Positions 1 through 64,000 of a DNA stretch of 64,000 nucleotides are shown here, piece after piece (the first letter of the stretch is position 1; every line of letters starts with the position of its first letter). Under the pieces are notes generated by a model. It saw only the letters and a list, made by a program, of their open reading frames with translations. It had not been told where the DNA came from and did no database searches. The stretch covers positions 124,001 to 188,000 of the forward strand of contig NZ_JAAIYP010000037.1 of the NCBI RefSeq assembly GCF_011022235.1, written 5' to 3'. The stretch is from Magnetospirillum aberrantis SpK (GTDB taxonomy: Bacteria > Pseudomonadota > Alphaproteobacteria > Rhodospirillales > Magnetospirillaceae). Position numbers and translations under genes: made by a program.

Positions 1-106
1 GCCAGCCCTTGAGCAGGGCAGGGCGCGATTCCGCGAAGTCGAAGCCCGGCCGCCACATCAGCGAGCCATAGCCGAACACCCAAAGATCGTCGTCTTGCAC
101 GTCCAT
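1..106 (-). CDS. chaC: ChaC-type gamma-glutamylcyclotransferase, N-terminal fragment
   Basis: This is the first 35 codons of a minus-strand gene whose 3' end lies outside the window. Translation from the ATG at 106 gives MDVQDDDLWVFGYGSLMWRP followed by GFDF, which carries the FGYGSL substrate-binding loop typical of the ChaC/GGCT fold. Family members cleave glutathione or gamma-glutamyl peptides to 5-oxoproline in the cytosol. The catalytic glutamate would lie downstream and cannot be checked. It is the last visible gene of a run of minus-strand genes starting with the ArsR regulator at 1088. No Shine-Dalgarno is obvious. Confidence 0.8.
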   Translation of the reverse strand, partial: MDVQDDDLWVFGYGSLMWRPGFDFAESRPALLKGW

Positions 107-164
107 GATGGGGCGGCACAATGACCGAGATGCCAAGGGCTTTCCAGGGATTATTGCCCGAAAA

Positions 165-443
165 TCATTGCAGGGCTCCATAGGCCGCCAGCACGGCGTC
201 GCCCAAGGGGCGTTCCAATTCTGGCGGAAGCGCCACCGCCGGCCGCCATTGACCATCGCCGCCGCGATAGGTGGGCAGCTTGACCACCAAGGTGGCGAAG
301 CCGCGCCGGTGGCCCGTCACCACCTGGATGCCGTCCAGACGGAAGGCGATGCCGCTGACCTCGATTTCGGCCGAGGCCAACGCCAACAGATGAGGATGGT
401 TGACGCGGGTGACGCTGTCGACGCGACAGGTCACCAACGCCAT
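165..443 (-). CDS. Small conserved protein, possibly SpoVG-like
   Basis: A 92-residue soluble protein of unproven function. I chose the ATG at 443 because GGTGG lies about seven bases upstream; a TTG at 467 in the same frame is the alternative. The body (RVNHPHLLALASAEIEVSG, then FRLDGIQVV, a V-x-LP-x-Y segment, a WRPAVALP segment and a terminal helix ending DAVLAAYGAL) follows the order of strands and helix in SpoVG, a small nucleic-acid-binding protein of Gram-positives. The resemblance is by eye only and may be chance. It lies close behind the 86-codon gene at 472 and is probably co-transcribed with it. Confidence 0.6.
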   Translation of the reverse strand: MALVTCRVDSVTRVNHPHLLALASAEIEVSGIAFRLDGIQVVTGHRRGFATLVVKLPTYRGGDGQWRPAVALPPELERPLGDAVLAAYGALQ

Positions 444-471
444 CTCGGGACCACCGGATTCGGGCAAGAGG

Positions 472-732
472 TTATTTCCCTTGGTCGCCGAACAGGGCGA
501 TGATCGCCTGTTTCAGGTTGTAGATGGAAACCTTTCCCTCGATGTGCAGCACCGGCACCTTGACGCCGGTGGGGCCGTCCACGCTGTCGGTGACGATCCA
601 ATCGGCACTGGCGATGTCGTCTTGGGGGGCGAAACCGATGGATGCCAACTGACCACGCACGGTGGCGGCGTCAGGAGAAAGCAGAACGCCAACGCGGGGG
701 GCGGCGGCGGCGATATCTTCAAGTCTTTTCAT
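472..732 (-). CDS. Hypothetical protein, 86 aa
   Basis: Small cytoplasmic protein with no signal peptide or membrane segment and no family I recognise. It starts at ATG 732 with GGGAGA just upstream. The sequence has a Rossmann-like alternation of short strands (RVGVLLSP, DWIVTDSV, VKVPVLHIEGK) and a C-terminal helix (LKQAIIALFG). It sits between the ArsR gene (27 bases upstream) and the SpoVG-like gene (about 28 bases downstream), so the three probably form one transcript. Control by the ArsR protein is a guess from position only. Confidence 0.55.
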   Translation of the reverse strand: MKRLEDIAAAAPRVGVLLSPDAATVRGQLASIGFAPQDDIASADWIVTDSVDGPTGVKVPVLHIEGKVSIYNLKQAIIALFGDQGK

Positions 733-758
733 GATCTCCCGTTTCGGGGGCGGCGGGG

Positions 759-1088
759 TCAGTCGTCGTCCGTCGTCCCGTCATCTATATCGGCCTGGCG
801 GACATGGGCCACGATTTCCGCCAACATGCCATTCACGTGTGCATCCGCCGCCGAATAGAAAATCTGGCGTCCCACCCGTTCGGCCCGCACCAGTCTGGCC
901 CCTTTGAGCAGGCGCAGGTGGTGGCTGGTGAGCGAGGGGGAGACCCCCGCTTCGGCCGCCGCGTCGTTGACGCATTTCGGCTCGAACAAACAGGCGAGCA
1001 GAATCCGCAGCCGGGTGGGGTCGCCCAGCAAGCGGAAGGTCTCGGTGATGACCGCGATCTGTTCTTCGTCGGAGGCTACACGTCGCAT
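759..1088 (-). CDS. ArsR/SmtB-family winged-helix repressor with alpha-5 metal site
   Basis: A 109-residue ArsR-family repressor. The winged helix is clear: LLGDPTRLRILLACL (helices 1-2), then a recognition helix SPSLTSHHLRLLKGARLV and a wing RAERVGRQIFYS. The last helix contains DAH, ten residues, then HVRQ. This matches the alpha-5 metal site DxHx10HxxE of SmtB/CzrA-type zinc sensors except that the final Glu is Gln. A single Cys lies in FEPKCVNDA at the alpha-3 position. It therefore probably senses Zn, Co or Ni, or has altered affinity. Upstream DNA (1090-1115) is AT-rich with ATATATGAACAT, a plausible operator or promoter. Downstream minus-strand small genes may be its regulon. Confidence 0.9.
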   Translation of the reverse strand: MRRVASDEEQIAVITETFRLLGDPTRLRILLACLFEPKCVNDAAAEAGVSPSLTSHHLRLLKGARLVRAERVGRQIFYSAADAHVNGMLAEIVAHVRQADIDDGTTDDD

Positions 1089-1297
1089 GTGATATCCGTA
1101 TATATGAACATCTATCGAGATTTCAAGCCTTGGTGGCCGAGGTGTGGCGCATTATCGAACGATAAGCCTGGGGCGTCGACCGGAGAACGTGGCGGCGGGG
1201 CGCCGGGGGGCTGGAATTCCTGGGCTCGACACTATATAGAGGACGCTTCGCAGCCCACGCCGGTGGGGTGCCCACCATAAGATGTTTCGAGGACTCG

Positions 1298-2671
1298 ATG
1301 GCCGCAGATTGGACGCCGGACAGCTGGCGCTCTAAACCGATCGTTCAGGTTCCCACCTACCCCGACCAGACCAAGCTGGCCGAGGCCGAGGCGACCCTTG
1401 GCAAGTATCCGCCGCTGGTGTTCGCCGGCGAGGCCCGCCGCCTCAAGGCGTCGCTGGCCGATGTGGCCGAAGGGCGGGCGTTCCTGTTGCAGGGTGGCGA
1501 CTGCGCCGAAAGCTTCCTCGAGTTTTCCGCCAACAATATCCGCGACACTTTCCGCGTGCTGTTGCAGATGGCGGTGGTGCTGACCTATGGCGCGGCCATG
1601 CCGGTGGTCAAGGTCGGCCGCATGGCCGGCCAGTTCGCCAAGCCGCGTTCCGCCGATATCGAGGTGATCGACGGCGTCGAACTGCCCAGCTATCGCGGCG
1701 ACATCATCAACGGCTCGGAATTCACCCCCGAGGCCCGCATCCCCGACCCTGAGCGCATGTTGCGCGCCTACAATCAGTCGGCGGCGACGCTGAACCTGTT
1801 GCGCGCCTTCGCCCAGGGCGGCTATGCCGACCTGCACAAGGTGCACCAGTGGACCTTGGGCTGTGTCTCCGGTTCGCTTCAGGGCAAGCTGTACGAGGAT
1901 CTGTGCGCGCGTCTGTCCGAGACCCTGGCCTTCATGGAAGCCTGTGGCCTGACCAGCGACGCCACCCCGCAAATCCGCGAGACCGACTTCTTCACCTCGC
2001 ACGAGGCGCTGTTGCTGCCGTACGAGCAGGCGTTGACCCGCGTCGATTCCACCACGGGCGACTGGTACGACTGTTCCGCCCACATGCTGTGGATCGGCGA
2101 ACGCACCCGCCAGTTGGACGCCGGCCATGTCGAGTTCCTGCGCGGGGTCAAGAATCCCATCGGGTTCAAGACCGGCCCGTCCATGTCGGCCGACGACCTG
2201 TTGGGCCTGCTCGACATCCTGAACCCCGAGAACGAAGCCGGGCGCATCACCATCATCACCCGCATGGGTGCGGAAAAGATCGGCGAGAAGCTGCCGGGTC
2301 TGGTGCGTGCCGTTGAACGCGAGGGACGCAAGGTGGTGTGGTCGTGCGATCCCATGCATGCCAACACGGTCAAGGCCGGGGCCTTCAAGACCCGCGAGTT
2401 CGACAGCATCCTGAGCGAGGTTCGCGCCTTCTTCGCCGTGCATAAGGCCGAGGGCAGCCATGCCGGCGGCGTGCATTTCGAGATGACCGGCCAGGACGTC
2501 ACCGAATGCGTCGGCGGCACCCGTCCGGTGACCGAGGCGCATCTGGGCGACCGTTACCATACCCATTGCGACCCGCGCCTGAACGCCAATCAGGCGCTGG
2601 AGCTGGCTTTCCTGATCGCCGACGCGCTCAAGGGCGAGCGTGCGCTGGCGATGGCCAAAAAGCAGGGTTAG
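1298..2671 (+). CDS. aroG: 3-deoxy-7-phosphoheptulonate synthase, class II
   Basis: Catalyses condensation of phosphoenolpyruvate and erythrose 4-phosphate to DAHP, the first step of the shikimate pathway. The 457-residue protein is of the class II (plant/mycobacterial) type. It has QGGDCAESF near residue 65, [20 protein letters not shown] and [15 protein letters not shown], supplying the metal-binding Cys, His and Glu, and the C-terminal HCDPRLN supplies the Asp. I chose ATG 1298, which has GAGGA at 1289-1293; an upstream in-frame ATG at 1268 adds ten unlikely residues. It stands alone as a transcription unit and is followed by a strong hairpin at 2703-2732. The symbol follows family use. 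Confidence 0.96.
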
Positions 2672-2702
2672 CTCTCTCCGTTTGTTGTCGTTCCGACGAT
2701 CG

Positions 2703-2732
2703 CGCCCGTCGACCTGATTTGGTCGGCGGGCG
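2703..2732 (+). terminator. Hairpin terminator after DAHP synthase
   Basis: A 12-bp stem (CGCCCGTCGACC with GGTCGGCGGGCG, one G-T pair) closes a six-base loop TGATTT, 32 bases after the stop codon. The following TGATTGCGTTT is only moderately T-rich. Confidence 0.6.
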
Positions 2733-2865
2733 TGATTGCGTTTCAGCAGTTGTTTCAGGGGGCATACTGCAACCTTGATGGGAAAGCTTCCATCTTATGG
2801 ATAGGAAGCCTGTATGTCCGTTGTAGGTATAATGAAAGCCACGTCGTCGATCGGGGGATCGTGTC

Positions 2866-4545
2866 ATGGCCGTCAAGACCGGTATCACCGTCAAGCTGTT
2901 GTCTACCGCGGTCCTTGCCGCTGCCGGCTTCCTTATCCTGGCCGTGGTGGCTTTGTCGCAGATTTACGACGTGATGATCGAGGACCGCGTCACCAAGGTC
3001 CGCAATCAAAGCGAGACCGCGCGCGGCATCTTGCAAAGTTATTATGACCGGGCCAAGGCTGGGGAGTTCGATCAGGCCACCGCACAGGCCATGGCTCGCA
3101 AAACCTTGCGTAACGTGCGTTACGACAAGGTCGAATATTTCTTTGCCTACACCATGGAGGGCGTCAACACCCTGTTGCCGCCAAAACCGGCCGCCGAAGG
3201 TACGTCGATGGTCGAACTAAAGGATTCCAACGGCGTCCAGATCATCCGCGAGATGATCGTGGCCGCCAAGGCCGGTGGCGGCACCGTGTTCTACAAGTTC
3301 CCGCGCCCCGGCTCCGACGTGCCGGTCGAGAAGGTGTCCTATGCCATCGGGTTCGAGCCTTGGAACTGGTTCGTCGGCACCGGCATCTATATCGATGACG
3401 TCAAGAGCGAGTTCAGGACCATCGCCTTCAAGTTCGGCGTGATCTTCGTGGTGGTGATGGTGCTGGCGGTGTCCCTGGTGGTGGCGCTGTCACGCCATAT
3501 CGGCGGCGCGGTGGTGCGGCTGGTGGCGGTTACCGAGCGCTTGGCCGGGCGCGACTATGAGGTCGAGGTGCCGGAAACGACGCGCAGCGACGAAATCGGC
3601 CACATGGCCCGTGCCGTGGTGGTTCTACGCGACGGTGCCGCCGAGGCCGAGGCCTTGCGTCACCGTCAGGAGGCGATGAAAGCCGAGGCCGAGGCCGAAC
3701 GGCACGCCGACATGCTGAGGGTCGCCGACGGTTTCGAGGGGAGTGTCAAACGGGTGGCGGACACCATCACCTCGGCCGCCGGAGAGTTGGAAGGGGCCGC
3801 GCAAATCGTGTCGGGGGCGGTGGACACCGCCTCGGTCCAAGCCAGTTCGGTGGCCGCCGCCGCCGAAGAGGCGTCGGCCAACGTCGCCACGGTGGCCACC
3901 GCGGCCGAGGAATTGTCGGCTTCGATCGCTGAAATCAGCCGTCAGGTGCAGGCGTCGTCGAGCATTTCCGCCGAGGCGGTGGACGAAGCCCGCCACACCA
4001 ACGAGTTGGTGGAAGGCTTGGCGCAAAGCGCGACACGTATCGGTGAAGTGGTCAGCCTGATCAACGACATCGCGTCCCAGACCAACCTGCTGGCGTTGAA
4101 TGCCACCATCGAGGCGGCCCGTGCCGGCGAGGCCGGCAAGGGCTTCGCCGTGGTCGCCGGCGAGGTCAAGAGTCTGGCGACCCAGACCGGTCGCGCCACC
4201 GAAGAGATTTCCAGCCAGATCGGGGCGGTGCAAGGCGCCACCCATCAGGCGGTGTCGGCGATCCGTGCCATCGTCGGCACCATCACCCGCATCAACGAAA
4301 TCGCCGGCGCCATCGCGGCGGCCGTCGAGGAGCAAGGCGCCGCTACCCAGGAAATCGCCCGCAACGTTCAGGAAGCGGCGGCGGGGACGGCGCAGGTGAC
4401 ATCCTATCTGGGGCACTTGACCATGGCGACGTCCGAAGCCGGAAACTCGGCGGGCGGCATGCTGTCGGCGACCCAGGCATTGATGCAGGAAGCCCGTTCG
4501 CTCCGTCAGGAAGTGGACAGCTTCCTGTCCGGTATCCGCGCTTAG
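2866..4545 (+). CDS. Methyl-accepting chemotaxis protein with sCache domain
   Basis: A 559-residue inner-membrane chemoreceptor. A first transmembrane helix (about residues 8-33) is followed by a periplasmic single Cache (sCache_2-like) domain of about 150 residues ending in the family's [16 protein letters not shown]. Next come TM2 (about 188-210), a HAMP domain and a cytoplasmic methyl-accepting coiled coil. The signalling hairpin tip is intact ([21 protein letters not shown], shown here by its core; about residues 405-425). sCache_2 receptors typically bind small organic acids, but the ligand here is unknown. No C-terminal CheR-tethering pentapeptide is seen. No che genes adjoin it, so it is an orphan receptor feeding a pathway encoded elsewhere. 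Confidence 0.95.
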
Positions 4546-4554
4546 GCATAGGGA

Positions 4555-4590
4555 CCACCCAACCGGTCAACCTGGTGATCGGTTGGGTGG
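4555..4590. terminator. Bidirectional hairpin between convergent genes
   Basis: A perfect 11-bp stem CCACCCAACCG / CGGTTGGGTGG with a 14-base loop lies in the 51-base gap between the chemoreceptor and the convergent proline-rich gene. No T-run follows on either strand, so it may act as an RNA 3'-end stabiliser rather than a strict intrinsic terminator. Confidence 0.5.
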
Positions 4591-4596
4591 CGGACC

Positions 4597-5520
4597 TCAG
4601 CTCAAGGAACGCAAGGTCTGGACCAGTTTGTCCAGGCCGCGGAAGGCGGCGCCCAGTTCGGTGTGGGCCTCGCGCATGGTGCCGGCGTCGGGGCAGGGGT
4701 GGCCGCCCAGCCGGTTGGCCTGAAGCATGCGAACGGCTGCCGCCAGGCTTTGGCCCTTGACGAAATCCGACACCCGTTGCACCGCCGCGTAATGTACCGA
4801 CACATGCGCCGCCAGCTTTTCCGGCAACAGGTGCAAGGCCCCCTGGGTCGAGCGGAAGCCGGCGTCGAACCCGGCCAACGAGGTGACCGCTGAAACGAAC
4901 GACACCCCGGCTTCCACGTTGGGCGGCAGGGGAACCGCCTCGTATGCCTGTCGCCGGGTTTCCAGTTCGGTGGCCAGGGTGGCGGCCACGGCGCGGCGGC
5001 GGGCGCCGATTTCGGCCCGGCGCATGGACAATGCGGTCAGGATGCCGAACAGCGTCGCCAGGAAGGCGCCGGCAAGAACTAATACCGGCAACAGCCAAGG
5101 CGGCAACTGGTCGTTGGAGGGCGGGGGAACCATGGCCGGCGGTGGCGCCGGAAGCGTGACGGGGGCCGTCGCCACAGGCGCCGGAAGCGTGACGGGGGCC
5201 GCCGCCACAGGCGGCGGCGGGGCGGCGGGCGGTTGAAGCTGTTGAACCATGGGCGCGGTCGGCTGGGGGGCCGGAACGGCTTGCTCCACCACGGGCAACG
5301 GTTGTTGCTGGACCGCCGGAACCCCAGGCATGACCTCGGTGCCGTTGGGGCGGATCGCTTGGAAATTGGGAGACGGTTCCTCCAGCAACGGCTTGTCGGC
5401 CGGCGGCACCGCGTCATGCTGGTTCTGGGGCAAAAGGTTGATGGGAGCCTGATTTTCCTGGGCGGAAGCCACGGCGGGCATCGCCAGAATCAGGGAGAGA
5501 ACCAGCATGGACAGACGCAT
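4597..5520 (-). CDS. Proline-rich membrane protein of unknown function
   Basis: A 307-residue envelope protein with no recognised family. It begins with a signal peptide (residues 1-20, ending AVASA). A low-complexity Pro/Ala/Val/Gln region follows to about residue 140, containing two 11-residue repeats (PVTLPAP cores). A transmembrane helix (WLLPVLVLAGAFLATLFGIL, about 143-162) comes next, then a 140-residue cytoplasmic helical domain rich in Arg. Topology is probably N-out, with the proline-rich arm spanning the periplasm as in TonB-like or tether proteins, but there is no TonB C-terminal domain. It sits downstream of the large histidine kinase on the same strand, 112 bases apart, so a functional link is possible but unproven. 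Confidence 0.7.
   Translation of the reverse strand: MRLSMLVLSLILAMPAVASAQENQAPINLLPQNQHDAVPPADKPLLEEPSPNFQAIRPNGTEVMPGVPAVQQQPLPVVEQAVPAPQPTAPMVQQLQPPAAPPPPVAAAPVTLPAPVATAPVTLPAPPPAMVPPPSNDQLPPWLLPVLVLAGAFLATLFGILTALSMRRAEIGARRRAVAATLATELETRRQAYEAVPLPPNVEAGVSFVSAVTSLAGFDAGFRSTQGALHLLPEKLAAHVSVHYAAVQRVSDFVKGQSLAAAVRMLQANRLGGHPCPDAGTMREAHTELGAAFRGLDKLVQTLRSLS
5144..5209. repeat. Two tandem 33-bp repeats inside a coding region
   Basis: Two adjacent 33-base units (5144-5176 and 5177-5209), nearly identical. They encode the 11-residue repeats VAAAPVTLPAP and VATAPVTLPAP in the proline-rich linker of the minus-strand gene. A unit of 11 codons keeps the frame whatever the copy number, so this is a likely site of length variation between strains. 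Confidence 0.85.
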
Positions 5521-5632
5521 GGGGGTTAACCTCGGATCACTGTCTGATGGGCGGATTCAACCATGTCTCGCGGTCTATTGCCGCATATATTTATGAAAAT
5601 TCCTCCAATTTCCGAGTTATCTCGCGAACCGG

Positions 5633-8587
5633 TCACCCCCGGCGCAAGGTTTCGTCGGCGGCGATGGCCTGGGTCGCGTCGGCGATGATCCTTCCAGGGG
5701 GAAAAGTCACCTCGACCGTCGTTCCCTGGTTGGGAACCGAGCTCAAGGTCAAAGTGCCGCCATGGGCTTCGACCAACGCCTTGGTCAATGGCAGGCCCAG
5801 GCCGGTGCCTTCGTATTTGCGCGACAGCCGGGTATCCGCCTGAACGAACGGCAGCATGACCCGTTCCATGTCTTCCGGGCTCATGCCGATGCCGGTGTCC
5901 GCGACGCAGAGGTGGAAGCCCGCTTCGTCCATGCGCGCCAGGACGGTGACGGTGCCGCCATCGTCGGTGAACTTGACGGCGTTGGACACCAGGTTGAGCA
6001 CGATCTGGCGCAATCGCCGCTCGTCGGCCCGCAGATGGGGAAGGCTCTGGGGTAGTTCTTCGATCAACTCGACGCCGTTGGCGGTGGCGCGGCGCGACAT
6101 CATGCGCAGGGACGACCGCACCAGGGCGGCGACGTCGACCACGCTGTCCATCAGATCGGTCATGCCGGCCTCGGCCTTGGACATGTCCAGGATGTCGTTG
6201 ATCAGTTCCAGCAGATGCATGCCGCTTTCGTGGATGTCGTCCACATAGGTGCGGTAGGAAACCGGCTCCAGGGGGCCGAAGATTTCGTGCTTCATCAGTT
6301 CGGAGAAACCGATGATGGCGTTCAACGGCGTGCGCAGTTCGTGGCTGATGTTGGCCAGGAAGGTGGCCTTGGCGCGGTTGCCGCGTTCGGCGGCTTCCTT
6401 GGCTTCGCGCAAGGTGTCCTCGACCCGCTTGCGGTCGGTGATGTCGGCGAAGGTGAGGATCAGGCCGCCGCCCGGCATGGAGGTCGAGCGGACTTCGAGG
6501 ACCATGCCGGTGGGGCGGGCGTGCTCGAAGATCTGGTAGGGGTTGCGGCGCAGCCGCTCCACCCGGCGTGCGGTCTTGGTCATGGCGTTGCCGCGGCCGA
6601 ACTCTCCCAAAAGGGCCAGATGCAGCAACAACGTCTCCAGCGTTTCCTTCTTCTCGGACAGTACCGGCATGTCCAACAGGGCGCGGGCGGGCTGGTTCAT
6701 GGCCACCAGCCGTTCCTCGCGGTCGAACACCACCACGCCATGGCCCATGTTGTCGATGATCGCCTGACGCTGCGCCGATTGGGTCGCCAGTTCCTGTTCG
6801 TGGCGCTTGAGCGGCGTGATGTCGGTCGCCGTGCCGCGATAGCCGCAGAACAGGCCGTCCGCGTCGAAAGCCGGCCGTCCGGCCATTTCCACGAACTTGA
6901 CCGCGCCCGACGGCAGGCGATGGGAAAAGACGAAGCCGCGGAATGGACGGTGGGCCCGCATCATCGCCAATTGCTGTTGCCATTCCTCGATGGCGTCGCC
7001 GGCTTCGGCCAGTTCCATGAATTGGCGGCCGATGAAGAAACTGGGGCCGACGCCCAAAATCTGGCGCACGCGGCCGGAAACGAAGGTGAACTGGAATTCG
7101 GAATCCATTTCCCAGAACCAGTCGGACGCCGATTCCGCCAGATCGCGGAAGCGTTGTTCGCTTTCCACCAGTGCGTCCTCGACCCGCTTGCGGTCGGTGA
7201 TGTCACGCACCACGCCGATGAAGGTGATCATGTCGCCCTGGCGCATTTCGGCAACGGCCAGATCCAGGGGGAAGGTCTCGCCGTTCTTCCGCAACCCGCG
7301 GACCTGGCGGCCGATGCCGACGACATGGGCCTCGCCGGTTTCGGCGTAATGCTTGAGGTAGCCGTCATGGGCCGACCGGAACGGTTCGGGCATCAGCATG
7401 GAAACGTTGCGCCCCACCACTTCCGTGGCGTCGTAGCCGAAGATACGTTCGGCCGCCGGATTGTAGGACAGCACCGAGCCGGAATCGTCGATGGTGACGA
7501 TGCCGTCGACCACCGTGTCCATGATGCCGCGCAGCCAGTTCAGACCTTCTTGCAGCGACGCTTCGGCCTGACGGCGGGATGTGACGTCGCGCAAGATGCG
7601 CAGATGGCCGCCATCGGCGGTGCGGTAGACGCTGACCGCCACCCAGCGGCCGTCCCACAACTGGAACTCGCGGCCGGCACCCTTGGGTGCGTCCGGGCCG
7701 ACGTGGTCGGCCAGCATGTCGAACAGCCAGTCCTGTTCGCGCCCCTGGGCCTCGGGGACCACGCCGCGTTCCGCCTCGATGCGCAGGATGTCCTCGAAGC
7801 TGCGGCCGGGCTTGATGACTTCGGCGGCCGGTGCCAGGAACGCGCGGTAGAGGCTGTTGCAGGTGACCAACCGGTCGTTGCCGTCGAACAGCGCCACCGC
7901 GTCCTGGACGCTGCCCAACGCATCGACCAGACGGCTGTGGAGCAGGTTGGCGCGCTGTCCCTCGCTTTCCACCAAAGCCTGTTGCCGGCGCAGCACCACC
8001 ACCAAAAGTGCAACAGCCATGACCATGGACAGAAATTGCGAGGCAACGAAGCTCCAGGTGGCAAGCCCGGTATGGGAATGCAGCAAGGGGGCCGACAATT
8101 GATGCAGGCCGGCGGCGGCAAAGGCAATGGCCGCCAGCCGCAATGCGCCGCTGCCGGCGGTCAGGCCACCGCGCCACAGGAAGGCCCAGGCGGCGATCAG
8201 CAGCGGAATGCCGCCGATGCCGAACAATGGCAGGTTATCGAGGTGCAAAAAGGGGCGCACGGTATGGGCAAGCCAGTCCCAGCCCAGGGCGGAGACCAGC
8301 CCGACGGCCATCAACGTCGGCGTGATGCGCCAGCCGGCGAAGGAAAGAGCGCCGCACAACGACAGGCCGGCGGCCAGACCATGCAGAAGGTCAGAAATTT
8401 CGATGGGGATGCTGTCGCCACCCGACAACAGGACCGCCTTGCTGGCGGCTTCCAGGGTGAAGGCGGCCGCCCACCAGCCATAGGCGTTGGGAGCCGCTGG
8501 CAAGCTCCAGCCATAGAGCGTGGTCACGGCCAGCAAGGCCGAGCCCAAGACCGCTCCCAACAGCGCCGCTTGCAGCGCGAATTCCAT
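5633..8587 (-). CDS. Membrane sensor histidine kinase with multiple PAS domains
   Basis: A 984-residue sensor kinase. The N-terminal 210 residues hold about seven hydrophobic helices, forming a MASE-like integral membrane sensor. A short helical linker precedes about four PAS/PAC modules (roughly residues 235-720), of which the second has the clearest PAS start (GIMDTVVDGIVTIDDSG). Next are a HisKA domain with the phosphoacceptor His in FLANISHELRTPLNAIIGF and a HATPase_c domain with N-box NLVSNAVKF and G-boxes DTGIGM and GTGLGL. There is no receiver domain, so the partner regulator is encoded elsewhere. The repeated phrase ITDRKRVEDAL after two PAS units points to internal PAS duplication. 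Input signals are unknown. Confidence 0.93.
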   Translation of the reverse strand: MEFALQAALLGAVLGSALLAVTTLYGWSLPAAPNAYGWWAAAFTLEAASKAVLLSGGDSIPIEISDLLHGLAAGLSLCGALSFAGWRITPTLMAVGLVSALGWDWLAHTVRPFLHLDNLPLFGIGGIPLLIAAWAFLWRGGLTAGSGALRLAAIAFAAAGLHQLSAPLLHSHTGLATWSFVASQFLSMVMAVALLVVVLRRQQALVESEGQRANLLHSRLVDALGSVQDAVALFDGNDRLVTCNSLYRAFLAPAAEVIKPGRSFEDILRIEAERGVVPEAQGREQDWLFDMLADHVGPDAPKGAGREFQLWDGRWVAVSVYRTADGGHLRILRDVTSRRQAEASLQEGLNWLRGIMDTVVDGIVTIDDSGSVLSYNPAAERIFGYDATEVVGRNVSMLMPEPFRSAHDGYLKHYAETGEAHVVGIGRQVRGLRKNGETFPLDLAVAEMRQGDMITFIGVVRDITDRKRVEDALVESEQRFRDLAESASDWFWEMDSEFQFTFVSGRVRQILGVGPSFFIGRQFMELAEAGDAIEEWQQQLAMMRAHRPFRGFVFSHRLPSGAVKFVEMAGRPAFDADGLFCGYRGTATDITPLKRHEQELATQSAQRQAIIDNMGHGVVVFDREERLVAMNQPARALLDMPVLSEKKETLETLLLHLALLGEFGRGNAMTKTARRVERLRRNPYQIFEHARPTGMVLEVRSTSMPGGGLILTFADITDRKRVEDTLREAKEAAERGNRAKATFLANISHELRTPLNAIIGFSELMKHEIFGPLEPVSYRTYVDDIHESGMHLLELINDILDMSKAEAGMTDLMDSVVDVAALVRSSLRMMSRRATANGVELIEELPQSLPHLRADERRLRQIVLNLVSNAVKFTDDGGTVTVLARMDEAGFHLCVADTGIGMSPEDMERVMLPFVQADTRLSRKYEGTGLGLPLTKALVEAHGGTLTLSSVPNQGTTVEVTFPPGRIIADATQAIAADETLRRG

Positions 8588-8646
8588 GGCCGGGCCCGCT
8601 CCCCTAGCCGCGCGCCGCCTTTTGTTGAAGGCAGCGCGCAGTCACC

Positions 8647-9171
8647 TCATTCGTCGTAGGCAGCCAAGCTGGTCACCGGAACATCCAGTGCTTCCAGCTT
8701 GCGCCGGCCGGACAGGAAGTTCAGTTCGATCAGCGTGGCCGCGCCGGTAACCTCGGCTCCGACCTGACGCAACAGCTCGACGCCCGCCGCCATGGTGCCG
8801 CCGGTGGCCAACAGGTCGTCCAGGACCACCACGCGCTGGCCCGGCTGGATGGCGTCTTCCTGGATCTCGATGATGTCCGACCCGTATTCCAGGGAATATT
8901 CGTGGCGGATGGTCTTGCCCGGCAGCTTTCCGCGCTTGCGCAGCATGACGAAGCCGCAACCCAGCTTCAGCGCCAGCGGCGCCGCCACCAGGAAGCCGCG
9001 CGACTCGATGCCGGCCAGGATGTCGGGCTGGTACTTGCGCACCGCGTGGGCCAGACGGCCCATCGCCACCTGCCACGCGTCGGCATGGGCCAGCAAGGTC
9101 GAGATGTCGTAGAACAGGATGCCCGGCTTGGGAAAATCTGCGATGCCGCGGATGTGGTCCTTGATGTCCAT
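8647..9171 (-). CDS. apt: Adenine phosphoribosyltransferase
   Basis: A 174-residue cytosolic purine salvage enzyme converting adenine and PRPP to AMP. The type I phosphoribosyltransferase signature [14 protein letters not shown] (about residues 113-126) is intact and the length is typical. The flexible loop region [20 protein letters not shown] and the N-terminal [13 protein letters not shown] are characteristic of Apt. It begins at ATG 9171. The histidine kinase gene follows on the same strand after 59 bases and the glycosyltransferase ends 69 bases upstream. Confidence 0.96.
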
Positions 9172-9240
9172 GAAGTCCCCGGATTGAACATGTGACTAAG
9201 AAAAATGACGGCAGGATGGTAGCGGACCCCCCGGCCGCGG

Positions 9241-10233
9241 TCAAAGCAAAGGCTTTGCCATCCGTTCAAGAGCCTGGGCCACCGCGTCGACCGGAATGGC
9301 GTCCATGCTGTCCGCTCCGAAATCCTGGGCGCGGACGACGGTCAGCCGGCGGGCCGCGGGGGCGAATTTCTCGGGCGGGGTCGGGCCGAACAGCGACACC
9401 AGTGGCACGTCGGCCGCCGCCAGCATGTGGCCGGTGCCGGAATCGTTGGCGACCGCCGCCGTCAGACGCCGGCCCAAGGCGATGGTCAGCGCCGGCGGCG
9501 CTTTGTCCACCGCCTGAAGCGGCAGTCGGGCGTCCGGCAGGGCGGTGCGGATGTCGTCGGCCCATGCCGCCTCGTTGGGGCCCAACAGGAACACCGGAAC
9601 GTTCTTCGCCGCCTGGATGCGGGCGGCCAGTTCCAGGAAGCGTTCGAACGGCCAGCACTTGTGGCGGCCGCCGGCACCGGGGGCGAACCCCACATAGGTC
9701 TGACCAGATGGCAGCAAGGATGCGGCCAGGGCCTCGACCGCCGGGTCGGCGGGCAGCGGCGCCAGGGCTTCGGTCGGCCGGCCGGCGGCCAGGGTCGCAA
9801 GGTCGAGCAATTGTCCGACCATGGCTGGCGGGCGTCGCCAGCCCCTGGTCGGGCGGGCGTCGGACAGGGCGAAGCCGGCGGCGGCGGAAATGAAACGGCG
9901 GTGACGGATGCGGCGCACGATCAGCGAGGTCAGCAACCGCCGCTGGGTGTCGATCACCAGATCGAACGACCGGCCCGAAAGCGGGCGGCGGCCAAACAAT
10001 TCGCCGATCCTGCTGCCGACATCCGCCTGATCCAGGACCTCGTCCACCAATCCCTGGACCAAGGGGGCCAGCGATCCGGCATAGACGCTGTGACCCTTGC
10101 CGGCCATCCAGGTGATGCGGGCCTCGGGAAAGGCGGAACGCAGCGCCCGCAGGAACGGCAGCTTCATCAGCCCGTCGCCGACGGCGTCAAGCCCGACATA
10201 GACCAGGATGGAGGCCGGGGGGGACAGTGTCAT
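9241..10233 (-). CDS. Glycosyltransferase family 9 (heptosyltransferase-like)
   Basis: A 330-residue GT-B enzyme of family GT9, which includes the ADP-heptose:LPS heptosyltransferases. The N-terminal half has DAVGDGLMKLPFLRALRSAFP, typical of the acceptor domain. The C-terminal half has FAPGAGGRHKCWPFERF and NDSGTGHMLAAADVPLVSLFGPT-type nucleotide-sugar-binding elements, split here at about residues 175 and 265. It probably adds a sugar to the lipopolysaccharide core at the inner face of the inner membrane. The donor and acceptor cannot be read from sequence. Its start codon directly abuts the gmk stop codon, so the two are likely translationally coupled although functionally unrelated. Confidence 0.88.
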   Translation of the reverse strand: MTLSPPASILVYVGLDAVGDGLMKLPFLRALRSAFPEARITWMAGKGHSVYAGSLAPLVQGLVDEVLDQADVGSRIGELFGRRPLSGRSFDLVIDTQRRLLTSLIVRRIRHRRFISAAAGFALSDARPTRGWRRPPAMVGQLLDLATLAAGRPTEALAPLPADPAVEALAASLLPSGQTYVGFAPGAGGRHKCWPFERFLELAARIQAAKNVPVFLLGPNEAAWADDIRTALPDARLPLQAVDKAPPALTIALGRRLTAAVANDSGTGHMLAAADVPLVSLFGPTPPEKFAPAARRLTVVRAQDFGADSMDAIPVDAVAQALERMAKPLL

Positions 10234-10884
10234 CTATTCGCCGCGCAGGCGGTTGACGAAGGCGGCCATGCCCACCTGACGGTCGCGCTTGAGACGTTCG
10301 GCGTCCAGGATCGCCTGGACGCGGGCGATGGAACGGTCGACCTCGGTGTTGAGCAGGATGTAGTCGTATTCAAACCAATGGCTCATCTCGTCGCCGGCCT
10401 TGGCCATGCGCTTCTTGACCACTTCGACGGTGTCCTGGGCGCGGGTGCGCAGGCGGCGTTCCAGTTCCTCGACCGATGGCGGCAGGATGAACACGGTCAC
10501 CAGATCGGCCCGCGCGTTCTGGCCCAATTGCTGGGTACCCTGCCAGTCGATGTCGAACAGCACGTCGCGGCCCGAGGCCAGCGCGTCCTCGACCGGGTCG
10601 CGCGGGGTGCCGTAGTAATTGTCGAACACGCGGGCGTGTTCCAGGAATTGGTCGCTTTCGACCATCAACTGGAACTTCTCGACGCTGACGAAGTGGTAAT
10701 CCTTGCCGTCCACCTCGCCGGGACGCGGCGGGCGGGTGGTGCACGACACCGACATGGCGATGTCAGGGTCACGTTCCAACAGCGCGCGGGCGATGGTGCT
10801 CTTGCCGGCGCCGGAGGGCGACGACAGCACCAGCATCAAGCCCCGGCGGGCGACGGTGGGAAGGTTGGCGGGCGGGGTGCTCAT
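10234..10884 (-). CDS. gmk: Guanylate kinase
   Basis: Phosphorylates GMP to GDP with ATP. The 216-residue protein has the P-loop SSPSGAGKSTIAR near residue 20. The GMP-binding segment (SVSCTTRPPRPGEVDGKDYH, about residues 46-65) and LFDIDWQGTQQL follow, all standard for bacterial Gmk. It lies 13 bases downstream of yicC, the usual alphaproteobacterial order, and abuts the GT9 gene downstream. Confidence 0.97.
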   Translation of the reverse strand: MSTPPANLPTVARRGLMLVLSSPSGAGKSTIARALLERDPDIAMSVSCTTRPPRPGEVDGKDYHFVSVEKFQLMVESDQFLEHARVFDNYYGTPRDPVEDALASGRDVLFDIDWQGTQQLGQNARADLVTVFILPPSVEELERRLRTRAQDTVEVVKKRMAKAGDEMSHWFEYDYILLNTEVDRSIARVQAILDAERLKRDRQVGMAAFVNRLRGE

Positions 10885-10897
10885 GATCGCTTCCTGG

Positions 10898-11794
10898 CTA
10901 TTCGATGTTCTGGACCTGCTCGCGGAACTGGTCGATCACCGCCTTGAGGTCCAGGCCGATGCGGGTCAGTTCCACGTCGGACGCCTTGGAACACAGCGTG
11001 TTGGCTTCACGGTTGAACTCTTGCGACAGGAAGTCCAGCTTGCGTCCGACCGCGCCGCCATCGGCGATCAGTTCGCGGGCTGCGGCCACATGGGCCCGCA
11101 GCCGGTCCAGTTCCTCGCGCACGTCGGCCTTGACGGCAAGCAGCGCCACTTCCTGGGCGATGCGTTCCTCGGGCAGGCTGGGCACCGCGTCCAGCACGGC
11201 GGCCACCTGATGGCGCAGGCGTTCGCGCAGGGTCTCGGGACGAAGGGCGGCGGTGGCGCCGGCCTTTTCCGCCAATTGGGCGATCTCGTCCAATTGGCCG
11301 ACCAGCACGGCGCCGATGCGTGCGCCCTCGGCGGCGCGCATGGCCGCCAACTGGTCCAGGGCCGTTTCCAAGGTCGCCTTCATGGCCGTCTCGCGCGTCG
11401 TGCGGGTGGCTTCGGCGTCTTCCTCCTCGGTCTCGGCCGGTTCCAGCACGCCCTTGATGGACAAGATGCCGTCCCAGCGGGCGGGGGCGATGTTCTGGTG
11501 GGCGGCGCCGATGTTGTCGACCAGGGTCAGGATCTGATCCAGCAATTCCTGGTTGACGCGCAGCGCCGGAGCGTCGGCGACGCGGTGAACGTTGAGCGAC
11601 AATTGCAGGTTGCCGCGCTTGAGCTTGCGGTTACAGGCCTCGCGCGCCGCCACTTCCAGCGCGTCGTGGCCCGATGGCAGACGGCAGCGGATTTCCAGGC
11701 CGCGTCCGTTGACGCTTTTGGCTTCCCACACCCAACTGACCTGGGCGTCGTGTCCCTCGGCGCGGGCGTAGCCGGTCATGCTGGCGACGGACAA
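10898..11794 (-). CDS. yicC: YicC-family endoribonuclease, TTG start
   Basis: A 298-residue member of the YicC/YloC family, RNA-binding endoribonucleases. The family's opening SMTGYARAEG and the C-terminal KLDFLSQEFNREANTLCSKA, which holds the conserved acidic and Asn residues, are present. I chose the TTG at 11794 rather than the ATG at 11779 because a good Shine-Dalgarno (AAGGAG, 11802-11807 on the opposite strand) sits seven bases before the TTG and 22 before the ATG. Paired with gmk downstream. The gene is divergent from the MntA/HepT pair across 105 bases. Confidence 0.93.
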   Translation of the reverse strand: MSVASMTGYARAEGHDAQVSWVWEAKSVNGRGLEIRCRLPSGHDALEVAAREACNRKLKRGNLQLSLNVHRVADAPALRVNQELLDQILTLVDNIGAAHQNIAPARWDGILSIKGVLEPAETEEEDAEATRTTRETAMKATLETALDQLAAMRAAEGARIGAVLVGQLDEIAQLAEKAGATAALRPETLRERLRHQVAAVLDAVPSLPEERIAQEVALLAVKADVREELDRLRAHVAAARELIADGGAVGRKLDFLSQEFNREANTLCSKASDVELTRIGLDLKAVIDQFREQVQNIE

Positions 11795-11899
11795 GGCGGC
11801 TCTCCTTGGCTTTGATGTTCCGCCATGGGTTATAGCGGCAAGCCTCCTGGGCAACAATCCCGGTTTCGCCGGACGCCATGGCGGTTTATCCTTTCGGGT

Positions 11900-12343
11900 A
11901 TGAAGGAACGCCGCAGGCCCGCACGCGGGCGCCCCAACGTCCTGGAAGTGACCGTGCGTGTTCCCGCCGACAAGGTGGACGCGCTTCGCAACTACGCCGC
12001 CCGCATCTCGCGCCAGCGCACCCCCGTCACCCGCGACGAGGTCATCGAGGCGTTGCGCGCCCATCGCGACCTGTTCGACCGCTTCGGCGTGGTGTCGGTG
12101 TCGCTGTTCGGGTCGGTGGTCCGCGACGAGGCCAAGCCCATGTCCGACGTCGACCTGATGGTGGAGTTCGCTCCCGGCCAGCCGGGCGGCCTGTTCCGCT
12201 ATGTCGAGCTCAAGCATGCCCTCGAGGGGGTCTTGGGGCGGCCGGTGGACCTGATCACCAAGGGCAACATCAGACCCAGGCTGCGTCGGCGGATATTGTC
12301 CGAGTGCCTGCCGGTCATCGGCGAGGAGGCATGTGAAGCGTGA
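11900..12343 (+). CDS. mntA: MntA-type nucleotidyltransferase antitoxin with N-terminal DNA-binding-like extension
   Basis: A 147-residue minimal nucleotidyltransferase. The catalytic signature is intact: LFGSVVRDEAKPMSDVDL gives GSxxR and DxD, with a third acidic residue expected in the VDLITKG strand. MntA antitoxins inactivate their partner HepT by AMPylation. Before the usual domain (which starts near DEVIEALRAHRD) there are about 50 extra residues: a basic tail, then VLEVTVRVPADKVDALRNYA, which reads like the strand-helix of a ribbon-helix-helix domain. The extension may allow the antitoxin to bind its own promoter. The start is ATG 11900, with only a weak ribosome site. The stop overlaps the hepT start (GTGA). 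Confidence 0.85.
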   Translation: MKERRRPARGRPNVLEVTVRVPADKVDALRNYAARISRQRTPVTRDEVIEALRAHRDLFDRFGVVSVSLFGSVVRDEAKPMSDVDLMVEFAPGQPGGLFRYVELKHALEGVLGRPVDLITKGNIRPRLRRRILSECLPVIGEEACEA

Positions 12344-12687
12344 GCAAGGATTGGCGGGTCCGGGTCGAGGACATGCTGGAGGCGATCGAGCGCGTCACGA
12401 CCTATGTGGACGGCATGCGGCGCGAGGATTTCGTCCGCGACAACCGCACCCAGGACGCGGTGTTGCGCAACCTCGAAGTCCTGGGCGAGGCGTCCAAGCG
12501 GGTGCCGTCGTACATTCAGCACCGCCACGCCGAGATTCCCTGGTCACGCATCGGCGACATGCGCAATATTCTGGTGCACGAATATCATTCGGTGGATCCT
12601 GAGATCGTGCTGGACGCCGCCCGCAACGACTTGCCACCCCTGGTCGGGCCGTTGCGCGCCGTACTGGCCGACAACGGCGAGGATTGA
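12340..12687 (+). CDS. hepT: HepT-like HEPN toxin (DUF86)
   Basis: A 115-residue all-helical HEPN-fold protein of the HepT/DUF86 family. These are RNases held inactive by the cognate MntA. The active-site motif is present near residue 78 as RNILVHEY, matching R-x4-H-x-Y, in which the Tyr is the residue AMPylated by MntA in characterised pairs. It starts with GTG at 12340, overlapping the mntA stop by four bases, so the toxin is translationally coupled to its antitoxin. An intact pair such as this often stabilises a chromosomal region. No flanking mobile-element genes are visible here. Confidence 0.88.
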   Translation: MSKDWRVRVEDMLEAIERVTTYVDGMRREDFVRDNRTQDAVLRNLEVLGEASKRVPSYIQHRHAEIPWSRIGDMRNILVHEYHSVDPEIVLDAARNDLPPLVGPLRAVLADNGED

Positions 12688-12691
12688 CGCC

Positions 12692-13447
12692 ATGCCCACC
12701 TCTATTCTGATCACCGGCGCGTCGTCTGGCCTGGGCGAGGCGCTGGCCCGTCATTATGCCCAGCCGCGCCGCCACCTGTTCCTGTCGGGGCGTGACGGGG
12801 CGCGGCTGGAGGCGGTGGCCCATGCCTGCCGCGACGCCGGGGCCGACACCCACACCGAGGTTGTCGACGTCACCGATCGTGCCGCCATGGCCGAATGGAT
12901 CGCCCGTTGCGACGGCGTGCGCGCCCTGGAACTGGTGGTCGCCAATGCCGGTATCTCGGCAGGAACCGGGCTGGGCGGCGAGGACGAGGAGCAGACGCGG
13001 GCCATCTTCGCCGTCAACCTTGACGGTGTGCTCAACACCGTGTTGCCGGCGGTGGCGGCCATGCGGCCGCGCCGTGCCGGCCAGATCGCCATCATGAGCT
13101 CGCTGGCGTCGTTTCGCGGCATGCCGGGCGCCCCGGCCTATTGCGGTTCGAAAGCGGCGGTGCGGGTATGGGGCGAGGGGCTGCGCGGCGAACTGGCGCG
13201 CGACAACATCCGGGTTTCGGTGATCTGTCCCGGTTTCGTCAAAAGCCGTATCACCGCCCGCAACACCTTTCCCATGCCGTTCCTGATGGACGCGCACGAG
13301 GCGGCGGCGGTGATGGCCAAGGGATTGGCCGCCGACCGTGGCCGCATCAGCTATCCGTGGCCCATGGCCCTGGCGTCGTGGTTGACGGCGGCGTTGCCCG
13401 ACGCGGTCATGGACTGGGTCGCCCGCCGCCTGCCGGCTAAATCCTAG
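12692..13447 (+). CDS. Short-chain dehydrogenase/reductase
   Basis: A 251-residue classical SDR. It has the cofactor loop TGASSGLGEA at the N-terminus, ANAGISAG in the central sheet, the catalytic Ser in MSSLAS and the YCGSK active-site Tyr/Lys pair. CPGFVKSRIT follows, as in DltE/YqjQ-type SDRs. The substrate is unknown. The C-terminal hydrophobic segment (MALASWLTAALPDAVMDWV) could associate with membrane. The ATG at 12692 follows hepT by four bases. An oxidoreductase (PanE-like) follows 11 bases downstream, so these NAD(P)H enzymes probably share a transcript. Confidence 0.9.
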   Translation: MPTSILITGASSGLGEALARHYAQPRRHLFLSGRDGARLEAVAHACRDAGADTHTEVVDVTDRAAMAEWIARCDGVRALELVVANAGISAGTGLGGEDEEQTRAIFAVNLDGVLNTVLPAVAAMRPRRAGQIAIMSSLASFRGMPGAPAYCGSKAAVRVWGEGLRGELARDNIRVSVICPGFVKSRITARNTFPMPFLMDAHEAAAVMAKGLAADRGRISYPWPMALASWLTAALPDAVMDWVARRLPAKS

Positions 13448-13458
13448 GAGTTGTTCCC

Positions 13459-14379
13459 ATGCGCATCCTGGTCCTTGGCGCCGGCGCGACCGGCGGGTAT
13501 TTCGGCGGACGTCTGGCCCAGGCCGGGGCGGACGTCACCTTCCTGGTGCGGCCCAAGCGGGCCGAGACGTTGGCCCGCGCCGGCCTGGTGATCAAGACGC
13601 CGGAAGGGACCGACACCATTGCGGTGCGCACGGTGACCGCCGAAACGCTTGATGGTTCCTATGACGTGGTCCTGCTCAGCTGCAAGGCTTACGACCTGGA
13701 AAGCGCCGTTGCCGCCATCGCACCGGCGGTGGGAGAGGGAACCGTCGTCGTGCCGCTGCTGAACGGGCTGTCGCATTACACCGTCCTGGATGCCGCCTTC
13801 GGTGCCGAACGGGTGCTGGGCGGGCTTTGCCATATCTCCGCTTCGCTGGGACCCGAGGGCGAGATCGTCCGGCATATTCCGATCCGCCGGCTGACCATCG
13901 GCGAACGGCTCGGCGGCCATTCGCCGCGGGTCGAGGCGCTGGCCGGTCTGTGTGCGCTGGCACCGTTCCAGACGGTGGTCAGCGATGCTTTGATGCAGGC
14001 GGCGTGGGAAAAATTCAGCTTTCTTGCCGCCCTGGCCGGCGCCACCTGCCTGATGCGGGCCAACGTGGGTGCCATCATGGCCGCGCCGGGCGGCGAGGCG
14101 GTTCTGCGCGGTCTTTATGGCGAAACCCGCGCCGTCGCCACCGCCGGCGGTCATCCGCCCGGCGTCACCGCACAGGAAGAAGCCATGGCGATTCTGACCG
14201 ATCCTGCCTCGCCGGTGGTGGCGTCCATGCTGCGCGACATCGAGGCCGGCCATCGGACCGAGGGCGAACACATCCTGGGCGACATGGTCCACCGCGCCCA
14301 GGTGGCGGGTGTGCATGTGCCGCTTTTGGCCCTGGCGCATTGCCACGTCCAGGCCTACGAAATCCGTCGCCGGATGTGA
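13459..14379 (+). CDS. panE: 2-dehydropantoate 2-reductase family (PanE/ApbA)
   Basis: A 306-residue ketopantoate-reductase-family enzyme that would reduce 2-dehydropantoate to pantoate with NADPH in the pantothenate pathway. The Rossmann motif is ILVLGAGATGGYFGGRLA. The catalytic Lys candidate lies in AAWEKFSFLAALA, and the C-terminal domain has the family's SML-x-DIEAG-x-TEGEHILG segment. Paralogues of this family act on other 2-oxoacids, so the physiological substrate is not certain. It ends in a convergent gap holding a structured repeat (14386-14513). Confidence 0.85.
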   Translation: MRILVLGAGATGGYFGGRLAQAGADVTFLVRPKRAETLARAGLVIKTPEGTDTIAVRTVTAETLDGSYDVVLLSCKAYDLESAVAAIAPAVGEGTVVVPLLNGLSHYTVLDAAFGAERVLGGLCHISASLGPEGEIVRHIPIRRLTIGERLGGHSPRVEALAGLCALAPFQTVVSDALMQAAWEKFSFLAALAGATCLMRANVGAIMAAPGGEAVLRGLYGETRAVATAGGHPPGVTAQEEAMAILTDPASPVVASMLRDIEAGHRTEGEHILGDMVHRAQVAGVHVPLLALAHCHVQAYEIRRRM

Positions 14380-14385
14380 ACTATA

Positions 14386-14513
14386 ACAGGTTCCACAAAT
14401 TTCCGATTTGTGGAACCTGTATGCTGCGGCCATTGCGGCCGCGGCCAAGAGCGCGGATGCGCTCGCCCGGCGAGGGGCGATAAGAAATTTCCGACCGCAG
14501 GTCGGGAATTTCT
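14386..14513. repeat. Structured interspersed repeat, copy A
   Basis: The convergent gap between the PanE-like gene and the unknown membrane protein is almost filled by four hairpins. I: a perfect 15-bp stem 14386-14400/14406-14420 with loop TTCCG. II: GCGGCC/GGCCGC at 14426-14431/14437-14442. III: GAGCGC/GCGCTC at 14449-14454/14459-14464 with loop GGAT. IV: 14 bp at 14483-14496/14500-14513. Linkers GGCCAAG (14443-14449) and GCCCGGCGAGGG (14465-14476) recur in copies at 45661 and 61302. It could also act as a bidirectional terminator. No open reading frame of note lies inside. Confidence 0.75.
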
Positions 14514-14523
14514 GAAACAGGTA

Positions 14524-15966
14524 TCAGTCCCTGTCGTCGGGTTTGTGCGGCAGGCGCAGGCTGATGAGGGCTTGACGGGTCGCCTCGTCCAGCGGCTTGC
14601 GGTTGGCGAAACGCTGGTCCAGGCGCACGGCGCAAATGACGGTGCTCATCAAGGCCAGCCAGACCAGCCGGTTCTGGTAGCGGTCATGCGGGTTGGACAG
14701 CGCGCCGCAGACGAAGGCGTTGCCCAACAGCGCGAGAAGGACGGTGATCAGGATGCCGCCGCTGATGCGGTCGCGGCGGCGCCAGGCAAAAAACAGCAGG
14801 CCCAGCATGGCGATTTCGGCGGCCTGGGCCATGGGCACCTGAAGCTTGTTCATGGCCTCGAACGAGATGCCTTCGCGCCGTTGCTGCTTGGCGAAGCGGA
14901 ACGCGCGGAAATCGGCCGGGTAATGCTTGAGCTGGGTGTGGACGAAGTGCCAGGTCATGGGCACCAGATCCTCGCCGGCGGCGATCAGTCCGAGCTGGCT
15001 CACGGTGTTGTCGAACATGGCCCGCGCCACGTCGGCCGGGAACATCATGATGGCACCCTTGACGATGACCCCCGCCTCGTCGTGCATGGCCTTCCAGCCG
15101 CCCATCTCGTCGAACGGGCTTTCGCCCCACAGGAACTCGTCTGCGGTATAGGGCAGTTCTTCCTTGTGCTCGCACATCTTGAGCTGGGCGCCGTTCGGAC
15201 AGACTTCATCCAGGTATTTCTTGGCCAGACCGTCCTGGACGAACAGCGCCAGTTGCAACACCTGCCCCGATTCGGAAAAGAAGGCGCGGCCGGTGGCCAG
15301 ATAATGGACGGCCGGCACCGAGGCGGTGCCAAGAGCGATGGACAGCAACGCCAGACCAAGCCGGGGGCGCGGCATGCGCAGGGACAGGCGCACGCCCAGC
15401 CACAGCGCGATCAGCACCAGCGCCAGTCCGGCGGCCACCGCCACATGCGACATGTGCACGCCGATGGCAAGGGCCACGACCGGCACCAACAGCCAGCGCC
15501 GCCACAGCGGCAAGGCGCTGCCGAAAGCCAGGATGGTGATGCCCAGTACCGACAGGCCGGCGAACATGTCGGCCATCACCTGCGACACCACCCACGGCAG
15601 GCCGGTGAACACCGACAAGGATACGCCGAGGCCCATGAACACATAGGGCCGCCAGCGTCCGACCCATGCCCACACCGCCTCGTGCAGCATCCAGGCCATC
15701 ATCAGCGCCTGGACCCATACCACCACCCACAGCGTGCCGAACGGCTTGGCGACGGACACGAAGGCGCCGTAGGTCATGATGCGGTAGATGATCGGCTGCC
15801 ACGTGAAGGAAATCTCCACGTAGTCCTCGCTGTCGAAATAGACCAGCGGATAGCCGTTCCAGAAAGCCGGCGCCAACAGCATGACGGCCACCGCAAGGGT
15901 GCCGAAAATCCGCCATCCCTTCCAATGGAAGAGGTCGGGGACGGTTGGCAGGTGGTGGCTGTTCAC
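14524..15966 (-). CDS. Polytopic membrane protein of unknown function (GT-C-like topology)
   Basis: A 480-residue integral membrane protein with about ten hydrophobic helices and a long extracytoplasmic section (about residues 250-380) carrying two Cys (EVCPNGAQLKMCEHK) that could form a disulfide. Near the N-terminus, after TM1, is YFDSEDYVEISFTWQP, an acidic first loop reminiscent of lipid-linked-sugar GT-C glycosyltransferases, but no family was recognised with certainty. I chose the GTG at 15966, which overlaps the cysS stop codon by four bases, implying translational coupling. Longer upstream starts would run through cysS and are rejected. The gene ends at structured repeat A. Confidence 0.75.
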   Translation of the reverse strand: MNSHHLPTVPDLFHWKGWRIFGTLAVAVMLLAPAFWNGYPLVYFDSEDYVEISFTWQPIIYRIMTYGAFVSVAKPFGTLWVVVWVQALMMAWMLHEAVWAWVGRWRPYVFMGLGVSLSVFTGLPWVVSQVMADMFAGLSVLGITILAFGSALPLWRRWLLVPVVALAIGVHMSHVAVAAGLALVLIALWLGVRLSLRMPRPRLGLALLSIALGTASVPAVHYLATGRAFFSESGQVLQLALFVQDGLAKKYLDEVCPNGAQLKMCEHKEELPYTADEFLWGESPFDEMGGWKAMHDEAGVIVKGAIMMFPADVARAMFDNTVSQLGLIAAGEDLVPMTWHFVHTQLKHYPADFRAFRFAKQQRREGISFEAMNKLQVPMAQAAEIAMLGLLFFAWRRRDRISGGILITVLLALLGNAFVCGALSNPHDRYQNRLVWLALMSTVICAVRLDQRFANRKPLDEATRQALISLRLPHKPDDRD

Positions 15967-17342
15967 GCCCGCTTCCAGATGGTGCCCTGGGCGCCGTCCT
16001 CGAGCAGAACGCCGGAATCGGCCAGTTCCTTGCGGATGCGGTCGGCCTCGGCGAAGTTCCGGGCCTTGCGGGCGTCGGCGCGGGCGACGATCAGCGCCTC
16101 GATGTCGGCGTCGGACAGGCCGGCGGCGGTGTTGGCCGGCTGCCAGCGGAACCACGCCTCGGGGTCTTGGGTCAGGATGCCCAGCATTCCGGCCGCCGCC
16201 AGCAACGCGCCCTTGGCGCGGGCCTTGTCCGCCGCCTCGGTCGCCTTGTTGAGGACGGTGGTCAGTTCGTGCAGATGGGCAATGGCCAGGGGGGTGTTGA
16301 GGTCGTCCTCGAGCGCGGCCAGAACTTCGGCCGGCGGGTCGCAGATTTCGGCCGCCACCTCGGCGCTGTTGCGCAGCGCGGTGTACATGCGGTCCAGCAC
16401 GGCGCGGGCCTGTTTCAGCCCGTCGGCGGTCCAGTCGAACGGCTGGTGATAGTGGGTGGACAGCATGTAAAGGCGCAGCGCCTCGCCCGGTGCCTGATCC
16501 AGCAATTCACGCACGGTGAAGAAGTTGCCCAGGGATTTGGACATCTTTTCGCCTTCGACCATCAGATGGCCGTTGTGCAGCCAGAAACGGGCGAAGGGGG
16601 CGCCGTTGGCGCATTGGCTTTGGGCGATCTCGTTCTCGTGGTGGGGGAACACTAGGTCCAGGCCGCCGCCATGGATGTCGAAGGTGGTGCCCAGGTATTG
16701 GCCGCTCATGGCGCTGCACTCGATGTGCCAGCCGGGACGGCCGCGCCCCCAGGGCGAGTCCCAACCCGGCAGATCGGGCGTGGACGGCTTCCACAGCACG
16801 AAGTCGGCGGGATTCTTTTTGTAGGGAGCGACCTCGACGCGGGCGCCGGCGATCATTTCGTCCATGGACCGCCCCGACAGCTTGCCGTAATCGGACATGG
16901 ACGGGACCGAGAACAGCACATGCCCCTCGGCCGCGTAGGCATGGCCCTTGGCGATCAATCGCCCGATCATGTCGAGCATCTGGGCGATATGGGCGGTGGC
17001 GCGCGGCTCGATCGTGGGCGGCAGCGCGTTCAACTCGGCGATGTCGTCGTGGAACAATCGGGTGGTGCGGGCGGTGATGACCTCGATCGGTTCGCCCGAA
17101 TCCTTGGAGCGCTGGTTGATCTTATCGTCCACGTCGGTGATGTTGCGGACGTAGGTCACCTTGGGATAAAGCCGCGACAACAGGCGGTACAGCACGTCGA
17201 ACACGATCACCGGCCGCGCATTGCCGATATGGGCGCGGTCGTACACGGTGGGGCCGCAGACATACATGCCCACATGGTCGGGGTTCAGAGGCTGGAACGC
17301 CTCTTTCCGGCGGGTGAGCGTGTTGTAAAGAGCCAGCGCCAC
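15963..17342 (-). CDS. cysS: Cysteinyl-tRNA synthetase
   Basis: Charges tRNA-Cys. The 459-residue class I enzyme has the HIGH-type motif [11 protein letters not shown] with the zinc-ligand Cys in MYVCGPT. Zinc-site [10 protein letters not shown] and HHENEIAQS and the KMSKS loop [12 protein letters not shown] are also present. I chose the GTG at 17342, which has an AAGAGGAAG ribosome site just upstream and gives the family's usual [13 protein letters not shown] opening. A longer start at 17411 would overlap gltX. The gene follows gltX by 19 bases and overlaps the next gene by four. Confidence 0.96.
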
Positions 17343-17361
17343 GTCTTTTCTTCCTCTTTCG

Positions 17362-18699
17362 TCAGGCGGTCTCGCCGCGCAGCCGCTTCGCGGCCTTGTC
17401 GCGGCCGACAAGGGGTAACAGGTTCTTCAGTTCCGGTCCATTTTCCCGCGCCGTCAGTGCCAGGCGCAGCGGGTGGAACAACGCTTTTCCCTTGCGGCCG
17501 GTGGCGGCCTTGACCGCGTTGGTCAGGGTCGTCCAGGTGGTGTCGTCCCACGGTTCCGGCGGCAGCAGATCGGCGGCGGCGGCGGTAAAGGCCGGGTCCT
17601 CGATCACCGGAACGACAGGGCCGTCCACCACCTGGGCCCAGTCGCGCAGTTCGGCCAGCGAGGACAGGTTGCCGTGCACCGCCGTCCACAGCGCGGGCGA
17701 GGCGTTGACGCCCATCGCCTCAAGGCGCGGGGTCACCATTTCGAACGGCAGGGCGTGCAAAAGCCGGGCGTTGAGATGGCCCAGTTCGGCCGGGTCAAAT
17801 TTCGGGGTGGCGCGGCTGAAATGGCCGATGTCGAACTCGTCCTCCAATTGCTCGAGGCTGGTACGCACCTCGATAGCGTCGGAGGTGCCCAACTTGGCCA
17901 ACAGCGAATTCATCGCCATGGCCTCGATCCCCTGGTCGCGCCAATCCTGAAGCGATTGCGAGCCCAGGCGCTTGGACAATCCCGCCCCGGTGATGTCGGT
18001 CATCAGCGGCAGATGGGCGAAACGCGGGGCCGGGGCCCCCAGGGCTTCGAACAACTGGATCTGGGGGGCGGAATTGGTGACGTGGTCCTCGCCGCGAATG
18101 ATGTGGCTGACGCCGAAATCGACGTCGTCCACCACCGACGGCAGGGTGTAGAGGAAGCTGCCGTCGCCGCGGATCAGCACCGGATCGGACAGACTGGCGC
18201 AATCCACATGGCTGTTGCCGCGGACCAGATCGTCCCATTCGACGGTGCGGTGTTCCAGCTTGAAGCGCCAATGCGGCTTGCGCCCCTCGGCCTCGAAGGC
18301 GGCGCGCTGGTCGTCGCTCAGGTGCAGGCCGGCCCGGTCGTAGACCGGCGGCAGCTTGCGCGACAAAAGCCGCTTGCGCTTGTATTCCAGTTCCTCGGGC
18401 GTCTCGTAGCAGGGGTAAAGGCGTCCCTCGGCCTTGAGCTTTTCCGCCGCCGCGTCATAGGCGGCCAGTCGTTGGGACTGATAGGCCTTCTTGTCCCAGT
18501 CGAGGCCCAGCCATGACAGGTCGCGGACGATGGCGTCCACGTATTCCTGTTTCGAACGCTCCAGGTCGGTGTCGTCGAAGCGCAACAGGAAATAGCCGCC
18601 ATGGGCCTTGGCGAACAGCCAGTTGATCAGGGCAACGCGGGCGTTGCCCACGTGCAGGAAGCCGGTGGGGCTGGGGGCGAAACGAACAAGCACGCTCAC
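17362..18699 (-). CDS. gltX: Glutamyl-tRNA synthetase (short, GltX2-like)
   Basis: A 445-residue class I synthetase. HIGH-equivalent is [11 protein letters not shown] and the KMSKS-equivalent is [12 protein letters not shown]. The SKRLG form and short length resemble the second GluRS paralogue of alphaproteobacteria rather than the main enzyme (usually SKRHG, about 470 residues). Whether this copy charges tRNA-Glu, tRNA-Gln or both cannot be read from sequence. It lies two bases after nadE and 19 before cysS on the same strand, forming an operon. Confidence 0.9.
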
Positions 18700-18701
18700 G
18701 G

Positions 18702-20360
18702 TCAGATCGTCCTGGTGAAGCCGTTGGTGATGGGATAGCGGCGGTCGCGGCCGAACGAGCGGCCGGTGATCTTGACGCCCGGCGGGGCCTGGCGGCGCTT
18801 GTATTCCGCTCGGTCCAGCATGCGCCAGACGCGGCGGACGACCGTGTCGTCATATCCTTTGGCGACGGTTTCCTCGACCCCCATTTCGCCCTCGATCAGG
18901 CAATGCAGGATGCCGTCGAGAACGTCGTAGGGTGGCAAGGTGTCCTGGTCCTTCTGGTCGGGCTTGAGCTCGGCGCTGGGCGGCTTGGTGATGACGCGCT
19001 CGGGCATCACCGGGCCGTTGGGGCCCAGGCCGCCCTCGGGCCGGCCGGCGTTGCGCCAGCGGCAGACGGCGAACACCGCCGTCTTGTAGACGTCCTTCAG
19101 CACGGCGTAGCCGCCGCACATGTCGCCGTAAAGGGTGGCGTAGCCGGTGCTCATCTCGCTCTTGTTGCCGGTGGACAGGACCATGGGGCCGAACTTGTTG
19201 GACAAAGCCATGAGGGCCAGACCGCGCGAGCGCGATTGCAGGTTTTCCTCGGTGATGTCGGGTGTTCTGCCATGGAACAAAGGCGACAACATGGCGTCGA
19301 AGGCGCCCATGGCCGGGCCGATGTTGACATTGTCCAGCCGGCATCCCAGCAGCCGGGCGACCCCGGCCGCGTCCTCAAGGCTTTCCCGGCTGGTATAGGG
19401 AGACGGCATCATCACGCACCACACCTTGTCGGCGCCCAGCGCGTCGGCGGCCACTGCCGCCGCCAGCGCCGAATCGATACCGCCGGAAAGCCCCAGCACC
19501 ACGCCGGGGAAGCCGTTCTTGGCGACATAGTCGCGAAGGCCCAGCACCATGGCTTGATAGATGTTCTCGTCGTCTCCCGGTTCCTCGGCGACGGTGCCTT
19601 GGGTGGTCCAGCCATCGGCGCCCTTGCTCCAGGTGGTGGTGACCACCCGTTCCTGCCATGCCGGCAGGCGGAGCCGCAGTTTGCCCTTGGCGTCCAGCGC
19701 GAAGGACGCGCCGTCGAACACCAATTCGTCCTGGCCGCCCAACTGGTTGACATAGACCAGCGGCAGGCCGGTCTCGACCACCCGTTCGACCGCGCGGCCC
19801 AGACGAACGTCGCCCTTGCCCAGTTCGAACGGCGAGCCGTTGGGCACCACCAGGATTTCCGCCCCGCATTCCGCCAGCGTCTCGGCGACGTCGGCATACC
19901 ACATGTCCTCGCAGATCAGCACGCCCAGGCGCACGCCGCGGAACTGGATGGGACCGGGCACGGCGCCGGGGCTGAAGACGCGGGCTTCGTCGAACACGCC
20001 GTAATTGGGCAGATGGTGCTTGAGTCGGGTCGCGGCCACCGCGCCCTTGTCCAGCAACAGCACGGCGTTGTGCACGTCGTTGCCCACTCGCCACGGCGCG
20101 CCGACCAACAGCGCCGGGCCGCCATCGGCGGTGTCCCTGGCCAAATCCTCGACCGCTGCCTCGACCGCATCCAGGAACGCTGATTTCAGTACCAGATCCT
20201 CGGGCGGATAGCCCGACACAGTCAGTTCCGGGAACACAACCAGTTGGGCGCCGTCGCCGGCGGCCAAGGCGCGGGCATCGCGGATGCGGCGGATGTTGCC
20301 GGCGACATCGCCGACCACGGGATTGATCTGGGCAAGCGCGATCGAAAGGGCTTCGGACAT
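18702..20360 (-). CDS. nadE: Glutamine-dependent NAD+ synthetase
   Basis: Makes NAD+ from deamido-NAD+, using glutamine as nitrogen source. The 552-residue protein fuses an N-terminal nitrilase-type glutaminase to a C-terminal NAD synthetase. The glutaminase triad is intact: Glu in [11 protein letters not shown], Lys in LKHHLPNYG, Cys in LICEDMWY. The ATP pyrophosphatase domain (about residues 270-540) has the P-loop [17 protein letters not shown] and the [19 protein letters not shown] loop. It is the first gene of the nadE-gltX-cysS-membrane protein run. The divergent gap to the next gene is 114 bases. Confidence 0.97.
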
Positions 20361-20474
20361 GGGGGAAGATGCCTAGAAAATGCCAAGCCCTGACTTAACG
20401 ACAGGAGGCCGGACCTGTCAATGCGCGCACCGGGGGCCAAATCTGTTAAAATGGCCGGGCAAGAGGGAACGCCC

Positions 20475-21272
20475 ATGACCATCACCCATCCGTCACCGTC
20501 ATCGCCGTCGTCATCGGGAGCCAAGGCTTGCGAGGCCGTGGCCAACACCATGATCGGCCATTTCGTCACCCGCCTCGAGGTCGAGGCGCACCGGGCGGGC
20601 GGAACCTTGACGGTGGCGGCCATCCGGGCGCTGGCCGAACGGTTCATGGCCGACGAGGCGGCTCGCTTCGCCCCGGTGCTTCGGCGATCGTGGGACGCCT
20701 GCACCAAGATGCGCGAGGCGCGGCAATGGGAAAGCGCCCGCCACAATCCGTTCGACCGCATCCTGATCAAACCCTTCGCCCATTTGTTCCCGCCACGCCA
20801 GGGCGACGACGGCGTCTCGGGGGTGCTCAGCCGGCGCATGCTGCCCGGCTTTCACATGGCGGTGGACAAGATGATCGGCCCGGCGCTGTTCGAACAATGC
20901 CAGCGTAAGTCCCAGGCCATCTTGGACCGCCATCGCGCGGACGACGGAACCGATTGGGCCCAGGTGCACGCCGACCGCGAGACCCTGGCGCTTTGTTTCG
21001 ACGTGTTGGTGGTGGTGGCCCATTCCTTCGCCAATTTCGACCGCCGCCGCGACTGGTTCGTGACGCTGGTGAACTCGCATCTCGGCCCGGCCGAGGCCGG
21101 TGCCATCGACGCCCATTGGCAATTGACCGAACATGGCTTCGCCGAAATGATGCGCGCCTTGTTCGCCGATCTGAAAGCGCTGCTGGCCGGCGACGCGGCG
21201 GCCTTGCGCAAAAGATATGGCGAACACACGGTGGAGGCGCTCGAGGGCTTCTTCCGTCGGCTGGACGCTTAG
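20475..21272 (+). CDS. Hypothetical protein, 265 aa
   Basis: Soluble helical protein with a Ser/Pro-rich N-terminus and no recognised domain. I chose ATG 20475 because AGAGGGA lies about seven bases upstream; in-frame ATGs at 20421 and 20451 lack a ribosome site. Visible features are a basic helical stretch (RRSWDACTKMREARQWESAR), a segment beginning NPFDRILIKPFAHLFPP, and Cys residues near LALCFDVLVVVAHSFANFDRRRDW. It ends 35 bases before the GH1 glucosidase on the same strand. I can give no function. Confidence 0.7.
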   Translation: MTITHPSPSSPSSSGAKACEAVANTMIGHFVTRLEVEAHRAGGTLTVAAIRALAERFMADEAARFAPVLRRSWDACTKMREARQWESARHNPFDRILIKPFAHLFPPRQGDDGVSGVLSRRMLPGFHMAVDKMIGPALFEQCQRKSQAILDRHRADDGTDWAQVHADRETLALCFDVLVVVAHSFANFDRRRDWFVTLVNSHLGPAEAGAIDAHWQLTEHGFAEMMRALFADLKALLAGDAAALRKRYGEHTVEALEGFFRRLDA

Positions 21273-21307
21273 AGTAGACTTAACGGATATACCGTTGGGG
21301 AAAATCC

Positions 21308-22642
21308 ATGACCGCGCTGAAGGTGCCGCCGGGCTTTGTTTGGGGGGCATCCACCTCCGCCTACCAGATCGAAGGGGCGGCGGCCGAGGACGGGCGCGGG
21401 CCCAGCATCTGGGACATTCATTCCCGTATTCCCGGCCGCACCAACAACGGCGACACCGGCGACGTGGCCTGCGACCACTATCATCGCTGGCCCGAGGATC
21501 TGGCCCTGCTGAAAAGGCTGGGGGTCGACGCCTATCGCTTTTCTGTGGCGTGGCCGCGTGTATTGCCGCGCGGGCGCGGCGCGGCCAACGACAAGGGGCT
21601 GGATTTCTACGACCGGGTGATCGACGCGGTGCTGGATGCCGGCATCCAGCCATGGCTGTGCCTCTATCATTGGGACCTGCCGCAGCGTTTGCACGAGTTG
21701 GGTGGTTGGACCAACCGCGACGTCGCCGGCTGGTTCGCCGACTACGCCACGCTGGTCGCCCGCCGCTTCGGCGATCGGGTGCGCCATTTCGCCACCTTCA
21801 ACGAACCCAACGTCGCCACTTTGTTCGGCTATGCCATGACGTGGTGCGCGCCGGCCATGGCCGACCGCGACGCCTATTTCCGCGCCGCCCACCACCTGAA
21901 CCTCGCGCATGGGGCGGCGGTGGACGTGTTGCGCGACCATGTGAAGGGCGCGCGGATCGGCGCCATCTACAACATGCAGCCGGTGCACCCCGAATCCGAT
22001 ACCGCCGAGAACCGGCACGCGGCCAAGGTGCTGGACGCCCACTGGAATCTGGTCTACGCCGACCCCCAGATTCTGGGAACCTATCCGGCGGTGGTGGCCG
22101 GCGATTTCGAACCCTACGTCCAGGCCGGCGACATGGCCCGCATCTGCCGGCCCGTGGACTGGTTCGGCATGAATCATTACGGCCCCATCTGGACACGGGC
22201 CGATGCCGACAGCCAACTGGGTTTCGCCTGGGGCGACAATCCCAATCCGGTGCCCCATCCCGACATCGGCTGGCCCATCTATCCCGATGCCTTCACCGCC
22301 GAACTCAAGCGCTGTGCCGCCCGTTACCGCCTGCCGGTCTATGTGACCGAGAACGGCATGGGGCGTGGTGCCGACGAGGAAAAGGTGGTGGGCGGCCGGG
22401 TCGAGGACCCTTACCGTATCGCCTATCTCAAGCTTTATACCCAGGCCATGGAGCAGGCCATCGCCGATGGTGTCGACGTGCGCGGATACTTCATCTGGTC
22501 GCTTTTGGACAATTACGAGTGGGGATCGGGCTACGGCAATCGTTTCGGCATCGTGCATGTGGATTTCGCCAGTCAGACGCGCACCCCCAAGGATTCGTTC
22601 TCGTGGTACGCCGACCTGATCCAGCGGACGCGGAAGGGATAA
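21308..22642 (+). CDS. bglA: Glycoside hydrolase family 1 beta-glucosidase
   Basis: A 444-residue retaining beta-glycosidase with the GH1 barrel. It has the N-terminal PPGFVWGASTSAYQIEGAA, the acid/base Glu in ATFNEPNVAT and the nucleophile Glu in YVTENGMG. The C-terminal FIWSLLDNYEWGSGYGNRFG binds the glycone. There is no signal peptide, so it would act on imported cellobiose-like disaccharides or aryl-glucosides in the cytoplasm. A PAS histidine kinase starts four bases downstream, an odd partnership that may be only transcriptional. Confidence 0.95.
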   Translation: MTALKVPPGFVWGASTSAYQIEGAAAEDGRGPSIWDIHSRIPGRTNNGDTGDVACDHYHRWPEDLALLKRLGVDAYRFSVAWPRVLPRGRGAANDKGLDFYDRVIDAVLDAGIQPWLCLYHWDLPQRLHELGGWTNRDVAGWFADYATLVARRFGDRVRHFATFNEPNVATLFGYAMTWCAPAMADRDAYFRAAHHLNLAHGAAVDVLRDHVKGARIGAIYNMQPVHPESDTAENRHAAKVLDAHWNLVYADPQILGTYPAVVAGDFEPYVQAGDMARICRPVDWFGMNHYGPIWTRADADSQLGFAWGDNPNPVPHPDIGWPIYPDAFTAELKRCAARYRLPVYVTENGMGRGADEEKVVGGRVEDPYRIAYLKLYTQAMEQAIADGVDVRGYFIWSLLDNYEWGSGYGNRFGIVHVDFASQTRTPKDSFSWYADLIQRTRKG

Positions 22643-22646
22643 GGCG

Positions 22647-24305
22647 ATGACCGCCGGCCCAACCGCCTGGGATGTCTATTCCCGTCTGTTACGGAGAGCC
22701 GGACGCCCGGCTTGGCTGGTGGATGAGCGGGGGACGGCGACATGGGTCGGCGCCGGGGAGGCGATGACGTTGCCGGGCGGGTTCGTTCCCGGCCGCTCCT
22801 GCACGGTGCCGGCCGGCCGGTTGGAGTGCGAGGAGGTCGAGGGTGGTTGGGCGGTGATGCTGACGCCGGCGGTGGCCGACGGGCACGTCATCCCGTTGCT
22901 GGACCCGCTGCCCATTCCGGTGTTCTGGAAGGATCGTGCCGGCTATTACCTGGGGTGCAACCGTGCCTTTTCCGAGTTGCTTGGAATGACGGCCGACAAG
23001 GTGGTGGGGTGTACCGTCCACGATCTGTACCCCGCCGAACTGGCCGACAAATACCGGGCGATGGATCTGGAGCTGATGGAAGGCGGCGCCAACGCCGTTC
23101 AACGGTATGAATGGGATATCGGAACCGGCCCCGGCCCCCATCGCCGGGTGCAGTTCCACAAGGCCAACCTGACCGATTCCGAAGGAAAAGTGGTTGGGGT
23201 GGTGGGCATGGCCCAGGACATCACCGAGCAGATATTGCTGGAACAGAAGTTCGCCACCGTGTTCGACGTCTGTCCCGATTCCTTGGCCCTGACGGATCGA
23301 AACACCGGACGCTATCTGGATGTCAACCGGGCGTTCGAAGAAGCCTTGGGATACCGCCGGGCGGAAGTGCTGGGCCTGACCTCGGTCGAATTGGGCATCT
23401 GGGAAACGGTCGAACATCGCCAGGAAATGCTGGGGCAGATGGCGGCTCAGGGCTATCTGCGCAATTTCGAGACCCGTTTCCGCAAGAAGGACGGCACCGT
23501 CTTCACTGCGTTGATTTCGGTGGAGGCGGCGGTGTTGGACGGGCGCGATTGCCTGATCATGTCGGGACACGACATCACGGAGCGCAAGACGGAAGAAACC
23601 TTGCTGCGCCGCACCGCCGAGGAATTGCATCGATCCAATGCCGAATTGGAACGCTTTGCCTATGTGGCCGCCCATGACCTTCAGGAACCGTGCCGAACCA
23701 TTTGCAGTTTCGCTCAGTTGCTCGAACGCCGTTACGGCGTCGTCCTGGGGGACGAGGGCCGCGAATACCTGAGCTATCTGACGGACGGTGCCCATCGTAT
23801 GCGCGAACTGGTCCAGGGGCTTTTGGGCTATTCGCGGGTGGACCGCAATTCCATCCGCTTCGAACCCGTCAACCTGTCCGAACTGGTGCAGTCGGCGTTG
23901 TCCGACCTGTCCACCGCCATCAGCCAAAGCGACGCCGACATCCAGCTTGGCGGCTTGCCGACGGTACGCGGCGACGCGGTGCAACTGCGTCAGGTGTTCG
24001 CCAATCTGATCGGCAACGCCATCAAGTTCCAGCCGCCGGGGCAGCGTCCGGTGGTGACGGTGGCCGCCCATCGCGGCGAGGATTGCTGGCTGGTCACCGT
24101 GTGCGACAACGGTATCGGCATCGCGCCCGAATACGCTGACGAGGTGTTCGGCATGTTCCGGCGCCTGCATGGCGGCGGCGCCTATCCGGGCACCGGCATC
24201 GGGCTGGCCCTGGTGAAACGGGTGGTCGAGGCCCATGGCGGGCGCATCTGGGTGGAATCCACCCTAGGTCAGGGCAGCACGTTCTGCTTTACCCTGCCGG
24301 CGTGA
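22647..24305 (+). CDS. Soluble PAS histidine kinase, Cph1-like core
   Basis: A 552-residue cytoplasmic kinase with no membrane segment. A poorly conserved N-terminal region (about 1-85) is followed by two PAS domains. The first starts near PLPIPVFWKDRAGYYLGCN and ends at GMAQDITEQ; the second runs to MSGHDITERKTEE. The dimerisation domain carries the phosphoacceptor His in FAYVAAHDLQEPCRTI, the form typical of phytochrome-like (Cph1) kinases. The ATPase domain has NLIGNAIKFQ, DNGIGIAP and GTGIGLAL. No cognate regulator is adjacent. It is four bases downstream of the glucosidase and convergent with the small gene at 24308. Confidence 0.93.
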   Translation: MTAGPTAWDVYSRLLRRAGRPAWLVDERGTATWVGAGEAMTLPGGFVPGRSCTVPAGRLECEEVEGGWAVMLTPAVADGHVIPLLDPLPIPVFWKDRAGYYLGCNRAFSELLGMTADKVVGCTVHDLYPAELADKYRAMDLELMEGGANAVQRYEWDIGTGPGPHRRVQFHKANLTDSEGKVVGVVGMAQDITEQILLEQKFATVFDVCPDSLALTDRNTGRYLDVNRAFEEALGYRRAEVLGLTSVELGIWETVEHRQEMLGQMAAQGYLRNFETRFRKKDGTVFTALISVEAAVLDGRDCLIMSGHDITERKTEETLLRRTAEELHRSNAELERFAYVAAHDLQEPCRTICSFAQLLERRYGVVLGDEGREYLSYLTDGAHRMRELVQGLLGYSRVDRNSIRFEPVNLSELVQSALSDLSTAISQSDADIQLGGLPTVRGDAVQLRQVFANLIGNAIKFQPPGQRPVVTVAAHRGEDCWLVTVCDNGIGIAPEYADEVFGMFRRLHGGGAYPGTGIGLALVKRVVEAHGGRIWVESTLGQGSTFCFTLPA

Positions 24306-24307
24306 GC

Positions 24308-24628
24308 TCAGCCCTGTTGTTCGGTCCAGTCGGCCAGCCGGTTGAGCGCGTTGGACAACAGACGGTGGTCGCCGTCGTCGATCACCGGTCCCAGGACGCA
24401 GGCCACTTCGTCGCTGACCGCGCCGATGGCCAACAGCGCGCCCAACGTGTCGCTTTCCGCCATGCGTTCGGCCGCCGCCCGGTAGACCCGGCGCCGCGTG
24501 CCGCGCAGTTCTTGTTCCACCAGTTCCATCAGCGCTTCGTCCGCCGGTCTCTTACGGTGGACGTGAAAGGCCAAGGACCGCAAAATTCGGACCTTGTCCT
24601 CGGTGTCCAGGGAATCGCCTTTGGCCAT
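24308..24628 (-). CDS. Small helical protein resembling a lone GspF cytoplasmic domain
   Basis: A 106-residue protein. I chose ATG 24628, which has a strong AGGAGG five bases upstream. Its helical pattern, two predicted helical hairpins ending in SNALNRLADWTEQQ, closely follows the cytoplasmic domain of GspF/PilC-type secretion platform proteins (for example a terminal LNRLADYTEQ). There is no transmembrane segment and no secretion genes are nearby. A soluble role binding an ATPase or polar complex is conceivable but unproven. It is convergent with the PAS kinase, with stop codons almost touching. Confidence 0.6.
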   Translation of the reverse strand: MAKGDSLDTEDKVRILRSLAFHVHRKRPADEALMELVEQELRGTRRRVYRAAAERMAESDTLGALLAIGAVSDEVACVLGPVIDDGDHRLLSNALNRLADWTEQQG

Positions 24629-24719
24629 TTCGGCCTCCTTTGCTGAGGGGCGGAACCATCGCTCCTTGCCGGGGGTCAAGTCAATCGACGGCGGAACATG
24701 GCCGTGCTATGCAAACCGC

Positions 24720-25757
24720 ATGCACGATCTCACACCCCACGCCCTGGTCCTGCCGTTCGAGCGGGGCCTGCTCGACTTCCCCGACCGCGCCTTCCTGATG
24801 CGGGCCCAACCGTCCGACGCCTTCGGCGCCGATTGGCGCCAGGTTCTGACCTGCGAACAAAGCTTCCGTCCCGCCTTCGACGCCTTGGCGGCGGCTGGGT
24901 TCAACGCCGTCCCCAGGCTTGAGGGAACCTTTCCCGCCGGTCTGTTGCTGCTGACCAAGCACAAGGCGGAAAATCGCGCCAACCTGGCCCGTGCCTGGGG
25001 CTTGCTGGAGCCGGGTGGCGTCTTGGTGGCATGTGGCGCCAACGCCATCGGCGCCGCCAGCTTCGAGCGCGAGGTGGGAAAGGAGATGGGGCTGGCCGGC
25101 ACCCTTTCCAAGCATCAGGCCCGCACTTTCTGGCTTTCGCGCACCGGCGGGGAGCCGCCGCCGGTCTTGGCGCAATGGCTGGCCGCCGCCCGGCCGCGCC
25201 CGGTGGGCGACAGCGGGCTTTTGGCCCGCGCCGGCTGCTTCAGCCCCGATCACGTGGACACCGGTTCCAAGGTGCTGGTGGAGTGTCTGCCCGAGAACGT
25301 CGCCGGGCGCGTGGCCGATTTGGGGGCCGGCTGGGGCTATCTGGGGGCGGAAATCCTGGGTCGTTTCGCCGCCGTCAGCGAATTGGACAATTATGAGGCC
25401 GAGGCGTTGGCGCTTGATGACGCGCGGAGCAACCTTGACCGGCTGCCCCATGGCGCGCACCGGAACTATCATTGGCTGGACGTGGCCGGCGGCATGCCGG
25501 AAGTCCAACCCTATGACTGGATCGTCAGCAACCCGCCGTTCCACGAGGGCGCCAAGGCCGACCCGGCCATCGGCCGCGCCTTCATCGCGGCGGCGTGGAA
25601 GGCCATCCGGCGCCGCGGCAAGTTCGTGATGGTGGCCAACCAGCACCTGCCTTACGAAGCGGAACTGCGCAAACGCTTCCGTGACGTCCAGCTTTTGACC
25701 GTGCGCGAGGGGTTCAAGGTGTACCTCGCCAGCAACCGGCACGACGTGGTGCGATGA
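24720..25757 (+). CDS. rsmC: RsmC/RlmG-like rRNA guanine-N2 methyltransferase
   Basis: A 345-residue SAM-dependent methyltransferase with the two-domain layout of RsmC. A degenerate N-terminal MTase-like domain (to about residue 165) is followed by the catalytic domain, which has the SAM motif VADLGAGWGYLGAEIL and the target-base motif IVSNPPFHEG. The family N2-methylates guanine in 16S or 23S rRNA. The ATG at 24720 lacks a clear ribosome site. The stop overlaps the next start by four bases (ATGA), coupling it to another rRNA-modifying enzyme, which supports an rRNA role. Confidence 0.87.
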   Translation: MHDLTPHALVLPFERGLLDFPDRAFLMRAQPSDAFGADWRQVLTCEQSFRPAFDALAAAGFNAVPRLEGTFPAGLLLLTKHKAENRANLARAWGLLEPGGVLVACGANAIGAASFEREVGKEMGLAGTLSKHQARTFWLSRTGGEPPPVLAQWLAAARPRPVGDSGLLARAGCFSPDHVDTGSKVLVECLPENVAGRVADLGAGWGYLGAEILGRFAAVSELDNYEAEALALDDARSNLDRLPHGAHRNYHWLDVAGGMPEVQPYDWIVSNPPFHEGAKADPAIGRAFIAAAWKAIRRRGKFVMVANQHLPYEAELRKRFRDVQLLTVREGFKVYLASNRHDVVR

Positions 25758-26446
25758 GACTGATCCGACTGATCGCCAATCTCGGTTACGGCAGCCAGCG
25801 AGAGGTGAAGGCGATGCTGCGCGCCGGCCGCCTGACTTTGGCCGATGGCACGGAACTGGCCGAGAGCTCGCGGGTCGAGCACGCCGACATCCGTCTGGAT
25901 GGCGAGGTGTTGGACCCGCCCCAGGGCATGGTGCTGATGCTCAACAAGCCGCAGGGCTATACCTGTTCGACCTCGGACCCTGGCCGTATCGTCTACGAGT
26001 TGCTGCCGCCGCGTTTCATGCGCCGCAATCCGGTCGTCGCCCCGGTCGGGCGGCTGGACCGCGACACCACCGGCTTGTTGCTGCTGACCGACGACGGGGA
26101 CTTGCTGCACCGTCTGACCTCGCCCAAGCACCATGTGCCCAAGACCTATGACGTCACCCTGGCCCGGCCGTTGACGGGGGACGAGGGGGAATTGTTCGCC
26201 AGCGGCACGTTGCTTCTGCGCTCGGAAACCACGCCCTTGCTGCCGGCGATGCTGAAGGCGACCGGCGATTGTTCGGCCCGTCTGACCATCACCGAAGGCC
26301 GTTACCATCAGGTCAAGCGCATGTTCGCCGCCACCGGCAACCACGTGGAAAGCCTGCACCGCTCGGCGATTGGCGGTTTGGGCCTGGGCGACCTGCCCGA
26401 GGGACAATGGCGTTTCCTGACGGCGGACGAGGTGGCGGGGCTTTAA
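25754..26446 (+). CDS. rsuA: RsuA-family 16S rRNA pseudouridine synthase
   Basis: A 230-residue pseudouridine synthase. A short S4-like RNA-binding domain (residues 1-55) precedes the catalytic domain. The catalytic Asp lies in PVGRLDRDTTGLLLLT, the KPQGY motif I is near residue 68, and EGRYHQVKRMF is the family's C-terminal motif. RsuA itself modifies U516 of 16S rRNA; RluB/E/F relatives act on 23S. Coupled to the rsmC-like gene by an ATGA overlap. Its stop overlaps the convergent Gate-domain gene by four bases. Confidence 0.9.
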   Translation: MRLIRLIANLGYGSQREVKAMLRAGRLTLADGTELAESSRVEHADIRLDGEVLDPPQGMVLMLNKPQGYTCSTSDPGRIVYELLPPRFMRRNPVVAPVGRLDRDTTGLLLLTDDGDLLHRLTSPKHHVPKTYDVTLARPLTGDEGELFASGTLLLRSETTPLLPAMLKATGDCSARLTITEGRYHQVKRMFAATGNHVESLHRSAIGGLGLGDLPEGQWRFLTADEVAGL

Positions 26447-27381
26447 CCCGCCAGCAGATGTCCGGCGGTGCGCACGGCGATGCCGATCGCGGCACCCAGG
26501 CAGGCGGGTTTCCAGACGGCGGCGACGCGGCGGCCGGCGCTCATCAACACGGCGACGCCGGGCACGTCCAGCGGATGGATCAGAAAGCCGGCGCTGGCGT
26601 TCAAAAGTCCGGCCGGCATGGTTCCCGCCCGCACCTGTTCGTCGACCACGCCCAGCATGGCGGTGCCGCCGGCCAGATATTTGGTGAAGGTGGGAAGGAT
26701 CACCGCCGGGTCGATGCCGACCAGGGTCAGGGCAGGGGCCAGCAGCGTGGTCAAGGAATCGATGGCGCCCAGTTTCCTGAGCGCGGTCACCGCGACCAGC
26801 GACAGCACCAGCATGGGAATGGCGCCGATGGCGATCTTGAACGCCTCGGCCCCGGCACGGTTGATGACGTCCAGCACGCCCTTGGCGTCCTCGGCCACCG
26901 GGTGGCGCAAGGTTTCGTCCATGACATGCTCGTCCTCGGACAGGTGCCGGCCGAAAACGTAGGTGGTGGCCGCCGCCGCCGCCAGGCCGCCCACCAGCGA
27001 CCATGCCAGGGTCGGCCACACCGAAAGGCCCAATGCCGCCAACGGGAAGGTGGCGTTGGCCTGGGCCATGGCCAGCACCATGGCGAAGGCGGCGGCCAGA
27101 TGGCGATCAGAGGCGCCGCGCCCTTCCATCATGGACAAGGTCGCGAGCGGCGCGGCGAAGCTGACGAAGTTGATCTGAAGGGCGGCGAACACGCCCAGCC
27201 CGGTCAGGCCGAACGGCCTGAGCGACGGCGCCAGGCGCGCCACCAGCCAATCCATGACGCCGCGCGCTTCCAGCAGCCGCATGATGGACAGCATCACCAC
27301 CATGATCGGCAACAGCACGAACAGCGACAGTTCCACCGCCGCGCGTCCCGCCGGCAGGATGACCGAAATCAGCGCTTCCAT
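26443..27381 (-). CDS. Gate-domain (nucleoside-recognition) membrane protein
   Basis: A 312-residue polytopic membrane protein with two Gate-like repeats. The first is around MEALISVILPAGRAAVELSL; the second is around AGAEAFKIAIGAIPMLVLSL. GTAMLGVVDEQV and SAGFLIHPLDVPG follow. Proteins with this domain include SpoIIIM-type and YjiH/YjiG-type proteins and parts of nucleoside transporters. Many are uncharacterised. It directly follows the SbmA/YddA-like gene with a one-base overlap (27381), so the two are probably one functional unit. Confidence 0.8.
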   Translation of the reverse strand: MEALISVILPAGRAAVELSLFVLLPIMVVMLSIMRLLEARGVMDWLVARLAPSLRPFGLTGLGVFAALQINFVSFAAPLATLSMMEGRGASDRHLAAAFAMVLAMAQANATFPLAALGLSVWPTLAWSLVGGLAAAAATTYVFGRHLSEDEHVMDETLRHPVAEDAKGVLDVINRAGAEAFKIAIGAIPMLVLSLVAVTALRKLGAIDSLTTLLAPALTLVGIDPAVILPTFTKYLAGGTAMLGVVDEQVRAGTMPAGLLNASAGFLIHPLDVPGVAVLMSAGRRVAAVWKPACLGAAIGIAVRTAGHLLAG

Positions 27382-29294
27382 CAGTTCTCGCGGCGTTCGC
27401 CCTGGCGGCGCAGGGGGTGGACCAGCCAGTTGCGCAGATCGAGCGGGCTCATCTTGCGGCGACGGTCGGGGGGAGGGGCGCCGGCCAGCGTCGATGCCTT
27501 GACCTGAACCTGTCCGTCCTTGCTGGGTTCAAGCGTCAGCTTGCGTTCGTGATAGGCCTCGAGCGCTGAGTGATAGCCGACCGTGATGACCGTGGCGGCT
27601 GGGAATTCCTCGCGCACCAACTGCATCATCTCGTGCTCGCCGTCGGGGTGTAGTCCGTCCGTGGCTTCCTGGATGAAGATCCAGTTGGGACGGTGCAGCA
27701 ATAGCCGGGCGAAGCCCAGGCGCTGTTGTTCGCCCAAGGTCAACACGTTTTCCCAGGTATTGGTTTCCTCAAGCCGTTCGGACATGTGTCCCAACCCGAC
27801 CCGCGACAGGGTCGCCATCAGGAAATCGTTGTCGAAACTGTCGGGTCCGGCCGGATAGGCCAGCACGCTGCGCAGCCGGGCAATGGGCAGATAGGGACGC
27901 TGCGGCATGAAGAAGATGCCGGTGTCGTTGGGTTTGAACACCTGGCCCGATCCCCACGGCCACAGCCCCGCCACCACCTTGAACAGCTTGATGGCGGCAC
28001 CGGGGTCGCCCGAGATCAGAACCCGCTCGCCGGCCTCGATGGTCTCCGTGAAGTTGTTGACGACCGGGGTTCCATCGACGCGGGCGACGCAAAGGTCGTC
28101 GAACACCAGGGCCGGCCGGTCGCCGGTCTCCACCTGGATGGTGTTGGCGCTGTCGGTTCGCGCCTGCTCCTGTTTCAGGGCCTGAAGGGCGTTGTGCAAC
28201 GACAGCACGCGCTCGACGCTGGCTTTCCATTCCGCCGCCTTGGACAGGTTGTCCACCGGCCACGACAGGGCGCTGGTCATCTGTTGGAAAGCTTGGGCGA
28301 TCTGCATCAGTTCACCCAGGGAGATGACGCCGGCGATGTAGCGCGGAGCGGCGATCAGGAAGGGAAAGCCGCTGGCCAGCACGCTGTAGCCCGACGAGAA
28401 CACGAATACCTTGGCCAAAGCCGTGGTCTGAAGGTTGAAGCCCTTGCGCACCGCCACGAACAGGTCGGACAGTCGGCGACGTTCGTCGGGTTCGCCGTGC
28501 AGCAGGGCGATGGCTTCGGAATTTTCACGCACGCGGACCAGGCCAAAGCGGAAATTGGCCTCGACCGTCTGGCGCATGTTGACCGTCCGCACCAGCGGCC
28601 GGCCGATCAGCACGGCCGCCGTGGTGCCGGCGGTGGCGTACAATATGGACACGAACACCATGTGTCCGGGCACGGCGATGGCGGTGTCGAACAGCGTGAC
28701 CGTGACCACCCCCGACAACGACCACAAAATCTGGGTGAAGCTGACCAGAAGCAACAGGCAATAGAACAGCGAATGCGCAAGGTCGATGGCGCTTTCGCAG
28801 GTGTTGCGGATGTCCTCGGAAATGCGGCCGTCGGGATTGTCGTGGTCGCCTGGCATGTGGTTGACCAGATAGTGCCGCCCTTCGGCCATCCAATTGTCCA
28901 GCACTTGCCGGCTCAGCCAGCGCCGCCAGCCGATCTGGAGGTTGCGCTTGACGATCAGGTGCGTCGAGGTGATGACCATGGCGATGCCCAGGATGCCCAG
29001 CAACGCCACCACCTGGACCAGGAAGCGTTCCATGGAACGTTGTTCCAAGGCGTTGAACAGCTTGGCGCTCCACAGGTTGACCATGATCGGCACGATCACC
29101 TGGGCGATGGTCAGCAGGATGAACAGCGCGGTCATGCCGCGCACCGCCCATTTCTCGTCGGACGACCAATAAGGGCCGGCAAGGTCAAGGAACTGACGGA
29201 AAAAACCCTTGGCGCGTGCGGGTGGGGGTTCTCCGGCCGATGATCGCGCCGCTCCCTCCGCCGTCATTCCATCTCCCCCAAAAGGCCTAGTCAT
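27381..29294 (-). CDS. SbmA/YddA-type ABC protein with degenerate ATPase domain
   Basis: A 637-residue fused permease-ATPase of the YddA/BacA-related group. The permease half (about residues 35-360, six helices, with VNLWSAKLFNALEQR and NPDGRISEDIR typical of the family) is well kept. The ATPase half keeps the Q-loop (MPQRPYLPIARLRSVL) and signature (LTLGEQQRLGFARLLL), but three catalytic elements have changed. Walker A reads GDPGAAIKLF, lacking the GK[ST] of a P-loop. Walker B reads WIFIQEAT, with Gln replacing Asp. The H-loop reads VGYHS, with Tyr at the usual His. SbmA/BacA relatives work without ATP, by proton gradient. Transport of peptides or cofactors is inferred. Confidence 0.9.
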   Translation of the reverse strand: MTRPFGGDGMTAEGAARSSAGEPPPARAKGFFRQFLDLAGPYWSSDEKWAVRGMTALFILLTIAQVIVPIMVNLWSAKLFNALEQRSMERFLVQVVALLGILGIAMVITSTHLIVKRNLQIGWRRWLSRQVLDNWMAEGRHYLVNHMPGDHDNPDGRISEDIRNTCESAIDLAHSLFYCLLLLVSFTQILWSLSGVVTVTLFDTAIAVPGHMVFVSILYATAGTTAAVLIGRPLVRTVNMRQTVEANFRFGLVRVRENSEAIALLHGEPDERRRLSDLFVAVRKGFNLQTTALAKVFVFSSGYSVLASGFPFLIAAPRYIAGVISLGELMQIAQAFQQMTSALSWPVDNLSKAAEWKASVERVLSLHNALQALKQEQARTDSANTIQVETGDRPALVFDDLCVARVDGTPVVNNFTETIEAGERVLISGDPGAAIKLFKVVAGLWPWGSGQVFKPNDTGIFFMPQRPYLPIARLRSVLAYPAGPDSFDNDFLMATLSRVGLGHMSERLEETNTWENVLTLGEQQRLGFARLLLHRPNWIFIQEATDGLHPDGEHEMMQLVREEFPAATVITVGYHSALEAYHERKLTLEPSKDGQVQVKASTLAGAPPPDRRRKMSPLDLRNWLVHPLRRQGERREN

Positions 29295-29417
29295 CCGTAT
29301 TCACCACAATAAACCATGGCCCGCGTGGAAACACCAGCGGGGGAACGGTGGGACGGGCTGCGCTTGACCAAGGTGGTCGGACCAATCCATGCTCGACGTC
29401 CTCTGGAAAGGTGCCCC

Positions 29418-30350
29418 ATGCAAGTTGTTTTCGACGTCGTCCTGCCTGTTTTCGCCATCGTCGCCGCCGGTTACGGCGGTGGCCGGTCGGTTCTGGGGCA
29501 AACGGCGTCCACGGCGTTGTCGGCTTTCGTCTATTGGTTCGCCCTGCCGGCGGTTCTGTTTCTCAGCATGGCCCGCCAGCCCTTGGAACAGATCTTCAAC
29601 GGTTCGTTCCTCGGCGCTTTCCTGGGCTCCATGCTGGTGGTGTATTTCGGCGGCGGCTTGTTGGGGCGGCTGGTCGGTCGCCGCACCTGGGCCGAGCATT
29701 CGCTGCAAGGGCTGAACGCGGCGTTCTCCAACACCGGCTACATGGGCATTCCGTTGTTCGTCGCCGCCTACGGCGCCGACCACCTGTTGCCGGCGCTGAT
29801 CGCCACGGTGGTCATGAGCGTGGTCATGGTGGGGTTGGCGGTGATCTGGATCGAACTGGCGCAATCGGCCGGCAACGGCATCGTCCACGCGCTGCGCGAT
29901 GTCGGCCGCGCCCTGGTGCGCAATCCGCTGATCGTGTCCTCGGTGGCGGGGTTGGCCTGGAACCTGGGCGGATGGCCGCTGCCGACGCCGGCCGTCAACT
30001 TCTGTCAGTTGGTGGGGGCGGCGGCGGGACCGTGCGCGTTGTTCGCCATCGGCGTCTTCCTGGCGGGACGCCCTTTGAGCTTGGCATGGCGCAAGGTGGG
30101 GTGGATGGTGCCGCTGAAGCTGGTGGTCCAGCCACTGCTGGCCTGGGTGCTGATCAAGACGGCGTTTCCGCTCGATCCCTTTTGGACCGGGGCGACGTTG
30201 TTGCTGGCGGCGTTGCCGACCGGGGCGCTGACCTTCGTGGTTGCCAGCCAGTATCAGACCTATGTCGAGGAGACCAGTCAGGTGATCTTGCTGTCGACGA
30301 TCGCCTCGGTGCCGGTTCTGTCGCTGATCCTGGTGCTTTACGTCGGCTGA
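29418..30350 (+). CDS. AEC-family (auxin efflux carrier) permease
   Basis: A 310-residue inner-membrane protein with about ten helices arranged as two five-helix repeats. NTGYMGIPLFVAAYG in the first half and LPTGALTFVVASQY in the second correspond to the crossover elements of the family. Bacterial AEC members such as MdcF move malonate or other small acids; the substrate here is unknown. I chose ATG 29418, preceded by GGAAAGG. The longer reading from 29316 has no ribosome site. Confidence 0.9.
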   Translation: MQVVFDVVLPVFAIVAAGYGGGRSVLGQTASTALSAFVYWFALPAVLFLSMARQPLEQIFNGSFLGAFLGSMLVVYFGGGLLGRLVGRRTWAEHSLQGLNAAFSNTGYMGIPLFVAAYGADHLLPALIATVVMSVVMVGLAVIWIELAQSAGNGIVHALRDVGRALVRNPLIVSSVAGLAWNLGGWPLPTPAVNFCQLVGAAAGPCALFAIGVFLAGRPLSLAWRKVGWMVPLKLVVQPLLAWVLIKTAFPLDPFWTGATLLLAALPTGALTFVVASQYQTYVEETSQVILLSTIASVPVLSLILVLYVG

Positions 30351-30369
30351 GGACAAGACGTGGACGACC

Positions 30370-30861
30370 TTAGCTCCCTCTTTGGCAATATTGCAGCTTG
30401 CTCCCCAACCCGCCTTGCTGCAATTCGATGCGGTCGCTGCCGGCAATCCAGGTGGTGGTGGTCCAGTGCAACCCCGGCAATTGCTTTTCCTCTTCACCCG
30501 CCGGCTTGCCATAAGCCGTGGTCAAGCTGGCCTTGAGGTCGCCCGGCAAGGTGTTGCCGGCCTTGGGCAGCAAATCGACGCAGACCAGCTTGGCGGAATC
30601 GATGTCGAACAGAAGGTATGCCACCAGTTCGGCGCCCTGGACGTGGTGGTCGGCCACAAGCTGGGGGACGCGGATGGGAACGAAGCCCTTGCGATAGGTC
30701 CGGCGCTTTTTTTCGTCGCTGGTCGCCGACAGGGCCTTGCCCTGGGAAGCGGACATGGCCTGGACCGGGGTCATGCCCCACCGCGTCCATTCCCAATCGG
30801 CATGGGCCGGTTCAAGGCTCATTAACAATAATGTCAATGTCGCAGCAAGGACCCGGACCAT
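30370..30861 (-). CDS. Secreted hypothetical protein, 163 aa
   Basis: Periplasmic protein with a clear signal peptide (residues 1-21, MVRVLAATLTLLLMSLEPAHA). The mature part opens with WEWTRWGMTPVQAMSAS, resembling small periplasmic proteins that start with a WGMT motif and contain short alpha-beta repeats. Two Cys (LVCVDLL and LQYCQRGS at the C-terminus) could form a disulfide. Function unknown. Convergent with the AEC permease with a 19-base gap; a 236-base spacer follows upstream. Confidence 0.75.
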   Translation of the reverse strand: MVRVLAATLTLLLMSLEPAHADWEWTRWGMTPVQAMSASQGKALSATSDEKKRRTYRKGFVPIRVPQLVADHHVQGAELVAYLLFDIDSAKLVCVDLLPKAGNTLPGDLKASLTTAYGKPAGEEEKQLPGLHWTTTTWIAGSDRIELQQGGLGSKLQYCQRGS

Positions 30862-31045
30862 GTCATCCTCCGATGTTTGTCCTTCCCCGTTTAATAAATG
30901 TGGCCTGTGGCTGTCGTGGTCAACGTATCAGATGGGTTCTATTCTTGGGTATCGTGTACTGGTGCGGACATCGTCTGAAGGGATAGGCCTGGATTAGGGT
31001 GACAACCTTATTTTATCGCCATCTCTGGGTGAATTTCACAAAAGA

Positions 31046-31079
31046 AAACGCCCGCCATGGTCTCCCATGGCGGGCGTTT
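31046..31079 (-). terminator. Rho-independent terminator of fusA
   Basis: A perfect 15-bp stem (AAACGCCCGCCATGG / CCATGGCGGGCGTTT) with loop TCTC lies about 20 bases past the fusA stop. Read on the minus strand it is followed by TTTTCTTTT. It is the strongest intrinsic terminator in the window. Confidence 0.9.
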
Positions 31080-31097
31080 CGATCGGAAGCGTCGGGC

Positions 31098-33242
31098 TTA
31101 GTTGCCCTTGTTCTTACCGGCGATGATCTCGTCGGCGACCTGACGCGGAACCGGTTCGTAATGCGAGAACTCCATCGAGTACGAGGCGCGACCCGAGGTC
31201 ATGCCACGCAGCTGGCCGATGTAGCCGAACATTTCGTTCAGCGGCACGAAGGCCTCGACGGCGATGTTGGTGCCGCGCTCCAGCTGACCCTGGATCATGC
31301 CGCGACGACGGTTCACGTCGCCGATGACGTCGCCCAGGTAATCCTCGGGGGTCACCACTTCGACCTTCATCACCGGCTCCAGCAGGATCGGGCTGGCCTT
31401 GCGGATGGCTTCGCGGAAGCAGGCCTTGGCGGCGATTTCGAAGGTCAGGGCGTTCGAGTCCACGTCGTGGAACTTGCCGTCGACCAGACGGGCGCGGAAG
31501 TCCACGGTCGGGTAACCGGCCAGGACGCCGTCTTCCTTCTGCATCTGAAGGCCCTTGTCCACGGACGGGATGTATTCCTTCGGCACCGAACCGCCGACGG
31601 TCTCGTCCTTGAACTGGTAACCCTCGCCGCGCTCCAGCGGCTCGAACACGATCTTCACCTCGGCGAACTGACCGGAACCGCCGGTCTGCTTCTTGTGGGT
31701 GTAGGTGTGTTCCACCGACTGGGTGAAAGCTTCACGGTAAGCCACCTGCGGCTTGCCCATGTTGCCTTCCACGTTGAACTCGGTGCGCATGCGGTCGAGC
31801 GTCACTTCCAGGTGCAGTTCGCCCATGCCGCGCAGGATGGTCTGACCGGTTTCGCGGTCGGTCTCCAGACGCAAGCTGGGGTCGGCGCGGACCATCTTGC
31901 CCAGCGCGGCGCCGAACTTCTCCTGGTCGGCCTTGGCCTTCGGCTCCACCGACACCGAGATCACCGGCTCGGGGAACTTCATGCGCTCAAGCACCACCGG
32001 AGCGGAGGCGTCGCACAGGGTGTCGCCGGTCTCGGTCTCGGCCAGCGAAACCAGGGCGATGATGTCGCCGGCGCGGGCTTCTTCGATGGCGTTCGGCTGC
32101 TGGGCGAACATTTCCACCATGCGGCCGATCTTCTCGCGCTTGCCGCGGGTCGAGTTCATCACCGACATGCCCTTGGTCAGCACGCCCGAATAGACGCGGC
32201 AGAAGGTCAGGGCGCCGTAGGCGTCGTTGATGACCTTGAAGGCCAGGGCCGAGAAGGGCTCGTCGTCGGACGACTTGCGCTCGCCGACCGGGTTGCCGTC
32301 GGCGTCCACGGTCTTGATGGATTCTACGTCGGTCGGGGCCGGCAGGTACCAGATAACCGCGTCGAGAACCTGCTGCACGCCCTTGTTCTTGTAGGACGAA
32401 CCGGCCAGGACGGGGTTGAAGGCGCCGTTCAGGGTGCCGCGGCGGATGCACTCGCGCAGGACGTCGGCCGAGGGTTCCTCGCCGGATTCCAGATAGGCTT
32501 CCATGGCCGCTTCGTCCTGCTCCAGGCAGGTGTCGACCAGTTCGGCACGGTAGTCGGCGATGGCGTTCAGGATTTCCTTGTCTTCCGACACGGAGATCTT
32601 GCAGCGCTCGATGATGGCGGCGCCGTCAGCGTCGACGATGTCCCACTGGGCGTCCTTGTCGTCGGATTCCCAGATGTAGCCCTTCATCTCGACCAGATCG
32701 ACCATGCCGCGGAAGTTGTCCTCGGAGCCGATCGGCAGGAAGATCGGCAGCGGACGGGCGCCCAGGCGGTTGCGGATCATGTCGACGCAGCGGCGGAAGT
32801 TGGCGCCCGCGCGGTCCATCTTGTTCACGTAGCAGATACGCGGGACGTTGTAATTGTCGGCCAGACGCCAGTTGGTTTCCGACTGCGGCTCGACACCGGC
32901 GACGCCGTCGAACACCACCACGGCACCGTCCAGCACGCGAAGCGAACGGTTCACCTCGATGGTGAAGTCCACGTGGCCGGGGGTGTCGATCACGTTGATC
33001 TTCTTGCCCTTCCAGAACGCGGACACGGCGGCCGACTGAATGGTGATGCCGCGCTTCTGCTCCTGTTCCATGTAGTCGGTCGTGGTCGACGACTTCAGGT
33101 CCTTGGTGTCGTGAACGTCGACGATGGTGTGCTTGCGACCGGTGTAATACAGGATGCGCTCGGTCGTCGTGGTCTTGCCGGCGTCGACGTGCGCGATGAT
33201 GCCGATGTTGCGGATGTCGGAAAGAGGAGTCTGGCGAGCCAT
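31098..33242 (-). CDS. fusA: Elongation factor G, monocistronic copy
   Basis: A 714-residue translational GTPase that drives ribosomal translocation. The G domain has [19 protein letters not shown] (G1), RGITI (G2), DTPGHVDF (G3) and NKMDRAG (G4). Domains II-V follow, with [14 protein letters not shown] in domain IV and the C-terminal [15 protein letters not shown] chose ATG 33242; the 38 codons upstream are not EF-G-like. It is not in a str operon: rpsL, rpsG and tuf are absent and it has its own terminator. The G2-side insertion [19 protein letters not shown] is unusual. It may be a second EF-G paralogue. A TATAAA-like box (33336-33341) lies upstream. Confidence 0.95.
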
Positions 33243-33467
33243 GTGGTTTCGGTCCGTTGTGTGAAAGGGGCAAAGCCCGTGGCGGGGCAAACCATCCCCA
33301 CCCAGGCCGTAACTCCGAACTGGTTTGGGGGGCGTTTTATATGAGATTGCGGGCAAAAGCCACTGCTTAACCGCATGGGGTGTGATTCGGCTGTGGAAAG
33401 CTTGCTCAAGACAAGGCGACGCCTTGCTTTCAGGAGGTGAAGGAACTGCGAGGAATGAGGGGGCGGG

Positions 33468-34085
33468 TTACAGCGCGGTGCCCAGGTTGACGATTTTGCT
33501 GCCGTGGCCGGCCTCGGCCACCGCCTGGGCCAAACCCAGTTGCGCCGAGCCCCACACCTTGTGCTGGGCGGCCAGCACCGGGATTTGCAGGCTTTCGCCG
33601 GCCAGCGACCGGCGGCAGGTTTCGGCGTTGGACGAATTCATCGCCCGGCATGGCAGCGGCCGGGCCTCGTGCACCAGACAGCGTCCCTGGTCGTCGAGCA
33701 AGGCGCACCGCAGCTTGGCCCGCCACCATCCCGCCTGATCCAGTTTCTTGCCGCGCGCCGCCACCTTCTTGATGCGGGCACGGGTCTGTCCGCGCAACGG
33801 TTCCGGCAAGGCGGCCACCGCCGCACGCACCAGTTCCAGTTCGGCGGCGGTGACGCCGACCATCTGATGGCAGCAATGGAAGCAGCCGGCACCGCATTGG
33901 ATGGCGGCGATCTGTTGGTCCAGTCCGACCGTCGCCACCACCCGCGTCCAAAAGGAATCGGCGGTGGCGATTGCCGCGTGGGCCGCCGCCGTTAATCCTT
34001 CGCCACGCTCCAGGACAGCCTTGGCCGCCGCTCGGGCTTCGGCCTGGATGTCGGAATAGCGTGGCGCGGCCGGTTGGGCGGTCAT
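33468..34085 (-). CDS. YkgJ-family cysteine-cluster protein
   Basis: A 205-residue member of the YkgJ-type family, putative zinc or iron chelating proteins. The N-terminal cluster CGAGCFHCC (C-x3-C-x2-CC, near residue 64) is followed by Cys residues in RCALLDDQGRCLVHE, LPCRAMNSS and AETCRRS. Together they probably bind an Fe-S cluster or Zn. Molecular function of the family is unknown. It overlaps the 3' end of rnd by four bases (ATG at 34085), so it is translated from the rnd transcript. Confidence 0.85.
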   Translation of the reverse strand: MTAQPAAPRYSDIQAEARAAAKAVLERGEGLTAAAHAAIATADSFWTRVVATVGLDQQIAAIQCGAGCFHCCHQMVGVTAAELELVRAAVAALPEPLRGQTRARIKKVAARGKKLDQAGWWRAKLRCALLDDQGRCLVHEARPLPCRAMNSSNAETCRRSLAGESLQIPVLAAQHKVWGSAQLGLAQAVAEAGHGSKIVNLGTAL

Positions 34086-35260
34086 TCGCTCGGCGCTTCC
34101 GCCGGGTCCAGCGGCACCAGCCGCAGCCGGCGGCCGTCGGTACAGAAACCCAGTCCCAGGCGGCCATGCTTGAGCGCCAGCGCGTCCTCGCCGAACAACT
34201 CGCGGCGCCAGCCGTGCAGGGCGGGAACGTCGGCATCGTCGGTGGCGGCGATGGCCTCGACGTCGGCGGTGTTGGCCACCAGCTTCTGGGCGACGCCATG
34301 TTCATCGCACTTCATCTTGAGCAGCACCTTCAACAGGTCCACCACCGGACCCAGGCCGCGCGGCAGTTCCACCCGCTCGGGCGGCTTGGGGATCTGGTCC
34401 TCGGGCAGGGACAGGCCGCGCTTCACCGCCTCCAGGATGGCGATGCCCATCTTGCCCTCGACCAGTCCCTTGCCCAGGCCGCGGGTGCGGCCCAGTTCGG
34501 CGACGTCGGCGGGGTGGTGGGCGGCGATTTCCATCAGCGTCTCGTCGCGCAGCATGCGCTGGCGGGGAATGTCGCGTTCCTGCGCCTCGCGCTCGCGCCA
34601 CGCCGCCAGTTCCTTGAGCACCGCCAGGAACTTGGGGCTGGACGAACGGGGCTTGAGCCGGCGCCAGGCATCCTCGGGATTGGTGCGGTAGGTACCGGGA
34701 GCGGCCAGTTCGGCCATCTCCTCGCCCAGCCATTCCAGGCGGCCGTTTCGTTCCAGCTTGCGGGCCAGCTTGTCGTAGACCACGCGCAAATGGGTGACGT
34801 CGGCCAGGGCGTATTGAATCTGCTTCTCGGTCAGCGGCCTGAGCGACCAGTCGGTGAAGCGCATTGATTTGTCGATCCGCGCCTTGGCCAACTGGCTGGC
34901 CAGGGTTTCATAGCCGACCGAATCGCCGAACCCGCACACCATGGCGGCGACCTGGGTGTCGAACAGCGGCGTCGGCACGGCGCCCGACAGGTGCAGGAAG
35001 ATTTCCACGTCCTGGCGGGCGGCGTGGAACACCTTGAGTACAGACGTGTCGGCCATCAGCGCGAACAGCGGCGCCAGATCCATGCCCGGCGCCAGCGGGT
35101 CGATGGCGCGGGCCTCGTCCGGGCCGGCAAGTTGCACCAGACACAGTTGCGGGAAGTAGGTCTTCTCCCGCATGAACTCGGTGTCGACGGTGACGTAAGG
35201 GGCGGAGGACAGCCGCGCGCAGAACGCGGCCAGTTCCTGGGTATCGGCGATCATCGGCAT
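34082..35260 (-). CDS. rnd: Ribonuclease D
   Basis: A 392-residue 3'-5' exoribonuclease acting in tRNA 3'-end maturation. The DEDDy catalytic residues are visible: VTVDTEFMRE (D, E), HAARQDVEIF (D) and YALADVTHL (Y, D). An HRDC domain follows (about residues 205-290, with RTRGLGKG in the helix-turn-helix) and a C-terminal extension. I chose ATG 35260 (MPMIADTQEL); ATG 35254 or a TTG at 35281 are possible alternatives and none has a clear ribosome site. Co-transcribed with the YkgJ-type gene downstream. Confidence 0.93.
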   Translation of the reverse strand: MPMIADTQELAAFCARLSSAPYVTVDTEFMREKTYFPQLCLVQLAGPDEARAIDPLAPGMDLAPLFALMADTSVLKVFHAARQDVEIFLHLSGAVPTPLFDTQVAAMVCGFGDSVGYETLASQLAKARIDKSMRFTDWSLRPLTEKQIQYALADVTHLRVVYDKLARKLERNGRLEWLGEEMAELAAPGTYRTNPEDAWRRLKPRSSSPKFLAVLKELAAWREREAQERDIPRQRMLRDETLMEIAAHHPADVAELGRTRGLGKGLVEGKMGIAILEAVKRGLSLPEDQIPKPPERVELPRGLGPVVDLLKVLLKMKCDEHGVAQKLVANTADVEAIAATDDADVPALHGWRRELFGEDALALKHGRLGLGFCTDGRRLRLVPLDPAEAPSE

Positions 35261-35300
35261 GGGCAAGAGTGATACACCCAAGCCCGGTGCCGGGCAAGGG

Positions 35301-35323
35301 GCGGGGGAACGTGGCTCCCCCGC
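35301..35323 (-). terminator. Hairpin between nucleoside hydrolase and rnd
   Basis: An 8-bp GC stem (GCGGGGGA / TCCCCCGC) with a seven-base loop follows the nucleoside hydrolase stop. A second small inverted repeat, GCCCGG-TG-CCGGGC (35282-35295), lies next to it. No T-run follows on the minus strand, so it may only attenuate read-through into rnd. Confidence 0.4.
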
Positions 35324-35338
35324 AATTTTCGATGCCGA

Positions 35339-36379
35339 TCACTCCTTGGGGGCGTTGCACAGCGGCGCGTTGGCAAGGCGGGCGAACACGGCCTTGAATT
35401 CGGCCTCGGACGCCCACATCACCACCTGTTTCGGCGGAATCAGGGGATTGTCGGTGGTGAAGGTGGTGCCGCAGCAATTGGCGACCGCCGTGTCCACCAC
35501 CTTGACGTCAAGGCGCATGGTTTCGACCTTCACGTCCTTCAACAGGCCGACGCCGTAGGTGGTGGCCAGCGGGTCGAACACCGGCACCGGGTCGGGTTCG
35601 GCCGAGGTGCCGCACTTTTCCTCGATCACCGCCTTGAGGAAGCTGGCGACCGGGTCGGTGGCCTTGATCAGGTCGGCGTATTCCGGGGTCAGGATGACGT
35701 TGTTGCAGGCGTTGAGCGGCACCAGTTCCAGCGGCAGGGTCGGCACCGTCCAGCGGAAGGCGGTCTGGGCCGCCAGCGGGTCCAGGAAGATGTTCCATTC
35801 GGCGCTGGTGTTGGTGGCGTAGATCGGTCCCTGGTTCCATTGCGGCTTGGCGTTGTTCAGGTCGGCGACGTTGCCGGGATACTTGCCGTCCACCTCGATG
35901 GCGCCGCCCATGATGGAAATCTTGCCGATGCGCGCCAGTTGCGCCGGGCTGGCCCAGGTCAGCAGGCAGGCGATGTTGGTCAGGCCGCCGATCGAGATGA
36001 TGGTCACCGGTTCGCGCGCCGCGTCCAGCACGTCCATCATCAATCGCACCGCACTGCGCGGATCAAGGGGCGTGCAGGGCGGCGGCAACGTGGGGGCCAA
36101 CCCCATGACGTCGTTCATGTTGGCGCGGAACGAGCGGGGGAAGGTGTGGTCGTAGCTGCTGGGGGTGGCGGCGCCGGCGCAGACCGGGGCCGGGTTGTCG
36201 GCCAGGGCCAACAGGCCGCGGGCGATGGAAACGCCGTCTTCCAGGTTGGTCTCGCCGCAGCCGGTGACGGTGATGCCGGCGATTTCGACGTCCTTGTCCT
36301 TCATCATCAACAAGATGGACATGACGTCGTCCCAGCCCATGTCGGTGTCGATGATGATCTGTTGTATACACTTGCCCAT
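35339..36379 (-). CDS. Inosine-uridine-type nucleoside hydrolase
   Basis: A 346-residue IU-nucleoside-hydrolase-fold protein, which would cleave the N-glycosidic bond of ribonucleosides. The N-terminal calcium-binding motif is [18 protein letters not shown], with Met and Trp where most members have DTDPGxDDAxA. The Asp cluster is kept, and a later Asp in [10 protein letters not shown] fits the fourth calcium ligand. [11 protein letters not shown] and [11 protein letters not shown] are further family motifs. Substitutions near the active site and several Cys (CGETN, VCAG, NCCGT) suggest a divergent subgroup and substrate. No signal peptide. Upstream is a 218-base spacer shared with divergent aspS. 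Confidence 0.85.
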
Positions 36380-36597
36380 TGGTGTTCTCCGCGTTGTTTG
36401 CGCGCCAAGGTGGCATGCAATCGGAGGCTATGGACAAAGCGGGGTCTTCACAATTTAAAATTTCGGTTACGCACGGATTACGTTCTTGGTGGCGGTTCGC
36501 GATTGCCAGCCTTGACGAATTCGTGCCCGTATGCCTTTTTCCCCGTTTCGAATGTTCTCGCCCGCGGGGGCGAATCCGTCAGCGGAGACATTGTTTC

Positions 36598-38400
36598 ATG
36601 CACGCCTACCGTACCCACACCTGCGGCCAGCTTCGGATCGAGGATGCCGGCAAGACCGTGCGTCTCTCCGGCTGGGTCCATCGCAAGCGCGACCACGGCA
36701 ATCTGCTGTTCGTCGATCTGCGCGATCATTACGGTTTGACCCAGTGCGTGCTCGACATCTCCAGCGCGGTGTTCGCCACGCTGGAAAAGGCCCGGCCGGA
36801 AAGCGTCATCACCGTCACCGGCAAGGTGGTGGCCCGGACCAACGACACGGTCAACCCCAAGCTGCCGACCGGCGCCATCGAGCTTCAGGTGGCCGAGGTG
36901 GAAATCCAGTCCATCGCCGACGTGCTGCCGATCCAGGTGGCCGGCGACCAGGAATACCCCGAGGATATGCGCCTCAAGTACCGTTTCCTCGACCTGCGCC
37001 GCGAGGACGTGCACGCCAACATGATGCTGCGCTCGCGCGTTATCGCGTATCTGCGCAATGCCATGATCAACCAGGGCTTCACCGAGTTCCAGACGCCGAT
37101 CCTGACCGCGTCGTCGCCCGAAGGTGCCCGCGATTACCTGGTGCCGGCCCGTCTGCACCCCGGTAAGTTCTATGCCCTGCCGCAGGCGCCGCAGCAGTTC
37201 AAGCAATTGCTGATGGTGGCCGGTTTCGACAAGTACTTCCAGATCGCGCCGTGCTTCCGTGACGAGGCGGGGCGCGCCGACCGTTCGCCCGGCGAGTTCT
37301 ACCAGCTCGATTTCGAGATGAGCTACGTCACCCAGGACGACGTGTTCGCCGCCATCGAACCGGTGCTTGAGGGTGTGTTCAAGGAATTCGGCGGCGGCCG
37401 CAAGGTCACCCCGGCGCCGTTCCCGCGCATTCCCTATGCCGAGTCCATGCTGAAATACGGTTCGGACAAGCCCGACCTGCGTAATCCCATCGTCATCGCC
37501 GACGTGACCGAGCCGTTCCGTGGTTCCGGCTTCGGCCTGTTCGCCAAGCTGGTGGACAAGGGCTCGGTCGTGCGTGCCATCCCGGCCCCCGGCGCCGCCA
37601 ACCAGCCGCGCTCGTGGTTCGACAAGCTGAACGAGTGGGCGCGCGAGAACGGTGCCGGCGGTCTTGGCTACATCCAGTTCGCCGCCGATGGTGCCAAGGG
37701 TCCCATCGCCAAGAACCTGGAGCCCGAGCGCATCGCCGCGATCAAGGCTGCCGCCAACCTGAACGACGGCGACGCGGTGTTCTTCGCCTGCGACAAGGAA
37801 CTGCCGGCCGCCAAGTTCGCCGGTCTGGTCCGCACCAAGGTCGGCAACGATCTGGATCTGTTGGAAAAGGATGTCTTCAAGTTCTGCTGGACCGTGGATT
37901 TCCCCATGTACGAGTTGAACGAGGAAACCGGCCTGATCGACTTCAGCCACAACCCGTTCTCCATGCCCCAGGGCGGCATGGAGGCGCTGGAGACCCAGGA
38001 CCCGCTGACCATCAACGCCTATCAGTACGACATCGTCTGCAACGGCGTGGAACTGTCGTCGGGGGCTATTCGTAACCACCGCGCCGACATCATGATCAAG
38101 GCCTTCGGCATCGCCGGCTACGGCCCGGAAGTGGTCGAGGAAAAGTTCGGCGGCATGTTGAACGCCTTCCGCTACGGCGCGCCTCCGCACGGCGGTTCGG
38201 CGCCGGGCGTGGATCGCATCGTCATGTTGCTGGCCGACCAGCCGAATATCCGCGAGGTCATCTTGTTCCCCATGAACCAGCAGGCCCAGGACCTGTTGAT
38301 GGGGGCGCCGGCCGAGGTGGATGCCAGCCGCTGGAAGGAACTGCACATCAAGCCCGACCTGCCGAAGCCGAAAAAGGAAGAGGCCAAGAAGGAAGGCTGA
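36598..38400 (+). CDS. aspS: Aspartyl-tRNA synthetase, probably non-discriminating
   Basis: A 600-residue class IIb synthetase with an N-terminal OB anticodon domain and the bacterial GAD insertion. It has motif 2 [19 protein letters not shown] and motif 3 [13 protein letters not shown]. In the anticodon domain it reads [10 protein letters not shown]. His at this position (Leu in E. coli, RRRDLG) is typical of non-discriminating AspRS that also makes Asp-tRNA-Asn for GatCAB. The Lys-rich C-terminal tail ([12 protein letters not shown]) is an extension. The ATG at 36598 has GGAGA nine bases upstream. Followed by a terminator at 38422. Confidence 0.96.
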
Positions 38401-38421
38401 GGACGTTTTGAGTCCGTATGC

Positions 38422-38450
38422 GAAAAGGGGGCCTTTCGGCCCTCTTTTTC
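38422..38450 (+). terminator. Rho-independent terminator of aspS
   Basis: A GC stem (GGGCC / GGCCC) flanked by A-rich and T-rich arms, ending CTTTTTC, lies 22 bases after the aspS stop. The A-run on the 5' side could let it work in both directions. Confidence 0.8.
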
Positions 38451-38603
38451 ATGGTCGCTGACAAAAAACTGAAAACCGGTCATGCTGTTTGTCGTGGATG
38501 GCGTGATCGGCCCTGTCCATCGGTTTGGGGCTCTTGCGCACCTTGATCCGCCGTCCCATCTGCCCAATGCAATCGCCGCGCGCGACTTGGGGGAGGTATG
38601 GCA

Positions 38604-39455
38604 ATGGCACAACCTGTTCCGCGTGACCTTGGCTGGCGGCTGGCTCCGGCCTGGAGCCGTCCGGCCCGTTTCTGGATGGGCTGGCCCGATTTCCGCGACG
38701 ATCAGATGGCGCGCGAGGATTGTCTGGGGCTGGCCGAGTTGCTGGCCGATTACGCGCCGGTTTCGCTGATCTGTTCCAGCCGCGATGCCGCCGGTCTGGC
38801 CTTGCGCACCTCGTCCAACGTCGCCGCGCTGGCCTCAAGCCACGGCGGCTGGCTGATGCGGGCCGAGGCGCCGTTGTGGCTGGTCGACGGCGACGGCCGT
38901 CTGGTGGCCGGGGTGGCCTTTTCGGCGGTGGGGCGCGAGTTGGTGGAACGGGCCGGGGTGCCGGTGCTGGAGCCGCCGGTCGGCTTGCCGCCGGGAATCG
39001 AAGGTGACGGCGAAGGGACCGTGCTGGCCAGTGTACCGCCGGAACGGCGGACCTTGGCCGAAACCGTCCTGCGCGATTGGCTGGGGGTGGAGCGCGTCCT
39101 GTGGCTGGAAGGCGGCGATGCGGCCGGTTCCACCCGCTTCCTGGCGCCCGCTTTGGTGCTGCTGCCGCCGCATCCCGATCTTCATCGCCTGCTCGAAGCG
39201 GCGCGCGACGCCCGTGGCCGCCGTCTGCAACTGGTGGAAATGCCCGCTTCCAAACGCGAAGGGCGTTGTTATGCCGATTGTCTGGTGGCGGGTGACACCG
39301 TGGTCGTTCCCGATTACGAGGATGGCCGCTGTGGCGAGGCGCTGGCCCGTGTCAGTGCCGCCACCTGGGGGCGGCGGATATCGGCTTTTCCCGCGGCGTG
39401 GCTGGCCCCGGCTGGCGCTGGGCTGGGCGGTGTGGTGGCGACGCAGCCAAGCTGA
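38604..39455 (+). CDS. Agmatine deiminase-like protein lacking catalytic residues
   Basis: A 283-residue protein whose whole length can be laid onto the agmatine deiminase (PAD_porph) family. It has RFWMGWP near the N-terminus, DGRLVAGVAFS, GDGEGTVLAS, LGVERVLWLEGG, RFLAPALVLLP and VAGDTVVVPDYED. The residues that do the chemistry appear absent. The RD-x-GP loop reads WLMRAEAPLW. The GHVD segment before RFLAP is replaced by GDAAGST. The C-terminal HC-x-TQ is replaced by GGVVATQ, so there is no nucleophilic Cys. It is therefore probably a pseudoenzyme with a binding or regulatory role. I chose ATG 38604, seven bases after GGGGGAGG. Confidence 0.75.
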   Translation: MAQPVPRDLGWRLAPAWSRPARFWMGWPDFRDDQMAREDCLGLAELLADYAPVSLICSSRDAAGLALRTSSNVAALASSHGGWLMRAEAPLWLVDGDGRLVAGVAFSAVGRELVERAGVPVLEPPVGLPPGIEGDGEGTVLASVPPERRTLAETVLRDWLGVERVLWLEGGDAAGSTRFLAPALVLLPPHPDLHRLLEAARDARGRRLQLVEMPASKREGRCYADCLVAGDTVVVPDYEDGRCGEALARVSAATWGRRISAFPAAWLAPAGAGLGGVVATQPS

Positions 39456-39461
39456 AAGAGC

Positions 39462-39971
39462 TCAGGTGGCCGGTTCGGCCTGACGACGCAACACCGCCAA
39501 AGCGCGTTCGGCGACTGTAAACGTCGGGTCGCGATGGCGGCGCATGAAATCCAGCCGCTGTTCCCATTCCGCCAACAGATCGCGCGGGCGGTTGGGATCG
39601 GCCTTTTGACCGGTCAGCGCCCCGATGGTGTTGTCGTAATCGGGATGCAGTTCGCTGGGGAAGCCGACCGTCTGGTACTCGTGCCACTTCAGGCTGCCCT
39701 CGACGTACAATTCGTGGACGATCTCGGCGAAACGGCGGGGCGAGACGTGGCGCAAATCGTGACGCGGCCGGCGCGGCGGCGGCAGGGCGATGACCGCCGG
39801 CGGTGCCGGCTTGGTGATGACTGCTGGCGGTGCCGGTTTGGCGGCGGGCGGCAAAACGGGGGTGACCGGCACCGGCAACTGGGCGCCGATGTCGGCCGTC
39901 GGTTCCCTCCGCACCGTCGATGGGACGGGGATTGGGATCATGTAACGGGCGATGGTGGCCAGGAAACCCAT
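39462..39971 (-). CDS. Hypothetical protein with proline-rich linker, paralogue of its neighbour
   Basis: A 169-residue protein with no recognised family. A short N-terminal segment leads into a Pro/Ala/Val-rich linker with a KPAPPAVI unit repeated twice (residues 45-62). A C-terminal domain begins RRFAEIVHELYVEGSLKWHEYQ and continues with ADPNRPRDLLAEWEQRLDFMRR. The phrase F/M-A-x-x-V-x-E-L-x-x-EGSL also occurs in the gene just upstream (39986-40267), so the two look like tandem paralogues. Starts at ATG 39971, 14 bases after its neighbour's stop. The domain might bind another protein; function unknown. Confidence 0.65.
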   Translation of the reverse strand: MGFLATIARYMIPIPVPSTVRREPTADIGAQLPVPVTPVLPPAAKPAPPAVITKPAPPAVIALPPPRRPRHDLRHVSPRRFAEIVHELYVEGSLKWHEYQTVGFPSELHPDYDNTIGALTGQKADPNRPRDLLAEWEQRLDFMRRHRDPTFTVAERALAVLRRQAEPAT

Positions 39972-39985
39972 GCCGTCGGTGCGTC

Positions 39986-40267
39986 CTATCGCCGCGACGG
40001 CACGACGGCGGCGACGGTGTCGCCCAACAGGTCGGCCAGTTCCGGTGCGTTAGAAAGTGAACACAATTGTTCGAAGTTCAACGAGCCTTCGGCGAACAAT
40101 TCCCCCACCAGCGACGCCATCTGGTGGCGGGTGGGATGAGCGGGAGCGCGTGGAGGGCTGACCGAAAGCGGCGGAAAGCCGGTCGCGGCGGTGGGCAAGG
40201 CGGTTTGGGGGGCGGTGTCGGCGGACGGCGAGCTGTCTCGCCAGTCGGGAGCGAAGTCGAAAGTCAC
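39986..40267 (-). CDS. Small hypothetical protein, shorter paralogue
   Basis: A 93-residue protein. I chose the GTG at 40267 because a consensus AGGAGGG sits six bases upstream. A disordered Ser/Thr/Pro-rich first half (residues 8-45) leads to a helical domain, HQMASLVGELFAEGSLNFEQL, related to that of the downstream neighbour (39462-39971). First gene of the two-gene unit. The upstream gap (40268-40528) is shared with the divergent eipB gene. Confidence 0.65.
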   Translation of the reverse strand: MTFDFAPDWRDSSPSADTAPQTALPTAATGFPPLSVSPPRAPAHPTRHQMASLVGELFAEGSLNFEQLCSLSNAPELADLLGDTVAAVVPSRR

Positions 40268-40492
40268 GCTGTCCCTCCTGTCGTCGTTGAATGTCCCCCA
40301 GCACTGGAAACCAAGCATGGGCCGTGCCATGTACAAGACCATGACTTCAAACGATTCTATGGTTGGCCCGCTCGGCAATTCCTGCCCGACTCGGCAAAAA
40401 ATGCCGGCCGCTGGGCAGAAACGGCACGGCGGGCATGCGTATTCCTCCCGAGGTCGGATGTGGGAAGGGCTGGTGGCGCGGAACATGCAATG

Positions 40493-40498
40493 TATAAT
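40493..40498 (+). promoter_or_regulatory. Consensus -10 box upstream of eipB
   Basis: TATAAT, a perfect -10 hexamer, lies 30 bases before the eipB start and is preceded by TG. The region 16-18 bases upstream (around 40470) has no good -35, so activity may depend on the -10 alone or on an activator. Confidence 0.45.
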
Positions 40499-40528
40499 GC
40501 CACCAAGTTTTGTTCTGGAGGCCGTTTG

Positions 40529-41332
40529 ATGCTTCGCTCGGTTTGGGCCGCGACCTTGGTCGCGGGATGTGTCGGCGCGGGGGCCGCGAATGCAGGCCCG
40601 ATGGATATGGCGCCGCACCGGGCGGTTTACGCCATGGGGCTGTCGTCGATCAAACCCGGAGCCGGCATCGCCGCCGCCACCGGCACCATGAGCTATGAAT
40701 TCGACGATTCCTGCGATGGCTGGGTGGTGGAGAACCGCATCGCCATCAACTATGCCTACACCGAAGGCGGGCAGGTGCTGTCGACCACCGATTTCATCAC
40801 CTGGGAATCCAAGGACGGTCTGCATTACAAGTTCCGCATGCGCAACACCCGCGACGGTCAGGTGACCGAGGACGTCGAGGGATCGGCCGAACTGAAGGGC
40901 AAGGGACAGGGCGGGGTGGCGCGCTTTACCCGGCCCGAACCGCTGACCGTGCCGTTGCCCAAGGGAACCATGTTCCCGACGGAACATACCTTTCGGTTGT
41001 TGGATGCCGCCAAGTCGGGCGGGCATTCGTTCTGGCGGGTGGTGTTCGACGGTTCCGGCACCGAAGGCCCTTATGAGGTCAACGCCCTGATCGGCGTGCC
41101 GAGCCGGAATCTGGGCGCGGTCGAGGTCAGTCCCTTGCTGGCCTCGGAATCCTGGCCCATGCGTCTGGCGTTCTATCCGGTATCCAGCCCCGACCCGCTG
41201 CCCAATTTCGAGATGGCGCTGGCCTATCATCCCAACGGCGTGACCCAAAGCATCGTCCAGAGCTTCAGGAACTTCAGCCTGTCCGGCAAGTTGCAGAGCG
41301 TCGAGGCGTTGCCGGTCAAACGCTGCCACTGA
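40529..41332 (+). CDS. eipB: EipB/DUF1849 periplasmic envelope-integrity protein
   Basis: A 267-residue secreted protein. The signal peptide runs to about residue 22 (AGAANA). The mature part opens APHRAVYAMGLSSIKPG and contains YEFDDSCDGWVVENR, AINYAYTEGGQ and TTDFITWESKDGL, all characteristic of DUF1849. EipB of Brucella is a spiral beta-barrel periplasmic protein needed for envelope integrity. The family's conserved disulfide is possible here between Cys in DDSCDGW and Cys in the terminal VKRCH. The ATG at 40529 has TGGAGG seven bases upstream and a TATAAT box 30 bases upstream. Confidence 0.9.
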   Translation: MLRSVWAATLVAGCVGAGAANAGPMDMAPHRAVYAMGLSSIKPGAGIAAATGTMSYEFDDSCDGWVVENRIAINYAYTEGGQVLSTTDFITWESKDGLHYKFRMRNTRDGQVTEDVEGSAELKGKGQGGVARFTRPEPLTVPLPKGTMFPTEHTFRLLDAAKSGGHSFWRVVFDGSGTEGPYEVNALIGVPSRNLGAVEVSPLLASESWPMRLAFYPVSSPDPLPNFEMALAYHPNGVTQSIVQSFRNFSLSGKLQSVEALPVKRCH

Positions 41333-41414
41333 GGCCGCCCAGTCTTTCCTTCTTTCGCTTCCCTCGCGGTCCAGGCTGGTGAGGATGCGTCCTGCCAAGC
41401 CAAGAGGAGCATTC

Positions 41415-42443
41415 ATGTCCGAGGCCATCGCCCAACTCGAAGCCGCCATCGCCGATTTCGAGGCCAAGCTTGCCGTCGAACCCGAGGCAGCCTTTCCCGC
41501 CCATGCCGAGGCGTTGTTGAACCTGTCCGCCGCCTTGGTCGAGGCCGAACAACCCGAAGCCGCCCTGGAGGCCGCCGAACAGGGGGTGGAACAGTACCGT
41601 CGGCTGTTCCTGGCCCAACCGGCCGATTTCGCCCTGGAACTGGCCTCGGCCCTCAACAGCCTGTCGATCCGCCTGTCCGAACTGGGCCGCGACGACGATG
41701 GCCGCACCGCTGGCGACGAAGCGTTGGTGCTGGCTCGCAAGGCGGTCGAAATCGTTCCCGATCAGGCGCGTTTCGTTCAGGTTTCGGTGCTGATGAACCA
41801 GTCTGGCCGCTCGTGGCGGGCCGGCCAGTCCCTGCGCGCCATCGAGGAAATGGGCACCGCCGTCGATGTCTTCCGCGACGGCGGCGAGGCGCTTTACTCT
41901 TTCCTGGGTACCCTGGTCGACGCCCTGCACCGCAATGCCATGGCGTTGTCCGAGGCCGGGCGCTGGGACGAGGCGGTCATGGTGCGGCGGATGACCGTCA
42001 AGGCCTTTCCCCCCGAGCATGTTCCCGCGCCGGTCGACCACCTTCTGGCGCTGACCCTGCAACAGGCGGCGTTCGCGCTCAGCCGTGACGGCCATGCCGG
42101 CGAGGCGCTGCCGCTGGTCGAGGAGGCCGCCGAGCTGGCCCGTGCCCTGGCCGAGGCCCAGCCCCAGCAATACCGTTTGTTCCTGGCGCAAAGTCTGGCC
42201 AATCTGGCCAGTCGCCAGCACGAAGCCCACGCCGACGCGGAAGCGTTGGAAACCGCGGTCGAGGCGGTGAACGTCTTCCAGGAAGTGGCCGAGGTGGACG
42301 CCGCCAGCGCCATCGTTCCGTTGGCCGCCACCTTGGAGACCTTCGCCTCGATCCTGGCGACCCTGGGCTATCAAGATCAGGCCCGCAACGTGCTGGCCCA
42401 GCGCGAGCAATTGCAGTCGGCCATGCGTCCCGTCCAGGAATAG
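41415..42443 (+). CDS. TPR-repeat protein
   Basis: A 342-residue all-helical protein composed of about seven tetratricopeptide-like repeats, rich in Ala, Glu and Leu. Representative units are ALLNLSAALVEAEQPEAALEA, LASALNSLSIRLSELGRD, LVDALHRNAMALSEAGRWDEA and LETFASILATLGYQDQA. No signal peptide or membrane segment, so it is a cytoplasmic scaffold or adaptor. The ATG at 41415 has GAGGAG five bases upstream. The layout resembles the eukaryotic-like TPR proteins with (A)LxxLxxxLxxLGRxxEA motifs. The partner is unknown. Confidence 0.85.
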   Translation: MSEAIAQLEAAIADFEAKLAVEPEAAFPAHAEALLNLSAALVEAEQPEAALEAAEQGVEQYRRLFLAQPADFALELASALNSLSIRLSELGRDDDGRTAGDEALVLARKAVEIVPDQARFVQVSVLMNQSGRSWRAGQSLRAIEEMGTAVDVFRDGGEALYSFLGTLVDALHRNAMALSEAGRWDEAVMVRRMTVKAFPPEHVPAPVDHLLALTLQQAAFALSRDGHAGEALPLVEEAAELARALAEAQPQQYRLFLAQSLANLASRQHEAHADAEALETAVEAVNVFQEVAEVDAASAIVPLAATLETFASILATLGYQDQARNVLAQREQLQSAMRPVQE

Positions 42444-42547
42444 GGGCACAAAGAAAACCGGCGGGGGTGGGTCCTGCTTGCCTTTGCGCGGGCGGGTTCG
42501 TAAACTTCCGCCCTTCGTTTTAGCCCCTGCTTAAGGAACGGGTCTCC

Positions 42548-42793
42548 ATGGCCGAGTTGCCGCCCGAAATCGCCGCCATGAGTTTCGAAGACGCCCTGGC
42601 GGAACTGGAACGCATCGTGCGTGCGCTGGAAACCGGCGCCACCCGCTTGGATGACGCCATCAACGCCTATGAACGCGGAGCGTTGCTCAAGCGTCATTGC
42701 GAGGCCAAGCTGAAGGACGCCCAGGCCAAGGTCGAACGCATCTCGTTCGGTCCCGATGGCCAGCCGGCCGTCGAACCGGCCAACATCCAATAA
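42548..42793 (+). CDS. xseB: Exodeoxyribonuclease VII small subunit
   Basis: An 81-residue helical hairpin protein that pairs with XseA to form the single-strand-specific exonuclease VII. MSFEDALAELERIVRALE, GATRLDDAINAYERG and KLKDAQAKVERIS are the conserved XseB segments. First gene of the xseB-ispA-dxs operon common in alphaproteobacteria. The next start lies 16 bases downstream. Confidence 0.96.
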   Translation: MAELPPEIAAMSFEDALAELERIVRALETGATRLDDAINAYERGALLKRHCEAKLKDAQAKVERISFGPDGQPAVEPANIQ

Positions 42794-42809
42794 GCCAAGG
42801 GGACGCGAC

Positions 42810-43709
42810 GTGAGCGGAGATGAACCGGCGCTGGTCGGGGCGTTGAAGGAGGCGGGCGAACGGGTCAACGGCGAACTGGACCGTCTGTTGCCCCTGCCCG
42901 AAGGCCCCGAGGCGCGGGTGGTCGAGGCCATGCGTTATGCCGCCCTTGATGGCGGCAAGCGGCTCAGGCCCTTCCTGGTGCTGCAATCGGCGGCGCTGTT
43001 CAACGTTTCCGCCGCGTCGGCGTTGCGGGTCGCCTGCGCCATCGAGCTGGTGCATTGCTATTCGCTGGTGCATGACGACCTTCCGTGCATGGACGACGAC
43101 GACTTGCGCCGTGGCCGTCCCACCTGCCACAAGGCGTTCGATGAGGAAACCGCGCTGTTGGCCGGTGACGCCCTGTTGACCCGCGCCTTCGAGGTGCTGG
43201 CGGCCGAGGCGACCCATGCCGACCCGGCGGTTCGCTGTCAGTTGGTCAGCGATCTCGCCCATGCTTCGGGGGCGGCGGGCATGGTCGGCGGTCAGATGAT
43301 CGACCTGCGTGCCGCCGGCCTGGACATGGACGTCGCCGCCATCACCCGTCTGCAACAGATGAAGACCGGCCGCCTGATCGGTTTTTCGTGCGAGGCCGGG
43401 GCCGTGTTGGCCAAGGCGTCGCCCAACCTGCGTCTGGCGCTGCGGAACTATGCCCACGACCTGGGGCTCGCCTTCCAGATCGCCGACGACCTGTTGGACG
43501 TGGAAGGCGACACCGCCCAAGTGGGCAAGCGGGTGGGCAAGGACGCCGACGCCGGCAAGGCCACCTTCGTTTCCCTGTTGGGAGGTGAGCGCGCCCGCGC
43601 CCAGGCGCGCCTGTTGGCCGATCAGGCCTGCGCCCATCTCGATCCGTTCGGCGACAAGGCCGACCTGCTGCGCGCGACTGCCCGTTTCGTGGTCGAGCGC
43701 CGGGCCTGA
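42810..43709 (+). CDS. ispA: Farnesyl diphosphate synthase (polyprenyl synthetase)
   Basis: A 299-residue all-helical prenyltransferase that condenses IPP with DMAPP and GPP. The first Asp-rich motif DDLPCMDDDD with downstream Arg residues (RRGRP) and the second motif DDLLD are intact. GGKRLRPFL is the N-terminal IPP-binding segment. I chose the GTG at 42810, preceded by AAGGGGA. Farnesyl chain length is inferred from operon context and family. Its neighbour dxs supplies the precursor pathway. Confidence 0.95.
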   Translation: MSGDEPALVGALKEAGERVNGELDRLLPLPEGPEARVVEAMRYAALDGGKRLRPFLVLQSAALFNVSAASALRVACAIELVHCYSLVHDDLPCMDDDDLRRGRPTCHKAFDEETALLAGDALLTRAFEVLAAEATHADPAVRCQLVSDLAHASGAAGMVGGQMIDLRAAGLDMDVAAITRLQQMKTGRLIGFSCEAGAVLAKASPNLRLALRNYAHDLGLAFQIADDLLDVEGDTAQVGKRVGKDADAGKATFVSLLGGERARAQARLLADQACAHLDPFGDKADLLRATARFVVERRA

Positions 43710-43721
43710 GAGGATTCCTTC

Positions 43722-45653
43722 ATGAGTACGCCATCGCTTCCGTCCGTTTCCCGCCTGCTTGACTCGGTCGACGAGCCCAAGGACATCAAGGGCTTTTCCA
43801 TCGACCAACTGCGCCAACTCGCGGACGAGGTCCGTCACGAGATGATCGAGGCGGTGTCCATCACCGGCGGTCACCTGGGCGCCGGTCTGGGCGTGGTGGA
43901 ATTGACGGTGGCGCTGCATCATGTGTTCGACACGCCTAAGGACAAGCTGATCTGGGACGTCGGCCACCAATGCTATCCGCATAAGATCCTGACCGGGCGC
44001 AAGGGACGTATCCGCACCCTGCGTCAGCCCGGCGGCCTGTCGGGTTTCACCAAGCGCTCGGAAAGCCGATACGACCCGTTCGGCGCCGGCCATTCCTCGA
44101 CCTCGATCTCGGCCGCCCTGGGCATGGCGGTGGGGCGCGACCTCAAGGGGGGCGACTTCAACGTCGTCGCGGTGATCGGCGACGGGGCCATGAGCGCCGG
44201 CATGGTCTACGAGGCCATGAACAACGCCGGGTCCATGGATTCGCGGCTGGTGGTCATCTTGAACGACAACGACATGTCCATCGCGCCGCCGGTGGGCGCC
44301 ATGAGCGCCTATCTGTCGCGGCTGTTGTCGTCGCGTCCCTATCTGTCCATCCGCAGCTTCGCCAAGGATCTGGCCCGCGCCTTGCCGCCGCCCCTGGAAC
44401 GCGCCGCGCGCCGGGCCGAGGAATATGCCCGTGGCTTCGTCTCGGGCGGCGGCACGCTGTTCGAGGAATTGGGTTTTTATTACGTCGGTCCCATCGACGG
44501 CCACAATTTCGAGCATCTGTTGCCGGTGCTGAAGAACGTCCGCGATTCCGAGGATACCAAGCCGGTGCTGATCCATGTGGTGACGCAAAAGGGGCGAGGC
44601 TATCCTCCGGCCGAGGCGGCCGCCGACAAGTACCATGGCGTCGGCAAGTTCGACGTGGTCACCGGTGCCCTGGCCAAGCCCAAGGCCAACGCCCCCAGCT
44701 ATACCTCGGTGTTCGCCCGCGCCCTGTTGGCCGAGGCCAAGCACGACGACCGCGTCGTCGCCATCACCGCCGCCATGCCGGCCGGTACCGGTCTGGACAA
44801 GTTCGCCGAGGCCCATCCCGAACGCTGTTTCGACGTCGGCATCGCCGAACAGCACGCGGTGACCTTTGCCGCCGGTTTGGCCTGCGAGGGGTTCAAGCCG
44901 TTTTGCGCCCTTTATTCGTCGTTTCTGCAACGCGGTTACGATCAGGTCGTGCATGACGTGGCGTTGCAAAAACTGCCGGTGCGTTTCGCCATCGACCGCG
45001 CCGGACTGGTCGGCGCCGATGGCGCCACCCATGCCGGCGCCTATGATCTGGCTTTCCTGGGCTGCATTCCCGAACTGGTGTTCATGTGCCCGGCCAACGA
45101 GGTCGAGCTGATGCATGCGGTGGCCACCGCCGTCGCCTTGGACGACCGGCCGTCGGCGTTCCGGTATCCGCGCGGCGAAGGGGTGGGGCTGGACCTGCCC
45201 GAGCGCGGCGAGGTTCTGCCCATCGGCAAGGGCCGCATCGTGCGGGAAGGCAGCCGCGTCGCCATCCTGTCCTTGGGCACCCGCTTGGCCGAGGCATGCA
45301 AGGCGGCGGAAGATTTGGCGGCGCGCGGCCTGTCCGCCACGGTCGCCGACGCCCGTTTCATGAAGCCGCTGGACGAGGAATTGATCTTGCGTCTTGCCCG
45401 CGAGCATGAAGTTCTGGTCACTGTCGAGGAGGGCTCGGTCGGTGGCTTCGGCAGCCACGTCCTGCATTTCCTGGCGCAAAACGGCGCCCTGGATCGTGGG
45501 CTCAAGGTGCGGCCGTTGGCCTTGCCCGACCGTTTCCTCGACCACGACCAGCCTTTGGCGCAATACGACCAGGCCGGGCTGAACGCCCCGCATATCGTGG
45601 CGACGGTTCTGTCCGCGCTGGGCACCGCCGGTCAGGACGCCGTCGGCGCCTGA
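43722..45653 (+). CDS. dxs: 1-deoxy-D-xylulose-5-phosphate synthase
   Basis: A 643-residue thiamin-diphosphate enzyme that makes DXP from pyruvate and glyceraldehyde 3-phosphate, the first step of the MEP pathway. Present are the N-terminal [21 protein letters not shown], the TPP motif [18 protein letters not shown], and the transketolase pyrimidine domain with [18 protein letters not shown] and [13 protein letters not shown]. It lies 12 bases after ispA, giving coordinated isoprenoid supply. The transcript ends in structured repeat C. Confidence 0.97.
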
Positions 45654-45660
45654 ACCTTAT

Positions 45661-45795
45661 ACCAAATCCCGGTGAGTAAAACTCACCGGGATTTGGTTAG
45701 GCCCAAGGGGCTGCGCGGCTTATGCCGCGGGAGGCAAGGGTTTCGGAGAAACCCGCCCGCCGCTGAGGGCTTCGGTGATCGGTTCCGATCACCGA
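45661..45795. repeat. Structured interspersed repeat, copy C
   Basis: Fills the convergent gap between dxs and the EmrE-type permease. I: a perfect 17-bp stem 45661-45677/45681-45697 with loop AAA. II: CGCGGC/GCCGCG at 45714-45719/45724-45729 with loop TTAT. III: GGGTTTC/GAAACCC at 45738-45744/45748-45754 with loop GGA. IV: an 11-bp stem at 45772-45782/45785-45795 with loop TT. The linker after stem III, GCCCGCCGCTGAGGGC, corresponds to GCCCGGYGAGGG in the other copies. Stem sequences differ from copies A and B but pairing is retained. Copy C is the best formed. Confidence 0.75.
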
Positions 45796-45804
45796 GACAT
45801 GGTA

Positions 45805-46725
45805 TTATTTGCGTCCCAGGGCGAAACCGGTCAGGCCGGCGGTGACCGCCGCCAGTCCCAGCCAGCCCACAAGGCCGGGCAGGGGTTCACCCAGCAACAG
45901 CGTCTCGCCCAACAGGGCGAAACCGACCTCGCCGGCCTGGGTGGCGTCCACCGCGGCGATACGGTAGGGCTCGGCCGACAGGTTGCGGGCGTACAAAAAC
46001 AGCGCGGTGGCCAGACAGCCGGCGAACAGCGCCACCACCGCCGTTGACGCGATCTGGTCCGGGGTCGGCGGCGGCGGCATGGTGGCGATCAGCAACAGGG
46101 CAAAGAACGGCAGCGCCCCCAGGGTCGGCAGCAAGACGGCGGTGGCCGGGTCGGCCAACAGCGCCGCCTCGGGGCCACCCCGATGGCGGGCGCGGTTGAG
46201 CAGTTGGTTGCCGACGGGATAGGCGACAGCCGCGATCACCACCGGCACCACGCCGTGCAGCAATTGCTCAAGGCCGATGCCGTCGCCAAGGCGCTGGCCG
46301 TTGATCAGCACGATGCCGACGAACGCCACCAACAGGAAGACGATGCCGCGCAACGGGACCCGAAGACCGAAACCGCGCAACACCAGGGGGCTCAGCAAGA
46401 TGGTGATCTGCCATGTGGCGGCCACCACCCAGCCCGGCGCATGGTCGGCGGCGTAACAGCATCCGGCGTAGAACACGCCGAAGCCCACGCCACCGGTGCA
46501 CAGCCAAAAGCCCAGGCGGTGGACGAAAGCCCGCACCACCACCGCCAGATAGGCCGGGCCGCGCCGAACCATCAGCCAGCCGCCCAGCAACAATGCCATG
46601 TCTCCATAACGCAGCGCAGCCGACCATTGCCATGGGCCGCCGCCCAGGCTGATGGCCCGGTTCAGGATGAAGGTGACGGAAAACAACGCCGCCGCCACCA
46701 ACCCCAGGGCCAGAAGGCGGGACAT
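45805..46725 (-). CDS. EmrE-like multidrug resistance efflux transporter family protein
   Basis: A 306-residue polytopic membrane protein of the drug/metabolite transporter superfamily, in the subgroup annotated multidrug resistance efflux transporter. It has about ten helices in two halves: SVTFILNRAISLGGGPWQWSAALRYG in the first and ARNLSAEPYRIAAVDATQAGEVGFALLGE in the second. The substrate is unknown. I chose ATG 46725; an in-frame ATG at 46767 would add a hydrophilic tail and neither has a clear ribosome site. Divergent from the SqrR-like repressor gene across 235 bases, so it could be in that regulator's regulon. Confidence 0.82.
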   Translation of the reverse strand: MSRLLALGLVAAALFSVTFILNRAISLGGGPWQWSAALRYGDMALLLGGWLMVRRGPAYLAVVVRAFVHRLGFWLCTGGVGFGVFYAGCCYAADHAPGWVVAATWQITILLSPLVLRGFGLRVPLRGIVFLLVAFVGIVLINGQRLGDGIGLEQLLHGVVPVVIAAVAYPVGNQLLNRARHRGGPEAALLADPATAVLLPTLGALPFFALLLIATMPPPPTPDQIASTAVVALFAGCLATALFLYARNLSAEPYRIAAVDATQAGEVGFALLGETLLLGEPLPGLVGWLGLAAVTAGLTGFALGRK

Positions 46726-46880
46726 GGTCGGCTGTTCTAGGACGTTGGGGGGCGGGGTGTGGGGCATGGTCCGGCTCGGTGACGTCAGGCCGACACCATA
46801 GGCAGGTGAAGTGCTCAATGCGAGGGGATAAAACACGGATCGGATGTGCATCCACCCGTCGTGGTCGAAATATGCATAAC

Positions 46881-46922
46881 TTCAATGTTAAATATTGAAA
46901 GCTGGCTTCGGAATGGTATTGT
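46881..46922 (+). promoter_or_regulatory. Promoter and dyad operator of the SqrR-like gene
   Basis: An inverted repeat TTCAAT-N7-ATTGAA (46881-46899) overlaps a sigma-70-like -35 TTGAAA (46895-46900). A 16-base spacer and -10 TATTGT (46917-46922) follow. A palindrome TATGCATA lies just upstream (46871-46878). A repressor bound to the dyad would block the -35, so autorepression by the adjacent ArsR-family protein is likely. Confidence 0.5.
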
Positions 46923-46960
46923 GGTCTTTGGTATGGCCTTTAGAGGATAAGAGCGTCGCG

Positions 46961-47272
46961 ATGGAACTGGAAAAGCTTCAGGACAGTGCTCGTCGCGCCA
47001 GTACGTTGCTCAAGGCCATGAGCAATGAGCACCGTTTGATGATCCTGTGCCAGTTGCTGCATGGTGAGAAATCCGTGGGCGAGATGGAACGCATCATTGG
47101 TCTGTCGCAATCGGCGCTCAGCCAGCATCTGGCGCGTCTGCGCCGTGACGGCCTGGTTCAGACCCGCCGTCAGGCCCAGACCATCTTCTATTCCCTGGCC
47201 GGGACCGAGGCGGCGGCGGTGATCGAGACCCTGTACGGTCTTTATTGTGCCCCCACCGCCGCTTGCGGTTAA
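46961..47272 (+). CDS. SqrR/BigR-like persulfide-sensing ArsR-family repressor
   Basis: A 103-residue winged-helix repressor starting at ATG 46961. LLKAMSNEHRLMILCQLLHGEKS and IGLSQSALSQHLARLRRDGLV and RRQAQTIFYSLAG follow the BigR/SqrR/YgaV subgroup closely. The two sensor cysteines are present at residues 30 and 96, separated by 66 residues as in SqrR (C41/C107). They form a tetrasulfide in the presence of reactive sulfur species and release DNA. A third Cys (102) is near the end. It probably controls itself and perhaps the divergent permease. Its stop overlaps the convergent MBL gene by four bases. Confidence 0.88.
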   Translation: MELEKLQDSARRASTLLKAMSNEHRLMILCQLLHGEKSVGEMERIIGLSQSALSQHLARLRRDGLVQTRRQAQTIFYSLAGTEAAAVIETLYGLYCAPTAACG

Positions 47273-48282
47273 GCTTTTCCGAACAGCCACACCCCGTCTT
47301 CGCGGCTTTCGCGGCGCCATTCGCCCCGCGCTACCAGGTGATTGGCATGCGACAGTGTCTCGCCCACGGCAAAGCCCATCTGTTGCGCGTCCAACTCGCG
47401 TCGGAACAGCACCCGTGACAGTTCCGTCGCGGTCGCCGCATTCTCGACCGTCCGCAGGCGGTCAAGGCGCTGGGCATGGTGGTCCAGCAATTCGTCGGCG
47501 CGGGTGTGCAGCCCCTTGAACGGCAGACCATGCGACGGCAGGACCAGGGTGTCGGCCGGCAGCACCTTCAGGTTTTCCAGGGATGCCAGGAAGTCGCCCA
47601 AGGGATCGTCGTCGGGCTGTTGCGGCCAGACGCCGACGATGGGGCTGATGCGCGGCAAGATCTGGTCGCCCGAGATCAGCACTCCCAATTCCTCGCACCA
47701 CAGGCTGGCGTGTTCGGGGGCGTGGCCGCGCCCGACCACCACCCGCCAGGTCCGTCCGCCGATGGCAAGACGGCTGCCGTGCTTGATGGTGGAAATCGAG
47801 GTCGGCAGCGGCGACACGCGCCCGCGATAGGAACCGACGCGGGTTCGCACGCCTTCCAGCAATTCGGGGTCGAAACCGGCACGGCGGTAATGCTCGACCT
47901 GATTGGCGGCATAGTCGTCGCCGGTTTCCAGGCTCAGCATGCGGCCGAAGGTCCACTCCCCCAAGGTAGCGGTCAAGTCCACGCCTTGGTTCCGGCACAG
48001 CCAGCCGGCCAGTCCCATGTGGTCGGGATGGAAATGGGTGCAGATCAGTCGGGACAGCCGGCGTTCGGCCAGCACGGCGGTCCAGGCGGCCCGTGTGCCA
48101 TCGTCGTCGACGCCGGTGTCCACCGCCACCCAGGCGTCGCCATCGGCCAAAAGCCAAAGGTTGATGTGGTCGAGCGCGAATGGCAGTGCCATGCGCAGCC
48201 AGTGGACGCCGGGGGCGACCTCGATCACGGCGGCGGAATCGGGCGGGATGGGGAAGGGATGGTCCAAGGCGGCGCGCGTCAC
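47269..48282 (-). CDS. Metallo-beta-lactamase-fold hydrolase
   Basis: A 337-residue MBL-fold protein starting with GTG 48282 (AGGA eight bases upstream). The zinc motif is THFHPDHMG. Further ligands are the His in GRGHAPEHASL, the Asp in VLISGDQILP and the His in LPSHGLPF. The C-terminal third (AQRLDRLRTVENAATATELSRVL onward) matches the winged-helix-like end seen in the glyoxalase II/LACTB2-type subgroup. The substrate may be a thioester or other ester. Its neighbour is a sulfur-sensing repressor, but persulfide dioxygenases lack this C-terminal part, so that link is speculative. Confidence 0.87.
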   Translation of the reverse strand: MTRAALDHPFPIPPDSAAVIEVAPGVHWLRMALPFALDHINLWLLADGDAWVAVDTGVDDDGTRAAWTAVLAERRLSRLICTHFHPDHMGLAGWLCRNQGVDLTATLGEWTFGRMLSLETGDDYAANQVEHYRRAGFDPELLEGVRTRVGSYRGRVSPLPTSISTIKHGSRLAIGGRTWRVVVGRGHAPEHASLWCEELGVLISGDQILPRISPIVGVWPQQPDDDPLGDFLASLENLKVLPADTLVLPSHGLPFKGLHTRADELLDHHAQRLDRLRTVENAATATELSRVLFRRELDAQQMGFAVGETLSHANHLVARGEWRRESREDGVWLFGKA

Positions 48283-48394
48283 AAGCTGTGTCCTGATGTT
48301 ATGGCATGCCAGTTAACCATACTGAGGCGAAGACAGGGATAGCGCGCCGGGGTAATAGTTTTCAAGGGATCACAGCACACGCATGAGGTGCATG

Positions 48395-49297
48395 ATGGCA
48401 GAGCGGACCAGCCTGCGCATCGGCGTCGACCTTGGCGGCAGCAAGACCGAGGTCATCGCGCTCGACCGCGAAAGCGGAAAGGAACTGGCGCGGCGGCGCG
48501 TTCCCACCGAGCGCGGTTCCTATGACGGTACCTTGCGTGTCGTCCGCGAACTGATCGAAGGGGTCGAGGGGGAACTGGGCCGTGCCGGCACGGTCGGTGT
48601 CGGTATCCCCGGCACCATCAGCCCGCGAACCGGGTTGGTCAAGAACGCCAATTCCACCTGGTTGATCGGCAAGCCGTTCGACCGCGATCTTTCGGCGGTT
48701 CTGGACCGTCCGGTGCGTCTGGCCAACGACGCCGACTGCTTCACCCTGTCGGAAGCCACCGATGGCGCCGGCGCCGGGGCGGAAAGCGTGTTCGGGGTCA
48801 TCCTGGGGACCGGGGTCGGCGGTGGTCTGGCGGTACATGGCCGTTTGGTGCGCGGCCCCAACGCGGTGGCCGGCGAATGGGGCCACAATCCGTTGCCATG
48901 GCCGGGTCGGGATGAATTGCCGGGACATTACTGCTATTGCGGCAAGACCGGCTGTATCGAAACCTTTCTGGCCGGGCCGGCGCTGGAACGCGATTTTGGC
49001 GGCGGCATTCCGGCAGCCGAGGTGGTGCGTCTGGCGACCGAGGGCGACGACAAGGCCGAAGGCGTGCTGTCGCGGTACGAGGACCGGTTGGCCCGCGCCC
49101 TGGCCTCGGTCATCAACGTCTTCGACCCCTTCGTCATCGTGCTGGGCGGCGGCTTGGGCAACGTGTCGCGGCTTTACCGCAACGTGCCGAAATTGTGGGG
49201 TGAATACGTGTTCTCGGACGCGGTGGACACCAAGCTGGTGGCCCCGAAATTCGGCGATTCGTCGGGTGTGCGCGGCGCCGCCTGGCTGTGGGAGTAA
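48395..49297 (+). CDS. ROK-family sugar kinase (fructokinase-like)
   Basis: A 300-residue ROK kinase. The ATP phosphate loop is IGVDLGGSKTEVIALD and the catalytic Asp lies in LANDADCFTLSEA. The ROK zinc motif is YCYCGKTGCIETF with the His in EWGHNPLPWPG. The ligand segment GTGVGGGLAVHGRLV follows. The subgroup contains fructokinases and N-acetylglucosamine kinases; the exact sugar is unresolved. I chose ATG 48395, six bases after GAGG; ATG 48392 is too close. Ends at a shared terminator with the HDAC-like gene. Confidence 0.92.
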   Translation: MAERTSLRIGVDLGGSKTEVIALDRESGKELARRRVPTERGSYDGTLRVVRELIEGVEGELGRAGTVGVGIPGTISPRTGLVKNANSTWLIGKPFDRDLSAVLDRPVRLANDADCFTLSEATDGAGAGAESVFGVILGTGVGGGLAVHGRLVRGPNAVAGEWGHNPLPWPGRDELPGHYCYCGKTGCIETFLAGPALERDFGGGIPAAEVVRLATEGDDKAEGVLSRYEDRLARALASVINVFDPFVIVLGGGLGNVSRLYRNVPKLWGEYVFSDAVDTKLVAPKFGDSSGVRGAAWLWE

Positions 49298-49300
49298 AAG

Positions 49301-49331
49301 GAAAGGCCCCTTCCATCGGAAGGGGCCTTTC
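49301..49331. terminator. Bidirectional terminator between ROK kinase and HDAC-like gene
   Basis: A perfect 14-bp stem GAAAGGCCCCTTCC / GGAAGGGGCCTTTC with loop ATC sits in the 39-base convergent gap, with short A and T tracts on the outer sides. Confidence 0.85.
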
Positions 49332-49336
49332 TCGTG

Positions 49337-50269
49337 TCACAACCCCATCAGGGCGCGAACGTGTTCCTTGACCGAAGCCACCAGGGCCGGCGGTTCGTAC
49401 CCGCCCTCCAGCACCGAGACCACGCGGTTGCCGGCGCTTTCGGAAGCCACTTCCAGCAGCTTTTCCGTGGCCCAGCGGAAATCCGTGGTCTTGAGGCGCA
49501 GATGGGCCAGCGGGTCCTGGGCGTGGGCGTCGAACCCGGCCGAGATGATGATGAAGTCGGGGGCGAATTCCCGCAGCTTGTAGACCAGAAGGTCGTCGAA
49601 GGCCTGACGGAAATCGTCCGACCCGGTGCCGGCCGGCAGCGGCACGTTGACCATGCGGCCCTTGCCGCCGGTTTCATGTGCCAGCCCGGTGTTGGGATAG
49701 GCGTGTTCCTGATGGGTGGAGCCATAGAACACGTTCGGTTCGTCCCACAGGATGTGCTGGGTGCCGTTGCCGTGGTGGACGTCGAAGTCGATCACCGCCA
49801 CCCGCTTGAAGCCATGGGCATCGCGGGCGTGCAACGCGCCGATGGCGGCGTTGTTGAGGAAGCAAAAGCCCATGGATGCGTCGCGTTCGGCATGGTGTCC
49901 CGGCGGGCGCACGGCGCAAAAGGCGTTGCGCGCCTGTTTGGCGGCCACCGCGTCCACCGCCGCCACCACCGCGCCGGCCGAGCGCAGCGCAGCCTCGACG
50001 GTCTTGGGCGACATCACCGTATCGGGATCGACGTAATGATGTTCCCCCGTCGCCACTTCCGTCGCCAGGAACTGCTCGATATGGTGCGGGCAATGGGCGC
50101 GCAGAATCTGTTCGTGGGTAGCCTGCGGCGCCTCCTCGCGCAGCAGGGTCATGAATTCTTCGGCTTCGAGGGCGTTCAGCACCGCCTTGAGACGATCGGC
50201 GCATTCCGGGTGATAGTCGCCTGTATCGTGTTCCAGGCAGACGGGGTGCGTGAAAAGGAGTGTGGCCAT
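49337..50269 (-). CDS. Histone-deacetylase-family amidohydrolase
   Basis: A 310-residue class II-type HDAC/AcuC/acetylpolyamine amidohydrolase. Zinc-site motifs are intact: RPPGHHAE (the His pair), DFDVHHGNGTQ (Asp and His ligands), SAGFDAHAQDPL (Asp ligand) and EGGYEPPAL (the Tyr region). It would deacylate protein lysines or small amines. I chose ATG 50269. In many alphaproteobacteria an HDAC gene lies directly before xseB-ispA-dxs; here it is beside tlyA instead, facing away. Confidence 0.93.
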   Translation of the reverse strand: MATLLFTHPVCLEHDTGDYHPECADRLKAVLNALEAEEFMTLLREEAPQATHEQILRAHCPHHIEQFLATEVATGEHHYVDPDTVMSPKTVEAALRSAGAVVAAVDAVAAKQARNAFCAVRPPGHHAERDASMGFCFLNNAAIGALHARDAHGFKRVAVIDFDVHHGNGTQHILWDEPNVFYGSTHQEHAYPNTGLAHETGGKGRMVNVPLPAGTGSDDFRQAFDDLLVYKLREFAPDFIIISAGFDAHAQDPLAHLRLKTTDFRWATEKLLEVASESAGNRVVSVLEGGYEPPALVASVKEHVRALMGL

Positions 50270-50367
50270 CTTGTTTCTTCGGACGTCCCTTAAAGGGTTA
50301 GTTTCGGTTATGCTGACGGATCGTAAAGGCAATTTCCATAGCCGTTTTTCGCATAGGGCCATGTCGA

Positions 50368-51111
50368 ATGGGTGAACGCAAGCGAGTGGATCAGCTTCTG
50401 GTGGATCGCGGACTGGTTGAAAGCCGGTCGCGGGCCCAGGCCCTGGTCATGGCCGGGTTGGTGCTTTCGGACGGCAAGCGCGTCGACAAGCCGGGCCAGC
50501 AGATGACGGTCGACGCCCCCCTGGAACTCAAGGGACAGGACCATCCGTGGGTGTCGCGCGGCGGTCTCAAGCTGGTCGAGGCGCTGGACCGTTTCGCCAT
50601 CGATCCCACGGGCTTTGTCGCCATCGACGTCGGCGCCAGCACAGGCGGTTTCACCGACGTCCTGCTGACCCGTGGCGCGGCCAAGGTGTTCGCGGTGGAT
50701 GTCGGCCATGGGCAATTGGCGTGGAAGCTGCGCACCGACGCGCGCGTGGTGGTCATGGAACGCACCAACGCCCGCCATCTGACCGCCGAACAAATTCCCG
50801 AAGCGGTGGACATGGTGGTGTGCGACGCCAGCTTCATCGGCCTTGAGACGGTGCTGCCGGCGGCCATGGGGTTCGTGCGGCCCGGCGGTTGGCTGGCGGC
50901 ATTGATCAAGCCGCAATTCGAGGTGGGAAAGGGCCGCGTCGGCAAAGGCGGCGTGGTGCGCGAACCGGAATTGCATGCCGAAGTCTGCGAGCGTATTTCC
51001 GCCTGGTTGGCGGCGCAGTCCGGCTGGTCGGTGGCGGGATTGTGCGAAAGCCCGATCACCGGCCCCGAGGGCAACAAGGAATTCCTGATCGTCGGGCGTT
51101 TCGCTCCCTGA
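50368..51111 (+). CDS. tlyA: TlyA-family rRNA 2'-O-methyltransferase
   Basis: A 247-residue protein with an N-terminal S4 RNA-binding domain (residues 5-65: RVDQLLVDRGLVESRSRAQA) and a FtsJ/RrmJ-type methyltransferase. SAM motif is FVAIDVGASTGGFTDVLL and the catalytic region holds VVCDASFIGLE and ALIKPQFE. The family methylates 16S and 23S rRNA riboses. Often found after dxs in alphaproteobacteria; here 4.7 kb separate them. Its stop shares bases with the next start (TGATG). Confidence 0.93.
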   Translation: MGERKRVDQLLVDRGLVESRSRAQALVMAGLVLSDGKRVDKPGQQMTVDAPLELKGQDHPWVSRGGLKLVEALDRFAIDPTGFVAIDVGASTGGFTDVLLTRGAAKVFAVDVGHGQLAWKLRTDARVVVMERTNARHLTAEQIPEAVDMVVCDASFIGLETVLPAAMGFVRPGGWLAALIKPQFEVGKGRVGKGGVVREPELHAEVCERISAWLAAQSGWSVAGLCESPITGPEGNKEFLIVGRFAP

Positions 51112-51710
51112 TGTGCTCGCGCTTCGAACTTCGGGGCGAACGGGATGCCGTGGCCGCGCGCTTTGGCCTGAGGGAAACGCCGCCATGGCCCAATGCCGCC
51201 GAAATCCGCCCCACCGACATGGTGCTGGCGGTGCGTGGCGGCCGGGGCAAGCTGTTCCGCTGGGGCTTGGCGGTCGACTGGGACAAGCGCCCGCTGATCA
51301 ACGCCCGTGCCGAGACGCTGGACCAGCGACCGGCTTTTCGGCAGATGGCGTCGTCGTCACGGGTGCTGGTGCCCGCCACCGCCTGGTGGGAATGGAGAGC
51401 CGAGCCGGATGGTGGCCGGACCAGGATGCGTCTGGCCCGTCGCGACGGGCGATTGTTCGCCCTGGCCGGGTTGTTCGGGGGTGACCGGCTGGTGATCGTC
51501 ACCTGCGCGGCAAGTCCGGCACTGGCTTCTGTGCATGATCGCATGCCGGTGGTGTTGAGCCCCGAGGCGGAAGATATGTGGGCCGACGCCAGCCTGCCGT
51601 TTACGGTGGCGGCATCGGCCCTGGCCCCCTATGACGGCGAGCTTGCGGCCGTGCCCGAACCGGCACCGGTTCCGCCCACTCCCCGACCGGCACAGGGGGA
51701 ACTGTTCTGA
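51111..51710 (+). CDS. SRAP-family protein (YedK/HMCES), DNA-protein crosslink at abasic sites
   Basis: A 199-residue SRAP protein. Catalytic Cys2 is in MCSRFELRG, the Asn of INARAET and the Glu and His (NARAET, VHDRMPVVL) are in place, and PATAWWEWR is the family's central motif. Cys2 forms a thiazolidine with an abasic site to protect single-stranded DNA. The start ATG overlaps the tlyA stop. A Pro-rich C-terminal tail extends beyond the domain. Confidence 0.94.
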   Translation: MCSRFELRGERDAVAARFGLRETPPWPNAAEIRPTDMVLAVRGGRGKLFRWGLAVDWDKRPLINARAETLDQRPAFRQMASSSRVLVPATAWWEWRAEPDGGRTRMRLARRDGRLFALAGLFGGDRLVIVTCAASPALASVHDRMPVVLSPEAEDMWADASLPFTVAASALAPYDGELAAVPEPAPVPPTPRPAQGELF

Positions 51711-51968
51711 TCAGAGTTCGGGGTGCTGGGTGCGGAATTCGCTGAGCGCCCGGCCCCAACATTCGGCACAGGCCAGATGATGGTCGGCGGCCAGCTTGGC
51801 TTCCTTGGCCAGGGCGGTTTCCACCTCGTGGGTGCCGTCCGCGGTGTCGAGTGCGGTTTCCGCCCATTCGGCGGCGACGATGACCGGCACGTGCTTGTGG
51901 CAGGCGACGGCTTCCAACTGGTCGGGCGTAAGCCCGCTGAACGCGATGCAGTCAACCAGGGACAACAT
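51711..51968 (-). CDS. Small conserved-looking hypothetical protein, 85 aa
   Basis: A helical protein of unknown function. I chose ATG 51968 with GGGAGGG five bases upstream. It reads MLSLVDCIAFSGLTPDQLEA, then VACHKHVPVIVAAEWAE, and ends in HHLACAECWGRALSEF. Four Cys and several His could bind metal, but no known zinc motif is complete. Its stop codon abuts that of the SRAP gene. Upstream (51969-52248) is AT-rich around 52040-52140, suggesting a promoter, and holds no other gene. Confidence 0.65.
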   Translation of the reverse strand: MLSLVDCIAFSGLTPDQLEAVACHKHVPVIVAAEWAETALDTADGTHEVETALAKEAKLAADHHLACAECWGRALSEFRTQHPEL

Positions 51969-52198
51969 GGCCACCCTCCCTAATATCTGGGAATTCGGCA
52001 AGTTCCGATATGTTCTCGGACGCGTCGTCGTAAGAAGAACCATAGCATGGGTGGTTGTGCTTTTTACACCACCAATTGCATGTCGCGTTGTTTATTACAC
52101 TTTAAATATGGCAGTGCACAATATTACGGGTGCAGTGCAGCGATGCCATATGGGGCCTTGCTTTGACCGTCCGTGAGGATGTCGCGGGGGGGAAACGA

Positions 52199-52235
52199 CA
52201 CGGGCGGCCGCATGGCTGACATGCGGCCGCCCGTG
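52199..52235 (-). terminator. Hairpin terminator of the Usp gene
   Basis: A perfect 16-bp stem CACGGGCGGCCGCATG / CATGCGGCCGCCCGTG with loop GCTGA follows the minus-strand Usp stop by about 14 bases. On that strand TCGTTTCC follows, a weak T-tract. Confidence 0.7.
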
Positions 52236-52248
52236 AATTCGCTTGGGA

Positions 52249-53124
52249 TCAGTGGCACAGGAACAATGGAATCGGTGCGTGTCCCAGAACGTGGCGGGTG
52301 ACGCCGCCCAGGATCAACTGGCGCAGACGGGAATGGGTATAGGCCCCCATGACCAGCAGGTCGGCCCCCAGTCCGGCGCATTGTTCAAGCAAAACCACGC
52401 CGGCGTTGGCGCCCGCCGGGACGACCTGGGTGGCGGCGGCGATGCCGTGCCAGGACAGGTAGGAAGCCAGTTCGGATGCCGGCGGCGGTGCCAGCGGCGC
52501 GGATTGCGAGCCGCTTTCGGTGGCGGTCAGGATGGTGACCGCTTCGGCCCGGCGCAACAGCGGCAGGGCCGCGGCCACGGCACGGCCGGCTTCGGCGCTG
52601 CCGTTCCAGGCGATGGCGACGCGGCGTCCCAAGGCGGCCGGCGGTGTCGGCGGGGTCAGCAGCAGCGGCTTGCCGCTTTCCATCAAGGCGGCATTGAGGT
52701 TGAGCAACGCCGCCGGGTCGAGCCCGTCGGCCGGTCGGCCCATGATCACTAGGTCGGCCAGACGGCCGCGCCAGGCGATGGCCTCTTCCTCGCGGCCGGT
52801 GATGTCCAGCCATGCCGCCGAAGGCCCCTCGACCGGAGTGTCGGCACGGGGAATGGCGTGGCGGGTGCAGGCGGCGTCGAACGCCGCGCGGACCTTGTCG
52901 GCGCGTTCGGCGGCCTGACGTTCGGCCATGGTCATCATTTCCTCGACCATGCCGCCCGACATGCCCTCGCCGACCAATGGAACGGCGGTGGTGGGGTCGG
53001 AGCGGACATGCAGGCCCAGTACATGGGTGCCGAAGGTGGCCGCCAGCCCGAACGCGGCGTCCAGCGACGCGTCGGCGCCCTCGCTCTCGCTCAGCGGAAC
53101 CAAGGCGGTCTTGAATTCGGTCAT
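52249..53124 (-). CDS. Tandem universal stress protein
   Basis: A 291-residue protein with two Usp domains (about 1-140 and 145-291). The second has the nucleotide-binding pattern ending in MGAYTHSRLRQLILGGVTRHVL and LFLCH. The first reads VIMGRPADGLDPAALLNLNAAL and has lost most of the glycine-rich motif, so only one domain may bind ATP. The ATG at 53124 has GGGAGGAA upstream. Downstream of the APH/P-loop kinase gene by 77 bases; both are typical of stress loci. Confidence 0.92.
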   Translation of the reverse strand: MTEFKTALVPLSESEGADASLDAAFGLAATFGTHVLGLHVRSDPTTAVPLVGEGMSGGMVEEMMTMAERQAAERADKVRAAFDAACTRHAIPRADTPVEGPSAAWLDITGREEEAIAWRGRLADLVIMGRPADGLDPAALLNLNAALMESGKPLLLTPPTPPAALGRRVAIAWNGSAEAGRAVAAALPLLRRAEAVTILTATESGSQSAPLAPPPASELASYLSWHGIAAATQVVPAGANAGVVLLEQCAGLGADLLVMGAYTHSRLRQLILGGVTRHVLGHAPIPLFLCH

Positions 53125-53201
53125 GACGTTCCTCCCGTGATCAGGGGTTCAATTATGCGCCGCATGGTGGCGCTTGTTAATGCCGGAGCCCCGCCGCGTG
53201 G

Positions 53202-54740
53202 TCATAGCCCCAATGCCGTCCGGCCGTCGGCAAGGGCCTTGACCTTGGAGCCGCCGGTCTGGACCTGGGGCCACGTAATGTCTCCCAGGTCGTAGGACAA
53301 CTGGTGTTCCAGCACTTCGACGGTGGCGTCGGACACGTTGGCCCGGCGGGTGCGGATGCGGTTTGCCGCCAGATCGGGCGGGGTGAACAGCCACAATCCC
53401 TTGAACGGCACGCCGGCCTCGCGGGCGACACGTTCGATGGCGTCGCGTTGTTCGGGTTTGGCGAAAACCGCGTCGGCGACCGCCGCATGGCCGGCGCGCA
53501 GCACTTGGCGGCAAGTCTCGTACAACGCCTGATAGGTCCGTTCGCCCATTTCGGGGGTATAGCCCTCGGGGCCCAGCTTGTCCAATAGACCGGCTCCCAT
53601 CAAGTGCTTGCGCAAGGAATCGGTGCGCACCACCGCCGCCGCCGGCATGGCCAGAAGCGGTGCCAGTTCACGTCCCATGCGCGACTTGCCGCTGCCCGAC
53701 AGGCCGCCGACCGCCAGTAAGGTGGGGGCGGGGGGCGACAGGTAATCCTGGGCCGCGATCAGGTAATCCCGTGCCGCCTGGGTCAGGCGGTCGCGTTCCG
53801 CGCCTTCGGCCCCGGCCGCCATGGTGGCCGAGACATGAGCCCGGACGGCGGCCCGCACCGACAGGAACAACGGCAGCGTGGCGACCGCCTGATAGTCGCC
53901 AGACAGGTCGAGGTAATGGTTGAAGGCATAACCGGCCAGTGGCCGGGCACCGCGCCGGTCCAGGTCCATCAACAGGAAAGCGAGGTCGTAGAAGACGTCG
54001 ATGCAGGCGAAGGTCTCGGAGAACTCGATGGCGTCGAACGGTGTCGGCCGGCCGCCCACCAGACAGATGTTGCCGCAATGCAGGTCGCCATGGCAGTGCC
54101 GCACCAGCCCGGCGGCCCGCCGTTCATCGAGAAGCCCGGCCAGCCGGGCAAGGGTGGCGTGCGTCGCCTCGGTCAAGGCCGCGCATTGGGCGGGCGGCAG
54201 GATGTCGGCATGGGCGGCCATGCTGGCGGCGTTGCCATCGACCACCGCCGCCATGGCGGCGGCTCCGCCCCGGTCGGGTCGTCGCGGTGCGCCCTGGTGA
54301 AACCGCCACACCGCTTCGGCCAACGCCTGGATGCGGTGCCGGTCGACCCTGCCGGCCGGCACCAGCTTGGAAAACAAGGTGCGCTGGTCGAAGCGGCGCA
54401 TGTGTACCAGCCATTCCACCGCTTCGCCATCGCCGCCCAGTCGCAACGCCCCGTCCGGGCCGCGTGTCACCGCGACCACGCCCAGATAGATGTCGGGCGC
54501 GGCGCGGCGGTTGATCTCGATTTCCGCCTCGCAGGCGCGGCGGCGGCTTTCCAGGCTGCTGAAGTCGAGAAAAGGCAGCACCACCGCCTTCTTCAGTTTC
54601 CAGGCGTGCTCGCCGGCCAGGAAGATGGTGGAGATGTGGGTGTCCAGACGTTGCGGCCGTCGGCCGCCATGGGTGGCGCTGCGGCTGAGAAAATGCAGCA
54701 CGTCCGCCTGGGGGGCGGGTGGGGAAGATGGTGCGGCCAT
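53202..54740 (-). CDS. Fusion of APH-like kinase and P-loop kinase (AAA-type)
   Basis: A 512-residue protein with two kinase parts. Residues 1-330 form an aminoglycoside phosphotransferase-like fold with catalytic loop RHCHGDLHCGNICL and the metal motif FDAIEFSETFACIDVFYDLAFLL. Residues 340-512 are a P-loop nucleoside-kinase-like domain with Walker A GLSGSGKSRMGRELA and RTDSLRKHL. This bipartite family is widespread and often adjoins stress genes, but the substrates are unknown. It precedes the Usp gene on the same strand. Confidence 0.88.
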   Translation of the reverse strand: MAAPSSPPAPQADVLHFLSRSATHGGRRPQRLDTHISTIFLAGEHAWKLKKAVVLPFLDFSSLESRRRACEAEIEINRRAAPDIYLGVVAVTRGPDGALRLGGDGEAVEWLVHMRRFDQRTLFSKLVPAGRVDRHRIQALAEAVWRFHQGAPRRPDRGGAAAMAAVVDGNAASMAAHADILPPAQCAALTEATHATLARLAGLLDERRAAGLVRHCHGDLHCGNICLVGGRPTPFDAIEFSETFACIDVFYDLAFLLMDLDRRGARPLAGYAFNHYLDLSGDYQAVATLPLFLSVRAAVRAHVSATMAAGAEGAERDRLTQAARDYLIAAQDYLSPPAPTLLAVGGLSGSGKSRMGRELAPLLAMPAAAVVRTDSLRKHLMGAGLLDKLGPEGYTPEMGERTYQALYETCRQVLRAGHAAVADAVFAKPEQRDAIERVAREAGVPFKGLWLFTPPDLAANRIRTRRANVSDATVEVLEHQLSYDLGDITWPQVQTGGSKVKALADGRTALGL

Positions 54741-54807
54741 GGCGTCCTCGACCGTCGGGGCTTTGGTTCGCTAAGCGATAAAGCCTCGGACGGCCAAGGG
54801 CAAGTGT

Positions 54808-54990
54808 TCAACCCTGGGGGGAGGACAGCACCACCGGCCAGCCGGTCAGTTTCTCGCGTCGGCACCAATTGCTGACCCGCGCCCGAAGCTGGGCGACAGG
54901 CGTGGGCGGACGGGGCGCCGGCCCCGGCCAGGACAGGCGGTAGGCGGCGCGGATCATGTCTTCGATGGTGAGATCGGTTTCGGTGTTCAT
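54808..54990 (-). CDS. Small hypothetical protein, 60 aa
   Basis: From ATG 54990, a short basic protein: MNTETDLTIEDMIRAAYRLS, a Pro-rich link, then RARVSNWCRREKLTGWPVVL. No family recognised. Same strand and spacing as its neighbours. An in-frame ATG at 55008 is another possible start. The ribosome site is weak, so this is a moderate-confidence gene. Confidence 0.45.
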   Translation of the reverse strand: MNTETDLTIEDMIRAAYRLSWPGPAPRPPTPVAQLRARVSNWCRREKLTGWPVVLSSPQG

Positions 54991-55108
54991 GCCGGATCTG
55001 ACGTCCATTGTCGGGCCGGATGCAGCATAGGGATGGGTTCGGGGTCGCAGCGTGACGCTTTGGTGAAAATGCCGGCGACCCTCGGTGCCGGGGCGGCTTC
55101 GCTTTCCG

Positions 55109-55540
55109 TCAGGCCGGTGACGCATCCAGCATGGCCGCCGCAAGACGGTCCAGGTTCGGGTGACGCGGCAACGTGGAGATCTGGTCCAGGGTGAACCAGC
55201 CGGTCTCGATCACGTCGCTGGCGGGGTGCGCCTCGCCTTCGGGGGTGGTCATGCGCACGGCGTTGACCACGAAATGGGTGCGGACCCGTCCCGACGCATC
55301 GTGGACGATGATGTCGAACACCTCGACCACCCTTTCAGGCCGGGCCCGGATTCCGGTTTCCTCGGCCAGTTCGCGTTGTGCCGCCGCCAGCACCGTTTCC
55401 CCCACCTCGACGGCGCCGCCGGGAAAGCCCCAGGGGTCGGGTGTGTTTCCCTTGCCGCGCCGCGCCAGCAAGACACGGCCATCGCGGACCACCATGGCCA
55501 GGGCGGCGGGGATCGGATGGGGCGGATAGTCGCGGTTCAT
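55109..55540 (-). CDS. Nudix hydrolase
   Basis: A 143-residue Nudix protein. The full Nudix box is present near residue 45: GGAVEVGETVLAAAQRELAE followed by ETGI, matching Gx5Ex7REUxEExGU. WGFPGG precedes it and HFVVNAVRM follows. Substrates could be ADP-ribose, NADH or oxidised nucleotides. I chose ATG 55540; the longer reading upstream runs antisense to the binding-protein gene and is not real. Divergent from the signalling operon starting at 55613. Confidence 0.92.
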   Translation of the reverse strand: MNRDYPPHPIPAALAMVVRDGRVLLARRGKGNTPDPWGFPGGAVEVGETVLAAAQRELAEETGIRARPERVVEVFDIIVHDASGRVRTHFVVNAVRMTTPEGEAHPASDVIETGWFTLDQISTLPRHPNLDRLAAAMLDASPA

Positions 55541-55612
55541 CGTGGCGTCGCTGTGGCGCTTGCCGGGGGAGACGGGCCATCCTATCCTAGCGCGGTTCCG
55601 TGGGGGAAGCCG

Positions 55613-56797
55613 ATGAGACTTTTGCTGGGGCTTCTGGTTGTCGTGGCTGCTTTGGCGGCGGGGCGGCCGGTTTGGGCCGCCGAGCCGGTCCGTATCGGGC
55701 TCGACGCCGAGTTCGGCCTGTTGGGCAGTACGTCGGCCCAGGCCATCGAACGCGGCATGCGCATCGCCATCGCCGAAGTCAACGCGGCCGGCGGTGTTCT
55801 GGGCGGTCGGCCCCTGGAACTGGCCATCCGCGACAACCGCTCGGTTCCCGCCCGCTCGCGCGAGAACCTGGTCGAACTGGCGACCATGCCCGACCTTGTG
55901 GCGGTGTTTTGTGGCCGCTTCAGTCCGGTCGTGTTGGAAAACATCGGCTTGCTGCACGATCTGGGGCTGATCCTGATGGACCCCTGGGCGTCGGCCGACG
56001 GCATCACCGATAACGGCCGCAAGCCCAATTACGTGTTCCGGCTTTCGCTGCGCGACCGTTGGGCCATGCCCGCCTTGCTGCGCCACGCCGCCGCCAAGGG
56101 GGCGGAACGGGTGGGCGTGCTGGCTCCCAACACCGGTTGGGGCCGTTCCGGCGTCGCCGCCATTGACCGCTCCGCCGGGCCGGGTATGCCCCAGGTGGTC
56201 GAGGTCAAATGGTACAATTGGGGCGAGAAAAGTCTGGCGCGGCCCTATGTGGAACTGTTGCGCGCCGGAGCCCAGGCAATCCTGTTCATCGCCAACGACG
56301 CCGAAGGGGCGGTGCTGTTGCGCGAGGTCGCCATGATGCCCCGGTCGGAACAGCTTCCGCTGATCATGCATTGGGGCGTGACCGGGGGAACCTTGACCGC
56401 GCAGGTGGGGGTTCCCATGGACACGTTGGATCTGTCGGTGGTTCAGACGTTCAGTTTCCTGACCGCCGACCCGCACAAGGCGATGCGTTTCCTTGGCTTG
56501 TGGCGCGAGATGTACGGTCCGGTCGAGGCCGCGGAAATCGCCTCGCCGGTCGGTGTCGCCCATGCTTACGATCTGGTGCATCTGTTGGCGCAAGCCATCG
56601 ACCGGGCGGGGTCCACCGACCGTGCCCGCGTGCGCGATGCGCTCGAGCATTCGCCGCCTTACGATGGGCTGGTGCGGCGCTATGCCCCGCCGTTCACACC
56701 GGAAGACCACGACGCGCTGGGGCCTGAGAACGTGTTCATGGCTGTTCCGCGCGCCGATGGAACCATCGTGCCGTTGCCGGCGGGAGGGGGGCGGTGA
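55613..56797 (+). CDS. Periplasmic ligand-binding protein (branched-chain amino acid type)
   Basis: A 394-residue secreted protein of the type I periplasmic-binding fold (Peripla_BP_6). A signal peptide (residues 1-24, ending VWAAE) precedes RIGLDAEFGLLGSTSAQAIERG, EVNAAGGVLGGRPLELAIRDN and GVLAPNTGWGRSG. ABC transporter genes are absent here. Its stop overlaps the kinase start (GTGA), so it is probably a ligand-sensing partner for that kinase rather than a transport component. GGGGGAAG lies just before ATG 55613. Confidence 0.9.
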   Translation: MRLLLGLLVVVAALAAGRPVWAAEPVRIGLDAEFGLLGSTSAQAIERGMRIAIAEVNAAGGVLGGRPLELAIRDNRSVPARSRENLVELATMPDLVAVFCGRFSPVVLENIGLLHDLGLILMDPWASADGITDNGRKPNYVFRLSLRDRWAMPALLRHAAAKGAERVGVLAPNTGWGRSGVAAIDRSAGPGMPQVVEVKWYNWGEKSLARPYVELLRAGAQAILFIANDAEGAVLLREVAMMPRSEQLPLIMHWGVTGGTLTAQVGVPMDTLDLSVVQTFSFLTADPHKAMRFLGLWREMYGPVEAAEIASPVGVAHAYDLVHLLAQAIDRAGSTDRARVRDALEHSPPYDGLVRRYAPPFTPEDHDALGPENVFMAVPRADGTIVPLPAGGGR

Positions 56798-58926
56798 TTC
56801 CCCGGTTGGGTTCCCGGCTTTCCACTCGTGTCGCGGTTTCCGCCTCGGCCTTGGCCGTGTTCTTCGTTCTGTTGATGGGCGGCGGTGCCTGGTTGGTGAC
56901 GGCGCAGCTGATTCGCGGCCAGGTTTCCGAGCTGTTGTCCACCGAGGCGACCTTGCGGGCCGAGAAGGTGAGCGACCTGATCGACGGCATCTCGGCGACG
57001 TTCCATGCCTTGGCCGGTAATTCCGCCATCGCCAACGCCCTGGTGGACAGCGTCGGACGCGAAACCTACCTGCGCCCCCTGTTGGCCGACGTCGCCGAAG
57101 TGCACGGCATGCGGACGGCATTGGCGGTCACCGACTTCATCGGCCGGCCGTTGGTCGGGGGGCTTGGCGGAAGCGACATGGAACCGGACCCGTGGGTGGC
57201 GGCGGCGGTGGCCAGCGGCCGCGTGCGGGCGACGGTGACGGTGGGGGGCGACGGCCCGGAGTTACGGGTGGCCGAACCGGTGATCTATGCCAATACCGGC
57301 ACTGCCGAAGGGGCCTTGGTGTGGCGTGTGACCCTGGACGAACTGGCCCGACGCGCCGCGCAACAGGCTGGCGTGGTCAGCGGCGAATTGCGGGTCGAGG
57401 CCGATGGCCGTTCGTACGTGGCCCGCTTGGACAAGGGGTTGGACGACGCCCAGGCACCCATGATCGCCGAGGCGGCGGTGCCGCTGGCTCCGCAATTGTC
57501 GGTGGTCCGTCTGTTCGTCCGTGTCGGCGCGCAGCCGCAGACCCTGGACGTGCCGCTCAGGCGGCTGACCACCACGTTCCTGGCCATCGGTGCCGCCAGC
57601 ACCTTGTTGGTGGTGCTGTTCGCCGCTGTTCTGGGGCGGCGGTTGACATACGCTCTTTCTGGTCTGGCCGAGGCGGCGACATCGTTCGCTTTCGGCAAAG
57701 GCGACCGTGCCGCGTTCGTCATCGACGGCGACGACGAGATCGCCCGGTTGGGCGCGGCGTTTTCCGGCATGGTCGAACGCCTGGATGCGGCGTACCAGGA
57801 TTTGGAACGCCGCAGCCAGACCTTGCTGTCCAATGCCGAACGTGTTGCCCGCATCGGCAGCGCCACCTGGGAATCGGCCACCGGTCGCCAGGTGTGGTCC
57901 GATCAGTTCCATGCTCTTTTGGGGACCGTGCCCGGCGAGGAGGACCCCAGCCGTGCCGCCTTTTTCCGGCGGGTGCATTACGACGACCGCGAACGGCTGG
58001 CCGCCGCCCTTGACGCCGCCCTGTCCCGTCAAGGCGATGGCCATGTGGTCGAGGATATCCGTTTGATGCGCCCCGACGGCCAGGAACGGGTCGGCCAGTT
58101 CCGTGCCGAGGTGGCCTATGGCGACGACGGGTTGCCGACCCGCGTCGACGTCACCATCCAGGACATCACCGACCGCAAGCGGCTCGAGGAGAAACTGGAC
58201 GCCCTGGTGGTCGAGTTGAGCCGTTCCAACGAAGAACTGGAGCAATTCGCCTATGTGGCGTCGCACGATTTGCGGCAGCCGTTGCGGACCGTGCGCTCCT
58301 ATGTGTCGCTGATCGAGGAAAGCCTGGACGACAAGCTGGATGTCGAAACCCGCGAGTTCATGGACTTCATCCGTGACGGCGTGCGGCGCATGGACGCGCT
58401 GATCACCGATCTTCTGGCCTATTCCCGTGTCGGCCGTGCCAGCACCGACCAGCCGGTGGACACCAGCCGCGCCGCCGATCTCGCCTTGATGGACCTGCAA
58501 ACCGAGATCGACGAGGCCGGCGCCCATGTGGTGTTGCCGGCCAAGATGCCGGTGGTTCTGGGCGATGCGGGCGAGATGACGCGCTTGTTCCAGAATTTGG
58601 TCGGAAACGCGGTCAAGTACCGTTCACCCGAGCGTCGCCCCGAGGTGGTGGTGACCTTGGGGGACTGGGGTGATTATTGGCAGTTCACGGTGGCCGACAA
58701 CGGTATCGGCGTCCCCCCGGAACATGCCGAGCGGGTGTTCGGTATTTTCCAGCGTCTCCATGCCCGTGACGAATACGAAGGCACTGGTATCGGCCTTGCC
58801 ATTTGCCGCAAGGTGGTCGAGCGCCAGGGCGGGCGTATCTGGGTGGAGCCGGGGGCGCCGACCGGGACCATCTTCCATTTCACTTGGCCCAAGATGCGCC
58901 GGTTGCCCGAACCGGCGGGTGCCTGA
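56794..58926 (+). CDS. Membrane sensor histidine kinase (HAMP-PAS, Cph1-like core)
   Basis: A 710-residue kinase starting at GTG 56794. TM1 (about 15-38), a periplasmic sensor of about 215 residues, TM2 (about 265-290, LAIGAASTLLVVLFAAV), a HAMP linker and a PAS domain (from about 345) with PAC end VTIQDITDRKRLEEKL follow. Phosphoacceptor His is in FAYVASHDLRQPLRTV; ATPase motifs are NLVGNAVKYR, DNGIGVPP and GTGIGLAI. The periplasmic domain may contact the upstream binding protein. The next gene encodes a Rcp1-like regulator, its likely phosphate acceptor. Confidence 0.93.
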   Translation: MIPRLGSRLSTRVAVSASALAVFFVLLMGGGAWLVTAQLIRGQVSELLSTEATLRAEKVSDLIDGISATFHALAGNSAIANALVDSVGRETYLRPLLADVAEVHGMRTALAVTDFIGRPLVGGLGGSDMEPDPWVAAAVASGRVRATVTVGGDGPELRVAEPVIYANTGTAEGALVWRVTLDELARRAAQQAGVVSGELRVEADGRSYVARLDKGLDDAQAPMIAEAAVPLAPQLSVVRLFVRVGAQPQTLDVPLRRLTTTFLAIGAASTLLVVLFAAVLGRRLTYALSGLAEAATSFAFGKGDRAAFVIDGDDEIARLGAAFSGMVERLDAAYQDLERRSQTLLSNAERVARIGSATWESATGRQVWSDQFHALLGTVPGEEDPSRAAFFRRVHYDDRERLAAALDAALSRQGDGHVVEDIRLMRPDGQERVGQFRAEVAYGDDGLPTRVDVTIQDITDRKRLEEKLDALVVELSRSNEELEQFAYVASHDLRQPLRTVRSYVSLIEESLDDKLDVETREFMDFIRDGVRRMDALITDLLAYSRVGRASTDQPVDTSRAADLALMDLQTEIDEAGAHVVLPAKMPVVLGDAGEMTRLFQNLVGNAVKYRSPERRPEVVVTLGDWGDYWQFTVADNGIGVPPEHAERVFGIFQRLHARDEYEGTGIGLAICRKVVERQGGRIWVEPGAPTGTIFHFTWPKMRRLPEPAGA

Positions 58927-58940
58927 CAAGCGGGAACGAC

Positions 58941-59393
58941 ATGGACGAGCCGCAAGACACCTTCCACATCCTGTTGGTCGAAGACGATTTGGGCGACGCC
59001 GGGCTGGTCAGGATCGCGCTGAAGCGCGGGACCTATCCGGTGACCCTTCACCATGTGAAAAACGGGGGGGAGGCGCTGGCCTTCCTGCGGCGCATCGGTG
59101 CCGATTTCCGTTCGGCGCCACGCCCGGCGCTGATCCTGCTCGATCTCAACCTGCCGGGCCGTTCCGGGCACGAAATTCTTGAGGAGTTGAAGGGGGACCG
59201 GGCCTTGCGCGGCATTCCGGTGGTGGTCCTGTCCACCTCCGAGGCCGAGCGCGACGTCGCCAAGGCCTACCAGATGGGGGCCAACTCCTTTCTGTCCAAA
59301 CCCATGGACGTCGAGGATTTCAGCCGCGCCATCCACGCGGTCCAGGATTACTGGTTTCGTGTGGTGTGTCTGCCGGCCAAGGGGGGGATATGA
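58941..59393 (+). CDS. Single-domain response regulator (Rcp1-like)
   Basis: A 150-residue stand-alone receiver. Acidic pocket EDD in ILLVEDDLGDAGL, phospho-acceptor Asp in LILLDLNLPGRSG, Thr/Ser in VVLSTSEAE and Lys in SFLSKPMD. No output domain. The length and the tail FSRAIHAVQDYWFRVV match Rcp1-type partners of phytochrome-like kinases. It lies between the membrane kinase (14 bases) and the hybrid kinase (overlap ATGA), suggesting a phosphorelay shuttle. Confidence 0.94.
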   Translation: MDEPQDTFHILLVEDDLGDAGLVRIALKRGTYPVTLHHVKNGGEALAFLRRIGADFRSAPRPALILLDLNLPGRSGHEILEELKGDRALRGIPVVVLSTSEAERDVAKAYQMGANSFLSKPMDVEDFSRAIHAVQDYWFRVVCLPAKGGI

Positions 59394-61300
59394 GCGAGAC
59401 CATCCACGTCTTGCTGCTTGAGGACGATCCCGCCGACGCCAAATTGGTCGAACGGATGCTGCGGCGGGTCACCCACACCGACTTTCTGGTGGAAACCTGC
59501 GGTCGCCTGGGGGGCGCCACGCAACGTCTGGCGCTTGGCGGCATCGACGTGGTTCTGGCCGACCTGTCGCTTCCCGACAGCGCGGGCCTGTCCACGCTGA
59601 CGGCGCTGACCGCCGCCGCGCCGGATCTGCCGGTGGTGGTGCTGACCGGCAATGACGACGATTTCCAGGCCATCGAGGCGTTGAAACACGGTGCCCAGGA
59701 TTATCTGGTCAAAGGCGCCAGCGACGGCCACATGCTGTCGCGGGTGGTCCGTTATGCCATCGAACGCAAGGGGGCGGAACGGGCGCTGAAGGAGGCGCGC
59801 GACCGTGCCGAACTGGCGGCGCACGCCAAGTCGGTGTTCTTGGCCACCGTCGGGCACGAGGTGCGGACGCCCTTGAACGGCATTCTTGGCATGGCGCGGT
59901 TGCTGCTCGACACTCCGCTTGATGTCAAACAGCGGACCTTCGCCGAGACGGTGGTCAGTTCGGGCGAGTTGCTGTTGGGATTGGTCAACGACATTCTGGA
60001 TTTCTCGCGGCTCGAGGCGGACGGGCTGACGCTGGAGACCGTCGCTTTCGACGCCCTGGATCTGATCGATGAACTGCGTCTGATGATGGCGCCGCGAGCC
60101 GCCGAGAAGGGGCTGATCCTGGGGTGCCGTTTCGGAGGCGGCGTGCCGTCTTTCGTCTCTGGCGACCCGCTGAGATTGCGTCAGATTTTGCTTAATCTGG
60201 TGGGCAACGCCATCAAGTTCACCGACAGCGGTTCCGTCACCATGTCGGTCGAGGCCATCGATTCCCTGGCCGATGGCCGGGTAGTCCTGCGGTTCGCCGT
60301 GTCCGACACGGGAATCGGTATCCCCGAGGCGGCGCGCGGCGGTCTGTTCACCGAATTCTGGCAGGCCGATTCGTCCATTACCCGCCGCTTCGGCGGTACC
60401 GGCCTGGGGCTTGCCATCTGCAAGCGGCTGGTGACGCTGATGGGTGGCGACATCGGCTATGACTGCCAGGACGGGACGGGCAGCACCTTCTGGTTCGTGG
60501 TGGCGCTGCCGCCGGCCGAAGCGACGGCGGTGCAGACGGAAGAGACGGTGGTCGATGATGACCGCCCCAGTTGCAATATTCTTCTGGTGGATGACAACCC
60601 GGTCAACCGCGAGGTGGCTGCCGGCCTGTTGCAACGCCAGGGGCACCGGGTCACCGCGGTCGAGGATGGGCTGGCGGCGATCGAGGCCATGCGCCTGGGT
60701 GGGTTCCAATTGGTCTTGCTGGACATGCACATGCCGGACATGGACGGGCTGGAAACCGCCCGACGCATCCGTGCCCTGGGGGGAACGGCGGCGACCACGC
60801 CCATGTGGCTGCTGACCGCCAACCCGACCGAACGCGACGGCCGTCTGTGGCGCGACGCCGGCCTGAACGGCTGCTTGGCCAAGCCGTTCCATGTCGAGGA
60901 GGTGGTGCGGCTGCTGGCGGCCACCGAAACGCCGGGCAGAGACGAAATCCCGGTGGGGCCCGAGGTGTCGTTGTTGGCGTTGCCCGATTTCCTGGCCGAC
61001 CTCAAGGATTTGGGGCGTGACCGCATGCGCGGGCTGGTCGAACTGTTCCGCACGTCTTCGTCCGAGGATTTGCGTCAGGTTCTGGCCCATGCCGAGGCGC
61101 AATCCCTGACGCCGTTGGCGGCGTCGGTGCACCGCATGGCCTCGGCCTCGGCCAGTTTGCACCTTCTGGCGCTCAACGAACGCTGTCGCACCATCGAGAA
61201 CATGGCCCGCGCCGAGGACCCGGCCAGCGTCGCCTGGGCCAAGGCCTTGCCCGACCTGTGGGAACGCTCGCTCAAGGCGCTGAGGGAAGTGGTGGAGTAG
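59390..61300 (+). CDS. Hybrid histidine kinase REC-HK-REC-HPt
   Basis: A 636-residue soluble multi-module protein starting at ATG 59390. REC1 (about 1-125) has its Asp in VVLADLSLPDSAG. A coiled linker leads to the DHp domain, His in FLATVGHEVRTPLNGI, then HATPase_c (NLVGNAIKF, DTGIGIP, GTGLGLAI). REC2 (about 395-515) has Asp in LVLLDMHMPDMDG. A C-terminal HPt-like helical bundle (about 535-636) has its His in SVHRMASASASL. The usual HPt HxLKGxxxxxG is degenerate, so its activity is less certain. The operon as a whole could pass phosphate from sensor kinase to Rcp1-like protein to this hub. Confidence 0.92.
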   Translation: MSETIHVLLLEDDPADAKLVERMLRRVTHTDFLVETCGRLGGATQRLALGGIDVVLADLSLPDSAGLSTLTALTAAAPDLPVVVLTGNDDDFQAIEALKHGAQDYLVKGASDGHMLSRVVRYAIERKGAERALKEARDRAELAAHAKSVFLATVGHEVRTPLNGILGMARLLLDTPLDVKQRTFAETVVSSGELLLGLVNDILDFSRLEADGLTLETVAFDALDLIDELRLMMAPRAAEKGLILGCRFGGGVPSFVSGDPLRLRQILLNLVGNAIKFTDSGSVTMSVEAIDSLADGRVVLRFAVSDTGIGIPEAARGGLFTEFWQADSSITRRFGGTGLGLAICKRLVTLMGGDIGYDCQDGTGSTFWFVVALPPAEATAVQTEETVVDDDRPSCNILLVDDNPVNREVAAGLLQRQGHRVTAVEDGLAAIEAMRLGGFQLVLLDMHMPDMDGLETARRIRALGGTAATTPMWLLTANPTERDGRLWRDAGLNGCLAKPFHVEEVVRLLAATETPGRDEIPVGPEVSLLALPDFLADLKDLGRDRMRGLVELFRTSSSEDLRQVLAHAEAQSLTPLAASVHRMASASASLHLLALNERCRTIENMARAEDPASVAWAKALPDLWERSLKALREVVE

Positions 61301-61301
61301 A

Positions 61302-61389
61302 GCAGCCTGCGTTCGATCGGACGCAGGCTGCGACCTGCGGCCGTTGAGGCCGCGGCCAAGCCCGCGGAGGAGGGCGCCCGGTGAGGGAC
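61302..61389. repeat. Structured interspersed repeat, copy B
   Basis: Lies directly after the hybrid kinase stop. I: 13-bp stem 61302-61314/61319-61331 with loop GATC, including one G-T pair. II: GCGGCC/GGCCGC at 61337-61342/61348-61353 with loop GTTGA. Linker GGCCAAG. III: 61360-61365/61370-61375, five pairs and one mismatch, loop GGAG. Linker GCCCGGTGAGGGAC at 61376-61389. Stem IV is not next to it; a hairpin 38 bases further (61427-61465) may be its counterpart. The core 61336-61389 is close in sequence to copy A. Confidence 0.72.
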
Positions 61390-61426
61390 AAAGGAAGCCC
61401 AGACCATATGATGTATATGCTTTAGC

Positions 61427-61465
61427 CCCTATGTTCGCCAGCCGTTTCAGGGGGCGAGCATAGGG
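61427..61465. other. Isolated hairpin in the 61.3-62.1 kb gene-free stretch
   Basis: CCCTATGTTCGCC (61427-61439) pairs with GGCGAGCATAGGG (61453-61465), 13 bp with one G-T pair, loop 13 bases. A second small hairpin CTCGGT/ACCGAG lies at 61496-61511. Nothing else was recognised between 61390 and 61534. The stretch 61955-62124 holds the hydrogenase promoter. The 61301-62124 region therefore contains repeats and an IS remnant but no intact gene. Confidence 0.5.
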
Positions 61466-61597
61466 TCTAGTTGTGAAGTCTCAGGAGGTTGCCCACTCGG
61501 TCTGAACCGAGGAAGCTGAAGTTGCTGAGATCGTGTCCCAGGGATTGGTGTAACAGCGCAGTCGCCGTTTGATCTCCGGCAGGCTTGGCCGGGTTGC

Positions 61598-61828
61598 TCA
61601 GGCTGCCGCGACGGGCGGCAGGCTTGTCAGCGGATCATCACCCAAGGGGGCGACGGATTCCAGGGTCATGTAGCGGGCTCGTTGGACGGCCCATTCGTCG
61701 TTCTGCTCCAAGAGGATGGCGCCGATCAGGCGGGTGATGGCTGCTTCGTTGGGGAAGATGCCGACGACCTCGGTGCGGCGTTTGATCTCGCCGTTGAGGC
61801 GCTCGATGGGATTGAAGGTCGCAACCAA
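61598..61828 (-). pseudogene. IS256-family transposase, C-terminal remnant
   Basis: The 76 codons starting [20 protein letters not shown] then [10 protein letters not shown], and [19 protein letters not shown], match the C-terminus of Mutator/IS256 transposases, including the RLNGEIKRR segment. In frame, a TAG stops two codons before the first usable codon (TTG), and the catalytic DDE region is absent. The reading frame is broken and truncated; it should not give an active transposase. Confidence 0.85.
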
Positions 61829-61874
61829 ACCCTACCGAAGATCGACGATGACCACCCGCGACACGCGCGGGCAA

Positions 61875-61927
61875 GCCTGGGGATGATGCCTCCGGGCGCT
61901 ACGCGCCCTGCGCCATCATCCCCAGGC
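61875..61927. repeat. Nested inverted repeat inside the IS remnant
   Basis: An outer 14-bp perfect stem GCCTGGGGATGATG / CATCATCCCCAGGC encloses an inner 6-bp stem GGGCGC-TAC-GCGCCC. Adjacent CCCGCG-ACACG-CGCGGG (about 61855-61871) forms another small hairpin. This does not look like part of a normal IS256 5' end. It could be a second repeat inserted in the remnant. Confidence 0.6.
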
Positions 61928-62063
61928 AAACGCTGCTACACCACTCGATGGGACGTGACCGGGTGACGCCTTGTTGATGGGCTCTTTCCCGCAAATCGGC
62001 GAAGAACCTAAAATATTGGCATCCATTATTTTGTATTACCAAGAACTTGCGCTGTATCCTCGG

Positions 62064-62092
62064 TTGGCAGAGATGCAACCAGGGTGTACAGT
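62064..62092 (+). promoter_or_regulatory. Putative sigma-70 promoter of the hydrogenase operon
   Basis: TTGGCA (62064-62069), 17-base spacer, TACAGT (62087-62092): five and four matches to the -35 and -10 consensus. A weak dyad GGTTG-N9-CAACC (62062-62080) overlaps the -35 and may be an operator. The start codon is 32 bases beyond the -10. No clear FNR or sigma-54 site was seen. Confidence 0.4.
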
Positions 62093-62124
62093 ATTTCATC
62101 CCTTACTGAAACAAGGGGGGTGCG

Positions 62125-63258
62125 ATGCCTGGGGTTGACGCCTCCAATGGCGCGCCCGCCATTCTGGACAAGGATGGTTTGGGCCAATTGATCGCCGCGC
62201 TGCGGACCAAGGGCTATCGGGTCGTCGGCCCCCGTTCCGCCGATGGCGCCATCGTTTACGACGACATCGACGACATCGAGGACTTGCCGGCCGGTCTTGG
62301 CGACGAGACCGAAGGCGGGCGTTACCGTCTGCGCAAACGGACGGATGACGTGCTGTTCGGCTATACCCTTGGGGCGCAGGGGTGGAAACGCTTTTTGTAT
62401 CCGCCGCGCCAACGCCTGTTCGCCGCACGGCGCCAGGGGGCTGGTTTTCAGGTCGAAGCCGAGGAGGGCGAAGAGGCGCCCATGGCGTTTCTCGGGCCGC
62501 GGGCCTGCGAACTGGCGGCCGTCGCCCTTCAGGCTCGGGTGTTCGGCGACAAGACCTTTCCCGATCCCGGCTACCAGGCCCGTCTGGCCGCCGCCTTCGT
62601 GGTGGCGGTGGAATGTGGCGCAGCCGCTTCCACCTGTTTTTGCGCTTCCATGGGAACCGGGCCCGAGGTGACGTCGGGCCACGACATTCGACTGTTGGAG
62701 ATCAAGGGGCAGCGCTTCCTGGCCGAGGCCGGAAGCGACCGGGGGCGTGAGATTCTGACCGGACTTTCGCTGTCCGCTCCCACCGCCGCCGACCTGAAGA
62801 TGGTGGCCGCGGCGCGCAAGGCGGCGCGGGCCGGACAGGGGCGGGTGCTGGACCGTGACACGGCGGCGGCCCTTCAATCCATGCCGGACCACCCGCGCTG
62901 GGACGACGTGGCGGCGCGGTGCCTGAGTTGCGGCAACTGCACCATGGTCTGCCCCACCTGTTTTTGCACCACGGTCGAGGACGTCACCGACCTGTCGGGC
63001 GACCATGCCGAACGTTGGCGCAAGTGGGATTCCTGCTTCTCGGTCGAGTTTTCCTACATCCATGGCGGCGCCGTCCGCACCGAGGCCAAGTCGCGCTATC
63101 GCCAGTGGATCACCCACAAGCTGTCCACCTGGGCCGACCAGTTCGGCAGTTCCGGCTGTGTCGGTTGCGGGCGCTGCATCACCTGGTGTCCGGTGGGCAT
63201 CGACATCACCGCCGAGGTGGCGGCCATCGCCGCCACGCGCAAGGGCACCCAAGGCTAG
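62125..63258 (+). CDS. hyhB: Sulfhydrogenase beta-type subunit (4Fe-4S, group 3b NiFe-hydrogenase)
   Basis: A 377-residue iron-sulfur protein related to HyhB/HydB, the beta subunit of group 3b cytosolic NAD(P)-linked NiFe-hydrogenases. Two cubane motifs are visible at the C-terminal part: [16 protein letters not shown] and [18 protein letters not shown]. Extra Cys occur in [15 protein letters not shown] and GPRACELAA. It is predicted to carry electrons between the hydrogenase and the FAD-binding gamma subunit, which starts at 63927. AGGGGGG lies four bases before ATG 62125. Confidence 0.88.
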
Positions 63259-63270
63259 GGGAGGACGACC

Positions 63271-63924
63271 ATGGTCAAGCCGCGAGATCTCGGCCGCGTC
63301 ATCGACGAACATCCCTTTTTCCGCGACATGGCGCCCGATTTGCGTGCCGCCCTGGTGTGTCTGGCGGTCAACGAACGTTTCGCCGCCGGCGAGCACCTGT
63401 TCCGTGAAGGCGCGGAGGCCAGGAAGTTCTATGTGATCCGCGAGGGGCAGGTGGCGGTCGAGGTCGAGCCGCCGGTACGCAAGCCCATCGTGCTGGAAAC
63501 CCTGGGGGCCGGCGACGTGCTGGGCTGGTCTTGGCTGGTGCCGCCGCATCGCGCTGCCTTTGCCGCCCGTGCCCAGACGGATTTGCGGGTCCTGGCCTTC
63601 GACGCCGATTGCCTGCGCCGGGCCATGCTGGAAAATCCGCAGTTGGGTTATGCCGTCCTGGCCCGCTTCGTGCCGGTGATGGCCCATCGTCTGGCGGCGG
63701 CGCGCATGCAGATGCTTGACCTTTACGGACCGGCCGTGGCGCCCAAGGACAAGCCGGCCAAGCCCAAGGTGGAAAAGGCGGTCAGGGATTCCAAGGGGCG
63801 CAACCGCTCGGCCGTCGCCGCCCTTGAAGGCGTCAAGGCCGAAGCCGCCGCCACCAAGGCCGAGCTCAAGCTGGCGAAAAAGGGCAAGAAAGCCGACAAG
63901 GCGCCGAAGAAGAAGGGGAAATGA
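63271..63924 (+). CDS. Cyclic nucleotide-binding domain protein within hydrogenase operon
   Basis: A 217-residue protein with a Crp/PKA-type effector domain (residues 10-135). Markers are HPFFRDMAPDLRAALV, FAAGEHLFREGAEARKFYVI and ETLGAGDVLGWSWLVPPHRA with AFAARAQTDLRVLAFD in place of the usual phosphate-binding cassette. No helix-turn-helix follows; instead a Lys/Ala-rich tail (from about 155, KPAKPKVEKAVRD ... KKADKAPKKKGK) is present. It is therefore not a transcription factor but may regulate or localise the hydrogenase. It lies 12 bases after hyhB and just before hyhG. Confidence 0.88.
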   Translation: MVKPRDLGRVIDEHPFFRDMAPDLRAALVCLAVNERFAAGEHLFREGAEARKFYVIREGQVAVEVEPPVRKPIVLETLGAGDVLGWSWLVPPHRAAFAARAQTDLRVLAFDADCLRRAMLENPQLGYAVLARFVPVMAHRLAAARMQMLDLYGPAVAPKDKPAKPKVEKAVRDSKGRNRSAVAALEGVKAEAAATKAELKLAKKGKKADKAPKKKGK

Positions 63925-63926
63925 CC

Positions 63927-64000
63927 ATGACGGCCCATTCCCTTGCCGAAGACCGCGACCCCATGCTGCCCCGCCTGTTCCGGGTCGAGAAGGTGCGGCG
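63927..64000 (+). CDS. hyhG: Hydrogenase gamma-type FAD/NAD(P)-binding subunit, N-terminal fragment
   Basis: The first 24 codons of a gene that runs off the window: MTAHSLAEDRDPMLPRLFRV then EKVRR. The opening MLPRLFRVEKVRRE-like segment resembles the start of HyhG/HydG, the ferredoxin-reductase-like subunit that would pass electrons to NAD(P). I chose ATG 63927 because AAGGGG lies eight bases upstream; ATG 63921 (overlapping the previous stop) is in the same frame. Identification rests on this short stretch and operon order. Confidence 0.6.
   Translation, partial: MTAHSLAEDRDPMLPRLFRVEKVR

Follow-up and report, generated by a model that had tools for sequence, protein, structure and literature searches.

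PMC13316013 (2026) argues that SbmA goes back to a YddA-like protein which lost its nucleotide-binding domain (NBD). The same paper describes a glutamate ladder in SbmA, formed by E193, E203, E269, E276, E287 and E378, and reports that losing any conserved ladder glutamate inactivates or severely impairs the transporter. The ladder of YddA is described there as incomplete, E203 and E287 being the only rungs listed as missing. Transport by BclA requires ATP hydrolysis according to PMC12003926, which sorts SbmA/BacA, BclA and related groups into classes and whose main text contains neither the word "Magnetospirillum" nor "degenerate". LmrA with its Walker A lysine deleted was reported to retain 4% of the ATPase activity of the wild type; the LmrA domain without NBD was reported to carry out ethidium–proton symport (PMC6155054). 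LmrA is a precedent for two points: loss of this lysine removes most of the ATPase activity, and ion gradients can power the membrane domain of an ABC protein. A literature search among open-licence PMC papers found no publication on the clade with a dead ATPase that is described here.

The window, i.e. the whole stretch of 64,000 nucleotides from Magnetospirillum aberrantis SpK that was analysed, contains on the minus strand (27381..29294) a gene for a half-transporter of 637 amino acids of the YddA/BclA/ABCD type whose ATPase is predicted to be dead. Re-reading of the sequence bore out the first-pass annotation, which gave no strand, in that the frame is unbroken over 637 codons, from the ATG at 29294 to a stop codon ending at 27381, and the motif letters quoted there for Walker A, Walker B, H-loop, signature and Q-loop were exact. 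The transmembrane domain (TMD; residues about 29–380, 28155..29210, minus strand) is matched by the Pfam families ABC_membrane_2 (residues 49–317, 142.4 bits, cut-off 24.4) and SbmA_BacA (residues 48–361, 80.1 bits), and the permease half is healthy, as first proposed. The NBD fold (residues about 394–590, 27525..28115, minus strand) is probably catalytically dead, and ABC_tran reached 21.5 bits on the protein, under its cut-off of 25. In the alignment, the remnant Walker A GDPGAA-IKLFKV (GDPGAA-IKLFK at 27978..28010) has the P-loop Lys deleted, the third Gly changed to Ala and Ser/Thr to Ile, while the Gln of the Q-loop FFMPQRPYLP (27885..27914) is kept. The signature VLTLGEQQRL (27717..27746) has Thr for Ser, Walker B (WIFIQEAT, 27648..27683) has Gln for Asp and retains the catalytic Glu, and the H-loop ITVGYHSAL (27561..27587) has Tyr for His, all on the minus strand.

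Homologues were gathered from the relatives of the window, GTDB contigs, a family sample and a class sample in which the best 3 candidates per genome were scored. We aligned 123 non-redundant sequences with YddA and SbmA of Escherichia coli; the fragments L066, L088 and L113 and contained duplicates were left out (L088 was typed afterwards), the gene of genome G036, split over two contigs, was counted once, and rows below 39% identity were typed in part only. The dead set comprises 56 sequences, the query included, with at least 43% identity to the query, and the live set 68 sequences with an NBD, YddA included, with at most 41.5%. All 56 dead sequences have a one-column gap exactly where all 68 live ones have the Walker A lysine. 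Nine further dead and 14 further live rows agreed, giving totals of 65/65 clade sequences without it (query included) and 82/82 homologues outside the clade with it, a pattern that is beyond chance. The other catalytic residues have been eroded unevenly across the dead clade: Walker B Asp is present in 68/68 live vs 2/56 dead sequences, signature Ser in 68/68 vs 8/56, H-loop His in 67/68 vs 15/56, the catalytic Glu in 67/68 vs 31/56 and the Q-loop Gln in 68/68 vs 33/56. One relative (L035, genome G013), whose match is split over two overlapping frames, has no residues at the signature, Walker B and H-loop. With the Walker A Lys in 0/65 and the Walker B Asp in 2/56, the clade lacks functional motifs for ATP binding and hydrolysis of the YddA/BclA type.

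We conclude that the ATPase domain is predicted to be catalytically dead, as first proposed, and that its loss is conserved across the clade. The first-pass annotation had rested this on three substitutions, in Walker A, Walker B and the H-loop. The loss itself held; none of the three is fixed on its own terms, and the event shared by the clade is the deletion of the lysine. Neither the change in Walker B nor that in the H-loop is shared by all dead sequences; L040 reads FLDEAT in Walker B and L042 IGH in the H-loop. Orthologues with intact Walker motifs, which would have indicated decay in a single strain, were looked for within the clade and not found. Carriers with names include Magnetospirillum and Roseomonas records from the GTDB contigs, and in a sample of 299 genomes of the phylum, with the best 4 candidates of each scored, identity stayed at or below 38% for every row that came from another class. 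The TMD carries its own signature of the clade: H112, R117, S175, Y178, Q289 and P346 occur in 56/56 dead and at most 10% of live sequences. Ionisable residues typical of the clade are H112 and R117 (56/56), H151 (54/56) and H174 (50/56), and residues at the TMD core that are common to live transporters stay invariant (R124, W126, N153, P154, R157, D161, E245, R249, P317, G327, R362).

Against its three closest orthologues, the NBD gave omega values of 0.17, 0.16 and 0.15 and the TMD values of 0.22, 0.21 and 0.18; in these comparisons the dead NBD is under purifying selection. Together with the conserved loss, this supports the earlier proposal that the domain is retained for a role other than hydrolysis. 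Over 435 wider dead pairs the median omega was 0.344 for either half, pairs with dS outside 0.1–1.6 having been left out and dS being unreliable in GC-rich codons. The NBD/TMD ratio of dN was 1.03 in the 435 dead pairs vs 2.00 in 35 live pairs, the latter being mostly cyanobacterial and much closer to one another than the dead pairs. Mean pairwise identity in the dead set was higher for the TMD (0.586) than for the NBD (0.520), and the live set gave 0.424 for the TMD and 0.462 for the NBD. The evidence for relaxed constraint on the NBD is therefore mixed, identity pointing one way and omega and dN the other.

An AF2 monomer model built from 28 rows (mean pLDDT 78.6, pTM 0.67) has, joined to the TMD, a C-terminal domain with the NBD fold, in agreement with the alignment to Rv1819c (6tqe). 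This structure was the best PDB match both by sequence (E 1e-62) and by Foldseek (TM-score 0.70); it superposes on residues 28–605 of the model (563 residues, Z 25.6), on a par with human ABCD1 (7vx8, Z 26.2). The TMD of the model aligns with SbmA (9g3g) over 306 residues at 3.0 Å (Z 24.0). At the former Walker A, the model of the dead protein has a strand at 424–429 and a helix from Pro431; a live control modelled from the same rows has a six-residue loop at 419–424 and a helix that starts at the Walker A Lys425. TM6 contains the sequence LSWP (residues 343–346, 28257..28268, minus strand), whose W345 falls in the alignment column of Y368, the gate residue of SbmA. A kink of TM6 at this site was considered as a trait of the dead clade and dropped, since the live control model shows the same helix break, and Pro346 (56/56 dead) is the only trait of the LSWP region that marks the clade.

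Phylogenetic trees were calculated from TMD sequences only and are thus free of the ATPase motif columns. A quick tree of 96 rows, from which rows more than 80% identical had been thinned, and a careful tree of 49 hand-picked rows both separated the dead rows from the others by a single branch (SH-aLRT 95 in the former, bootstrap/SH-aLRT 97/94 in the latter). The dead clade adjoins the live sequences L100 and L101, and in both trees it is nested among live YddA/BclA-like proteins while SbmA stands on a separate branch. This placement gives no support to the idea that the protein is an intermediate on the way to SbmA. A joint group of dead clade and SbmA was rejected by the AU test in the 49-row tree (p 0.009) and not in the 96-row tree (p 0.30). 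Because the two trees differ in this respect, an origin of the dead clade independent of SbmA is favoured by the TMD sequences, not proved.

In the window, a gene for a GH1 beta-glucosidase (21308..22642, plus strand; Glyco_hydro_1 492 bits; TIGR03356 566.2 bits, cut-off 478.5) lies 4.7 kb from the ABC gene, the two being convergent. No signal peptide was apparent by eye in its product, which carries TFNEP and VTENG; we take these to be the GH1 motifs with both catalytic Glu. Both Glu are present in all 35 neighbouring GH1 rows aligned to that of the window, where L046 and L217 are one gene. Neighbours were compared by tblastn with the proteins of the window, clustering of ORFs being confounded by shadow frames in GC-rich DNA. 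In the window's taxonomic family, a dead copy was found in 48 of 55 genomes (51 copies, all typed by motif). Of these 51 copies, 25 have a GH1 gene at a distance of up to 1 kb and 30 at up to 10 kb, compared with none of the 15 live copies within 10 kb. Similarly, GH1 was found within 5 kb at 16 of the 20 dead loci L150–L169, which were picked for breadth, though after GH1 had first been noticed near such loci, and at none of the 12 live loci L200–L210 and L218. The linkage figures were taken from the full family table and L150–L169; L211–L214, L217 and L219 had been picked partly since GH1 was seen or likely nearby, and a p-value for 22/28 loci that mixes these sets was left unused. The linkage recurs in families f1, f2, f4, f65, f76, f118, f138 and f170, the two genes being convergent in some genera and on the same strand, with GH1 upstream, in others.

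The association extends to genomes in which the genes are apart. GH1 is present in 48/48 family carriers and 1/7 non-carriers; in the class sample, a GH1 of at least 60% identity occurs in 10/10 carriers found among the best 3 candidates per genome and in 3/375 other genomes; shared ancestry would inflate any p-value for this co-occurrence. In the family, 21 of the 51 dead copies have no GH1 within 10 kb, many of these draft genomes carrying it on another contig, and in the window's genus it is not within 10 kb in 7 of 13 genomes. No GH1 was found within 5 kb at loci L049–L051 and at several Magnetospirillum loci. Two of the three exceptions in the class sample are G356 and G433, genomes that hold the closest live sister and carry an unlinked GH1 of 62% identity; the association may therefore predate the loss of the ATPase or be independent of it. 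In one subgroup, an open frame after the ABC gene (L042:6817–8100) had no match in Pfam or NCBIfam.

The ATPase part has been lost, yet the rest of the protein has been kept across many species, often beside GH1, and another energy source is therefore probable. Our best explanation, to which we give an even chance, is an ATP-independent importer that feeds a cytoplasmic GH1 enzyme, its ATPase domain being kept as a scaffold and its cargo probably a beta-glucoside. The working unit would most likely be a homodimer, with the former ATPase domain serving as a structural or regulatory scaffold; this is suggested by the purifying selection on the NBD and by the finding of no live paralogue in most family carriers. 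Transport would be independent of ATP. The cargo, probably a beta-glucoside or some other small molecule that is beta-glycosylated, would be imported to the cytoplasm and cleaved there by the GH1 beta-glucosidase; this cleavage would maintain a steep inward gradient, whether or not an ion gradient helps. Cargo and GH1 role are proposed because of the gene linkage and co-occurrence. In the wider reading, whose chances we put slightly below even, the clade would represent a second natural transition from ATP-driven to ATP-independent transport, separate from SbmA/BacA, with a dead NBD still attached and selected as a scaffold; import would be driven by an ion gradient through a new His/Arg relay or by hydrolysis of the cargo through the linked GH1.

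The main rivals are a proton symporter resembling SbmA and a receptor that does not transport. The former, which was the model of the first-pass annotation, would be a secondary transporter driven by protons, with either a glutamate ladder or an ionisable relay of a new kind. It is consistent with the shared superfamily and the superposition on 9g3g; moreover, E160, E245 and E355, the last mostly kept in the clade, match the SbmA rungs E193, E276 and E378, and H112, R117, H151 and H174 could form another relay. However, the query reads E, I, V, E, R and E at the six ladder columns, so that 3/6 are Glu. At the columns of E203, E269 and E287, of which that of E269 may be offset because the ladder was read from one sequence alignment, the residues are I, V and R in the query and other hydrophobic or small residues and Arg in the rest of the clade, as in most live relatives. 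The three Glu rungs of the query are likewise Glu or Asp in most live relatives, and no new acidic ladder of the SbmA type was seen in the alignment of the dead clade. An SbmA-like proton path thus finds no support in these residues, SbmA itself being reported not to tolerate the loss of a rung (PMC13316013), and we regard this model as unlikely.

Alternatively, the protein may no longer be a transporter and may serve the GH1 pathway as a receptor, scaffold or sensor, or else act as a channel or lipid scramblase. Such a function would fit a protein that has lost its energy source, and the residues nearly confined to the dead clade could form a binding site. Yet the TMD core residues of live transporters are invariant in the dead clade, and the TMD is the better-conserved half there (mean identity 0.586 vs 0.520), which makes a role without transport improbable compared with the importer proposed above.

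ABC heterodimers often contain a degenerate site (PMC7756269), and the protein could pair with a live ABC half-transporter and form the degenerate side of such a dimer, like those of TAP or TM287/288. A live paralogue at E≤1e-60 does occur in 9 of the 48 family carriers. On the other hand, no live member of the same family was found at this threshold in the other 39, including the one-contig genomes G007, G029 and G067. In the window's genome, the search with the same ABC family gave only 30.7 bits for the next match after the gene itself, and no SbmA match was found at 1e-50. As far as partners of the same family go, a heterodimer of this kind is very unlikely. The gene for a Gate-domain membrane protein (26443..27381, minus strand; PF07670, 40.7 bits) had been suggested to encode a partner. 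Its proximity is real, as it overlaps the stop codon of the ABC gene by one base, but it had no match at any of 46 orthologue loci (some of them the same genome twice, with flanks from about 1.5 kb, and L052 being a live homologue), not even at L039 of an 83%-identical relative, and it is not a conserved partner. Finally, a pseudogene, sequencing error or strain-specific decay, which the many motif changes in one protein and the split match in G013 might have indicated, has next to no probability, as it is refuted by orthologues with the same deletion in 65/65, nearly all with an open frame, and by an NBD omega of 0.15–0.17 against the closest ones.

The importer proposed here bears on the question how ABC transporters shed ATP coupling and turn into secondary transporters. 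Within the superfamily of SbmA, the clade offers a natural and conserved case in which ATPase function is gone and the domain is retained; its close live sister group (in G356 and G433) allows a comparison, and the neighbouring enzyme hints at the cargo. The YddA/BclA proteins, type IV ABC transporters, have the same TMD family and domain order, and the dead clade nests among their live members, all 82 of which, as typed here, keep the Walker A Lys that the dead clade has deleted. Rv1819c (6tqe), the cobalamin transporter of Mycobacterium tuberculosis, is 26% identical to the query and reads GRSGAGKTTLLRSL in the aligned Walker A region, with the lysine that the query lacks. SbmA/BacA (SLiPT), which are proton-driven peptide importers, have a TMD of common superfamily, 306 residues of the model superposing on SbmA 9g3g at 3.0 Å, and share the ATP independence that we propose for the dead clade; they are described as lacking an NBD and having the full glutamate ladder (PMC13316013), whereas the dead protein has the remnant NBD fold at about 394–590 and three of six rungs.

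ABC exporters with one degenerate site, such as TAP, TM287/288 and ABCG5/G8, have lost catalytic residues of a nucleotide site, as here. Their dimers are described as retaining one consensus site each, and ABCD as the sole human ABC subfamily without a degenerate-site member (PMC7756269), whereas 39 of the 48 carriers of the dead clade have no live partner of the same family. Laboratory counterparts are LmrA delta-K388, in which the Walker A lysine has been deleted, and LmrA-MD, the proton-coupled domain without NBD (PMC6155054). These constructs were engineered and belong to another ABC subfamily, whereas the deletion in the dead clade is natural and clade-wide.

A gene for an auxin-efflux-carrier-type transporter of the Mem_trans family (29316-30350) is divergent from the dead ABC gene, the half-transporter gene with the deleted Walker A lysine, and starts 21 bases upstream of it. 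The 83%-identical relative (L039) carries a homologue of this Mem_trans gene at the equivalent place.

On the 3′ side, the dead ABC gene of one Magnetospirillum subgroup is almost overlapped by a same-strand open frame of approximately 427 codons (L042, 6817-8100; L044, 6841-8124; L150, 9745-11022). The L042 copy had no match in Pfam or NCBIfam, and the open frame may be a shadow frame.

Relatives of the window's GH1 gene (21308-22642) recur around dead ABC genes, and certain genomes (L155, L169, L212, L213 and L214) have two to three GH1 genes of differing subtypes flanking the ABC gene. In L155, L157, L169, L211 and L214, the gene immediately upstream of the dead ABC gene, and in the same orientation, is a GH1 of one subtype that is 44-46% identical to the window's copy. 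The acid/base Glu is followed by Phe (NEF) rather than Pro (NEP) in 22 of the 35 aligned neighbouring GH1 sequences (e.g. L151, L159 and L219); the window GH1 has NEP.

Second dead-ATPase copies were recorded at the homologue loci L047, L072, L073 and L131: L047 has two copies, in two frames near each other, and the sampled genomes G019, G026 and G062 each contain a second dead copy. Typical members of the alphaproteobacterial dead-ATPase clade were also present in records titled Stygiobacter (L043) and Rhizobium (L046), and these metagenome-assembled genomes may be wrongly labelled.
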